A DNA stretch of 37,468 nucleotides from Campylobacterota bacterium (lineage in GTDB: Bacteria > Campylobacterota > Campylobacteria > Campylobacterales > Sulfurovaceae), in contig JAADFE010000043.1 of assembly GCA_013153055.1 (NCBI GenBank), positions 1 through 37,468 on the forward strand. The letters are read 5' to 3'. The notes below the pieces were generated by a model. That model searched no databases. It saw only the letters and a list, made by a program, of their open reading frames with translations, and was not told where the DNA came from. The first letter of the stretch is position 1, and every line of letters begins with the position of its first letter. Below, piece by piece: positions 1 through 37,468 of the stretch. A program made the position numbers and the translations under genes.

Positions 1-464
1 TCTCCACCTGATAGATTTTTTACTACTGTATGCTGTTTGTCTAATATATTAAAATGTTTTAGAACACTATTTAGTTTATTTTTTGCATCTTTTTCATTAG
101 GATTAGTTGGTACTAGAGGTAATAAAATATTATCCTCTACAGATAAATTTGGAATTAGATTATATTTTTGAAATATAAATCCAATAGTAGATTGTCTATA
201 ATCAGATGCAAAATTATCAGGTAGTTTTGAGACTCTTTGCTTATCTACTATAACCTCACCAGTTGTTGGTTTGCTCAAACCTGCAATAAGTGATAAAATT
301 GTACTTTTACCACTTCCACTTACACCTTTTAAAATAACAAATTCACCTTTTTGAATAGTGAGATTAATATCTTTTAGTGCTGTAACTATATTATTTTTAT
401 TTATTTCATAGATTTTGGTAATATCTTTTAAGGTTATTATTGGATTATTCAACCAAAACTCCAT
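1..464 (-). CDS. ABC transporter ATP-binding protein, LolD/MacB type (3' end beyond window)
   Basis: This is the cytoplasmic ATPase that would power the FtsX-type permease encoded in the same operon. Reading the minus strand from an ATG at 464 gives MEFWLNNPIITLKDITKIYE, then a Walker A (GVSGSGKST) near residue 45, the Q-loop region (GFIFQKYNLIPNLSVEDN) and the ABC signature LSGGE at the window edge. The Walker B and H-loop lie outside. The start overlaps the end of the thioredoxin gene by 20 bp, so the two are probably translationally coupled. The order permease, thioredoxin, ATPase suggests one complex handling a periplasmic or membrane-anchored substrate. MacB/LolD-type ATPases look alike, so the substrate cannot be read from this protein. 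Confidence 0.9.
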   Translation of the reverse strand, partial: MEFWLNNPIITLKDITKIYEINKNNIVTALKDINLTIQKGEFVILKGVSGSGKSTILSLIAGLSKPTTGEVIVDKQRVSKLPDNFASDYRQSTIGFIFQKYNLIPNLSVEDNILLPLVPTNPNEKDAKNKLNSVLKHFNILDKQHTVVKNLSGG

Positions 465-819
465 ACTCTCTAAGATATGCCAATATATCTTTTTTGTTCA
501 TATATCCTATATGCCTAGCTACTTCTTTGCCATCTCTATAAAATATTTGAACTGGTAGTTCTGATATATTATTATTTATAGTGCCCAATATATCTTTATC
601 TGTATTGATATAGTATATAAGCGTTTTTGGATACTTTTCTTTTATCTCTTTTATTTGAGGAGCCATACTTTCACACCATATACATTTGGTTTTTCCTATC
701 ATAATCATAGTAGGTTTACTTTTGTCTATTTGAGAAAATTTTATCTCTGGTACATTACCAAAGTTATAAGCAAATAGAGTTGCTGTTATCAAGATTATTG
801 TTATTACTGTTTTTTTCAT
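445..819 (-). CDS. Periplasmic thioredoxin-fold protein of the NosL/ABC operon
   Basis: 124 aa. An N-terminal signal peptide (MKKTVITIILITATLFA) is followed by a thioredoxin fold with the redox motif CIWC around residues 46-49, inside GKTKCIWCESMAPQIKEIK. A cis-Pro-like segment (ELPVQIFYRDGKEV) follows. It probably acts in the periplasm as a disulfide reductant or oxidant. The gene lies 39 bp after the permease and overlaps the ATPase gene. A thioredoxin embedded in an FtsX-permease/ATPase operon resembles, from memory, the ABC/thioredoxin part of the Campylobacter p19 iron-uptake locus. That suggests reduction of a metal or of metal-binding cysteines, but this is inference. The natural partner here would be the NosL protein. 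Confidence 0.85.
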   Translation of the reverse strand: MKKTVITIILITATLFAYNFGNVPEIKFSQIDKSKPTMIMIGKTKCIWCESMAPQIKEIKEKYPKTLIYYINTDKDILGTINNNISELPVQIFYRDGKEVARHIGYMNKKDILAYLREYGVLVE

Positions 820-858
820 TATATACTCCTAGGTATTTTTGATTTATTATATTACAAT

Positions 859-2046
859 TTATCTAATAACTTCATCTACATCCAAAGTAGCTGTTCTCCA
901 AGAAGGAATAATGGTGGCTGCTAAGTATATTGGAACAGATAAGAAAAATACTAAAAATAGTAATTGTATATCAAATACAAATGGTAATTCAAAAGTTGTT
1001 TTTAGTTGAGAATAACCTACAAATATATCTCTAAGAATAGGTGCTTTTAGGATATATACATACCAAAATGCTATTAAAACGCCTATAAGATAAGCGAAAA
1101 ATGATATTATAAAAGCTTCATAAAACTTCTCTTTTAGTATATCATCTACTCTCCAACCAACTGCTTTTAGGATACCTATTTCTCTCTTTTCTTCTGAACT
1201 TAAACCACTAGTTTTATCATATATAATCATAAAAAATGTAAATATGGCTACCACAAATAGAGCCAAAAAAACACCACTTTTATAATCAAATATATTTTGA
1301 TAACTTACTTTTAAATCATTATTGGTGATTATTCTAGTATCTGGATAGAGTAGTTTTATTTTAGATGCTATAGTTGGTATCTCTTTTGGATTGGCTACTT
1401 TTACGACTATATCTGTAGCTTTATCTTTTGGCATGTCAAAAATTTCTCGGACATCCTCTTTTGACATTAATATAATATCATTTGATTCTAGTTGTGTATC
1501 TCCTTTAAATACTCCTGCTAGATATATTTTTTTTAGATTTCCATCAGGTTTTATAAAATTAAAATAGTCGTTATAATAGTTTTTTGTAAGTACTTTTTGA
1601 ACACCTTCTCCGACAATCATACTTTTTTCTTTGTGTAACTTTTCAAAATCAAACTTTTCTACTACTTGAGATAGTGCTTTTGTATATTGTTCTTCATATT
1701 GGTCTATACCTACTATTGAAAAATTGACTCCTGCATTTGCAAAATAGTAATATCCCCAAACTCTAGGAGTGGCTTGTTCTACTCCTGCTATAGTTAATAT
1801 TTCATCTGCAACTGAGTTATCTATATCATAATGTCTTCCTGCTTTTAATTTTTGTACTATTATCTGAGGTAAGGCATCAACTGTTGTTTGTAGCTCATAT
1901 TTTATAGAGTTTGTAATTAAAAAGATAGACATAAGTAATGTAGTCAATAGAGTAAAAAGCACAAATATAAATATATTTTTCCCTTTTGCTCTAAGTATTG
2001 AATTGATAGCAAATTCAATAAGATATCTGTTTATTCTATTTTTCAA
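859..2046 (-). CDS. FtsX/MacB-type ABC transporter permease
   Basis: 395 aa. The frame could be extended to an ATG at 2088. I prefer the TTG at 2046 because an AGGAG lies 7 bp before it and it overlaps the upstream gene's end by only 11 bp. One membrane segment near the N-terminus (FIFVLFTLLTTLLMSIFLIT) is followed by a periplasmic domain of about 200 residues. Three more segments fill the C-terminal 140 residues, and the cytoplasmic stretch between them reads EEKREIGILKAVGW, the typical FtsX-family coupling motif. Such permeases usually move or release lipoproteins, or act as mechanotransmitters, rather than carry small solutes. It pairs with the ATPase at the window edge. Confidence 0.88.
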   Translation of the reverse strand: MKNRINRYLIEFAINSILRAKGKNIFIFVLFTLLTTLLMSIFLITNSIKYELQTTVDALPQIIVQKLKAGRHYDIDNSVADEILTIAGVEQATPRVWGYYYFANAGVNFSIVGIDQYEEQYTKALSQVVEKFDFEKLHKEKSMIVGEGVQKVLTKNYYNDYFNFIKPDGNLKKIYLAGVFKGDTQLESNDIILMSKEDVREIFDMPKDKATDIVVKVANPKEIPTIASKIKLLYPDTRIITNNDLKVSYQNIFDYKSGVFLALFVVAIFTFFMIIYDKTSGLSSEEKREIGILKAVGWRVDDILKEKFYEAFIISFFAYLIGVLIAFWYVYILKAPILRDIFVGYSQLKTTFELPFVFDIQLLFLVFFLSVPIYLAATIIPSWRTATLDVDEVIR

Positions 2047-2347
2047 TAGATTGCTCCTGATTAATAATATGAGAGTGAGAATATACAAAAGTAGTAGGGA
2101 AATACTCTCTCAAAGATGGGTCATCACTATATATAGAAAATATATCACTCAAAGTTCTATGCCTGATATATAAAGATTCTGTAGAGATTGCCAAATCAGG
2201 TAATCCTACTATATGAGTGAACTGTTTTTTATATAATTTTTGTTGATTTGTTATAGATTTTGTCAAAGAGAGATATAATATCTCTCCTATAAACAAAATT
2301 ATAACAGATAAAAAAATATAAAAAAGTCTATGACTTTTTCTATTCAT
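2036..2347 (-). CDS. Small membrane-anchored protein of the NosL operon
   Basis: 103 aa with one hydrophobic anchor near the N-terminus (LFYIFLSVIILFIGEILYL). The soluble part contains a conserved-looking block (LPDLAISTESLYIRHRTLSDIFSIYSDD followed by PTTFVYSHSH), probably facing the periplasm. I do not know a named domain, but small proteins with this kind of block next to NosL and an FtsX permease seem to recur in Campylobacterota, so it is probably a real component of the system. The first ~19 codons and the upstream region are repeated 203 bp upstream by a tandem duplication. Its 3' end overlaps the permease start, indicating translational coupling. Confidence 0.72.
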   Translation of the reverse strand: MNRKSHRLFYIFLSVIILFIGEILYLSLTKSITNQQKLYKKQFTHIVGLPDLAISTESLYIRHRTLSDIFSIYSDDPSLREYFPTTFVYSHSHIINQEQSIEK

Positions 2348-2370
2348 ATATTGAACCCTTGTGTGGTTTA

Positions 2371-2418
2371 GGAAACGATGGCTTTAGCCTCGTATTCGGG
2401 TCTAAAGACTCCGTTTCC
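2371..2418 (+). repeat. Dispersed palindromic repeat, copy A
   Basis: Left arm GGAAACGATGGCTTTAGCC and right arm ending CCGTTTCC fold onto each other with small internal loops. The loop here is TATT instead of the T7 seen in other copies. This is the duplicated sister of copy B. Confidence 0.88.
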
Positions 2419-2427
2419 AAAGAAATC

Positions 2428-2550
2428 TTATTCATCCAGTTTCAAAACTTCTTTTTGTGTTATTTTATCAAATGAAACTATATTCTTACCATTAAACAAA
2501 ATTATAACAGATAAAGAAATATAAAAAAGTCTATGACTTTTTCTATTCAT
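2428..2550 (-). pseudogene. Chimeric 40-codon frame created by the duplication junction
   Basis: An ATG at 2550 opens a frame of 40 codons ending in TAA at 2428. Residues 1-19 (MNRKSHRLFYISLSVIILF) come from the duplicated start of the small membrane protein. Residues 20-40 (NGKNIVSFDK, then ending KLDE) come from the duplicated end of the NosL protein. The fusion is in frame, and the start has the same upstream context as the intact gene. It may be translated as a tiny membrane peptide or be a silent by-product; nothing in the sequence shows function. Confidence 0.6.
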
Positions 2551-2573
2551 ATATTGAACCTTTGTATGGTTTA

Positions 2574-2621
2574 GGAAACGATGGCTTCAGCCTCGTATTC
2601 GGGTCTAAAGACTCTGTTTCC
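2574..2621 (+). repeat. Dispersed palindromic repeat, copy B
   Basis: Same palindrome as copy A, displaced by exactly 203 bp, with GGCTTCAGCC in the left arm as in the consensus. It sits 9 bp beyond the nosL stop codon, in the transcript between nosL and the small membrane protein gene. Confidence 0.9.
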
Positions 2622-2630
2622 AAAGAAATC

Positions 2631-3737
2631 TTATTTATCCAGTTTCAAAACTTCTTTTTGTGTTATTTTATCAAATGAAACTATATTTTTACCATGATGG
2701 TCACTCATAAAAGTTTTGGCATCACTCTCTAGCTCAAAAGGTATCAGTTCATTGCCCATAGGACCTGTAACATCAGAACCAATAACATAATAAGCTTTTT
2801 TACCATCTATTGTTTTTTGAGAGTAATAATCTGTAACCAATATCTCTTTTATATTTTCAGGTGTTAATGTTTCAAATTTTCCATATTGAGTTCTATCAAA
2901 ATAGAATTTCATCATATCTTTTACACCATCAAAAGATAATCTATTTCCATCTTTATATACTATTTGTGAAGCCCATTTAGGATATTTATAAACAAACATA
3001 CCACATACTGGACATTTGTCTTTTTTGGTTAATTTTATATTTTCAGTAGTATTGCTTTTTGGTTTTTCTCTTTTGACATCCCAAAGATATAAAGCTACTG
3101 CTTGGAGTTGTTTTTCATTTATATCTGCACATATATTTTGATTTTTTATTTCTGATTTCAATTCATTAATAGCATGAAATTTATTTGGGTCTATTTTATC
3201 ACTTTGGCATTTTTTTGCCAATAGTTTTTTACCCATTGGATACATCATTTTTTTCTTTTTCATACTTACCATAGCACTATCTTGTTTTAGTGAAGATTTT
3301 GCTTCTTTGAGTACTGTATCAAAATCTGTTATTTTTCCACCATGTTTTTTAACAAAATTTTCTGCTTCATCTTTTGTTGCAAAAGCCAATTTGCTAACTT
3401 TGCTCATAGTCCCTTTTACATCTGAACCCATTACAAAAAAAGCATCTTTTGCAATAATTGGTTTTTGAGTTGAAGCATCTATTACTTTAATATCTTCTAA
3501 TTTAGTAGGGTTATTAGCCATATCAGCTACTAAACATCTAATAGAACAGTACTGCTTATCTCCTGATATATATGATGTTTTATAGAACATTTTGAGGTTC
3601 ATCCCACATACACTACACCACATCTTTTTAGCACCATCTTGAACCAATACAGGCTCAACAGTAGCTTTTTTACTAAATGGTTCTGCATTTAATATAGAAA
3701 TCATTAATAGCATTATTAATGAAAGTTTTTTCAACAT
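2631..3737 (-). CDS. nosL: NosL-cytochrome-like-NosL fusion protein, exported
   Basis: 368 aa. A signal peptide (MLKKLSLIMLLMISILNAEP) leads into a NosL domain with the metal-binding motif CSVCGM at about residues 41-46. A central segment around residues 165-228 (starting YPMGKKLLAKKCQSDKID, ending LQAVALYLWDVKREK) has the outline of a small c-type cytochrome but lacks CXXCH. A second NosL domain begins with CPVCGMFVYKYPKWASQ at about residue 242. NosL proteins bind Cu(I) and assist nitrous oxide reductase maturation; no nosZ lies in this window, so the client could be elsewhere or different. It is the first gene of the operon with the small membrane protein, permease, thioredoxin and ATPase. 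Start: ATG preceded by AAGGAAAA. The symbol is by family and does not prove a nos role. Confidence 0.85.
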   Translation of the reverse strand: MLKKLSLIMLLMISILNAEPFSKKATVEPVLVQDGAKKMWCSVCGMNLKMFYKTSYISGDKQYCSIRCLVADMANNPTKLEDIKVIDASTQKPIIAKDAFFVMGSDVKGTMSKVSKLAFATKDEAENFVKKHGGKITDFDTVLKEAKSSLKQDSAMVSMKKKKMMYPMGKKLLAKKCQSDKIDPNKFHAINELKSEIKNQNICADINEKQLQAVALYLWDVKREKPKSNTTENIKLTKKDKCPVCGMFVYKYPKWASQIVYKDGNRLSFDGVKDMMKFYFDRTQYGKFETLTPENIKEILVTDYYSQKTIDGKKAYYVIGSDVTGPMGNELIPFELESDAKTFMSDHHGKNIVSFDKITQKEVLKLDK

Positions 3738-3767
3738 AACTTTTCCTTATCTTTTGGATTTGTTTGT

Positions 3768-3801
3768 ATTATAACTATTGAGTGTTAAATTAGTGTTAAA
3801 T
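3768..3801 (-). promoter_or_regulatory. Probable nosL-operon promoter with 11-bp-spaced direct repeats
   Basis: On the minus strand a TATAAT (3773-3768) lies about 30 bp before the nosL ATG. Just upstream, at 3800-3781, TTTAACACT occurs twice with an 11-bp period (TTTAACACTAATTTAACACT). Direct repeats at one helical turn in a -35 position are typical of OmpR/PhoB-type response-regulator boxes. The regulator is not identifiable from here. Confidence 0.55.
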
Positions 3802-3834
3802 AGTATAGTATTTTTATCTTTCATATTAATATTA

Positions 3835-3854
3835 GGGGAATTATTAAGTTCCCC
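3835..3854 (-). terminator. Hairpin after the Sel1-like gene
   Basis: GGGGAA, an 8-nt loop, and TTCCCC form a perfect 6-bp stem 8 bp beyond the stop of the last gene of the exported-protein operon. The run following it on the minus strand is AT-rich but not a clean T-tract, so it is a plausible but weak terminator. Confidence 0.5.
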
Positions 3855-3861
3855 ACTTTAA

Positions 3862-4101
3862 TTAATCTACTTTCTCTACAACCTCACACGCCACTTCAGA
3901 ACCACAAATACAAGCTGCACGGAGATATTTAATACCTTTTTTTCTATCACGCTCAACACCATCACCATCGTAATAGATAGCGCCTACTTTTAAACAAGCT
4001 TCTGCATTTTCTTTGGCACATGCTTCTTCTAAATCTTTAACACTCTCTGTAGCAAAAAGGAGTGTAGCTCCAAACAGAAAAAATAAAATCATTTTTTTCA
4101 T
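3862..4101 (-). CDS. Small exported Sel1-like repeat protein with cysteine pairs
   Basis: 79 aa. The frame extends to an ATG at 4146, but the ATG at 4101 follows AAAGGA and begins a clean signal peptide (MKKMILFFLFGATLLFATES), so I use it. The mature ~60 residues carry one Sel1/TPR-like hairpin (ENAEACLKVGAIYYDGDGV then KKGIKYLRAACICGSEVAC) with paired cysteines, as in Helicobacter cysteine-rich (Hcp) proteins. It probably resides in the periplasm and binds proteins or folds through disulfides. It is the last gene of a five-gene run of exported proteins, 23 bp after its neighbour. One repeat is short for the family, so it may work as a partner of the other products. Confidence 0.72.
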   Translation of the reverse strand: MKKMILFFLFGATLLFATESVKDLEEACAKENAEACLKVGAIYYDGDGVERDRKKGIKYLRAACICGSEVACEVVEKVD

Positions 4102-4124
4102 AATAAAAATCCTTTCAAAATATA

Positions 4125-4712
4125 TTAATTTACATCTTTTACACATCGGGTTGTATGTTTTGCCGAAAGTGAACCATCAATATCACTCTCAATGGAGATT
4201 CTTCCATCTACCATATCAACAATATAGACTCCTGGTTTTGTTTTATTGAACTTTGTTTCTGTTGTAAAAGTATCACTCCAAATAATATTTGAACACCCTT
4301 TGTCATAACAAGTAACCAATAGGTTTTCAAAGTTATCACTTGGGTAAACATTGGCATAGTGTGTGTAATCCAATATGTTTATAATCTCTGTTAAAGTAGG
4401 CACTCGCCAATTAGAATATTTACCTATTGATAAATTTTTACATCCCTCTTTGGCATTTTTGTAACTTTTTTTAACTGTTACTCCAGAGTCATTTTCCCAC
4501 ATCAGTTGCTGTTTTTTATCTAAAATATATCCATTATGTTTAACATAATTTACATTGTCCCATCTTCGAGGTTTTTCTATTCCTGCTTTGGCTTTATTTT
4601 CATTGCTATCTTCGTACTCACTTTCTAAAGCATATGAGGTTAAACTGTCCATTATATCAGCACAACCACTAAAAAATAATCCAAGAGTTACTACAAAAAG
4701 ATACTTTTTCAT
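4125..4712 (-). CDS. Lipoprotein with DUF1566-like domain
   Basis: 195 aa. The signal peptide ends in a lipobox-like FFSGC, giving a lipidated Cys17. The mature protein has the pattern of DUF1566/FimH-like modules: DKKQQLMWENDSG, then a Cys in KEGCKNL, NWRVPTLTEIINILDY in the middle, IIWSDTFT, and a closing TTRCVKD. Such domains occur in surface or periplasmic proteins of Gammaproteobacteria and Campylobacterota, often in tandem, with no established biochemical role. Its start codon shares one base with the stop of the upstream DUF1566 gene (TAATG), so the two are translated together. Both may descend from one duplication but have diverged strongly. Confidence 0.72.
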   Translation of the reverse strand: MKKYLFVVTLGLFFSGCADIMDSLTSYALESEYEDSNENKAKAGIEKPRRWDNVNYVKHNGYILDKKQQLMWENDSGVTVKKSYKNAKEGCKNLSIGKYSNWRVPTLTEIINILDYTHYANVYPSDNFENLLVTCYDKGCSNIIWSDTFTTETKFNKTKPGVYIVDMVDGRISIESDIDGSLSAKHTTRCVKDVN

Positions 4713-5239
4713 TATTTAGTACCTCTTACACATAAAACATACTCTTTTGCTTCAGGAGAAAGCCTTTTCATTTGAAACTTATTTTTACTTAAAGACCAGT
4801 AGAGTGTCTCTCCATTTTTATAGAGTCCATATTCATAAAGAGAAGCACTCCAGTACCCATCAAGAAAAGATAAAGGTGAATTATCTTTTACAAAATGTAG
4901 CTCCTTTTTAGTTTTCCCATTATTAAGAAAATCCAAATTGAGAGATTTATCTAGTGTTGTTTCTGATACACTATAACCTTTTAAAATACCTTTTTTTACT
5001 TTCTTACTCTTTGGTAAGTTAAGTTTATGTGAAAAATCATAAATGGTTAAAAGTTCTTTTACCGTGGGAAGATGCCAATCTTTTTTACCCTCTAACGACA
5101 ACTCACTACAGTATTTCACTGCTTGTTCATGCTCCATTGCTTTTTGAGTATCATACCATTCAAAATTTGTCTTGCTATCTACTACGGTTGTAGCAAATAG
5201 ATTTAAATTTATAAATGCTATTAAAGCCAATTTTTTCAT
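4712..5239 (-). CDS. Exported DUF1566-like protein
   Basis: 175 aa from the ATG at 5239, which follows AAAGGAG. The longer frame to 5272 would begin inside the upstream gene without a good ribosome site. A short signal peptide (MKKLALIAFINLNLFA) precedes a DUF1566-type fold: TNFEWYDTQKAMEHEQAVKYC, DWHLPTVKELLTIYDF, GYWSASLYEYGLYKNGETL and terminal YVLCVRGTK. There is no lipobox, unlike the neighbour, so it is probably periplasmic or secreted. The WHLPT/WRVPT motif and the final CVRG/CVKD are shared with the next gene, which overlaps it by one base. Function unknown; the context suggests joint action with the other exported proteins of the run. Confidence 0.72.
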   Translation of the reverse strand: MKKLALIAFINLNLFATTVVDSKTNFEWYDTQKAMEHEQAVKYCSELSLEGKKDWHLPTVKELLTIYDFSHKLNLPKSKKVKKGILKGYSVSETTLDKSLNLDFLNNGKTKKELHFVKDNSPLSFLDGYWSASLYEYGLYKNGETLYWSLSKNKFQMKRLSPEAKEYVLCVRGTK

Positions 5240-5250
5240 TTTTTCTCCTT

Positions 5251-6612
5251 TTACTTTGTTTGTGCCAAGCACATTTGCCTATCTCTATCGCTTAAACCTG
5301 AACTAAAACAGTAACTCTCTTGTCCTGTTGCACTTGCCAAACACATATTACGGTCTCTATCACTTTTTATATATGAACTAAAACAGTAACTATCTTTTTT
5401 TGTTGCACTTGCTAAACACATCTGTCTATCTCTATCACTTTTTATATCTGAGCTAAAACAGTAATTCTCTTGTCCTGTAGCACTTGCTAAACACATCTGT
5501 CTATCTCTATCACTTAATCCTGAACCATAACAGTAGTTACTCTCTTTAGTAGCACTTGCCAAACAGATATTACGGTCTCTATCACTTTTTATATCTGAAC
5601 TAAAACAGTAATTTTTACCTTTTGAAGAGGTTGTCTTGTTGGCAACATATGTTTGACCAGTCTTAACTTTATAATCCCATGTAGCATTTTTCAGCTCATT
5701 ATAGGCACTCAATTGATTTGTACTGGCATAAAGTTTATAGATTTTACTCTTATCTTGAGATTGTAAAGCACTACACTCATTAACACTATAAGAGACATCT
5801 TTTTGCGTCGCTCCACCAGACCCCATTCCCTCAAAAAAACCTACATTTTCTCTGCGAGTTATATTTTTACTAAAATGACACTTTGCATTAAAAGTAAAAA
5901 CAATGGGTTTACCTCCTCCATTTGGAGAGAGAATAATATCATACTGTTGACCTGAACCTCTATATTTTAAAGTGTATCCAAGTTCTTTTAGTAGATATTT
6001 ATACTCAATGGAATTAAAAAAATTATCTATAGTTAAATTTTTTCCAAATTCAGAAAAATTTAATGCTTTTTCTCGAAAATGTTTTGTATCATACCCATTG
6101 AATTTTTCTAAAAAAGCAGGTAGTTGATTGAGGTTTTGTACTTTACGAATATAATACTCACGCATCAACTCATGCTTTCCTGTTTTTCCAGAATCTCCAA
6201 TTTTATTGGCTAATTTTTCAAGGTCGTCTAAATTACCATCTGCTTTATAGGCAACAAAAAGAGCATCCTTCGTTCCCATAGAGCGTAATCTCTCTATGAC
6301 TTTTTTAGTCATTTTAAAATTTCTTGCTCTTACGGGTAATTTTTTTTCTAAATGTAAATAACTTTCTAAAATATTTACATCATTTGATTTATCTACAATA
6401 GCTCGTATCTTATTTAAATAGATAGGTTTACCAAACTCATACATTAAATCTTTACAACTCTCAAAAGAGTCCTCTTCTAAACAAGCGTGTTCAGGAGATG
6501 AGTTATCTAGTTCTTGAAACTCTTTCAAATACTCCTCTTTTGACATAGCATGTAGAAAGACTTGTAGAAAAAATAAAAAAAAGAGTAAAAATATAGATTT
6601 TTTATTCATCAT
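5251..6612 (-). CDS. Large exported protein with five cysteine-pair tandem repeats
   Basis: 453 aa. The hydrophobic signal peptide (NKKSIFLLFFLFFLQVFL) is followed by a helical region (about 25-200) with early cysteines (EHACLEEDSFESC), a mixed region (about 200-330) of no family known to me, and five tandem repeats at residues 335-453. The unit is 24-25 residues: YCFSSDIKSDRDR, then NICLASAT plus a variable tetrapeptide. Two cysteines per unit sit about 13 residues apart. Units with IKSDRDR and with the shorter GLSDRDR are mixed. Similar Cys-x(n)-Cys repeat tails occur in bacterial exported proteins, where each unit may hold one disulfide. The start overlaps the upstream lipoprotein gene by 11 bp. 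ATG at 6612 or 6609 is equally possible. Confidence 0.72.
   Translation of the reverse strand: MMNKKSIFLLFFLFFLQVFLHAMSKEEYLKEFQELDNSSPEHACLEEDSFESCKDLMYEFGKPIYLNKIRAIVDKSNDVNILESYLHLEKKLPVRARNFKMTKKVIERLRSMGTKDALFVAYKADGNLDDLEKLANKIGDSGKTGKHELMREYYIRKVQNLNQLPAFLEKFNGYDTKHFREKALNFSEFGKNLTIDNFFNSIEYKYLLKELGYTLKYRGSGQQYDIILSPNGGGKPIVFTFNAKCHFSKNITRRENVGFFEGMGSGGATQKDVSYSVNECSALQSQDKSKIYKLYASTNQLSAYNELKNATWDYKVKTGQTYVANKTTSSKGKNYCFSSDIKSDRDRNICLASATKESNYCYGSGLSDRDRQMCLASATGQENYCFSSDIKSDRDRQMCLASATKKDSYCFSSYIKSDRDRNMCLASATGQESYCFSSGLSDRDRQMCLAQTK
5254..5610 (-). repeat. Five tandem 72-75-bp coding repeats
   Basis: The DNA encoding residues 335-453 consists of five near-identical units of 75, 72, 75, 75 and about 60 bp. 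Long stretches such as CTATCTCTATCACTTTTTAT (plus strand) recur. High identity at the DNA level suggests recent expansion and possible length variation by slippage or recombination. Confidence 0.85.
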
Positions 6613-7081
6613 AGAACTTCTTTTCGGAGATACGATGTCTCATAAAAACTCTGTTAGCAAAATCACATTTAACATTACCATTTGCATCTACATTTTTAAC
6701 ATTACAATCAGCCGATACATTAAGATATAAATTATCATATCCATTGGGGTCATCTTCATGAAAAATTCTGAAACATGGAGCCATAGTAAACTGTTTGGTA
6801 CTAGTCTTTCCTATGGCTAAACAGAGCATATCATCTTTTCTATTGCCTTTGTAATCAACCAATGATGAACGCAAGTACCAAGTACCTCTATCTTTTTTAT
6901 TAGTCTGTCTATCTTTATAGATAAATGTTCCATTATCAAAAATAAGAAACTCTTCATCATTATTATAGAGTGAATGTCCTATTACTTTTGATTTGATTTC
7001 ACTTTTACTCAAAGGTACATCATTAGAAGCACACGCTGAAAATAAAATTCCTACTATGAATACAACAAAAATATTTTTCAT
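6602..7081 (-). CDS. Small lipoprotein of unknown function, first gene of the exported-protein run
   Basis: 159 aa. The signal peptide ends in ILFSAC, so Cys17 is probably lipidated. The mature part looks like a small beta-rich domain: EEFLIFDNGTFIYKDRQTNKK, then DRGTWYLRSSLVDYKG, MLCLAIGKTSTKQFTMAPCF and a final VKCDFANRVFMRHR. The GTFIYKD...GTWYLR pattern resembles copy-number-insensitive beta-barrel lipoproteins that measure ligand or sit under the outer membrane, but no family can be named. It contains four cysteines beyond the lipobox, in keeping with the cysteine-rich character of the other products. ATG start with a weak AGGT before it. It is the most upstream gene of the five. Confidence 0.68.
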   Translation of the reverse strand: MKNIFVVFIVGILFSACASNDVPLSKSEIKSKVIGHSLYNNDEEFLIFDNGTFIYKDRQTNKKDRGTWYLRSSLVDYKGNRKDDMLCLAIGKTSTKQFTMAPCFRIFHEDDPNGYDNLYLNVSADCNVKNVDANGNVKCDFANRVFMRHRISEKKFYDE

Positions 7082-7178
7082 CTACCTAACCTTATTATAT
7101 TTATATATTTATAATAACAAAAAATTTATTAATAATAACACAAAGAGAGGTACAAGTTACAAATAATAGATAGTTTAA

Positions 7179-7325
7179 TCTATACTTCTCAAAAAAGCTC
7201 AAAATCCAAGAAAGAGTAGAACTTTAGAATTTCAAATAGATAAATCTAAATTGCAAGTTGGGGATAGAATTGAAATTATTAATAGACGAAAAAAAATTGT
7301 GGGTAAAGTTTTGGTGGAGAGATAG
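7179..7325 (+). pseudogene. Start-less open frame, possible gene remnant
   Basis: In the 308-bp gap between the exported-protein run and nspC, one plus-strand frame is open from just after a TAA at 7176-7178 to a TAG at 7323-7325. It has no usable ATG, GTG or TTG near its beginning. It reads like the end of a real protein (TLEFQIDKSKLQVGDRIEII followed by RRKKIVGKVLVER). The parent family is not recognised. The rest of the gap is AT-rich. Confidence 0.3.
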
Positions 7326-7357
7326 ATAAAAGTTTAATTAGCATTAAATAAAAAAGA

Positions 7358-7363
7358 TATAAT
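7358..7363 (+). promoter_or_regulatory. nspC -10 box
   Basis: TATAAT lies 27 bp upstream of the TTG start, within an AT-rich region; no clear -35, as is common for the group. Confidence 0.55.
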
Positions 7364-7389
7364 ACCATAAAAAATATCAGGAGAAGAGC

Positions 7390-8505
7390 TTGAAAACCCC
7401 ATATTGGTTACTAGAAGAGAAGCTTTTAGAAAAAAATCTAAAAATATTATCATCAATAAAAGAGCAAACAGGTATCAAGATACTATTGGCACTAAAAGGT
7501 TATGCCCTATGGCAGAGTTTTGATTTGGTATCTAAATATTTAGATGGTTGTTGTGCTAGTGGATTGTATGAGGCTATGTTATCAGATGAGAAGTTTAAAA
7601 AAGAGACACATACATACTCTCCTGCCTTTAAAAAAGAGGAGATAAAAGATATAGCAACCATATCTGACCATATAGTGTTTAACTCTCCAAATCAGTTTAA
7701 GAGATTTGCAAATCTAGCAAAAGAGTATAACCCCAATATCTCTTTGGGGCTTAGAGTCAATCCAGAGTATTCAGAGTCTCCTGTAGAGATATATAACCCT
7801 TGTGGGCTATACTCTAGGCTTGGAACTACTATAGATAATTTTGATGAGTCCATAGTAAAACAGATTGATGGGTTACATTTTCATGCACTTTGTGAGCAAG
7901 ATTCTGTGGCATTGGAGAAAGTTTTGGAGATTTTTGAGGAGAAATTTGGGAAATATCTACACAAAATGAAGTGGGTAAATTTTGGTGGTGGTCATCATAT
8001 AACCAAAGATGGATACAATATCCAAAAGTTTGTATCGATAATAAACAGTTTTAAAAATAGACATCCACATCTGGATATCTATATAGAACCCGGTGAGGCT
8101 ATTGGTTGGCAAACAGGTACACTAGTAGCTACAGTACTAGATATAGTACACAATGGTATAGATATAGCTATCTTGGATACATCAACAGAGGCTCATATGT
8201 TAGATACTGTCATTATGCCATATCGTCCTGATGTTAGAGATAGTGCCAAAGTAGGGGAGAAGCCATTTAACTATAGACTAGCAGGTAATACATGTCTAGC
8301 AGGGGATATTATGGGGGATTATAGTTTTGATAGACCTCTACAGATAGGAGATGAGATTATATTTGAAGACCAGATGCACTATACTATGGTAAAGGCTACA
8401 ACTTTTAATGGGATTGCACTGCCTTCTATTGTTATTAAGAGATTAGATGGAACTATAGAGGTTGTTAGAGAGTTTGGGTATGAGGATTTTAGAGATAGAC
8501 TTTAA
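7390..8505 (+). CDS. nspC: Carboxynorspermidine decarboxylase
   Basis: 371 aa, PLP-dependent enzyme converting carboxynorspermidine (or carboxyspermidine) to the polyamine, the last step of the alternative spermidine route used by Campylobacterota and Vibrio. It has the alanine-racemase-like barrel with the PLP lysine in ALKGYA (K36), GLRVNPEYSE, the phosphate loop region WVNFGGGHHIT, EPGEAIGWQTG and the C-terminal catalytic cysteine segment NTCLAGDIMGDYSF. Length is normal for NspC and shorter than diaminopimelate decarboxylase. The start is TTG at 7390, with AGGAG six bases upstream. No partner dehydrogenase is in the window. A palindromic repeat copy separates its end from the convergent stomatin gene. 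Confidence 0.95.
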   Translation: MKTPYWLLEEKLLEKNLKILSSIKEQTGIKILLALKGYALWQSFDLVSKYLDGCCASGLYEAMLSDEKFKKETHTYSPAFKKEEIKDIATISDHIVFNSPNQFKRFANLAKEYNPNISLGLRVNPEYSESPVEIYNPCGLYSRLGTTIDNFDESIVKQIDGLHFHALCEQDSVALEKVLEIFEEKFGKYLHKMKWVNFGGGHHITKDGYNIQKFVSIINSFKNRHPHLDIYIEPGEAIGWQTGTLVATVLDIVHNGIDIAILDTSTEAHMLDTVIMPYRPDVRDSAKVGEKPFNYRLAGNTCLAGDIMGDYSFDRPLQIGDEIIFEDQMHYTMVKATTFNGIALPSIVIKRLDGTIEVVREFGYEDFRDRL

Positions 8506-8514
8506 CATTAACTT

Positions 8515-8565
8515 GGAACCGATGGCTTCAGCCTCGTTTTTTTCGGGACTGAAGTCTCCGACTCC
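8515..8565 (+). repeat. Dispersed palindromic repeat, copy C
   Basis: GGAACCGATGGCTTCAGCC, T7 loop flanked by CG, and CTGAAGTCTCCGACTCC. It fills the gap between the convergent nspC and stomatin genes, 9 bp from each stop codon. The outer arm pairs with a two-base mismatch. Confidence 0.92.
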
Positions 8566-8574
8566 AAAGAGTAT

Positions 8575-9429
8575 CTATTTAAAGACACTCCCTAGCATAC
8601 CTTTGATAGCTCCTTGAATATCAGCAGGATAGACTATAAATTTAGAGTTTGGTGATTTTGACATACTCTCTAGGGTATTGATATATCTATCTCCTAGTAA
8701 AAACATAGCAGGAAGCTCTTTGTTTTGAACAGCATCTGCTATCATCTCAATAGCACTAGCAGAGGCATTTGCCAATGCTATCTGTGCTTCGGCTTCTAGT
8801 TTTGATGCCTCTAGTTTACCTTTTGCTTCAAGGATAGCTGCATTTTTATTTCCCTCTGCTGTGGTCTCTATCGCTCTTCGCTCTCTTTCAGCTGCTGCTT
8901 GTCTCTCCATAGACTCTTGCATAGAGCCACTTGGGTTTATATCTTGGATTTCTACAGATTTGACAGTTACACCCCAATCTGCTACATCATCTATGATATT
9001 ATCTTTGAGTTTTGCTTTTATCATCTCTCTATTTGATAGAGCCTCATCTAGTTTCATCTCACCTATAATTGACCGTAGAGTTGTCATAACTAGATTGGAT
9101 ATGGCTAGTTTGAAATTTTCTACTCCATATAGAGCATCTTTTGGATTTGTGACTCTTACAAATGCTATAGCATTGGTTCTAATGACAGCATTATCTTTAG
9201 TAATCACCTCTTGTTGAGGAATATCCATAATAATATCTCTAGTTGAGATTTTAGCTCTTACACTATCTATAAATGGGACTATAATATTTAATCCTGGTTC
9301 AAGTGTTGTTCTAAACTTCCCCAATCTCTCTATAACCCACTCTTCACCTTGTGGAACAATCTTTATCCCTTTGTATAGGGTAATAACTGTAGCTATAATA
9401 AAAAAAACTAATACATTAACAGTTGCCAT
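8575..9429 (-). CDS. Stomatin/prohibitin-like SPFH membrane protein (QmcA family)
   Basis: 284 aa. The N-terminal membrane anchor (about residues 3-20) is followed by the SPFH/Band-7 domain (VPQGEEWVIERLGKFRTTLEPG through SVEIQDINPS). A charged alanine-rich coiled coil follows (RQAAAERERRAIETTAEGN to about residue 235), then a short C-terminal hydrophobic-rich tail. Such proteins oligomerise into membrane rings that organise lipid microdomains and often shield or regulate FtsH-type proteases. It is encoded 12 bp after an NfeD-like gene, the standard partner of stomatins, so the two form a membrane scaffold unit. ATG start preceded by AAAGGAT. Confidence 0.92.
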   Translation of the reverse strand: MATVNVLVFFIIATVITLYKGIKIVPQGEEWVIERLGKFRTTLEPGLNIIVPFIDSVRAKISTRDIIMDIPQQEVITKDNAVIRTNAIAFVRVTNPKDALYGVENFKLAISNLVMTTLRSIIGEMKLDEALSNREMIKAKLKDNIIDDVADWGVTVKSVEIQDINPSGSMQESMERQAAAERERRAIETTAEGNKNAAILEAKGKLEASKLEAEAQIALANASASAIEMIADAVQNKELPAMFLLGDRYINTLESMSKSPNSKFIVYPADIQGAIKGMLGSVFK

Positions 9430-9441
9430 TTTATATCCTTT

Positions 9442-9897
9442 TTATATTTTTTCAACCTCTATGAGTTGACCTTTTATATCTACGACCTTTACAGGAGTCA
9501 ATATAGGTATATCCTCTTTTGCTGTAGCATACCATATAGTATTGCCTAGTATAGGTGTATTGAATTTTACTTTGCCTCTACCATTGGCTTCTATTGGCTC
9601 TTCTACTATGCCTTTGGTTCCTATTGCATAGTCAGATTGACCACTTTTGTCTTTTGGGGTATTGTCTTTGAAATATTTAAATAGTATAGTAATAGTCACA
9701 ATACTCACAATCACCCAAAGCAGTAACTCTTTATTTAGAGACAAGATGAGTATAAAATCACTAACTCCTACAATAGCAGCAGCAATCCCTAGACCCAACA
9801 TTATAAAAGTCCCTGTAAATATCTCAATAATCAGTAACAGTAGTCCAAAAGCAATCCAGTGCCACCATAGTAGTGTAGTTGCCAAAAATTCTAACAT
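9442..9897 (-). CDS. NfeD-like membrane protein, stomatin partner
   Basis: 151 aa. It has three or four membrane helices in the first ~75 residues (ATTLLWWHWIAFGLLLLIIE, MLGLGIAAAIVGVSDFILIL, LLLWVIVSIVTITILF). A short soluble C-terminal OB-fold follows (YAIGTKGIVEEPIEANGRGK through LTPVKVVDIKGQLIEVEKI). This is the short NfeD1b form without the ClpP-like protease domain. The OB-fold probably docks on the stomatin encoded immediately downstream. ATG start preceded by AGGAG. Confidence 0.92.
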   Translation of the reverse strand: MLEFLATTLLWWHWIAFGLLLLIIEIFTGTFIMLGLGIAAAIVGVSDFILILSLNKELLLWVIVSIVTITILFKYFKDNTPKDKSGQSDYAIGTKGIVEEPIEANGRGKVKFNTPILGNTIWYATAKEDIPILTPVKVVDIKGQLIEVEKI

Positions 9898-9933
9898 CTC
9901 TGCTCCTAAAACAAATAGAATTGGTTAAAATAT

Positions 9934-9939
9934 ATTATA
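9934..9939 (-). promoter_or_regulatory. nfeD-stomatin -10 box
   Basis: TATAAT on the minus strand, 36 bp upstream of the nfeD ATG, is the only good -10 in the short gap shared with the divergent ilvC. Confidence 0.5.
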
Positions 9940-9975
9940 GCATCTATTCTTTTAAGCCTATAAGCAATCTTTGGA

Positions 9976-9981
9976 TATAAT
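9976..9981 (+). promoter_or_regulatory. ilvC -10 box
   Basis: TATAAT sits within GGATATAATCGCGAA, 33 bp before the ilvC ATG. The same core ATATAATCGCGAA recurs at the aspS promoter, so it may be a strong local promoter type. Confidence 0.6.
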
Positions 9982-10005
9982 CGCGAACTTTTTTAAACCC
10001 TATAA

Positions 10006-11040
<1,035 letters not shown>

Positions 11041-11055
11041 TATTATTTGTTTTTA

Positions 11056-11084
11056 GGCTGTGGAATTTTTTTCGCAGTCTTTAT
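11056..11084 (+). terminator. ilvC terminator hairpin
   Basis: GGCTGTG (11056-11062) pairs with CGCAGTC (11073-11079) over 7 bp with two wobbles, 16 bp after the ilvC stop, followed by TTTATAT. Weak stem but well placed. Confidence 0.45.
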
Positions 11085-11271
11085 ATCTTCTAAAATATAT
11101 TCTTTTTTATGCTATTTAAAGCACTTTTAATTTATCAATACTTTGATTTTACTATTTATTTTTTACTTAACAAGAGTTCTAATAAATTAGATTTTAGATT
11201 TAAAATGTGTCATTATATTAAAAATATTAAAATTATTTGAGAATTTAATATATTAATTAATCTATTTGGAA

Positions 11272-11277
11272 TATAAT
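11272..11277 (+). promoter_or_regulatory. -10 box before the giant lipoprotein gene
   Basis: TATAAT 53 bp before the ATG, in a 289-bp AT-rich gap that otherwise holds only the ilvC hairpin. No -35 can be assigned. Confidence 0.45.
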
Positions 11278-11329
11278 TAATTAGACTTTCAATTTAAATG
11301 TTAAAAATATTATTAAAAAAGGGTTTGTT

Positions 11330-14300
11330 ATGACTTCTCAAGGCTCTATTTATTCTATTTCTACATTAATCATATCATTGATTATATTAACAGGTTGTGG
11401 TGGTGGTTCTTCTAGTGACAAAAAGAGTATAACAAATCCTCAAGAACGAAATAGTAGTATTGTTATAGATAAAAATGAAACAGTTGTTCAATCTAAAATA
11501 AAAGCATATCTAATAGACTCTCCACTATCAGGAGTAAACTATAGTTGTGATGGTAATAATAAGGGATTGACAGATAATAATGGAATGTTTGAGTGTCAAA
11601 ATCCACCTATAGTTTTTAAAGTAGGTAATCTAACTATAGGAATGCTCAATTCATACTCTGCTGATAGTAATATCTCTCTCCAAGAGATTTTAGGGTTATC
11701 CAAAGATAATTTTAGTGATAGTACACTTAAACTTTTGGCTCGTTTTTTACAGTCACTTGATGATGATGGAGATATAAAAAATAGAATAACCATTACAAAA
11801 GATATTAGAAAGAAAATAACTAAAGTTCAAAATTTTAAAAGTATGAGTGAGAGTGAGGTAAAAGCACTTTTGCAGGGGCTTGGGAAAGAGTTTGTACCTG
11901 AATGTGGGGCTTTGAAGCATTTGGGGGATATGAGTGTTAATTGTAATAGTGATGGGAGTTATGTTGTGATTTCTCCACCTGAAGATAGTACATCAACATC
12001 AAATAATTCAAAAGTTTTAAAAGGAAAATTTGTAGATAGTAAAGTTAAGGGTTTAGAGTATTATACTAAAACGCAATCAGGAGTTACTAATAAAGATGGA
12101 GAATATAATTATATAGAGGGAGAAGAGATAACCTTTCATACAGGAGGAATTATATATGGAAGAACTAAGGCTAAACCAATAACTACACCAATTGATTTAG
12201 TAAAAGAGAGTAACTCAACTCAAAATCCTAAAGTTGTAAAGATATCACAGTTTTTGCAATCTTTAGATAAAGATGGTAGCCCTGATAATGGTATTGAGAT
12301 TATAAAAGATGCAAAAAATAAATTTACAGATAGAAGTTTAGATTTTAGTCTAAATCGTGAAGAGTTTCATAAAAAGGCAACTGGACTATTAAAGACATTA
12401 AGTAAGCCTGTTAGTTTGGTTTTGGCTGATAAAGCTTTAAGTCATTTGAGTGGTACAATTAATGATTTTATGGAATCTAATCAATATTGTGCTAAAGAGG
12501 ATATTTATCATGAATTTTATGGTAATTCAACAAATAGTTGTAAGTTAATAAATTTAAGAGATATTTATTATAAGTCTATAAGAAATTTGATTTATCAAGA
12601 AAAATTCTTTTTGGGTGATAAAAATTCTGAAGAAATAGATAATAGTTATGATGTTAAAAAAGATATTATTAATTCAATTTCTTCAATCTATTCGATTTAT
12701 GGTACAGTTACAGCAGATACAAAAGAAGAATTTTATATTGGAATTGGTAAACAAAAGGTCATTAAAGATTTTACAGAAGTAATAGTTAGGAGAAATTCTA
12801 TTGATAAGGATATTGCTGAAACATGGGTTAAGTTATTTGTAGCATATTTAGAATCTGCTGTAACAGGAAAATCTACAGCTGTTATATCAGAGGTTATTGA
12901 AACTAGTTCAAAAGCAATTATTGATTTTCGTACAGCTTTGATTTTAAAAGGAACGGTTCAAGAGATAAATGAATTGACTATTGTAGATGATGTTATAAGA
13001 TATATGCTATCAGAAAATATAGATATTGAAAATATTAGTGCTTTGGAAATAGAAAAAATAGCAAACACAATTATTAAAACTAAACGAAAAAATCTTTTTA
13101 CTCATGGGTATAATCTTGTAAGAATAAGGGATAATATATTTAATTATTTGAATTTTTTGATAGAAAAAAGTTACAATATAAATTTGACTATGGTAAAAGA
13201 GGGAAATGATATTGTTATTCAAAATAATAGTTCTATTCCTTTATATAATATGAAAATTATTAATAGTAAGCAAAAAACTCTATTAAAACAGATATATGAT
13301 GCAAATCAAAGTCAGATTATCACTTTTAAAGATATGATAGATGAATATAATAGTTATGGTGGATATGGGCTTAAGTTAGAATATACCTTAAGACCTCAAA
13401 AAAATGCTAATAAACATACTTTCATTTTAGCAGATGAAGTATTTGTTGACCTTACACCTCCAGCAAGTTCAAATTTCTATGGTATTGTTCCAAATAAAGA
13501 CGATATAGAAAAATTGAAACAAATACATGAAAAAAATATAGATACTTCTACAGCATCAATAGGTTATTTTATGGAAGATATTGATAAGTCAATTAATCAT
13601 GATAATGACCCATTTAGAGTATCTGAAAGTGAAGAAGTTCACAATTTGGTAGAATATCCTTCTCATTTTTTATACTCTTTAGAAGATTATAAGTGGGATA
13701 AAACATCTAAAAGACTTATAAAACGAATAGACTCTTTTTTTAGTAATAAAAAAACATCTGCGAGAGATAATGACAATAGAATACCTCTACTTATTATTCA
13801 TGGTTGGCAAGGTTCACCTGATGAAGATACACCAAGAGAATGGTTTGAAAATGCAGATTCAGGAGAGGAATATTTTGAAAATTTTATAAAATATATCTCT
13901 TCTGAAGAGCATGGTAAGTTTTTTAGTAAACATTATAAACCATATATATATCACTATCCAAGTTTTAAACACATTACATATAATGGACGAAGATTAAGCG
14001 AATTAATAGCAAAAACTCCTACTTTGGCAAATTATATTAAAAATGGTGGAAAGATAGCTATTGTGGCTCATAGTATGGGTGGATTGGTTTCTCGTTCTCT
14101 TATAGAAGAGTATGGTATTACTATTGATGGTAAATCTTTTAAAGGAGAACAGTTTTTAGATAGATTAATTACTTTAGCAACTCCTCATCATGGTTCTCCT
14201 GCAGGAATGAGAGACTGGGTAGACACTTCTAAAATTATGGAAAAAGTTGGTCAAAAAAGTTTATATACTCAAGGTGCAGAGGATTTAATGTGGGATAATT

Positions 14301-16858
14301 ATGATGATAGATTATCGGATAATGAAATTCAAAAGGATATTTTGCATGATGGTATATCATCTATTGATAATCAAATTAAATTTACCTATAATCAAAAAGA
14401 TAGTAACTTTTATAAATTTTATTTAGATAAGATTAAAGCCAAATCTAAATATTATTATTTAACATATGGAAATATACCTAAATATCCTAATCCTTGGTTA
14501 ACGCTACTTAATAAAAATAGAGATAGATTTAAAGGAAAATATTTTTATTATGGTAGTTATCCTGAGAAAGATAAAGTCTTATTGAGTGGAGATTGTATGC
14601 CTTTAATCAATAATGTTGATTTTATTGATTTAGTTAATAATACCCTTGGTTTTTGTCTTGCTGGACAATATGTAAATGAAAATAGTTATCTATATAATGA
14701 TTCAGTTGTGGCAATTCAAAGTGCTTTTAACTATGAATATGGAAAAATATTTACTCCTCAAGGGGTTGATTTATATCGTAAAGATGAAAATTATAGATTT
14801 ATACGAGATTTAGACCATGATTTATTTAGAGCAGGTATTCATAATAAATTTAGAACACATACTCCTAGCAATAAAATAAAAATGTTAAAACAGCTTTTAA
14901 AAGTTGAAATCTTACCAAATTGGGCAAAGACAACAATAATAAGCAAAGTAGAAAGTGACCCTCTATGGCTCATGGTTAAACAAGATTTGGGTTATGGTGG
15001 AGCTATTGAAAAGCCTACAATTACAGCAGAAGAGTACTATACCAATAAAGATAGTGTAAAAATTACTATAAATGGAGAACCATCTACACAAGCTATTATA
15101 AATGGTACTAAAGTAGGAGAACTAAGTAGTAGTGGAGAGTTAGTAGTAAATCTTGATACATCAGGTGAAGATGGAGATAAAGAGTTCTCTTTAATACTCA
15201 AAAATGCAATTGGTTTAACAAGTATTCCTTATGAGTTTGCTATATACAAAGATGCTACAGCTCCAGAAGTTCCTATAGGTAAAGATATACCAACAACAAC
15301 TTATGATAATAAAATAGAGATAAAAATTCAAGGAGAGGTTAATTCGGAGGTTATTATTAATGGAGAGAGCTATGGAAAAATTCCTGAAAGTGGTGAGCTT
15401 GTTATTGAATTGGATATAGATACTATTGGAGATAATAACTTTAAAGTTATATTGGTAGATAGAGTGGGAAATAGTAGTGATATATTAGAATTTTCTATTA
15501 AAAAAGAGAATAATATCAAATTGATTTTAAATGTAACAGCAAATGATGGAAATGCCACATTTAGCTGGAGAGTAGATGAGAATGTATCTAGTTATTATAT
15601 CTATTTAGCCCAAGAGAGTGGAGTAACAAAAGATAATATTCATACTATTAAAGGTGGTAAAACATATCGTGTAACAGATGATAAATCTCCATTTGATATT
15701 AAATTGGTTAATGATATAACTTATTATGCTATATTGGTTGCTTATAAAGATGGGCAGTATTATACTTCGGATGAGGTTAGTTTTAGTCCTACAAAAAAAG
15801 GAAAGCTATTTAATATTAGCAGAGGATTAAATGCTTATAATCCAATTTTTACTAAAAATGGAAAATATATTTTATTTGAACAATATGAAGATGGTGGAGC
15901 ATACAGAACAAATATCTATGCTTATATCTTTAATACAGAGAATAATAGTTTGAAAAGATTTAATGAGGTAATGGGTACAAGAGGCTATTATGGAGATTTT
16001 TCACTATTTTTACTCTCAGAAGATGGAAAAAGAATTTTCTATGAAAAAGGAAATGGCTCTTCTAGTAAGTTGTATCAATACATTATAGATATAAATAAAA
16101 CAGAAATTATAAGTGATGGAATAGGAGGCTCTAGCACTATTCAAAAGTTTAATAATAGTTTATTAATTGATTTGATAACTTCAAACTCTTTCCCATCAGG
16201 CTCTCATAATGAGTCTGCTAAAATTTTTAATTTGGATACAAAAGATAATAGAATCTTTTCTTTACATAATTATTACACTTATAACTATTTCAAACCAAAA
16301 ATTATTAATAATCAATTTTTATATTATTCTAATCCAAAAAATATTTATAAGATTGATACAACTGTAACAGATTATGAATCAACAAAAGAGACTATTGAAG
16401 TACCAATTGATAGTTTTATTAATGTAGAATATAGTTCTACTCGTAGTAATGGACATAGTGTCGGTTATGAAATGGATAATCAAGCAAATATTTATGTTTC
16501 TGTTATTTATACAGATTATAATCCAAAAACTTATGCTTCAAAACAACAAGTAGTATTATTTAATAAAAATGAAAATATTGTCGAATTTCTTTCTATGGAT
16601 TCAAGTGGAAATTTTGGAGATAAAGATTCCAATAGTCCAAAAGTTTCAGGTAATGGAAAATGGGTTGTATTTGTAAGTCGTGCTAATAATATTACTAAAA
16701 CAGATACTCAAAAATGTATTCTTTATAATGTAGAAACAAAGAAATCAATAGTTTTAGACAAAGATAGTAAAGAGAGTTGTTATAATCCACTAATTAGTGA
16801 TGATGGAAGTAAAATTGTAATGAAAATTGGTGGATATATTTATCTATATAAGCAATAG
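11330..16858 (+). CDS. Giant surface lipoprotein with internal lipase-like hydrolase and propeller-like C-terminus
   Basis: 1842 aa. The signal peptide ends LILTGC, so Cys23 is probably lipidated, followed by a GGGSSS linker. Two related N-terminal modules (about 54-190 and 230-370) share a DS-GVxY...T.N.G.F pattern and an FLQSLDxDG motif. A long region (370-800) matches nothing I know. Next comes an alpha/beta-hydrolase: HGW at 824-826 (oxyanion region), nucleophile elbow AHSMGG with Ser915, LATPHHGSPAG, probable acid Asp1124 in NDSVVAIQSA and probable His1163 in DLDHDLF. Two Ig-like repeats (about 1227-1397, each with INGE and SGELV), an FN3-like segment (to ~1490) and TolB-like propeller blades (NPIFTKNGKYILFEQ, SPKVSGNGKWVVF) complete it. 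It is probably a cell-surface lipase or esterase. Single gene; substrate unknown. Confidence 0.82.
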   Translation: MTSQGSIYSISTLIISLIILTGCGGGSSSDKKSITNPQERNSSIVIDKNETVVQSKIKAYLIDSPLSGVNYSCDGNNKGLTDNNGMFECQNPPIVFKVGNLTIGMLNSYSADSNISLQEILGLSKDNFSDSTLKLLARFLQSLDDDGDIKNRITITKDIRKKITKVQNFKSMSESEVKALLQGLGKEFVPECGALKHLGDMSVNCNSDGSYVVISPPEDSTSTSNNSKVLKGKFVDSKVKGLEYYTKTQSGVTNKDGEYNYIEGEEITFHTGGIIYGRTKAKPITTPIDLVKESNSTQNPKVVKISQFLQSLDKDGSPDNGIEIIKDAKNKFTDRSLDFSLNREEFHKKATGLLKTLSKPVSLVLADKALSHLSGTINDFMESNQYCAKEDIYHEFYGNSTNSCKLINLRDIYYKSIRNLIYQEKFFLGDKNSEEIDNSYDVKKDIINSISSIYSIYGTVTADTKEEFYIGIGKQKVIKDFTEVIVRRNSIDKDIAETWVKLFVAYLESAVTGKSTAVISEVIETSSKAIIDFRTALILKGTVQEINELTIVDDVIRYMLSENIDIENISALEIEKIANTIIKTKRKNLFTHGYNLVRIRDNIFNYLNFLIEKSYNINLTMVKEGNDIVIQNNSSIPLYNMKIINSKQKTLLKQIYDANQSQIITFKDMIDEYNSYGGYGLKLEYTLRPQKNANKHTFILADEVFVDLTPPASSNFYGIVPNKDDIEKLKQIHEKNIDTSTASIGYFMEDIDKSINHDNDPFRVSESEEVHNLVEYPSHFLYSLEDYKWDKTSKRLIKRIDSFFSNKKTSARDNDNRIPLLIIHGWQGSPDEDTPREWFENADSGEEYFENFIKYISSEEHGKFFSKHYKPYIYHYPSFKHITYNGRRLSELIAKTPTLANYIKNGGKIAIVAHSMGGLVSRSLIEEYGITIDGKSFKGEQFLDRLITLATPHHGSPAGMRDWVDTSKIMEKVGQKSLYTQGAEDLMWDNYDDRLSDNEIQKDILHDGISSIDNQIKFTYNQKDSNFYKFYLDKIKAKSKYYYLTYGNIPKYPNPWLTLLNKNRDRFKGKYFYYGSYPEKDKVLLSGDCMPLINNVDFIDLVNNTLGFCLAGQYVNENSYLYNDSVVAIQSAFNYEYGKIFTPQGVDLYRKDENYRFIRDLDHDLFRAGIHNKFRTHTPSNKIKMLKQLLKVEILPNWAKTTIISKVESDPLWLMVKQDLGYGGAIEKPTITAEEYYTNKDSVKITINGEPSTQAIINGTKVGELSSSGELVVNLDTSGEDGDKEFSLILKNAIGLTSIPYEFAIYKDATAPEVPIGKDIPTTTYDNKIEIKIQGEVNSEVIINGESYGKIPESGELVIELDIDTIGDNNFKVILVDRVGNSSDILEFSIKKENNIKLILNVTANDGNATFSWRVDENVSSYYIYLAQESGVTKDNIHTIKGGKTYRVTDDKSPFDIKLVNDITYYAILVAYKDGQYYTSDEVSFSPTKKGKLFNISRGLNAYNPIFTKNGKYILFEQYEDGGAYRTNIYAYIFNTENNSLKRFNEVMGTRGYYGDFSLFLLSEDGKRIFYEKGNGSSSKLYQYIIDINKTEIISDGIGGSSTIQKFNNSLLIDLITSNSFPSGSHNESAKIFNLDTKDNRIFSLHNYYTYNYFKPKIINNQFLYYSNPKNIYKIDTTVTDYESTKETIEVPIDSFINVEYSSTRSNGHSVGYEMDNQANIYVSVIYTDYNPKTYASKQQVVLFNKNENIVEFLSMDSSGNFGDKDSNSPKVSGNGKWVVFVSRANNITKTDTQKCILYNVETKKSIVLDKDSKESCYNPLISDDGSKIVMKIGGYIYLYKQ

Positions 16859-16897
16859 ATAGAAAAAGATATTAGAGTGGAAAGTGCTAAAAATTGA

Positions 16898-17680
16898 CTA
16901 GTATAGTTGAATATGTATATGGTCATCATGTCGGACAGCATGGCAACCATGATTTTTTACTCTTTTGTTTCTTAACTTTAATCTTTTTTTGAGGTTTGGT
17001 TCTATAAATAGTTTGCCTATTTCTCTGTTTTTTAAAATAGCATCTATTAGTTTTTTTGTTCCTTTTTCTGAAAAGATTAGCTCACTGTTTATCTTGCCTA
17101 GTGTTAGATATTTGGGGTAATCATATTGAAAATATCCCTTTGCTTTACAATATTTTGTCTGATTGTATTCCCCTTTTTTTATAGGAACAAATACACCATA
17201 TCCACTTATAGATTTTTTTTGATTTGTGATAACTTCATTTTTATTTTGATAGATAAAACTAATATCTATTTTTTTGCCATCATTGTGACTTAGATGAGGA
17301 AGTAGAGGAAAACCATCTATAAAGGGAAAAGAGGCATCTAAATATTTGACTTTAATATTGGTATTGGATAGATATTTTTGAGTTTTGATTAGAACTCTAT
17401 TTAGTTTGAGATTAACATAGTTTCTATTTAAAAGGATTGTTAGGTAACTTGTAGGTTCTAATTTATCACTAACAGGAATTCTATTAAATATTGGTGCTAC
17501 AAAAGGAACTATAAAAAAAGTTGCTACTAGATATAGTGCTAAAAATATAAAAAGACTTTTAAATATAAACTCTTTTTTACATAATCTACTAATCCACAAA
17601 GAGAGTAAAAATATCACTCCTCCTATTTGTGTAAGTAGTGTTAAAATAGTAAAGATTAAAAAATTAAAAAGGAGTTTCAT
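16898..17680 (-). CDS. Membrane-anchored LAS-type metallopeptidase (M15/M74-like)
   Basis: 260 aa. Two hydrophobic segments (about 8-30 and 38-63) anchor it. The C-terminal domain carries zinc-peptidase signatures of the LAS group: SHNDGKKID (His132, Asp139, matching H-x(2)-G-x(3)-D) and a terminal HDDHIHI (His251, His254, His256), like the HxH end of MepA and VanX-type enzymes. Enzymes of this group cut peptide crosslinks or D-Ala termini in peptidoglycan, so a periplasmic cell-wall role is likely. It lacks the usual length before the first motif found in MepA. It faces the giant lipoprotein gene convergently with 39 bp between. ATG start preceded by AGGAT. Not assignable to a named gene. 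Confidence 0.72.
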   Translation of the reverse strand: MKLLFNFLIFTILTLLTQIGGVIFLLSLWISRLCKKEFIFKSLFIFLALYLVATFFIVPFVAPIFNRIPVSDKLEPTSYLTILLNRNYVNLKLNRVLIKTQKYLSNTNIKVKYLDASFPFIDGFPLLPHLSHNDGKKIDISFIYQNKNEVITNQKKSISGYGVFVPIKKGEYNQTKYCKAKGYFQYDYPKYLTLGKINSELIFSEKGTKKLIDAILKNREIGKLFIEPNLKKRLKLRNKRVKNHGCHAVRHDDHIHIQLY

Positions 17681-17783
17681 CTATTTATCCTAGTTTTGGA
17701 GTATTGTATTATATTGATTTTTTATTATTTTTTTATATAAAAATGATTACTCAATTCTTAAAAAAATTTAAATCCTATTGCGA

Positions 17784-17789
17784 TATAAT
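17784..17789 (+). promoter_or_regulatory. -10 box of the DASS transporter gene
   Basis: TATAAT inside GCGATATAATA, 28 bp before the ATG at 17817. It argues against the upstream in-frame ATG at 17778, which would place the promoter inside the gene. Confidence 0.6.
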
Positions 17790-17816
17790 ATATTATGTGA
17801 ATTTGTGGAGAATATT

Positions 17817-19193
17817 ATGAATAGTAAGTTAGATATTTTTTTAGAAGCTTATAGACCTATAATTTTTGCTGTGGCTATTGGTTTAGCTCTTTATCTTTTG
17901 GTATCTAAGATATTTATCGCACCTCAGGCTATTTTAATCGGATTGGTTGCATTTTTGGTGACTCTTTGGACTAATGAGGGGTTGCCTCTTGGAGTTGTCT
18001 CTTTACTACCTATAATTTTGTTTCCTAGTTTTGGGATTTTGGATTTAAATCATACAGTACCGAACTACTCTAAGTCTATTATATTTCTCTTTTTGGGTGG
18101 ATTTATGTTGGCTATTGCTATAGAGAAAATCAAGCTTCATGAGTACTTTTCTGCAAAACTATTGAGTTTTTTTCCAAAGACTCCAACTGGGATTATTTAT
18201 GCTTTGGCTATAACTTCAGCTCTGCTTAGTTCTATACTGTCTAATACTACTATTACTCTTTTATTGATGCCTATTGCTATGTTTTTGAGCGAAAATCTCA
18301 AACTCAAAATTCGTTTTTTACTAGCTACAGCATATGGGGCTAGTGTGGGTGGGATATTAACTCCTATTGGAACACCACCTAATCTTATTTTGTTGGGTTT
18401 TTTGGAAGATAAAGGATTAGAGACTATAGAGTTTGGTCAATGGGTTTATATGATGTTACCTATTGTTGGTGTAATGTTATTGATTATCCCTTGGTTATTA
18501 TCAATTGGAGTCAAAGATGAATCGGTAGAGGGGATAGGGGCAGATAGTATTCCTCAATTAGATGCTCAACAAAAACGACTATATTTTATTATGGGGATTT
18601 TGGCTTTAGTTTTAGTTTTAAATACTTTTGCTAAACAGTTATGGGGATTTTCATTAAATGAGAAGATGATACTACTTGGTTTTGGGTTATTGATGTTTAT
18701 TCCAAAGATTGGGTTTTTGGAGTGGGAGGATACTCGAAATTTGCCTTATGAGATTATATTTCTATTTGGGGCTGGATTTAGTATCGCTAAAGCTTTTGGT
18801 AGTACAGGGTTAGCCTCTGAGATAGCACACAAGCTTAGTTTTATTAGTGATATGCCTCTCTTTTGGATGTTTCTGTTGGTGGCTTTTGTTGTGGCTTTTT
18901 CTACAGAAGTTACAAGCAATACAGCTTTGACATCTATTGCTATACCTATATTTTATGAGTTTACAAAAGCAAAAGATATGTCGCCTGAGACTGGTATGAT
19001 TTTATTGATAGTGGCTACTATATCAGCTAGTTATGCTTTTATGTTACCAATTGCAACTCCACCCAATGCTATTATTATGAGTTCGAGGGTAATTCCTATA
19101 AGTCAAATGGCAAAGGTTGGATTTAAGGCTAATATTATAGGTATAATACTTGTAGCAGTGGTGGCTTATTTGCTTTGGGATAAAATGTTGTAG
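17817..19193 (+). CDS. DASS/SLC13 family anion:sodium symporter
   Basis: 458 aa with 11 or more membrane helices. It has the two inverted-repeat signatures of divalent-anion/Na+ symporters: SNTTITLLLMP with TPIGTPPNLILLG in the first half, and TEVTSNTALTSIAIPI with LPIATPPNAIIMSS in the second. The SNT motifs bind substrate carboxylate or oxyanion and Na+. Substrates in the family include succinate, malate, citrate, sulfate and phosphate; none can be chosen from sequence alone. The start at 17817 has GGAG eight bases before it and gives an N-terminus (MNSKLDIFLEAYRPIIF) without an unnatural extension. It is a single gene. Confidence 0.9.
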   Translation: MNSKLDIFLEAYRPIIFAVAIGLALYLLVSKIFIAPQAILIGLVAFLVTLWTNEGLPLGVVSLLPIILFPSFGILDLNHTVPNYSKSIIFLFLGGFMLAIAIEKIKLHEYFSAKLLSFFPKTPTGIIYALAITSALLSSILSNTTITLLLMPIAMFLSENLKLKIRFLLATAYGASVGGILTPIGTPPNLILLGFLEDKGLETIEFGQWVYMMLPIVGVMLLIIPWLLSIGVKDESVEGIGADSIPQLDAQQKRLYFIMGILALVLVLNTFAKQLWGFSLNEKMILLGFGLLMFIPKIGFLEWEDTRNLPYEIIFLFGAGFSIAKAFGSTGLASEIAHKLSFISDMPLFWMFLLVAFVVAFSTEVTSNTALTSIAIPIFYEFTKAKDMSPETGMILLIVATISASYAFMLPIATPPNAIIMSSRVIPISQMAKVGFKANIIGIILVAVVAYLLWDKML

Positions 19194-19231
19194 AAGTGTG
19201 ATTTTTAAAACAGTTTTTAACATAATTTAGT

Positions 19232-19253
19232 TATAATTAACAAATATTATAAT
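19232..19253 (+). promoter_or_regulatory. Tandem -10 boxes before the coiled-coil gene
   Basis: TATAAT occurs at 19232-19237 and again at 19248-19253, inside a repeated TTATAATTAA spaced 16 bp apart, just before the ATG at 19271. Confidence 0.45.
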
Positions 19254-19270
19254 TAATAAAGGTATTTTGT

Positions 19271-19891
19271 ATGGCTATAGAGTCTTATGTTGATGATATT
19301 TTGCAAAACTCTGAACATATATTTAGGCAAACCATATCGTTGATTGTTGCTAGAAGCGACAAGAATGCAAAAATAGAGATTGTAAGACAATATACAAGGG
19401 TTGATACTATATTACTTGAGGCTATTAAATCAATTTTGAATGATTTGAAGTTAGAGGAGGGTATTCTTAGCAGATTTTTATATAGATATTTCAAGATAGA
19501 AATTTTTAAAAATAAAAAAAGAGAGCAGTTACTTATTTTGGGTTCTCAACTAAAAACGCAATATAATAATCTAAATAAAGAGATAAATAGAGTAAATATC
19601 CATATTCAAAATATATCAACTAGTTTATATAAATTAAAATTATTACACTCTGCACTTTATCAAAAGAGTAAAAAAATAGTAGAGAGAGAAAAGTTAAATA
19701 AATGTAATAGTTTTATAAAAAAACTTAATCTAAAAATAGATGAGATGGGGGGGTATGAAAAATCTTTAGAACAGAAGTTAAACATGTTGACTGATAATTT
19801 AAAAGTATATACTTCTGTATATGAACGAATTCCAAAATATTATGAATTACAGGATGAGAATAATCAAAATCTCTTATCCCATAAGGTATAA
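19271..19891 (+). CDS. Coiled-coil protein of unknown function upstream of dprA
   Basis: 206 aa, lysine- and asparagine-rich, with no signal peptide or membrane segment. Residues ~15-70 look like a helical bundle (QTISLIVARSDKNAKIEIVR). Residues ~85-180 form long amphipathic helices with heptad-like leucine and isoleucine spacing (LLILGSQLKTQYNNLNKEIN, SLEQKLNMLTDNL). I recognise no family. It ends six bases before dprA, so both are probably co-transcribed from the tandem -10 boxes. This raises the possibility of a role linked to DNA uptake or processing, but the pairing could be accidental. AAAGG precedes the ATG by nine bases. Confidence 0.65.
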   Translation: MAIESYVDDILQNSEHIFRQTISLIVARSDKNAKIEIVRQYTRVDTILLEAIKSILNDLKLEEGILSRFLYRYFKIEIFKNKKREQLLILGSQLKTQYNNLNKEINRVNIHIQNISTSLYKLKLLHSALYQKSKKIVEREKLNKCNSFIKKLNLKIDEMGGYEKSLEQKLNMLTDNLKVYTSVYERIPKYYELQDENNQNLLSHKV

Positions 19892-19897
19892 TGAGTT

Positions 19898-20674
19898 ATG
19901 CAAAAAATCACAGAACAGATATCTCAATTAGAAGATATGAAAAAATATCCAAAAGAGTTATACTATATAGGAGATAAAAAGCTATTAGATAGACCAAAAG
20001 TCTCTATAGTAGGAACTAGAAGACCTCTAAACTATACCAAATGGTTTACAAATTCAATAGCAAAGGCTTTGGCTAATAGAGGAGTTTGTATTGTTAGTGG
20101 GGTAGCTATGGGAGTAGATGCTATAGCTCATAGTAGTGCAGGTGCTGAAAATACAATAGCAGTAGTGGCAAATAGTTTAGATATTAGATATCCATCAGTT
20201 AACCGTTTTTTGATAGAAGAGATAGAGAAAAAAGGTTTACTCCTCAGTCAATTTGCTCCAACTTTTAAAGCAACTCCATGGAGTTTTGTTGTTAGAAACG
20301 AGATTGTGGTAGCATTGGGTGAAGTTTTGATTGTTACAGAGGCTGATATTAATAGTGGTTCTATGCGTTCAGTTGAGTTTGCTCTAAAGATGGGTAAAAA
20401 GATATTTGTTCCAGTTCATCGTATAGGAGAGAGTATGGGAACTAATCAATTATTAGAGCAGGGATTAGCAGAGCCTATCTATAATATTGAGACATTTGCT
20501 AAAAGTTATGGAGTTATTCCAAAGGATAATGGAATAGAGAAAGATGAATTTTTTTATTTTTGTCAAACTTCACCAACTTTTGATGAAGCAATAAGTAAGT
20601 TTGGAACAAAAGTTTACGAAGCTGAATTAGATGGATTAATCCATATTGAAAATGGATTAATTCATTTAGTATAA
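19898..20674 (+). CDS. dprA: DNA-processing protein DprA
   Basis: 258 aa. DprA protects incoming single-stranded DNA during natural transformation and loads RecA. The Rossmann-like core shows VSIVGTRRPLNYTKWF (about residues 35-50), IVSGVAMGVDAIAHSSAG, an SGS-containing ADINSGSMRSVEFAL and KKIFVPVHRIGESMGTNQLL, all expected for the family. A short winged-helix-like tail (FFYFCQTSPTFDEAISKFG to the end) replaces the typical DML1 domain, and no N-terminal SAM domain is present, as in other Campylobacterota. It follows the coiled-coil gene and converges on a thioredoxin gene with three bases between stop codons. With RadA elsewhere in the window, this suggests a transformable host. Confidence 0.93.
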   Translation: MQKITEQISQLEDMKKYPKELYYIGDKKLLDRPKVSIVGTRRPLNYTKWFTNSIAKALANRGVCIVSGVAMGVDAIAHSSAGAENTIAVVANSLDIRYPSVNRFLIEEIEKKGLLLSQFAPTFKATPWSFVVRNEIVVALGEVLIVTEADINSGSMRSVEFALKMGKKIFVPVHRIGESMGTNQLLEQGLAEPIYNIETFAKSYGVIPKDNGIEKDEFFYFCQTSPTFDEAISKFGTKVYEAELDGLIHIENGLIHLV

Positions 20675-20677
20675 TAT

Positions 20678-21379
20678 TTATTGTTTGAATAGAGAATCAA
20701 TATCATGTTTGAGTTCACTATAATCAGTCTCTCCTGAATATGAAAACTCTGTAATTCCATCTTTAATAACTAGAGTATATGGTAATATCCCTCTCCATCC
20801 GTAAGTTTCTTGAATGAAATATTGTAGGTTAGTAGCGTCATCACCCTCTATTATTGGATATCTAATTCTATGTTTATTTATATAGTTTCTTGCTTCATTT
20901 CTACTCATTCTATCTTGAGCTTGAATAGCAATAATTTCTAATTTGCCTCTATATCTTTTTCTAATACTTTGTAAAACTGGTATCTCTCTGATGCAGTGAG
21001 GACAATCTTTTCCAAAAATTTCTAAGATAACAACTTTGTTTTTATATTCAGGAAAAGTAAAACCATTTGAACGCTCCCCAATATGAATAATCTTTCCTCG
21101 AATACTTTGCAATAGATGTTGTTCTCCTGTTTTAGGATTATGTTTTAGTTCCTCCCTTGATATGGTTCCTCTATCACAATCACTTTTTTTTGTAGTCAAA
21201 TCTTCACTACACTCTATATCAGTATTATTTAATTGCCTATTTGGTACTACTGCTTGTGATTCATATTTTATTGTTTTAGATGGTGGTTTCTCATCTACAA
21301 AAAATCTTTGAATACATCCAGTGTTTAGTACCATTGTCGTTGACAATAAAATAGCTGATATTAGCGTGTTTTTATTCAT
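20678..21379 (-). CDS. TlpA-like thioredoxin, probable lipoprotein
   Basis: 233 aa. The N-terminus (MNKNTLISAILLSTTMVLNTGC) ends in an imperfect lipobox with Cys22. A ~75-residue linker with two further cysteines (DIECSEDLTTKKSDCD) precedes the TlpA/ResA-type domain with the redox motif CPHC (IFGKDCPHCIREIPVLQ), then IIAIQAQDRMSRNEARNY and the cis-Pro loop GILPYTLVIKDG. It probably acts in the periplasm, tethered to a membrane, reducing apocytochrome or periplasmic disulfides. It lies 26 bp after another TlpA-like gene in a two-gene operon; the pair share the layout of the active site but differ in motif (CPHC and CPPC). Confidence 0.85.
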   Translation of the reverse strand: MNKNTLISAILLSTTMVLNTGCIQRFFVDEKPPSKTIKYESQAVVPNRQLNNTDIECSEDLTTKKSDCDRGTISREELKHNPKTGEQHLLQSIRGKIIHIGERSNGFTFPEYKNKVVILEIFGKDCPHCIREIPVLQSIRKRYRGKLEIIAIQAQDRMSRNEARNYINKHRIRYPIIEGDDATNLQYFIQETYGWRGILPYTLVIKDGITEFSYSGETDYSELKHDIDSLFKQ

Positions 21380-21405
21380 CTCTCTCCTCCTTTTTTTATT
21401 TAGAA

Positions 21406-21915
21406 CTATTTATTAAAACTCTCAATTAGTCCTTCAAGTTTTTTTTGTGGAACAACACCTTGTTTGATAAATTGAACCTCTCCTTTGTTATCTAATACAA
21501 CTATAAATGGTATTTGACCTTTCCATCCAGCTCTTAATACTATATGTCCTACAAAGTCTTGATGTTCATCTCCTGAGACTAGATTATAGTTAATACCCTC
21601 TTGTTGTTTGAATTGTGCTAATTGAGTACTATTATATCCTTGAACTTCAACAGCTACAATCTCTAATTTATCTTTGTATTTTTCTGCAAGTTCAATTAGT
21701 TCAGGTATCTCTGCTCTACATGGAGGACATACATTTCCAAACATTACTAGGAATACGGTTTTACCCTTAAACTCTTGAAAAAGTAGTCCCTCTTTGATAT
21801 CTAATACATGTAAAGTCTTGTTGTCTGTCGTTTTTAGTGTAAAATTTGGTTGATTAGCATGTAAGTTTACTGCTGTTAGTAGTGTTAATAATAACATAAA
21901 TATAATTTTTTTCAT
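21406..21915 (-). CDS. TlpA/ResA-like periplasmic thioredoxin
   Basis: 169 aa. A signal peptide (MKKIIFMLLLTLLTAVNLHA) precedes a full TlpA-like domain with LFQEFKGKTVFLVMFGNVCP, the redox motif CPPC at about residues 65-68, IVAVEVQGYNSTQLAQFKQQ and the cis-Pro loop GQIPFIVVLDNKG. It is probably soluble in the periplasm. It is the first gene of the tandem pair. Two enzymes with different CXXC dipeptides in one operon suggest a relay or distinct clients, possibly in cytochrome c maturation; this is inference. ATG preceded by AAAGGA. Confidence 0.87.
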   Translation of the reverse strand: MKKIIFMLLLTLLTAVNLHANQPNFTLKTTDNKTLHVLDIKEGLLFQEFKGKTVFLVMFGNVCPPCRAEIPELIELAEKYKDKLEIVAVEVQGYNSTQLAQFKQQEGINYNLVSGDEHQDFVGHIVLRAGWKGQIPFIVVLDNKGEVQFIKQGVVPQKKLEGLIESFNK

Positions 21916-21957
21916 ATTTTTTCCTTTTTATAGTTTAATATTAATTATGAAGCAGTC

Positions 21958-21963
21958 ATTATA
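21958..21963 (-). promoter_or_regulatory. -10 box of the tandem thioredoxin operon
   Basis: TATAAT on the minus strand, 42 bp before the ATG at 21915. Confidence 0.5.
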
Positions 21964-22011
21964 CCAAATAAATAATGTATTTATTGTGTATAATGGAAAA
22001 AAATTTATATA

Positions 22012-23466
22012 TTAGTTTCTATCTCTATTGCGATTATCTCTTCTGCCTCTTCTATCACCTCTTCGGCTATCTCTTCTACTACGATTATTTCTACCTCTGC
22101 CTCTATTGCGACTATTTCTTCTGCCATCACCCTTTTGGTTTTTTGCTCTTTCGATAAGTTTTTTTATTTCATCTTGATTTAGACCAATAGTATCCTTGCC
22201 TTTGACATCAATCTCTTGTTGAACAATAGAAGCCAATAGATGAGCAATAGTTACTATATCTAAATCGTGTTGGAGTGTCTTTACCATATCAACAGCTGAT
22301 GGTGTAATCTTGGCTTGAGCAATTTTATCTAATAAATCACTATCTTTTTTTGTTTGAACCTCTTGTCTAGTTGGGATGACTTTACTAATCATAGTTGTTC
22401 CCACATCCTTTTCTATTCTCTTGATAGTTCTAAGTTCATTTGGAGATACTAGAGTGATAGCTTCACCCTTGTTTCCTGCTCTTCCTGTTCTACCAATTCT
22501 ATGAACATAGCTCTCACTATCAAATGGTATATGGTAGTTAAATACATGAGATACATCATTGACATCAAGTCCTCTAGCTGCCACATCTGTAGCTATAAAT
22601 ATCTCTACAAGACCTTGTTTAAAGGCTCTAATTGTATGCTCTCTCTGTTTCTGTTCCATATCTCCATGCAGAGATGCCACTTTAAACCCTTGGGATGTCA
22701 TATATGATGATAGTCTATCTACCTCTTTTTTCATTCTACAAAAGATAATACATTTGCTAGGATTTTTATAATCGATTAATCTAAGTAGTGCATCATCTCT
22801 CTCATACTCTGATACTACATAGAACTTTTGAGTGATATCTGTATTGGTTCTTTCACTTTTTGTAATTGTTACAGATTTTGGATTATTTAAAATCTGCTCT
22901 GCTAAGGCTTTAATCTGTTTTGGCATAGTAGCAGAGAACATTAGAGTCTGTCTATCTTTTGGTAGATATGTAAATATATTTTTTATCTCATCCAAAAATC
23001 CCATATCAAGCATCTCATCTGCTTCATCTAGGACTACAAATTTTGGATTTAGTTTTATCTTTTTCGATTTGAGTAAATCTTGTAATCTTCCTGGTGTTGC
23101 TACAATAATATTGGCTTGGTTTATTCTCTCTATCTGTTTATTGTAAGCTGTTCCACCATAAACTGTAGCTGTCTTTAGCCCTGCTGTTTTTCCAAAACGA
23201 TAAAGCTCATCGCTAACTTGCATTGCTAACTCTCTAGTTGGGACAATTACTAGTGTCTCAACTCCACTCTCTCCATCCATCATATTGATTATAGGCAGAC
23301 CAAAGGCAGCTGTTTTACCTGTACCTGTTTGGGCTTGACCTATCATATCATGTCCTGCTAGGATAATAGGGATTGACTCTTTTTGAACAGGACTTGGTTC
23401 TGTAAAACCAGCATCACTAATAGCTTGGTTTAGGGTATCTTTGAAATTAAATTCTTTAAATGTCAT
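22012..23466 (-). CDS. deaD: DEAD-box ATP-dependent RNA helicase
   Basis: 484 aa. All helicase motifs are visible: F and Q motif (Q28), Walker A QTGTGKT (46-52), PTREL, TPGRL, DEAD at 147-150, SAT at 178-180, CRMKKEVDRL, ARGLDVNDV and HRIGRTGRAG. After a ~60-residue linker, the last 40 residues are almost only Arg, Asn, Asp and Gly (RNRGRGRNNRSRRDSRRGD), a basic RNA-binding tail typical of DeaD/CsdA/RhlE-like enzymes. It probably unwinds structured mRNA or rRNA and may help at low temperature. The long, structured upstream region could be its leader. The symbol is by family; the RhlE subgroup cannot be excluded. Confidence 0.93.
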   Translation of the reverse strand: MTFKEFNFKDTLNQAISDAGFTEPSPVQKESIPIILAGHDMIGQAQTGTGKTAAFGLPIINMMDGESGVETLVIVPTRELAMQVSDELYRFGKTAGLKTATVYGGTAYNKQIERINQANIIVATPGRLQDLLKSKKIKLNPKFVVLDEADEMLDMGFLDEIKNIFTYLPKDRQTLMFSATMPKQIKALAEQILNNPKSVTITKSERTNTDITQKFYVVSEYERDDALLRLIDYKNPSKCIIFCRMKKEVDRLSSYMTSQGFKVASLHGDMEQKQREHTIRAFKQGLVEIFIATDVAARGLDVNDVSHVFNYHIPFDSESYVHRIGRTGRAGNKGEAITLVSPNELRTIKRIEKDVGTTMISKVIPTRQEVQTKKDSDLLDKIAQAKITPSAVDMVKTLQHDLDIVTIAHLLASIVQQEIDVKGKDTIGLNQDEIKKLIERAKNQKGDGRRNSRNRGRGRNNRSRRDSRRGDRRGRRDNRNRDRN

Positions 23467-23529
23467 ATGGTTACTTCTTTGTAATTAAATTTGTAGGGTA
23501 AATTATCAACTTGCATATATAATGGTGTT

Positions 23530-23668
23530 TTATAACCCCAATTTTTGCAACTCATATCAAACGGTTACACACTTACGGTGATTTTTTGAAATGCTTAGGT
23601 GTAGAGTTTTGAAAAACTCTAAAAATAAGAGGTTTGATACACTCTTGCAGAAATTTTTGGCATTATAA
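23530..23668 (-). ncRNA. Structured region upstream of the helicase gene, candidate leader RNA or small inverted-repeat element
   Basis: This 139-bp region folds into an outer stem with two inner hairpins. Outer pairs: TTATAA 23530-23535 with TTATAA 23663-23668, GCAA 23547-23550 with TTGC 23645-23648, TATCAAAC 23555-23562 with GTTTGATA 23632-23639. Inner hairpins: TACAC 23566-23570 with GTGTA 23599-23603, and AGAGTTTT 23603-23610 with AAAACTCT 23613-23620. Any transcript from the minus -10 at 23667-23662 would carry most of it as the 5' leader of the helicase gene. The terminal inverted repeats would also fit a small MITE-like insertion. Confidence 0.4.
23662..23667 (-). promoter_or_regulatory. 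Candidate -10 box for the helicase gene
   Basis: TATAAT on the minus strand (in GTTATAATGCC), about 196 bp before the ATG at 23466. It predicts a leader of roughly 190 nt. Confidence 0.45.
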
Positions 23669-23703
23669 CAGAATAATCTAAATAAAGATAGTCATAATTT
23701 GGA

Positions 23704-23709
23704 TATAAT
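23704..23709 (+). promoter_or_regulatory. nagZ -10 box
   Basis: TATAAT in GGATATAATC, 38 bp before the nagZ ATG, immediately right of the structured element. Confidence 0.55.
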
Positions 23710-23747
23710 CATTTTTTTAATTAATGTTATGAAAGAAGATATAAAGA

Positions 23748-24908
23748 ATGAATAGAAAAAATATAATATTGGCACTACTATTTATGTTTAATGGTTGTAG
23801 TGTTAATCAGGCATCAGCAAAAGAGAGCAATACAATCACCCCGACTCATCAAGAGGAGAGTGTGACCTATCAAAAGTCATTAGATGAGAAGGTAGGTACT
23901 ATGCTTATGGTAGGATTTATGGGAACTAGTGCAGATAAAAACTCTCAGATATGCAGAGATATATATAAATATAATTTAGGAGGTGTAATTCTATTTGATT
24001 ACAATCCAGTAAATCATAAACAAGCAAAAAATATAGAGTCCAAAAATCAATTAGCAAGACTTACAAAACAGTTACAGAGTTGTAGTCGAGATGGTAAATT
24101 GCTTATTGCTGTTGACCAAGAGGGTGGAAGAGTACAGAGACTCAAAAGTAAATATGGATTTTATGGTAAGTTTCCAAAAGCTAAATCTGTGAGATATATG
24201 GCAGATAGCAAAGTGGCAAATTTATATCAAAAGATGGCTGAAGAGCTTAGCTCTGTAGGTATTAACTATAATCTAGCACCAGTTGTTGATTTGGCTATCA
24301 ATAAAAAAAATAGAGTAATATATAAATTAGGTCGTTCTTTTGGCTCAAATCCAGCAGATGTTATTAAATATAGCAATATCTTTATAGATGCAATGAACCA
24401 AAATGGTGTACTTACATCTGTAAAGCATTTTCCCGGTCATGGCTCATCTCTAGGGGATACTCACAAAGGTTTCGTAGATGTTACTAGATTATGGCAAAAA
24501 AAGGAGCTAGAGCCATATAGAGTGCTCAATCAACAAGGCAAAATCGATACTGTAATGGTAGCTCATGTATTCAATAAAAAGTTAGATACAAAATATCCAG
24601 CAACACTATCATCCAAAACCATCAATGGACTTTTGCGTAATCAGATAGGTTTTGATGGAGTTGTAATTACAGATGATTTGCAAATGGGTGCGATATCTAA
24701 AAAATATGGTCTAAAAAATACTCTAAAATTAGCAATCAATGCAGGAGATGACATTTTGCTATTTGGAAATCAACTATCTGTAAATAGTATGGTTAGTACT
24801 AAAAAAATAGTTGATACTATCAAATATCTAATCCAAACAGGAGAGATAGATATCTCTGAAATAGAGAAATCAAATGAGAGAATAGATAGATTAAAAGATA
24901 GGTTATAA
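23748..24908 (+). CDS. nagZ: Beta-N-acetylhexosaminidase, GH3 family, lipoprotein form
   Basis: 386 aa. The N-terminus MNRKNIILALLFMFNGC gives a lipidated Cys17, so this NagZ is probably attached to a membrane rather than cytosolic as in E. coli. The GH3 barrel shows VGTMLMVGFMG, VDQEGGRVQRLK, VGINYNLAPVVDLAIN, the catalytic KHFPGHGSSLGDTHKG (about residue 225) and the nucleophile region VITDDLQMGAI. There is no second GH3 domain, as expected for NagZ. It removes GlcNAc from peptidoglycan fragments during wall recycling. It is a single gene with its own promoter. ATG preceded by GAAAGAAG. Confidence 0.92.
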   Translation: MNRKNIILALLFMFNGCSVNQASAKESNTITPTHQEESVTYQKSLDEKVGTMLMVGFMGTSADKNSQICRDIYKYNLGGVILFDYNPVNHKQAKNIESKNQLARLTKQLQSCSRDGKLLIAVDQEGGRVQRLKSKYGFYGKFPKAKSVRYMADSKVANLYQKMAEELSSVGINYNLAPVVDLAINKKNRVIYKLGRSFGSNPADVIKYSNIFIDAMNQNGVLTSVKHFPGHGSSLGDTHKGFVDVTRLWQKKELEPYRVLNQQGKIDTVMVAHVFNKKLDTKYPATLSSKTINGLLRNQIGFDGVVITDDLQMGAISKKYGLKNTLKLAINAGDDILLFGNQLSVNSMVSTKKIVDTIKYLIQTGEIDISEIEKSNERIDRLKDRL

Positions 24909-24993
24909 TTTGATATAGTGTTTAAAAAGAAAAACTTTACTTAAAATATAACTAAAAATTATAAAAAACATCTAAAAAATAAATTATATACAG

Positions 24994-24999
24994 TATAAT
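24994..24999 (+). promoter_or_regulatory. -10 box before the decayed gene
   Basis: TATAAT in CAGTATAATAGAG, 20 bp before the TTG at 25020. Promoter and ribosome site look intact although the gene is not. Confidence 0.4.
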
Positions 25000-25019
25000 A
25001 GAGCAAAAAAGGATTGATT

Positions 25020-25295
25020 TTGAGACCAATTTATACAAAAATAGTTATAAGCTCTATTATACTAAGCTCCATGCTTTTTGCGAATACCTAAGATAATAAT
25101 AAAACCAAACCAAAATCAAAACCAAAAGAGCCATATGAGACCGTATGGCAAAAGATATATGGTGGTAGTGACGATGATATAGCCCATGGAATTAGTCGTA
25201 CAAGTGACGGGGCTATCATTATAGTAGGGGAGAGTGATAGTTTTAAAAGAAGTACAGATTTTTATATGATAAAGGTAAAAAGGAGTAAAAAATAG
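25020..25295 (+). pseudogene. Broken secreted YGGS-repeat protein gene
   Basis: A TTG at 25020 preceded by AAAAAGGA starts a signal peptide (LRPIYTKIVISSIILSSMLF, then ANT). An in-frame TAA at 25089-25091 follows immediately. The same frame continues as a lysine-rich linker and PYETVWQKIYGGSDDDIAHG, ISRTSDGAIIIVGESDSF and TDFYMIKVK before a TAG at 25293. That is one unit of the YGGS.DD...TSDGG...GES repeats found in large secreted proteins, where many units build a propeller. Only one partial unit is left, so the gene lost its 3' part and gained a stop. Repeat copy D begins five bases after the final stop and may mark the break. Confidence 0.72.
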
Positions 25296-25299
25296 TCTA

Positions 25300-25342
25300 G
25301 GAAACGATGGCTTCAGCCTCGTTTTTTTCGGGACTGAAGTCT
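25300..25342 (+). repeat. Dispersed palindromic repeat, copy D (right outer arm lost)
   Basis: GGAAACGATGGCTTCAGCC, T7 loop and GGGACTGAAGTCT match the consensus, then the sequence departs where CCGTTTCC is expected. It lies between the decayed gene and the toxin-antitoxin pair. Confidence 0.9.
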
Positions 25343-25386
25343 TTGATGATTTAATATAAGAACTAGAAAAAAAATTGTTATCATGT

Positions 25387-25392
25387 TATAAT
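25387..25392 (+). promoter_or_regulatory. -10 box of the toxin-antitoxin operon
   Basis: TATAAT 24 bp before the antitoxin ATG. It overlaps a direct repeat TGTTATCATGTTAT, which could be where the antitoxin binds; that is a guess. Confidence 0.45.
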
Positions 25393-25415
25393 ACATCAAA
25401 AAAAGGATAAAACAG

Positions 25416-25658
25416 ATGCAACAGATAACTATAAATGTAAATCCAACTATCTATGAACACATTATGTTTTTCTTGCAAAATCTGCCTAAAAATTTAATAG
25501 ATATTCAATATCCAACTAAAACTGTATCAACTCCATCTAATTTATCCTCATCAAAAGCGTTTGGTATATTAAATGGAAAAATCAAAGACCCTGTAAATTG
25601 GCAAAGAGAGATACGAGAAGATAGTGATAGAGATGTTTATAAAGATTTTGAGAGATGA
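25416..25658 (+). CDS. Antitoxin of a VapBC-like pair
   Basis: 80 aa. The first ~35 residues (MQQITINVNPTIYEHIMFFL, then QNLPKNLIDI) could form a ribbon-helix-helix-like dimer for operator binding. The C-terminal part (KAFGILNGKIKDPVNWQREI followed by REDSDRDVYKDFE) is the acidic flexible tail found in antitoxins that wrap a PIN toxin. Its stop overlaps the toxin start (ATGA), the usual coupling of such pairs. ATG preceded by AAGGA. The exact antitoxin family is not certain. Confidence 0.8.
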   Translation: MQQITINVNPTIYEHIMFFLQNLPKNLIDIQYPTKTVSTPSNLSSSKAFGILNGKIKDPVNWQREIREDSDRDVYKDFER

Positions 25659-26020
25659 AGTATCTTTTGGATTCTAATATTATTATCTATTATCTCAATG
25701 GAGATAAAGATATTTATAACTTTGTAGAAAAGCACAAAGTCATATCAGCTATCTCTTTGATTACCTATTATGAAGTTCTAAATTATAATTTTTCAAAAGA
25801 AGAAGAGCAAATAGTTAGAGATTTTTTAGATGGATTTGAGGTTTTATCTGTTTCAAGAAATATTATAAATAAGGCTCTTGAAAACAGAAAAATTAAGAAA
25901 ATAAAAATGGCTGATAATTTTATTTTGGCAACAGCACAGATATTTGGACTTGATATTGTTACTAGAAATATCAAAGATTTTTCATCTTTTACAGATAGAT
26001 TATTAAATCCATTTGAGTAA
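25655..26020 (+). CDS. PIN-domain toxin, VapC-like ribonuclease
   Basis: 121 aa, normal VapC length. PIN-domain acidic residues are in place: Asp6 in LLDSNIIIYYL, Glu40 in SLITYYEVLNY, Asp87 in MADNFILATA and the C-terminal TRNIKDF (Asp108). Such enzymes cut specific tRNAs or rRNA with Mg2+ when the antitoxin is degraded. It is cotranscribed with and overlaps the antitoxin. The pair is flanked on both sides by copies of the palindromic repeat and adjoins a decayed gene, so it may be a late arrival. No catalytic residue seems missing, so it is probably functional. Confidence 0.87.
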   Translation: MKYLLDSNIIIYYLNGDKDIYNFVEKHKVISAISLITYYEVLNYNFSKEEEQIVRDFLDGFEVLSVSRNIINKALENRKIKKIKMADNFILATAQIFGLDIVTRNIKDFSSFTDRLLNPFE

Positions 26021-26024
26021 TTTG

Positions 26025-26072
26025 AAATATAGTTTCAGCCTCGTTTTTTTCGGGACTGAAGTCTCCATTTCC
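26025..26072 (+). repeat. Dispersed palindromic repeat, copy E
   Basis: GAAATATAGTTTCAGCCTCG, T7 loop, GGGACTGAAGTCTCC, then ATTTCC. The outer arms are GAAAT and ATTTC instead of GAAAC and GTTTC, so both sides changed and pairing is kept. It fills the gap between the convergent toxin and radA genes. Confidence 0.88.
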
Positions 26073-26080
26073 AAAAAGTA

Positions 26081-27430
26081 TTACATCCACTCAACAACTT
26101 TTGAGACCTCATTTGCTATATAGCATTTAATAGGGGTCTCCTCTAAAGGTTTATTGGGGATAACAGCTTTGCTAAATCCTTGAGTGGCTATCTCTTTTAG
26201 CCTTTGAGATAGTGATGAGACCTCTCTAATCTCTCCTGTGAGGCTAACTTCACCTAAAAATATAGTCTCACTACTTAGCTCTCTATCTCTATATGAACTA
26301 AGTATAGAGGCTATAATGGCTAAATCAACAGCTGGTTCATTTACTTTAATCCCTCCTGATATATTGACAAATACATCATATGTTCCTAGTGGTAAATCTA
26401 GCTTTTTTTCTAGTAGGGCTAGTAGCATATTTAGTCTATTGTTATCAAATCCTGTTGAGCTTCTTTTTGGATGTCCATAAGCCTCAGCCACTAGTGCTTG
26501 TATCTCTATAATAATTGGTCTGCTCCCCTCCATCATTACAGTTAGGGCTGAACCTGAGGCTAGTTTAGTTTTGTTAAAAAATTTTCCAGCCATACTTTTT
26601 GCATCTAGTAGCCCTTTTTTACTCATCTCAAATATTCCAACCTCGTTGGTACTTCCAAAACGGTTTTTAAATCCTCTGAGGAGTCTAAGCTCAGAGTTAA
26701 CATCACCTTCAAAATATAAAACAGTATCAACCATATGCTCTAGTACTCTAGGACCTGCTATAGAGCCATCTTTTGTGATGTGACCTATGATAAATATAGC
26801 TATATCAAGGCTTTTTGCTACTCTCATTAGCTCAAAGGTTATGGTTCTAACTTGTGTTACAGAACCAGGGGCTGATGGGGTATCCTCTGAGTATAGAGTC
26901 TGAATAGAGTCTATCACTATAAATCCATAGTTTTTACTATTTATCTCTTGGAGAATAGTCTGCATATTTATCTCTGGGAGTAAAAAAAGTTCAGGATAGT
27001 TAGCATCCAATCGATTGGCACGGAGTTTTATCTGTCCTGCTGATTCCTCTCCTGATACATATAGTACATTGGTGTTTTGTTTTGCTAGATTACCTGCTAT
27101 TTTGAGCAAAAGGGTGGATTTACCGATACCAGGGCTTCCACCAATGAGTGTAAGTGAACCAGGTACCACTCCTCCACCTAGAACCAAATCTAACTCTTTG
27201 CTACCTGAACTAAATCTTTTGATATTCTCTTGCTCTATTTCTGTTATAGGTGTTGCTTTTGGATTTGAGGTGGTTTTGCTCAGCCCCTTGGTCTCTTCTA
27301 CAAATTTTATCTGTTCGGCTGTAAGTTCAACCATTGTATCCCACTCTCCACATCCTGTACATTTACCTAACCATCTAGGAGATTGAAATCCACATGCTTG
27401 ACACTCAAATAGGGTCTTTTTCTTTGCCAT
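26081..27430 (-). CDS. radA: DNA repair protein RadA (Sms)
   Basis: 449 aa from the ATG at 27430. The longer frame to 27523 would add an unusual N-terminus and run through a palindrome. RadA is a RecA-related ATPase that drives branch migration in recombination and transformation. The N-terminal C4 zinc finger has Cys10, Cys13, Cys24 and Cys27 (FECQACGFQSPRW, GKCTGCGEW). Walker A GGSPGIGKST lies at 97-106, the family-specific KNRFG at 255-259, and a Lon-like C-terminal domain ends near residue 449. It is a single gene, convergent with the toxin gene. DprA in the same window is a functional associate. Confidence 0.95.
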   Translation of the reverse strand: MAKKKTLFECQACGFQSPRWLGKCTGCGEWDTMVELTAEQIKFVEETKGLSKTTSNPKATPITEIEQENIKRFSSGSKELDLVLGGGVVPGSLTLIGGSPGIGKSTLLLKIAGNLAKQNTNVLYVSGEESAGQIKLRANRLDANYPELFLLPEINMQTILQEINSKNYGFIVIDSIQTLYSEDTPSAPGSVTQVRTITFELMRVAKSLDIAIFIIGHITKDGSIAGPRVLEHMVDTVLYFEGDVNSELRLLRGFKNRFGSTNEVGIFEMSKKGLLDAKSMAGKFFNKTKLASGSALTVMMEGSRPIIIEIQALVAEAYGHPKRSSTGFDNNRLNMLLALLEKKLDLPLGTYDVFVNISGGIKVNEPAVDLAIIASILSSYRDRELSSETIFLGEVSLTGEIREVSSLSQRLKEIATQGFSKAVIPNKPLEETPIKCYIANEVSKVVEWM

Positions 27431-27484
27431 TGATAACTCTTTTTTCTGTAATGATAATATAATTTTGGTGGGAAATAGTATAAA

Positions 27485-27501
27485 TATGTCAAATTGACAT
27501 A
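27485..27501. promoter_or_regulatory. Perfect 17-bp palindrome upstream of radA
   Basis: TATGTCAA, one central A, TTGACATA: 8-bp arms, 55 bp before the radA start. It has the size and symmetry of an operator for a dimeric repressor. No regulator gene nearby suggests which. Confidence 0.5.
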
Positions 27502-27560
27502 AAAGAGTATCTAATTTGTGCATAATTAAAAATTAGGAGAATATTATTTACTATTAGATA

Positions 27561-27608
27561 CTCACTCAGATGGATTAAGGAGGAGAGAAAAAAATCCACC
27601 TGAATGAA
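27561..27608 (-). terminator. Strong hairpin after the cytochrome-like gene
   Basis: CTCACTCAGATGGATT (27561-27576) pairs with AATCCACCTGAATGAA (27593-27608) over 16 bp with three wobbles (as RNA from the minus strand). It begins two bases beyond the stop codon at 27611. No T-run follows on the minus strand. The 16-nt loop reads TCTCCTCCTT on the minus strand. Confidence 0.65.
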
Positions 27609-27610
27609 CA

Positions 27611-28006
27611 TCAATCTAGTGGTATATTATCACTATCACTAGCATATTCATAAACAAATTGATATAAGTTGGCACTCCAACTATCCTTATAAATCTCTTT
27701 TAATTTAGGGCAAATCTTGAAAATCTCTTCTTTGAATTTACCTGCTTGTTCTATAGCTTCCCACTCATCTTGTGTATGAATTGGAGCAAACTCGTCATTG
27801 GATATACCACAATAAAATCTAATTTTATTAGTAAATATATTTTTACCTATTGTTGCATCCCCCATACTCATATCAAGTTGATTGATAGTTGTTTGATTAC
27901 TCTCTTGATTGAGTAAGGTATCGTTGGTGCTTTTTATAGTAAATAAATTTATATCATAAGCATTAGATAGTGATATTATTATAAAATATATTAAATTCTT
28001 TATCAA
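27611..28006 (-). CDS. Small exported cytochrome-like protein without heme motif
   Basis: 131 aa from a TTG at 28006 that follows AGAGGAG by seven bases. The ATG at 28033 would add nine residues (MSPPIEEYH) that spoil the signal peptide. The start LIKNLIYFIIISLSNAYD is a signal peptide. The mature part contains GKNIFTNKIRFYCGISNDEF, HTQDEWEAIEQAGKFKEEIF and KICPKLKEI, ending YASDSDNIPLD. This HTQDEWE...CPK layout is, as I recall, a Campylobacterota family often labelled cytochrome c, but no CXXCH is present, so heme binding by the usual route is excluded. Two cysteines remain, perhaps as a disulfide. Probably periplasmic; role unknown. A strong hairpin follows its stop. Confidence 0.65.
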   Translation of the reverse strand: MIKNLIYFIIISLSNAYDINLFTIKSTNDTLLNQESNQTTINQLDMSMGDATIGKNIFTNKIRFYCGISNDEFAPIHTQDEWEAIEQAGKFKEEIFKICPKLKEIYKDSWSANLYQFVYEYASDSDNIPLD

Positions 28007-28182
28007 ATGATACTCCTCTATTGGGGGTGACAAGAGAATTATATAGTATAAAAGTGAATGGGTCGTGTAGCTATAGTGTGGTTATTGTGGAGTTTATAAA
28101 ATTATCCAAAAATATACTATTTTCAGAAAAAATCTAGCTATAAAAGTGTATGCTAAGCAATAATTTTTAGATAGGAAAACAG

Positions 28183-28755
28183 ATGATAGAGATATCAAGA
28201 GAGACAAGAGAGACTCAGATTTCTGTAAAACTTGAGCTTTATGGAAAAGGGGAGTCAAATATCAATACAGGAGTAGGCTTTTTAGACCATATGCTAGAGG
28301 CACTCTCAAAACACTCATATATGAATATAACTGTAGATTGCAAAGGCGATACACATATAGATGACCACCACTCAGTTGAGGATATTGGTATAGTATTAGG
28401 TCAAGCATTTGCCAAAGCTGTATATCCAGTTGGTTCTATAGAGAGATATGGTAATGCTACAGTTGTAATGGATGAGGCTTCAGTTAGTTGTGATTTGGAT
28501 ATATCCAATCGTCCTTTTTTAGTATTTGATATGCCAATAGATGGCAAGATTGGCTCATTTGATGTTGAACTAGTAGAGGAGTTTTTTAGAGCATTTACTT
28601 TTAATGCACATCTAAGTGTTCATCTTATTTTCAATCGTGGTAAAAATAGACACCATATAGTAGAGGCATCTTTTAAAGCTTTAGCTGTAGCACTTAGAAG
28701 AGCTTTGAGAGTAAATGAAAATGCAGGAATACCAAGTACAAAAGGGGTTCTATGA
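28183..28755 (+). CDS. hisB: Imidazoleglycerol-phosphate dehydratase
   Basis: 190 aa, the single-function form. It catalyses the sixth step of histidine synthesis with two Mn2+ ions. Family motifs are clear: GVGFLDHMLEALSKHS (His31 region), DTHIDDHHSVEDIG, DLDISNRPFLVFD, EEFFRAFTFNAHLSVHL and KNRHHIVEASFKALAVALR with the metal-binding His and Glu pairs. Full length with no gaps. It is the first of three overlapping genes, hisB-kdsC-lptC, and shares ATGA with kdsC. This odd mix of histidine and LPS genes is a known Campylobacterota arrangement as far as I recall. Confidence 0.96.
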   Translation: MIEISRETRETQISVKLELYGKGESNINTGVGFLDHMLEALSKHSYMNITVDCKGDTHIDDHHSVEDIGIVLGQAFAKAVYPVGSIERYGNATVVMDEASVSCDLDISNRPFLVFDMPIDGKIGSFDVELVEEFFRAFTFNAHLSVHLIFNRGKNRHHIVEASFKALAVALRRALRVNENAGIPSTKGVL

Positions 28756-29249
28756 GTATAGAGTTGATAGTTTTAGATGTGGATGGAACACTAACTAGTG
28801 GAGAGATAACATATACTCAAAATGGTGATGAGATAAAATCTTTTTGTGTCAAAGATGGTTTGGCAATCTCATCATGGATTAGACTTGGCAAAAAGGTAGC
28901 TATCATTACAGGTAGAGAGTCCAAAATAGTAGAAAGAAGAGCAAAAGAGTTAGGGATAGAGCATTTTTATCAGGGTATCAAAAACAAAAAAGAGGTTTTA
29001 CAAAATATTTTAGATGAGCTAGGACTTAGTATGGCAAATGTGGCATCTATTGGAGATGATTTGAATGACTATAGTATGTTAAAATCATCAAAAATAGCAT
29101 TTGTTCCAGCCAATGCTTCTGTTTATGTTAAAAATATTGCAGACGAGGTTCTCTCTAGCAATGGTGGGGATGGTGCAGTAAGAGAGATGATAGAACAGCT
29201 AATTATTTTAGAGGGCTTGGAAGAGAGCTATTTGAGATTATGGTATTAA
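28752..29249 (+). CDS. kdsC: 3-deoxy-D-manno-octulosonate 8-phosphate phosphatase
   Basis: 165 aa HAD-superfamily enzyme of the capless C0 type, which works as a tetramer. It removes the phosphate from KDO-8-P, giving KDO for lipid A-core assembly. Catalytic Asp9 and Asp11 lie in VLDVDGTLTSGEIT. The second motif is ITGRES, the lysine segment reads GIKNKKEVLQ, and the metal-binding motif is IGDDLNDYSML. The start overlaps hisB by four bases, and the end overlaps lptC by ten, so the three are translationally coupled. The length and motif spacing are typical for KdsC. Confidence 0.93.
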   Translation: MSIELIVLDVDGTLTSGEITYTQNGDEIKSFCVKDGLAISSWIRLGKKVAIITGRESKIVERRAKELGIEHFYQGIKNKKEVLQNILDELGLSMANVASIGDDLNDYSMLKSSKIAFVPANASVYVKNIADEVLSSNGGDGAVREMIEQLIILEGLEESYLRLWY

Positions 29250-29752
29250 GAGTAGAGTATATTTTATTGATTTCTTTGGGAATTTTGTCATTTTTTATAT
29301 TTATAGAGAAGCCAAATAGTATAGATGCTAAAGAGGCAAACTCTTCAAAAGAGGCTCTATTTAGAGATTTTTCTTTAATTGAGATAAATGAAAATGGTAT
29401 AGAAAACGAACTAAAAGCTACAGAGGCTGTAAAATACAAAGAGTCATTAGAGGCAGAGAATATAGATATAACTCACCAAAAAATCTATCATATCATAGCC
29501 AAAAAAGCTGTTTACAAAAAAAATATAGTCTCTATAGAGAATAATATTACTCTCAAAAAGGACAATGAGATGGAGTTTAAAACAGATTCTCTTATTTATA
29601 ATATGAAAGAGAAAGTAGCCTATACAAAAGATGGTTTTGAGATGGATTTAAATGGTAGTAAAATCTATGGTAGCAATCTTCGATATGATTTAAAACAGAA
29701 AGATATATCAGCTGACGGGATTAATGCTACCATGTTAGTTGATAGCATTTAA
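29240..29752 (+). CDS. lptC: LPS export protein LptC
   Basis: 170 aa. One N-terminal membrane helix (YILLISLGILSFFIFIE) is followed by a periplasmic beta-jellyroll, seen as repeated short strands (FSLIEINENGIENELKA, YHIIAKKAVYKKNIVSIENN, MEFKTDSLIYNMKEKVAYTK, SKIYGSNLRYDLKQKDISAD). LptC joins LptB2FG in the inner membrane to the LptA bridge. Sequence identity in this family is low, so the assignment rests on the fold pattern and the position after kdsC. lptA, often next, is absent here: adk lies convergently seven bases beyond the stop. ATG at 29240 lies within the kdsC end. Confidence 0.82.
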   Translation: MVLRVEYILLISLGILSFFIFIEKPNSIDAKEANSSKEALFRDFSLIEINENGIENELKATEAVKYKESLEAENIDITHQKIYHIIAKKAVYKKNIVSIENNITLKKDNEMEFKTDSLIYNMKEKVAYTKDGFEMDLNGSKIYGSNLRYDLKQKDISADGINATMLVDSI

Positions 29753-29759
29753 GATTAGA

Positions 29760-30356
29760 TTAAATATTACTCTGAATAAAATTATCCATATCCTCAACAA
29801 TAACCTCAAGAGTTCTTTCACCGTCGATTACATGTAGTAAGTTTTTGTCTGTATAGAATTTTTGAATATCTGCTAGTGGGTCGGTATATACTTTCATTCT
29901 ATCATAGAAAACCTCTACACTATCATCACTTCGTGCTTCACCCTCTTTTGCTTCAGCTGCACGACCTAATATTCTCTCTTTGGCTACTTGTTCGCTTACT
30001 CTAACTTCTATAACTGATACTAGTTCTATATCATCTTTCTCTTTTAGTAGCTCATCTAGTGCTTCCATCTGCTCTACACTTCTAGGATATCCATCTATGA
30101 GTACTACATCTACAGGTGCATTATCAATAGCTGATACAATAGTATCTACTATAATATCTAGTGGTACCAAAGCACCTCTTGAGATATAGCTCTCTATTGT
30201 TTGACCTAGTTCACTACCACTACTAACCTCAGCTCTTAGCATATCTCCTGTTGAGTAGTGTACTATTTTGTCGCTATGTTTTTGTGCTATCAAACTAGCA
30301 TCTGTTGTTTTCCCTGAACCTGGGGCCCCAATGATTAAAAATAATTTTTTTGACAT
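29760..30356 (-). CDS. adk: Adenylate kinase
   Basis: 198 aa. It equilibrates ATP, ADP and AMP. The P-loop GAPGSGKTTDASLIA is at residues 10-24. The AMP-binding region TGDMLRAEVSSGSELG, DGYPRS and the lid arginine segment RILGRAAEAKEGEARSDD are present. The lid is the short form without zinc cysteines, common in this phylum. It lies ten bases after aspS on the same strand, so both are co-transcribed. Its end and that of lptC are seven bases apart with no visible hairpin between. Confidence 0.94.
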   Translation of the reverse strand: MSKKLFLIIGAPGSGKTTDASLIAQKHSDKIVHYSTGDMLRAEVSSGSELGQTIESYISRGALVPLDIIVDTIVSAIDNAPVDVVLIDGYPRSVEQMEALDELLKEKDDIELVSVIEVRVSEQVAKERILGRAAEAKEGEARSDDSVEVFYDRMKVYTDPLADIQKFYTDKNLLHVIDGERTLEVIVEDMDNFIQSNI

Positions 30357-30366
30357 ATTTTTTCCT

Positions 30367-32133
30367 TTATTCTGCTAACTGTTTTCTAACTCTAATACTT
30401 AGTTCTCTTAGTTGTTCGCTATCAACAGGACTTGGAGCGTCAGTTAATAGACATTGTGCTTTTTGTGTTTTTGGGAATGCTATAACCTCACGGATACTAC
30501 TAGCACCAGTCATGAGCATAACCAATCTATCTAAACCAAATGCAATCCCACCGTGTGGAGGTGCTCCAAACTTTAGAGCATTTAACAAGAAGCCAAATTT
30601 AGCCTCTGCCTCTTCATCAGAGATACCTAAAAGTTTAAATACCTCTGCTTGGATATCCTCTTTGTGGATACGGATAGAACCACCACCTAGTTCAGTTCCA
30701 TTGAGAACTAAATCATAAGCGATTGACTCTATCTCCTCTATATCATCAAAAGAGATTTTGCCATTTTCATCTGTTTTTGGCATTGTAAATGGGTGGTGAA
30801 GTGCTTTGACTCTGCCATCTTCCTCTTCAAACATAGGAAAATCTGTAACCCATAAAAATTCAAACTTATCTTCTGGAATTATTCCCATAAGCTGTGCTAG
30901 ATGAATTCTAAATCTACCCATATAATCAAGTACTAGCTTTTTATTACCAGCACCAAAGAATACAGCATCTCCAACTTTTAGCTCACATCTCTCTATGATA
31001 GCTTTTATATCTTCTGGAGTAAAGAATTTAGTTAGAGGTCCTTTTAGTCCATCCTCTTTCATTTGGAAATATCCAAGACCAGATGCACCAAATTTTCTAA
31101 CAAACTCTTCAAATCTTTTCATCTCTCTTTTTGAGAAGATATTGTCTCCATTTGGAACTTTGAGAGCTTTTATTCTGTTCTTTTTAGTATCTTTTGCGAT
31201 ATTTGAAAATATCTCATTGTCACATCTAGCAAAGATATCAATAACATCAACCATAGCCAAATCATAACGCATATCTGGTTTATCACTTCCATACTTTTCC
31301 ATAGCTTCATTGTAGCTCATGCGATTGAATTTTGTAGGAATATCAAAACCACACTGTGTGAAGATTGAGTGCATAAGTTTCTCTGCAACCTCTATTACAT
31401 CCTCTTGGTTACAAAAACTCATCTCTATATCTATTTGAGTAAACTCTGGTTGTCTATCGGCTCTTAGGTCCTCATCTCTAAAACATTTTGCAATTTGAAA
31501 ATATCTATCAAATCCACCAACCATCAAAAGTTGCTTGAATAGTTGTGGAGATTGAGGTAGGGCATAAAATTCACCACCATGAACTCTACTTGGAACTAGA
31601 TAATCTCTAGCTCCTTCTGGTGTTGACTTTGTCAAAATAGGAGTCTCTACCTCTAAAAATCCAAGCTCATCAAGAGCATTTCTAGTAGCAATAGTTGCTT
31701 TTGAACGGAGTTTAAAAATATCATAAGATTTTTGGGTTCTAAGCTCTAAATATCTATGCTTTAGTTTTATCTCCTCATTTACCTTGTCATCTCCAAGGTC
31801 AAATGGCATAGGTAGAGATTTGTTTTCTATAGTCAAATCATCAACTACTATCTCAATCTTACCTGTTTTAAGTTTTAGGTTCTCTAGCCCTTCACCTCTA
31901 GCTCTTACTTTTCCTCTGGCAATTAGTACAAATTGGTCTCTAACATCTTCTGCTATTTTGTGAGCCTCAACGCTATCAGCTGGGTCACAAACAAGTTGAA
32001 CTACCTCGTCTTTGTCTCTTAAATCTATAAAAATTAGACCCCCATGGTCTCTTCGGCTAGATACCCAACCAGCTACCGTTACCTCTTGACCTATAAGTGT
32101 CTCATTTACATCTGCACAATAGTGTGTTCTCAC
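30367..32133 (-). CDS. aspS: Aspartyl-tRNA synthetase
   Basis: 588 aa, full bacterial type. An N-terminal OB-fold binds the anticodon ([20 protein letters not shown]). The class II core has motif 2 near [20 protein letters not shown], the bacterial GAD insertion (about residues 290-420) and motif 3 [12 protein letters not shown] near residue 540. In Campylobacterota this enzyme usually also charges tRNA-Asn (non-discriminating), followed by GatCAB; the sequence does not settle which form this is. First gene of an aspS-adk unit with promoter at 32195. Confidence 0.96.
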
Positions 32134-32189
32134 GATTATTCCTCTATCTAATGTTACATAATATATATGTATATTAAAAAATTTTCGCG

Positions 32190-32195
32190 ATTATA
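32190..32195 (-). promoter_or_regulatory. aspS -10 box
   Basis: TATAAT on the minus strand within GCGATATAATCGCGAA. It shares the core ATATAATCGCGAA with the ilvC promoter and lies in a short GCGAT/ATCGC inverted repeat, 57 bp before the ATG. Confidence 0.55.
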
Positions 32196-32252
32196 TCGCA
32201 AAGTTCCCTAGAAGTAAGAATATAGAGTAAAGAAAAATAACTATTAATTGGC

Positions 32253-32258
32253 TATAAT
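32253..32258 (+). promoter_or_regulatory. serB -10 box
   Basis: TATAAT in GGCTATAATCTC, 32 bp before the serB ATG. Confidence 0.55.
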
Positions 32259-32289
32259 CTCATCAAAATTTGATAAAAAAAGGTAATAT

Positions 32290-32916
32290 ATGAAATTGGC
32301 TGTATTTGATTTTGACTCAACATTGATGGATGGTGAGACTATAGATTTTTTGGCAAAGCCATTAGGACTTGAAGAGAAAGTTGCCTCTATAACCGAAAGG
32401 GCAATGGCTGGAGAGTTGGATTTTTTTGACTCACTGAGTACTAGGGTAGCTCTTTTAGAAGGATTAGAGAAGTCTGTTGTGGAGGAGATTTGTCAAAATC
32501 TTCCTATGATGAATGGTGCCAAAGAGGTAGTAGAGGGTCTAAAGAGTAGGGGATATAAAGTTATATGCTTTTCTGGTGGATTTAGAACTGCTACAACTCC
32601 TGCTTGTAAGAGACTTGGAATTGATGCTGATTTTTCAAATATATTGCATGAAAAAGATGGCATCTTAACTGGTAAAGTTGGTGGAGATATGATGTTTGGT
32701 TTTTCCAAAGGTGATATGCTCAATAGACTTCAAAATCTGCTTGGAATTACTAAAGAGGATACATTAGTAGTTGGAGATGGTGCAAATGATTTGAGTATGT
32801 TTGAGTATGCTGATACTAGAGTAGCCTTTTGTGCCAAACCTATACTAAAAGAGAGTGCAACTCATATAGTTGATACAAAAGACCTTAGAGAGATTTTGAA
32901 GGTAGAGGCGATATAG
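32290..32916 (+). CDS. serB: Phosphoserine phosphatase
   Basis: 208 aa HAD-superfamily enzyme for the last step of serine synthesis. Catalytic Asp7 and Asp9 lie in AVFDFDSTLMDGETIDF. FSGGF is motif 2. The substrate-specific GGDMMFGFSKGDML and the metal motif VGDGANDLSMFEYA follow. It lacks the N-terminal ACT domain, as in the short SerB of this phylum. It is the first gene of a run with mogA and two small genes; mogA begins at the base after its stop. ATG preceded by AAAAAAGG. Confidence 0.93.
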   Translation: MKLAVFDFDSTLMDGETIDFLAKPLGLEEKVASITERAMAGELDFFDSLSTRVALLEGLEKSVVEEICQNLPMMNGAKEVVEGLKSRGYKVICFSGGFRTATTPACKRLGIDADFSNILHEKDGILTGKVGGDMMFGFSKGDMLNRLQNLLGITKEDTLVVGDGANDLSMFEYADTRVAFCAKPILKESATHIVDTKDLREILKVEAI

Positions 32917-33447
32917 ATGGATAAGATAAAAATAGGTGTAGTAACCACAAGTGATAGAGCTAGTAGTGGAATATATGAGGATATATCTGGAGTTGCTATT
33001 ATGGATACAATGAGGGAGTATCTACTCAATGAGTGTGAGTATGAGTATAGATGTATCCCTGATGAGCAAAAACTTATAGAAGAGACCCTTTTGGAGTTGG
33101 CAAATATTGGGTGTGACTTGATAGTAACAACAGGTGGTACCGGACCAGCTCCTAGAGATGTAACTACAGAGGCAACTGAAGCAGTATGTCAAAAGTTACT
33201 ACCTGGATTTGGAGAGCAGATGAGAGCTGTAAGTTTGCAGTATGTACCAACAGCAATTCTATCAAGACAGACAGCAGGTATTTGTCAAAAATCTCTAATC
33301 ATAAATCTACCAGGTAAGCCAAAGTCTATTAGAGAGTGTCTGGATGCTGTTTTCCCTGCAGTGCCATACTGTATCGACCTAATAGGTGGAGCATATATGG
33401 AAGCCAATGAAGAGGTTATCAAGATTTTTAGACCAAAGGCAAAGTAG
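32917..33447 (+). CDS. mogA: Molybdopterin adenylyltransferase
   Basis: 176 aa. It adenylates molybdopterin before metal insertion, supplying cofactor for molybdenum or tungsten enzymes such as nitrate reductase or formate dehydrogenase. The MoCF fold shows IGVVTTSDRASSGIYEDISG, the conserved TTGGTGPAPRDVTTEA (about residues 69-84) and the C-terminal LIINLPGKPKSIRECLDAVF. Length and motifs fit MogA more than MoaB. It abuts serB with no gap, and its stop overlaps the GTG of the next small gene (TAGTG). Confidence 0.92.
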   Translation: MDKIKIGVVTTSDRASSGIYEDISGVAIMDTMREYLLNECEYEYRCIPDEQKLIEETLLELANIGCDLIVTTGGTGPAPRDVTTEATEAVCQKLLPGFGEQMRAVSLQYVPTAILSRQTAGICQKSLIINLPGKPKSIRECLDAVFPAVPYCIDLIGGAYMEANEEVIKIFRPKAK

Positions 33448-33656
33448 TGAATATAGAGTTTATAGAGTCCAAACTCCAAGAGATATACAAAGAGCTAGAA
33501 AAAGAGGTTATGGAGGTTTTGATGGATGAGAGTCTGGATAAAAAGCAGACAAATCTGAGAATGAAACCTCTAACCTCAAGCAAAAAGATACTCCAAAATG
33601 CACTAGAGAGTATCAAGATGGTAGATAAACTATCAAAAGAGGAGATGGAAAAATGA
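33447..33656 (+). CDS. Small helical protein of the serB-mogA run
   Basis: 69 aa from a GTG at 33447 that shares a base with the mogA stop. It has no signal peptide. Two amphipathic helices are likely (ESKLQEIYKELEKEVMEVLM and KKILQNALESIKMVDKLSKE) joined by a basic loop (DKKQTNLRMKPLTSSK). No known family. The next gene begins within its stop (ATGA), so it is translated as part of the run. The perfect couplings on both sides are good evidence that it is a real gene. Confidence 0.68.
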   Translation: MNIEFIESKLQEIYKELEKEVMEVLMDESLDKKQTNLRMKPLTSSKKILQNALESIKMVDKLSKEEMEK

Positions 33657-33883
33657 GAAGATTTTTTATAGTTTCACTTTTAAGTAATCTATTTCTATTT
33701 GCAAACAATTTATCTGCAGATAAACAGCCAGAGTTTCCACCACTAATCTGGTTAGTAGTGGCATTGCTACTTATTGGTGTACTTTTTTGGTCTTTTTATA
33801 AAGCACTAAAGAGTAGAAATCCAAAGTATGGATATCTAATAACACTTATAGTACTACTATTGGGTGCGATGTTATTTGTATAG
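33653..33883 (+). CDS. Small membrane protein, last gene of the serB-mogA run
   Basis: 76 aa. The N-terminus (MRRFFIVSLLSNLFLFANNL) is either a signal peptide or an anchor. It is followed by PPLIWLVVALLLIGVLFWSF and, after a basic loop (KALKSRNPKYG), a second helix (YLITLIVLLLGAMLFV). It overlaps the preceding gene by four bases. No domain is recognised; small two-helix proteins of this kind often stabilise a larger membrane partner, here unknown. A hairpin 20 bp after the stop probably ends the operon. Confidence 0.68.
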   Translation: MRRFFIVSLLSNLFLFANNLSADKQPEFPPLIWLVVALLLIGVLFWSFYKALKSRNPKYGYLITLIVLLLGAMLFV

Positions 33884-33903
33884 TTTATTTATTTTAGGGT
33901 CGA

Positions 33904-33937
33904 GACTAGTTTATCATCTTTCTATGTTAAACTGGTC
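33904..33937 (+). terminator. Hairpin after the serB-mogA run
   Basis: GACTAGTTTA (33904-33913) pairs with TAAACTGGTC (33928-33937): 10 bp with one wobble and a 14-nt loop, 20 bp beyond the stop. No strong T-run follows. Confidence 0.5.
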
Positions 33938-33961
33938 ATTACTAGACTTCTTGTAAAATTA

Positions 33962-34036
33962 GGAACCGACTGCTTTCTCAAAGAGAGTGCAAAGTACAAG
34001 AGCCTCGCTTTTTTCGGGATTAAAGTCTCCGATTCC
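33962..34036 (+). repeat. Dispersed palindromic repeat, copy F (diverged, with internal extension)
   Basis: GGAACCGACTGCTT, about 24 extra bases containing a small CTTTCTCAAAGAGAG hairpin, then GAGCCTCG, T6 loop, CGGGATTAAAGTCTCCGATTCC split across the right arm. The outer arms still pair. It lies between convergent genes. Confidence 0.78.
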
Positions 34037-34055
34037 GAAGAGTTTTGCAATAAGT

Positions 34056-35480
34056 CTACTTAAAATCATAACTCCTATTCAAAATTTTATAATAATCACT
34101 AAAATACTCCTCCATTTCAACTTTATTAGTAAAGATTTTATATACATCTTTGCTATCTCTAAGAGGGTCGGCTAATACAAAGTCGTTTTTATCTCCTCTA
34201 TTTATAAAAGCAAAATCTATACTATTTACTTGGTGTATGATTTTTGCTTTTTCTACTATTTTGACATTTATCCCTTTTTCTATCATAATTTTGATAGCTA
34301 ACTCTACCTCTTTATCTATATGAGACTCTATTACTACTATTAGATTTATATCTATACCATAATCTTTTAGATTATATAGTCTATTTTGAATTTTCATCTC
34401 TTGATAACCTGATTGAACCAAATAGTGGTTTGGGGTTAGCTCTTGGACTACATATAAGGGGATGTTTTTGATATTTTCCAAAGTTTTTATCATCTCATAA
34501 AAAGCTCTTTGATAGTTATAGACAAAATAGCTATTACCTTTTATTACTTTTTCAAAAAGGTTTTTAAATGAGTTAAACTCTTTTAATGCTAAACGATAGT
34601 AGAAACTTTTATTAAATCTGTTTTTGATAAGTTCTTGAAAAAATAGATAGTATCTCTTTAATCTTTGAGTATATTTAATAAGTAAATTATGGTCTAATTC
34701 ATCTATATTTTTATTAACTCTATTCTCTATAGCAGGTAAAATCTCTATACTATTTAGGATAAAATGTAAGTCCAATCTTTTAGTATCTAATATCTCTTTG
34801 GATAGTATAACCTTTTTTGCTCTTGGGACTTTATTGTCTTTTGGGCTAAATCCCATACATATTCCAACTGTATAGTTTGTATAGTTATCATTACTATCAT
34901 GAAATAGTAGATACTGTTTAGTTTGAGTTAAATTGATAGTGATAAACAACTCCCCATTATCTAAAAGAGATACACTCCCTTTTATGCTCTCTTGATTTAG
35001 AGATAGCTCTATCTTCATATCAAGCCCAACTCCTTTTTTCCATTCAACTATCTCATAATAGTATATATCTTTTTTATTATCACTATATAGATAGATATAT
35101 CTATAGTCAATTGGACTATGTACTCTTTTTTTCTCTATTAGATAATCATCTATTCTCTTTTCAAACTCCAAAAGGTTAGATGAATTTTTAAAATCATCTA
35201 ACTTAAATAGAGGCTCTCCTTTATACATATATTTTGAGATTTTATAATAGTTAAAACTCTTTTGAAAATCATTTGTACACTTTATACCATCTCTAAGCCA
35301 ACGACGCAATACTATTTTTCTATTGAAAAAAAACTGTTCATAGGCTTTTTGTTTATTGTTAGTATCAAACTTATCTATATTGAATTTATTATCATCTATA
35401 AAGGCTTTTGTAAATTTATCTAAATCGTTTTCAAAAAGTTTGTTATAAATTAATTGCAGTTTTTTTGTAAAAATCTTCAT
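34056..35480 (-). CDS. Unrecognised 474-aa cytoplasmic protein
   Basis: 474 aa, rich in Lys, Asn, Ile and Tyr, without signal peptide or membrane segment. Residues 1-115 look helical and partly basic (FFFNRKIVLRRWLRDGIKCT). Residues 115-250 are beta-rich (IDYRYIYLYSDNKKDIYYYE, IKGSVSLLDNGELFITINLT). Residues 250-360 are helical. The C-terminal ~110 residues have an alternating pattern (NLIVVIESHIDKEVELAIKI, GINVKIVEKAKI, SIDFAFINRGDKNDFVLADP) that resembles a Rossmann-like or PLD-like sensor half-domain, with no catalytic HKD seen. I do not recognise a family. It is divergent from the DUF475 gene across a 213-bp region full of AAAGTT motifs. ATG preceded by GGGGAG. Confidence 0.7.
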   Translation of the reverse strand: MKIFTKKLQLIYNKLFENDLDKFTKAFIDDNKFNIDKFDTNNKQKAYEQFFFNRKIVLRRWLRDGIKCTNDFQKSFNYYKISKYMYKGEPLFKLDDFKNSSNLLEFEKRIDDYLIEKKRVHSPIDYRYIYLYSDNKKDIYYYEIVEWKKGVGLDMKIELSLNQESIKGSVSLLDNGELFITINLTQTKQYLLFHDSNDNYTNYTVGICMGFSPKDNKVPRAKKVILSKEILDTKRLDLHFILNSIEILPAIENRVNKNIDELDHNLLIKYTQRLKRYYLFFQELIKNRFNKSFYYRLALKEFNSFKNLFEKVIKGNSYFVYNYQRAFYEMIKTLENIKNIPLYVVQELTPNHYLVQSGYQEMKIQNRLYNLKDYGIDINLIVVIESHIDKEVELAIKIMIEKGINVKIVEKAKIIHQVNSIDFAFINRGDKNDFVLADPLRDSKDVYKIFTNKVEMEEYFSDYYKILNRSYDFK

Positions 35481-35495
35481 ATTTCTCCCCAGTCA

Positions 35496-35661
35496 AAAGT
35501 TCCAAAAGTTATTTATACAATTATACATTATAAAAGTTAATTATTAATATGTTTATCCAATTATAAAAAGCCCATAATTTCGCTTTTTGCTCAATAGTTG
35601 TAAAAGTTTTAGAAAGTTTTGAAAAGTTCTATTGATAAACTTTTTGCATTGTTTTAAAGTT
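35496..35661. promoter_or_regulatory. Cluster of eight AAAGTT motifs in a divergent promoter region
   Basis: AAAGTT occurs at 35496, 35505, 35533, 35603, 35613, 35623 and 35656, and inverted (AACTTT) at 35638. Three copies are spaced exactly 10 bp. Two overlapping minus-strand TATAAT boxes lie at 35520-35525 and 35527-35532 for the 474-aa gene. Confidence 0.55.
35565..35588. terminator. Symmetric hairpin with A/T arms in the divergent region
   Basis: AAAAAGC (35565-35571), a 10-nt loop and GCTTTTT (35582-35588). It could end or attenuate transcription in either direction, which is odd between two divergent genes. Confidence 0.4.
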
Positions 35662-35693
35662 CCAAATATCAAAAATAAAAAGGAGAAACAAAG

Positions 35694-36716
35694 ATGAGAT
35701 ATTTTAAAAGCTCATTTATGGTAACAGCGTTTGGTTTAGTATTGGCTTTATTAATAGGTGGATTGGAGGCTCTTTATATAGTTATTTTACTTGCACTATT
35801 AGAGGTCTCTTTATCATTTGATAATGCAGTGGTTAATGCTAAAATTTTAGAAGATATGGATAAAAAATGGCAAGATAGGTTTATAACCTTTGGTATGCCT
35901 ATTGCTGTTTTTGGAATGCGTTTTTTCTTTCCAATTTTAATTGTATCTATAGCGAGTGGATTAAGTGTTATGGATACTCTATTTTTGGCTATTGATTTTC
36001 CTGATGCTTATGAGATAGTATTAAGTTCAGTAGAGAAGCTTATATATGCTTTTGGTGGAGCTTTTTTGCTAATGGTATTTTTAAACTTTATATTTGAACA
36101 TGATAGAGAGGAGATGTGGATAAAGATTATTGAAGGGAGTAAAACCCTAAAGAAAATGGGTAAACTATCAAGTATTGAGATGATTATTTCACTATTTGTT
36201 GGAATTGCTTTGATATTTTTGACAAAAGAGTATGATATAGCATTAGCATATTTTAGTGGAATACTGCTATATGCACTTATTAGTTCACTAGATGAGATAT
36301 TTAGTCTAAATGGTGTTAGAAATGGATTAATGGGGTTGTTATATTTAGAAATTTTGGATGCTTCATTTAGTTTTGATGGGGTAATTGGTGCTTTTGCTTT
36401 GAGTAATAATATATTTGTTATTATGATAGGTTTAGGAGTTGGTGCTATGTTTGTAAGAAGTCTAACACTCTATATGTTGGAAAAAAAGACTCTAAGTGAA
36501 TATAGATATTTAGAACATGGAGCTCATTATGCTATTTTGATGTTGGCTATTATTATGTTGATTGAGATTTTTGTTCATATTGATGAGATAGTAGTTGGAA
36601 CTATTGGAGTTGCTTTTATTGCTCTATCTACTTATCACTCTATTTTAGAAAACCGTGTTCAAAAAGTTGAAAATTCCACTTTGGATTTTTCTTATCGAAC
36701 TAAACGAAAAGAGTAG
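35694..36716 (+). CDS. DUF475/TerC-like integral membrane protein
   Basis: 340 aa with about nine membrane helices. It has the paired acidic motifs of the family, LLEVSLSFDNAVVNAKIL near residue 45 and LEILDASFSFDGVIGAFALS near residue 220. These match the E-x-x-SxDN and E-x-x-DxxFSxDG signatures of DUF475 and TerC transporters. They lie in the membrane and probably bind a divalent cation. TerC relatives are linked to Mn2+ export and tellurite resistance; the substrate here is unknown. ATG preceded by AAGGAG with 7 bases. Its promoter region is shared with the divergent 474-aa gene. A convergent mrdA follows 26 bp downstream. Confidence 0.85.
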   Translation: MRYFKSSFMVTAFGLVLALLIGGLEALYIVILLALLEVSLSFDNAVVNAKILEDMDKKWQDRFITFGMPIAVFGMRFFFPILIVSIASGLSVMDTLFLAIDFPDAYEIVLSSVEKLIYAFGGAFLLMVFLNFIFEHDREEMWIKIIEGSKTLKKMGKLSSIEMIISLFVGIALIFLTKEYDIALAYFSGILLYALISSLDEIFSLNGVRNGLMGLLYLEILDASFSFDGVIGAFALSNNIFVIMIGLGVGAMFVRSLTLYMLEKKTLSEYRYLEHGAHYAILMLAIIMLIEIFVHIDEIVVGTIGVAFIALSTYHSILENRVQKVENSTLDFSYRTKRKE

Positions 36717-36742
36717 AAATTCAAAGTATAGTATTGATAGTT

Positions 36743-37468
36743 CTATTTATGGTGTTTAGTTTTAGTTGTTTTATTATTGTTGAAGTAACCTTCTTTATAT
36801 AACCATCTATAAATCTCTGCGGCTATTGGTCCAGAGGTACTTCCTCCATGCCCACCATGTTCTACTAGTACAGATACTACAAACTTGGGATTGTTGTATG
36901 GGGCATAGGATGTAAACCACGCATGAGAACGGCTATAATATTCCATTTGAGATTCTTTCATTCTTCTTTTTTCACTTTGAGGAATGGATACAACTTGAGA
37001 TGTACCTGTTTTACCAGCTACTAATATAGGTAAATGAGACATTGTTCTATGAGCTGTCCCTCTTCGTGTATTACATACATCATACATACCTTTTCTAATA
37101 GTATCCAAATAGTAATCATTTACCTCTATTTTTTTGTATTCTGGTTTTATAACCTCTCCTGCTACTTTATGTGCTAGGTGTGGAGTTGGTAGTTTTTTTG
37201 TAGCCAAAAATGCTGTATATCTAGCCAACTGCATAGGTGTTACAAGGTCATAACCTTGACCAATAGATGCAATGATGGTCTCTCCTAAATACCATGGCTG
37301 TTTATATGTTTTCATTTTCCAGTTTTTATTTGGAATTACACCTGAGCGTTCTCTTGGTAAATCTATTCCTGTTTTTACACCCAATCCAAACTCATTTAGA
37401 TATTTTGACATATCATTTATACCAACTTGTAAACTTTTGTTATAAAAATATACATCACAACTCTCTCT
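36743..37468 (-). CDS. mrdA: Penicillin-binding protein 2, C-terminal part (5' end beyond window)
   Basis: 242 codons remain; the frame is open to the window edge, so the ATG at 37411 is internal. The visible part starts RESCDVYFYNKSLQVGINDM, where SCD is the SxN-type motif of PBP2. It continues LNEFGLGVKTGIDLPRERSG and YLGETIIASIGQGYDLVTPM and reaches the KTG motif in VAGKTGTSQVVS. It ends in HGGHGGSTSGPIAAEIYRWL and a basic tail. The SxxK nucleophile lies outside. PBP2 is the transpeptidase of the elongation complex, working with RodA and MreB in the periplasm on a single anchor. These pieces match the standard family. Confidence 0.95.
   Translation of the reverse strand, partial: RESCDVYFYNKSLQVGINDMSKYLNEFGLGVKTGIDLPRERSGVIPNKNWKMKTYKQPWYLGETIIASIGQGYDLVTPMQLARYTAFLATKKLPTPHLAHKVAGEVIKPEYKKIEVNDYYLDTIRKGMYDVCNTRRGTAHRTMSHLPILVAGKTGTSQVVSIPQSEKRRMKESQMEYYSRSHAWFTSYAPYNNPKFVVSVLVEHGGHGGSTSGPIAAEIYRWLYKEGYFNNNKTTKTKHHK

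Follow-up and report, generated by a model that had tools for sequence, protein, structure and literature searches.

A predicted local regulator encoded divergently from a TerC/DUF475 gene across an array of AAAGTT boxes in Sulfurovum-like bacteria

Introduction

TerC proteins take part in Mn efflux and in the loading of Mn into exported enzymes (PMC10550928). Control of the known TerC genes lies with a Mn riboswitch or with sigma factors, meeY and alx being riboswitch-controlled (PMC10550928).

Here we describe a TerC-type gene that lies beside a candidate regulator gene of its own. It is found in a stretch of 37,468 nucleotides (the window; contig C135) from a bacterium of the Campylobacterota whose genome comprises 1.9 Mb in 165 contigs. 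The neighboring gene encodes a protein of 474 amino acids, which we call the orphan: it matched no family above cut-off in Pfam, NCBIfam or PADLOC, and PHROGs gave nothing useful. The two genes are divergent and share a 213-bp gap.

Results

The open reading frames of both genes, and their descriptions in the original prediction, held on re-examination (Table 1). By profile, the partner is classed as a TerC/DUF475 protein: it matched PF04332 (295.7 bits, cut-off 27; E 6.8e-88), PF03741 TerC (62.8 bits, cut-off 27.8; E 4.5e-17) and NF010619 (438.7, cut-off 387).

Table 1. Positions of genes, predicted protein domains and boxes at the orphan-DUF475 locus
Feature	Position	Strand	Remarks
Orphan gene, 474 aa	34056..35480	-	Unclassified; orthologues in 13 genomes
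Orphan domains: helical N-domain; lipocalin-like barrel (predicted)	residues 1-121; 128-227		AlphaFold2, Foldseek
Orphan domains: low-confidence helical linker; degenerate PLD-like domain (predicted)	residues 238-321; 317-470		AlphaFold2, Foldseek
Codons of the N-domain (residues 1-121)	35118..35480	-	Putative DNA-binding part
Orphan-side pair, AAAGTT-N3-AAAGTT (35496, 35505; 9-bp step)	35496..35510	+	Kept in 12 gaps
Orphan extended -10, TGTATAAT	35520..35527	-	Invariant in 12 gaps; putative promoter element, from consensus
AAAGTT in orphan promoter spacer	35533..35538	+	Not kept as a box
Triplet, AAAGTT-N4-AAAGTT-N4-AAAGTT, 10-bp phased	35603..35628	+	Stops 3 bp upstream of the DUF475 -35
DUF475 -35, TTGATA	35632..35637	+	TTG and following A residues conserved; putative promoter element
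Inverted box, AACTTT on plus strand	35638..35643	-	Directly 3' of the -35; intact or one base off in 12/12 gaps
DUF475 -10, TAAAGT (TAAACT in relatives)	35655..35660	+	17 bp past the -35; putative promoter element
DUF475/TerC-family integral membrane protein gene, 340 aa	35694..36716	+	Profile matches

The gap has an A+T content of 77%. A recount confirmed the seven direct AAAGTT hexamers (starting at 35496, 35505, 35533, 35603, 35613, 35623 and 35656) and the one inverted hexamer (35638) that had been reported within 166 bp (35496-35661), as well as the exact 10-bp spacing of the boxes at 35603, 35613 and 35623. This array is real. Against eight AAAGTT in the gap, 5000 dinucleotide shuffles gave 1.09 on average, and none of them reached 8 (maximum, 7); over the whole window the hexamer is barely above chance (76 versus 63). 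Among 17,132 sliding windows of 213 bp, five or more AAAGTT were found solely in this gap or in orthologous gaps.

Orphan orthologues, 43-51% identical and some of them fragments, were found in 13 genomes of the same genus. The relatives are vent and marine MAGs labelled Sulfurovum sp. or Campylobacteraceae bacterium, and the hosts of the pair are sulphur-oxidising Sulfurovum-like vent bacteria. Conservation of the gene pair had been proposed as a check, and the pair passed it: at every orthologue locus on a long enough contig, the orphan has a DUF475 gene as its divergent partner, with 64-71% identity to the one in the window, and the outer neighbors differ. In genome G020 the pair is split between two contigs, with orphan and DUF475 each at a contig end and the triplet array still upstream of DUF475. 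In the DUF475 tree the orphan-paired genes group together in one region, with 2 label changes where shuffles give 9.3. The second DUF475 gene of the window's own genome (contig C84) has no orphan-family gene among its neighbors.

A single-sequence scan of the genome contigs found no orphan relatives, and an alignment-based scan of them gave 11 orphan-family loci. None were found in phage and plasmid collections. A weak match in G043 (L048) was rejected as a family member, the family motifs being missing from its alignment. One orthologue, L032:9429-10394 (G033:C32), is 321 aa long and lacks about residues 208-399 in frame. The G020 locus is near-identical to L032, yet intact, and the L032 gap is either a real deletion or an assembly artefact.

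Does the array belong to DUF475 or to the orphan? Among relatives, DUF475 genes with an orphan carried two to six forward AAAGTT upstream in 10 of 10 cases. DUF475 genes without one, each with its full 260 bp of upstream sequence available, carried none in 13 of 13. In pattern searches across 60 genomes, the exact triplet occurred seven times, each time at this gap; triplets with one mismatch were few and, outside the genus, about as frequent as a reversed control. At three mismatches no regulon was seen in the own genome (18+17 versus 14+14 for the control). Sliding windows, orphan-free DUF475 genes and the 60 genomes thus agree that the array is specific to this gap, which answers the concern that AAAGTT might be as common in other AT-rich gaps. 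Present with the orphan and absent without it, the array follows the orphan and not DUF475; hence the orphan itself, rather than being a co-regulated sensor, is most likely the regulator. The confinement of the exact triplet to this gap further argues for a local rather than a global regulator. Judged from these sequence patterns, a dedicated local regulator most likely underlies the array, whose constant companion gene is the orphan.

One site with a single mismatch, on contig C132, was rejected as a regulon member: it adjoins tRNA-like and integrase-like genes and probably consists of att-type repeats. At this place (L061/L064; G000:C132:12777-12904), repeats of the TGTAAGTT/TGTAACTT type, spaced at about 10 bp, lie between a tyrosine-recombinase-like gene and a tRNA gene. 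The tRNA gene is Ser-like by eye; an integrated element probably has its arm or attachment sites in these repeats.

We then aligned 12 orthologous gaps as a footprint. Columns within boxes were 94% identical, compared with 69% for other gap columns (Mann-Whitney p about 3e-13), a set of box columns that includes two hexamers later read as promoter sequence (35533 and 35656). Of the eight boxes, six persist as such across the gaps: the orphan-side pair, the triplet and the inverted box. The hexamer at 35533 reads AAAATT in most relatives and falls in the orphan promoter spacer; that at 35656 reads AAACTT or nearly so in the other 11 gaps, and most of it is taken in by the DUF475 -10. We therefore read these two as window-specific versions of promoter sequence. 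Among relatives, the orphan-side pair varies to TTAGTT, ATAGTT or AAAATT, and the DUF475 -35 to TTGAGA, TTGTAA, TTGAAA and similar.

Boxes had originally been said to overlap the orphan's -10. This did not hold. No box overlaps the conserved -10, which reads ATTATACA on the plus strand; those at 35496 and 35505 are found 10-24 bp further downstream. If the promoters are placed correctly, the latter pair sits just inside the orphan transcript, where a bound protein would block orphan transcription. On the DUF475 side, the triplet adjoins the -35 on its upstream flank, a position that would suit an activator. The inverted box, which forms an inverted pair with 35623, lies within the DUF475 spacer, where repression would fit too, and so the effect on DUF475 may be of either sign. 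Repeats in both promoters that track the orphan gene and are absent elsewhere are what a local divergent autoregulator would be expected to show.

Could phased A-tracts, together with promoter sequence, account for the boxes through DNA bending or an UP-element effect, with no dedicated DNA-binding protein? The gap is AT-rich, and the core AAAA does recur in it every 10 bp upstream of the -35; promoter elements account for two of the eight boxes; and the box at 35623 retains its G in only half of the sequences. But at 35505, 35603, 35613 and 35638 the G or C within the box is kept in 11-12 of 12 gaps. Moreover, the other pair of boxes lies downstream of the orphan -10, which is no place for an UP element, and AT-rich related genomes lack boxes at the promoters of their orphan-free DUF475 genes. 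We consider A-tracts improbable as the explanation.

What kind of protein is the orphan? A sequence search of the PDB gave nothing useful, with no match for the barrel either. In a full-length AlphaFold2 model, built with 11 orthologues, a confident helical N-domain is followed by a barrel of eight strands, by a middle of low confidence and by an end of mixed alpha/beta type; overall the model was moderate (pTM 0.39). Modelled alone, the N-domain reached a pLDDT of 91.7 and a pTM of 0.83. The eight strands fall between residues 128 and 227 and resemble lipocalins in Foldseek (prob 0.99, E about 0.01), and thus this part is predicted to be a lipocalin-like barrel by fold. The C-terminal end is likewise predicted to be PLD-like by fold: Foldseek gave PLD3 (E 3.2e-4) and Nuc 1byr (E 2.3e-3), with TrmB and BfiI lower down. 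The HKD motif (HxKx4D) was absent from 25 of 26 family members and its lone match lies in the N-domain, leaving 0 of 26 with the motif in the PLD-like region. Hence this domain probably binds rather than catalyzes, and an HKD-less fold resembling nucleases and TrmB fits a sensor better than an enzyme. The beta-rich middle and PLD-like end of the original prediction are therefore borne out by the models. The role assigned to the orphan, however, moves from co-regulated sensor to, most likely, the regulator itself.

The N-domain is the proposed DNA-binding part, and here the profiles speak against a regulator: the orphan had no HTH match in Pfam or NCBIfam, and Foldseek found no significant PDB match to the N-domain model, known HTH folds included. 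hhalign of the N-domain with small XRE-like relatives gave 24.5%. A helix of the NRKTVLRRWL type is conserved in this domain throughout the family (RRKTIxNWLxGKTKKPNG in paralogues). By eye it resembles an XRE recognition helix, with the pattern RKTxxxWLxG, and may serve as a lead.

The orphan family is rare. In the order, 299 genomes were covered and its model matches 16, among them at least four in which a small relative matches by the barrel alone. The paralogues measure 486-674 aa, and most have a second, C-terminal barrel; they are found in the host's own taxonomic family and in two others of the same order. The orphan barrel is homologous to their C-terminal barrel (hhalign 91.7%, E 7.8e-7). 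In genus g27 and genome G046, proteins of 240-540 aa carry one to three barrels behind a small XRE-like N-terminal domain, and HTH profiles matched two such proteins weakly, below cut-off. The occurrence of the barrel behind XRE-like HTHs in other Campylobacterota is one reason to regard the orphan as a regulator.

Another is that paralogues repeat the design of a divergent pair with a phased array. A second conserved divergent pair was found in five genomes (L041, L043, L044, L046 and L047, the family member in L047 being shortened by a contig end). It joins a family member of 606-610 aa to a protein of 370-451 aa. The latter proteins, homologues of unknown function, are of envelope type and bear a membrane anchor or signal-like stretch at the N-terminus. 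Here 10-bp-phased GAAATTT repeats lie in the leader of the family gene, downstream of a conserved TATAATTC-like element; their phasing was significant at three of the five loci. A paralogue in the own genome has a TGTAAAT array phased at 11 bp (p below 1/300). Some paralogues, not all, have a significant phased array. Such different repeat words at their own promoters are what autoregulating DNA-binding proteins would produce.

Three relatives deserve separate mention. L147:325-1944 (G115:C13) encodes a 540-aa protein whose N-terminus is XRE-like; by eye, it has three consecutive lipocalin-like barrels. At L133:2674-5465 (G115:C59), a small XRE-like barrel protein is encoded directly upstream of a TPR-CHAT protease-type gene, which recalls defence systems. 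The 660-aa paralogue L128:1409-3391 (G208:C153) matches DUF6879 over its PLD-like region near threshold (E 1.1e-4; 22.1 bits, Pfam cut-off 23.9), a match that the window protein does not share. This may link DUF6879, of unknown function, to PLD-like folds.

The family data bear on two further explanations. The orphan could act as an enzyme of PLD type, or in the cytosol as a partner of DUF475, and be co-expressed with it for that reason, never contacting DNA; its PLD-type Foldseek matches and strict linkage to DUF475 would allow this. We think this very unlikely, given the missing HKD motif, genes that are divergent rather than co-directional, a barrel joined elsewhere to XRE-like HTHs, and paralogues that pair with unrelated envelope proteins.

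Response regulators of the PhoB/OmpR type often bind direct repeats of 10-11 bp, and phased direct repeats beside a -35 are typical of them. A regulator of this kind, unlinked to the locus, might bind the array and control both genes, with the orphan a co-regulated sensor or partner of DUF475. In its favor, the array has just such repeats by the -35, and the orphan has no recognized DNA-binding domain. Symmetric regulators, moreover, mostly prefer inverted repeats, direct-repeat binding being less usual for HTH regulators (PMC9723621). We nevertheless judge it unlikely: the array is missing at orphan-free DUF475 genes, the exact triplet is found nowhere else in the 60 genomes, no regulon was seen in the own genome, and paralogues have different arrays of their own.

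Discussion

We conclude that the orphan is probably a local one-component regulator of itself and of DUF475, belonging to a small unclassified family. Its N-terminal helical domain would bind the AAAGTT boxes, while the lipocalin-like barrel and the degenerate PLD-like domain would bind a ligand. On the box pair just within its own transcript, the orphan would repress itself; on the triplet, whose boxes are one helical turn apart and touch the DUF475 -35, it would switch DUF475 locally. One regulator would then control both genes, as had been suggested from their layout. The position of the triplet, abutting the -35 from upstream, makes activation of DUF475 appear more likely than repression. 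The signal is probably linked to a TerC-like job, be it the export of Mn or another metal or the supply of metal to secreted enzymes.

The family as a whole may be an unnamed class of regulators, a proposal that we hold to be evenly balanced. Its members would combine a new helical DNA-binding domain with a lipocalin-like barrel, sometimes duplicated, and a dead PLD-like sensor. They would bind phased direct repeats, each member with its own repeat word, and be paired divergently with TerC or envelope proteins.

With its target, operator and domain plan all predicted, the former orphan now stands for a regulator family that can be tested. Should the proposal be true, a TerC-type protein would be under protein-based control, the known Bacillus and Escherichia coli cases including a Mn riboswitch, and lipocalin-like and catalytically dead PLD-like domains would join the sensors of bacterial one-component regulators. 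With several paralogues and different arrays, comparison could show which residues read which DNA word.

How does the locus compare with described systems? A limited search of open-licence literature found no paper on the orphan family, and no description of a linked regulator gene of this kind beside TerC. Like MeeF/MeeY of Bacillus and Alx of E. coli, the partner matches both DUF475 and TerC profiles. Unlike the riboswitch-controlled meeY and alx, its locus gave no match to any Rfam family, the Mn riboswitch included. The XRE-like HTH proteins of Campylobacterota (240-540 aa) carry a homologous barrel C-terminal to a small N-domain (hhalign E 7.8e-7); no PLD-like domain was seen in them, whereas one is predicted in the orphan. 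The orphan differs from TrmB, a family of archaeal sugar regulators, in its extra lipocalin-like barrel, in its different helical N-domain and in matching neither the winged-HTH nor the sugar-domain TrmB profile of Pfam; the Foldseek match to TrmB 3qph was weak (rank 21, E 7.6e-3). Yet the plan is alike: TrmB joins a DNA-binding N-terminal part to a PLD-like domain, and the orphan, with its putative DNA-binding N-domain, appears to do the same.
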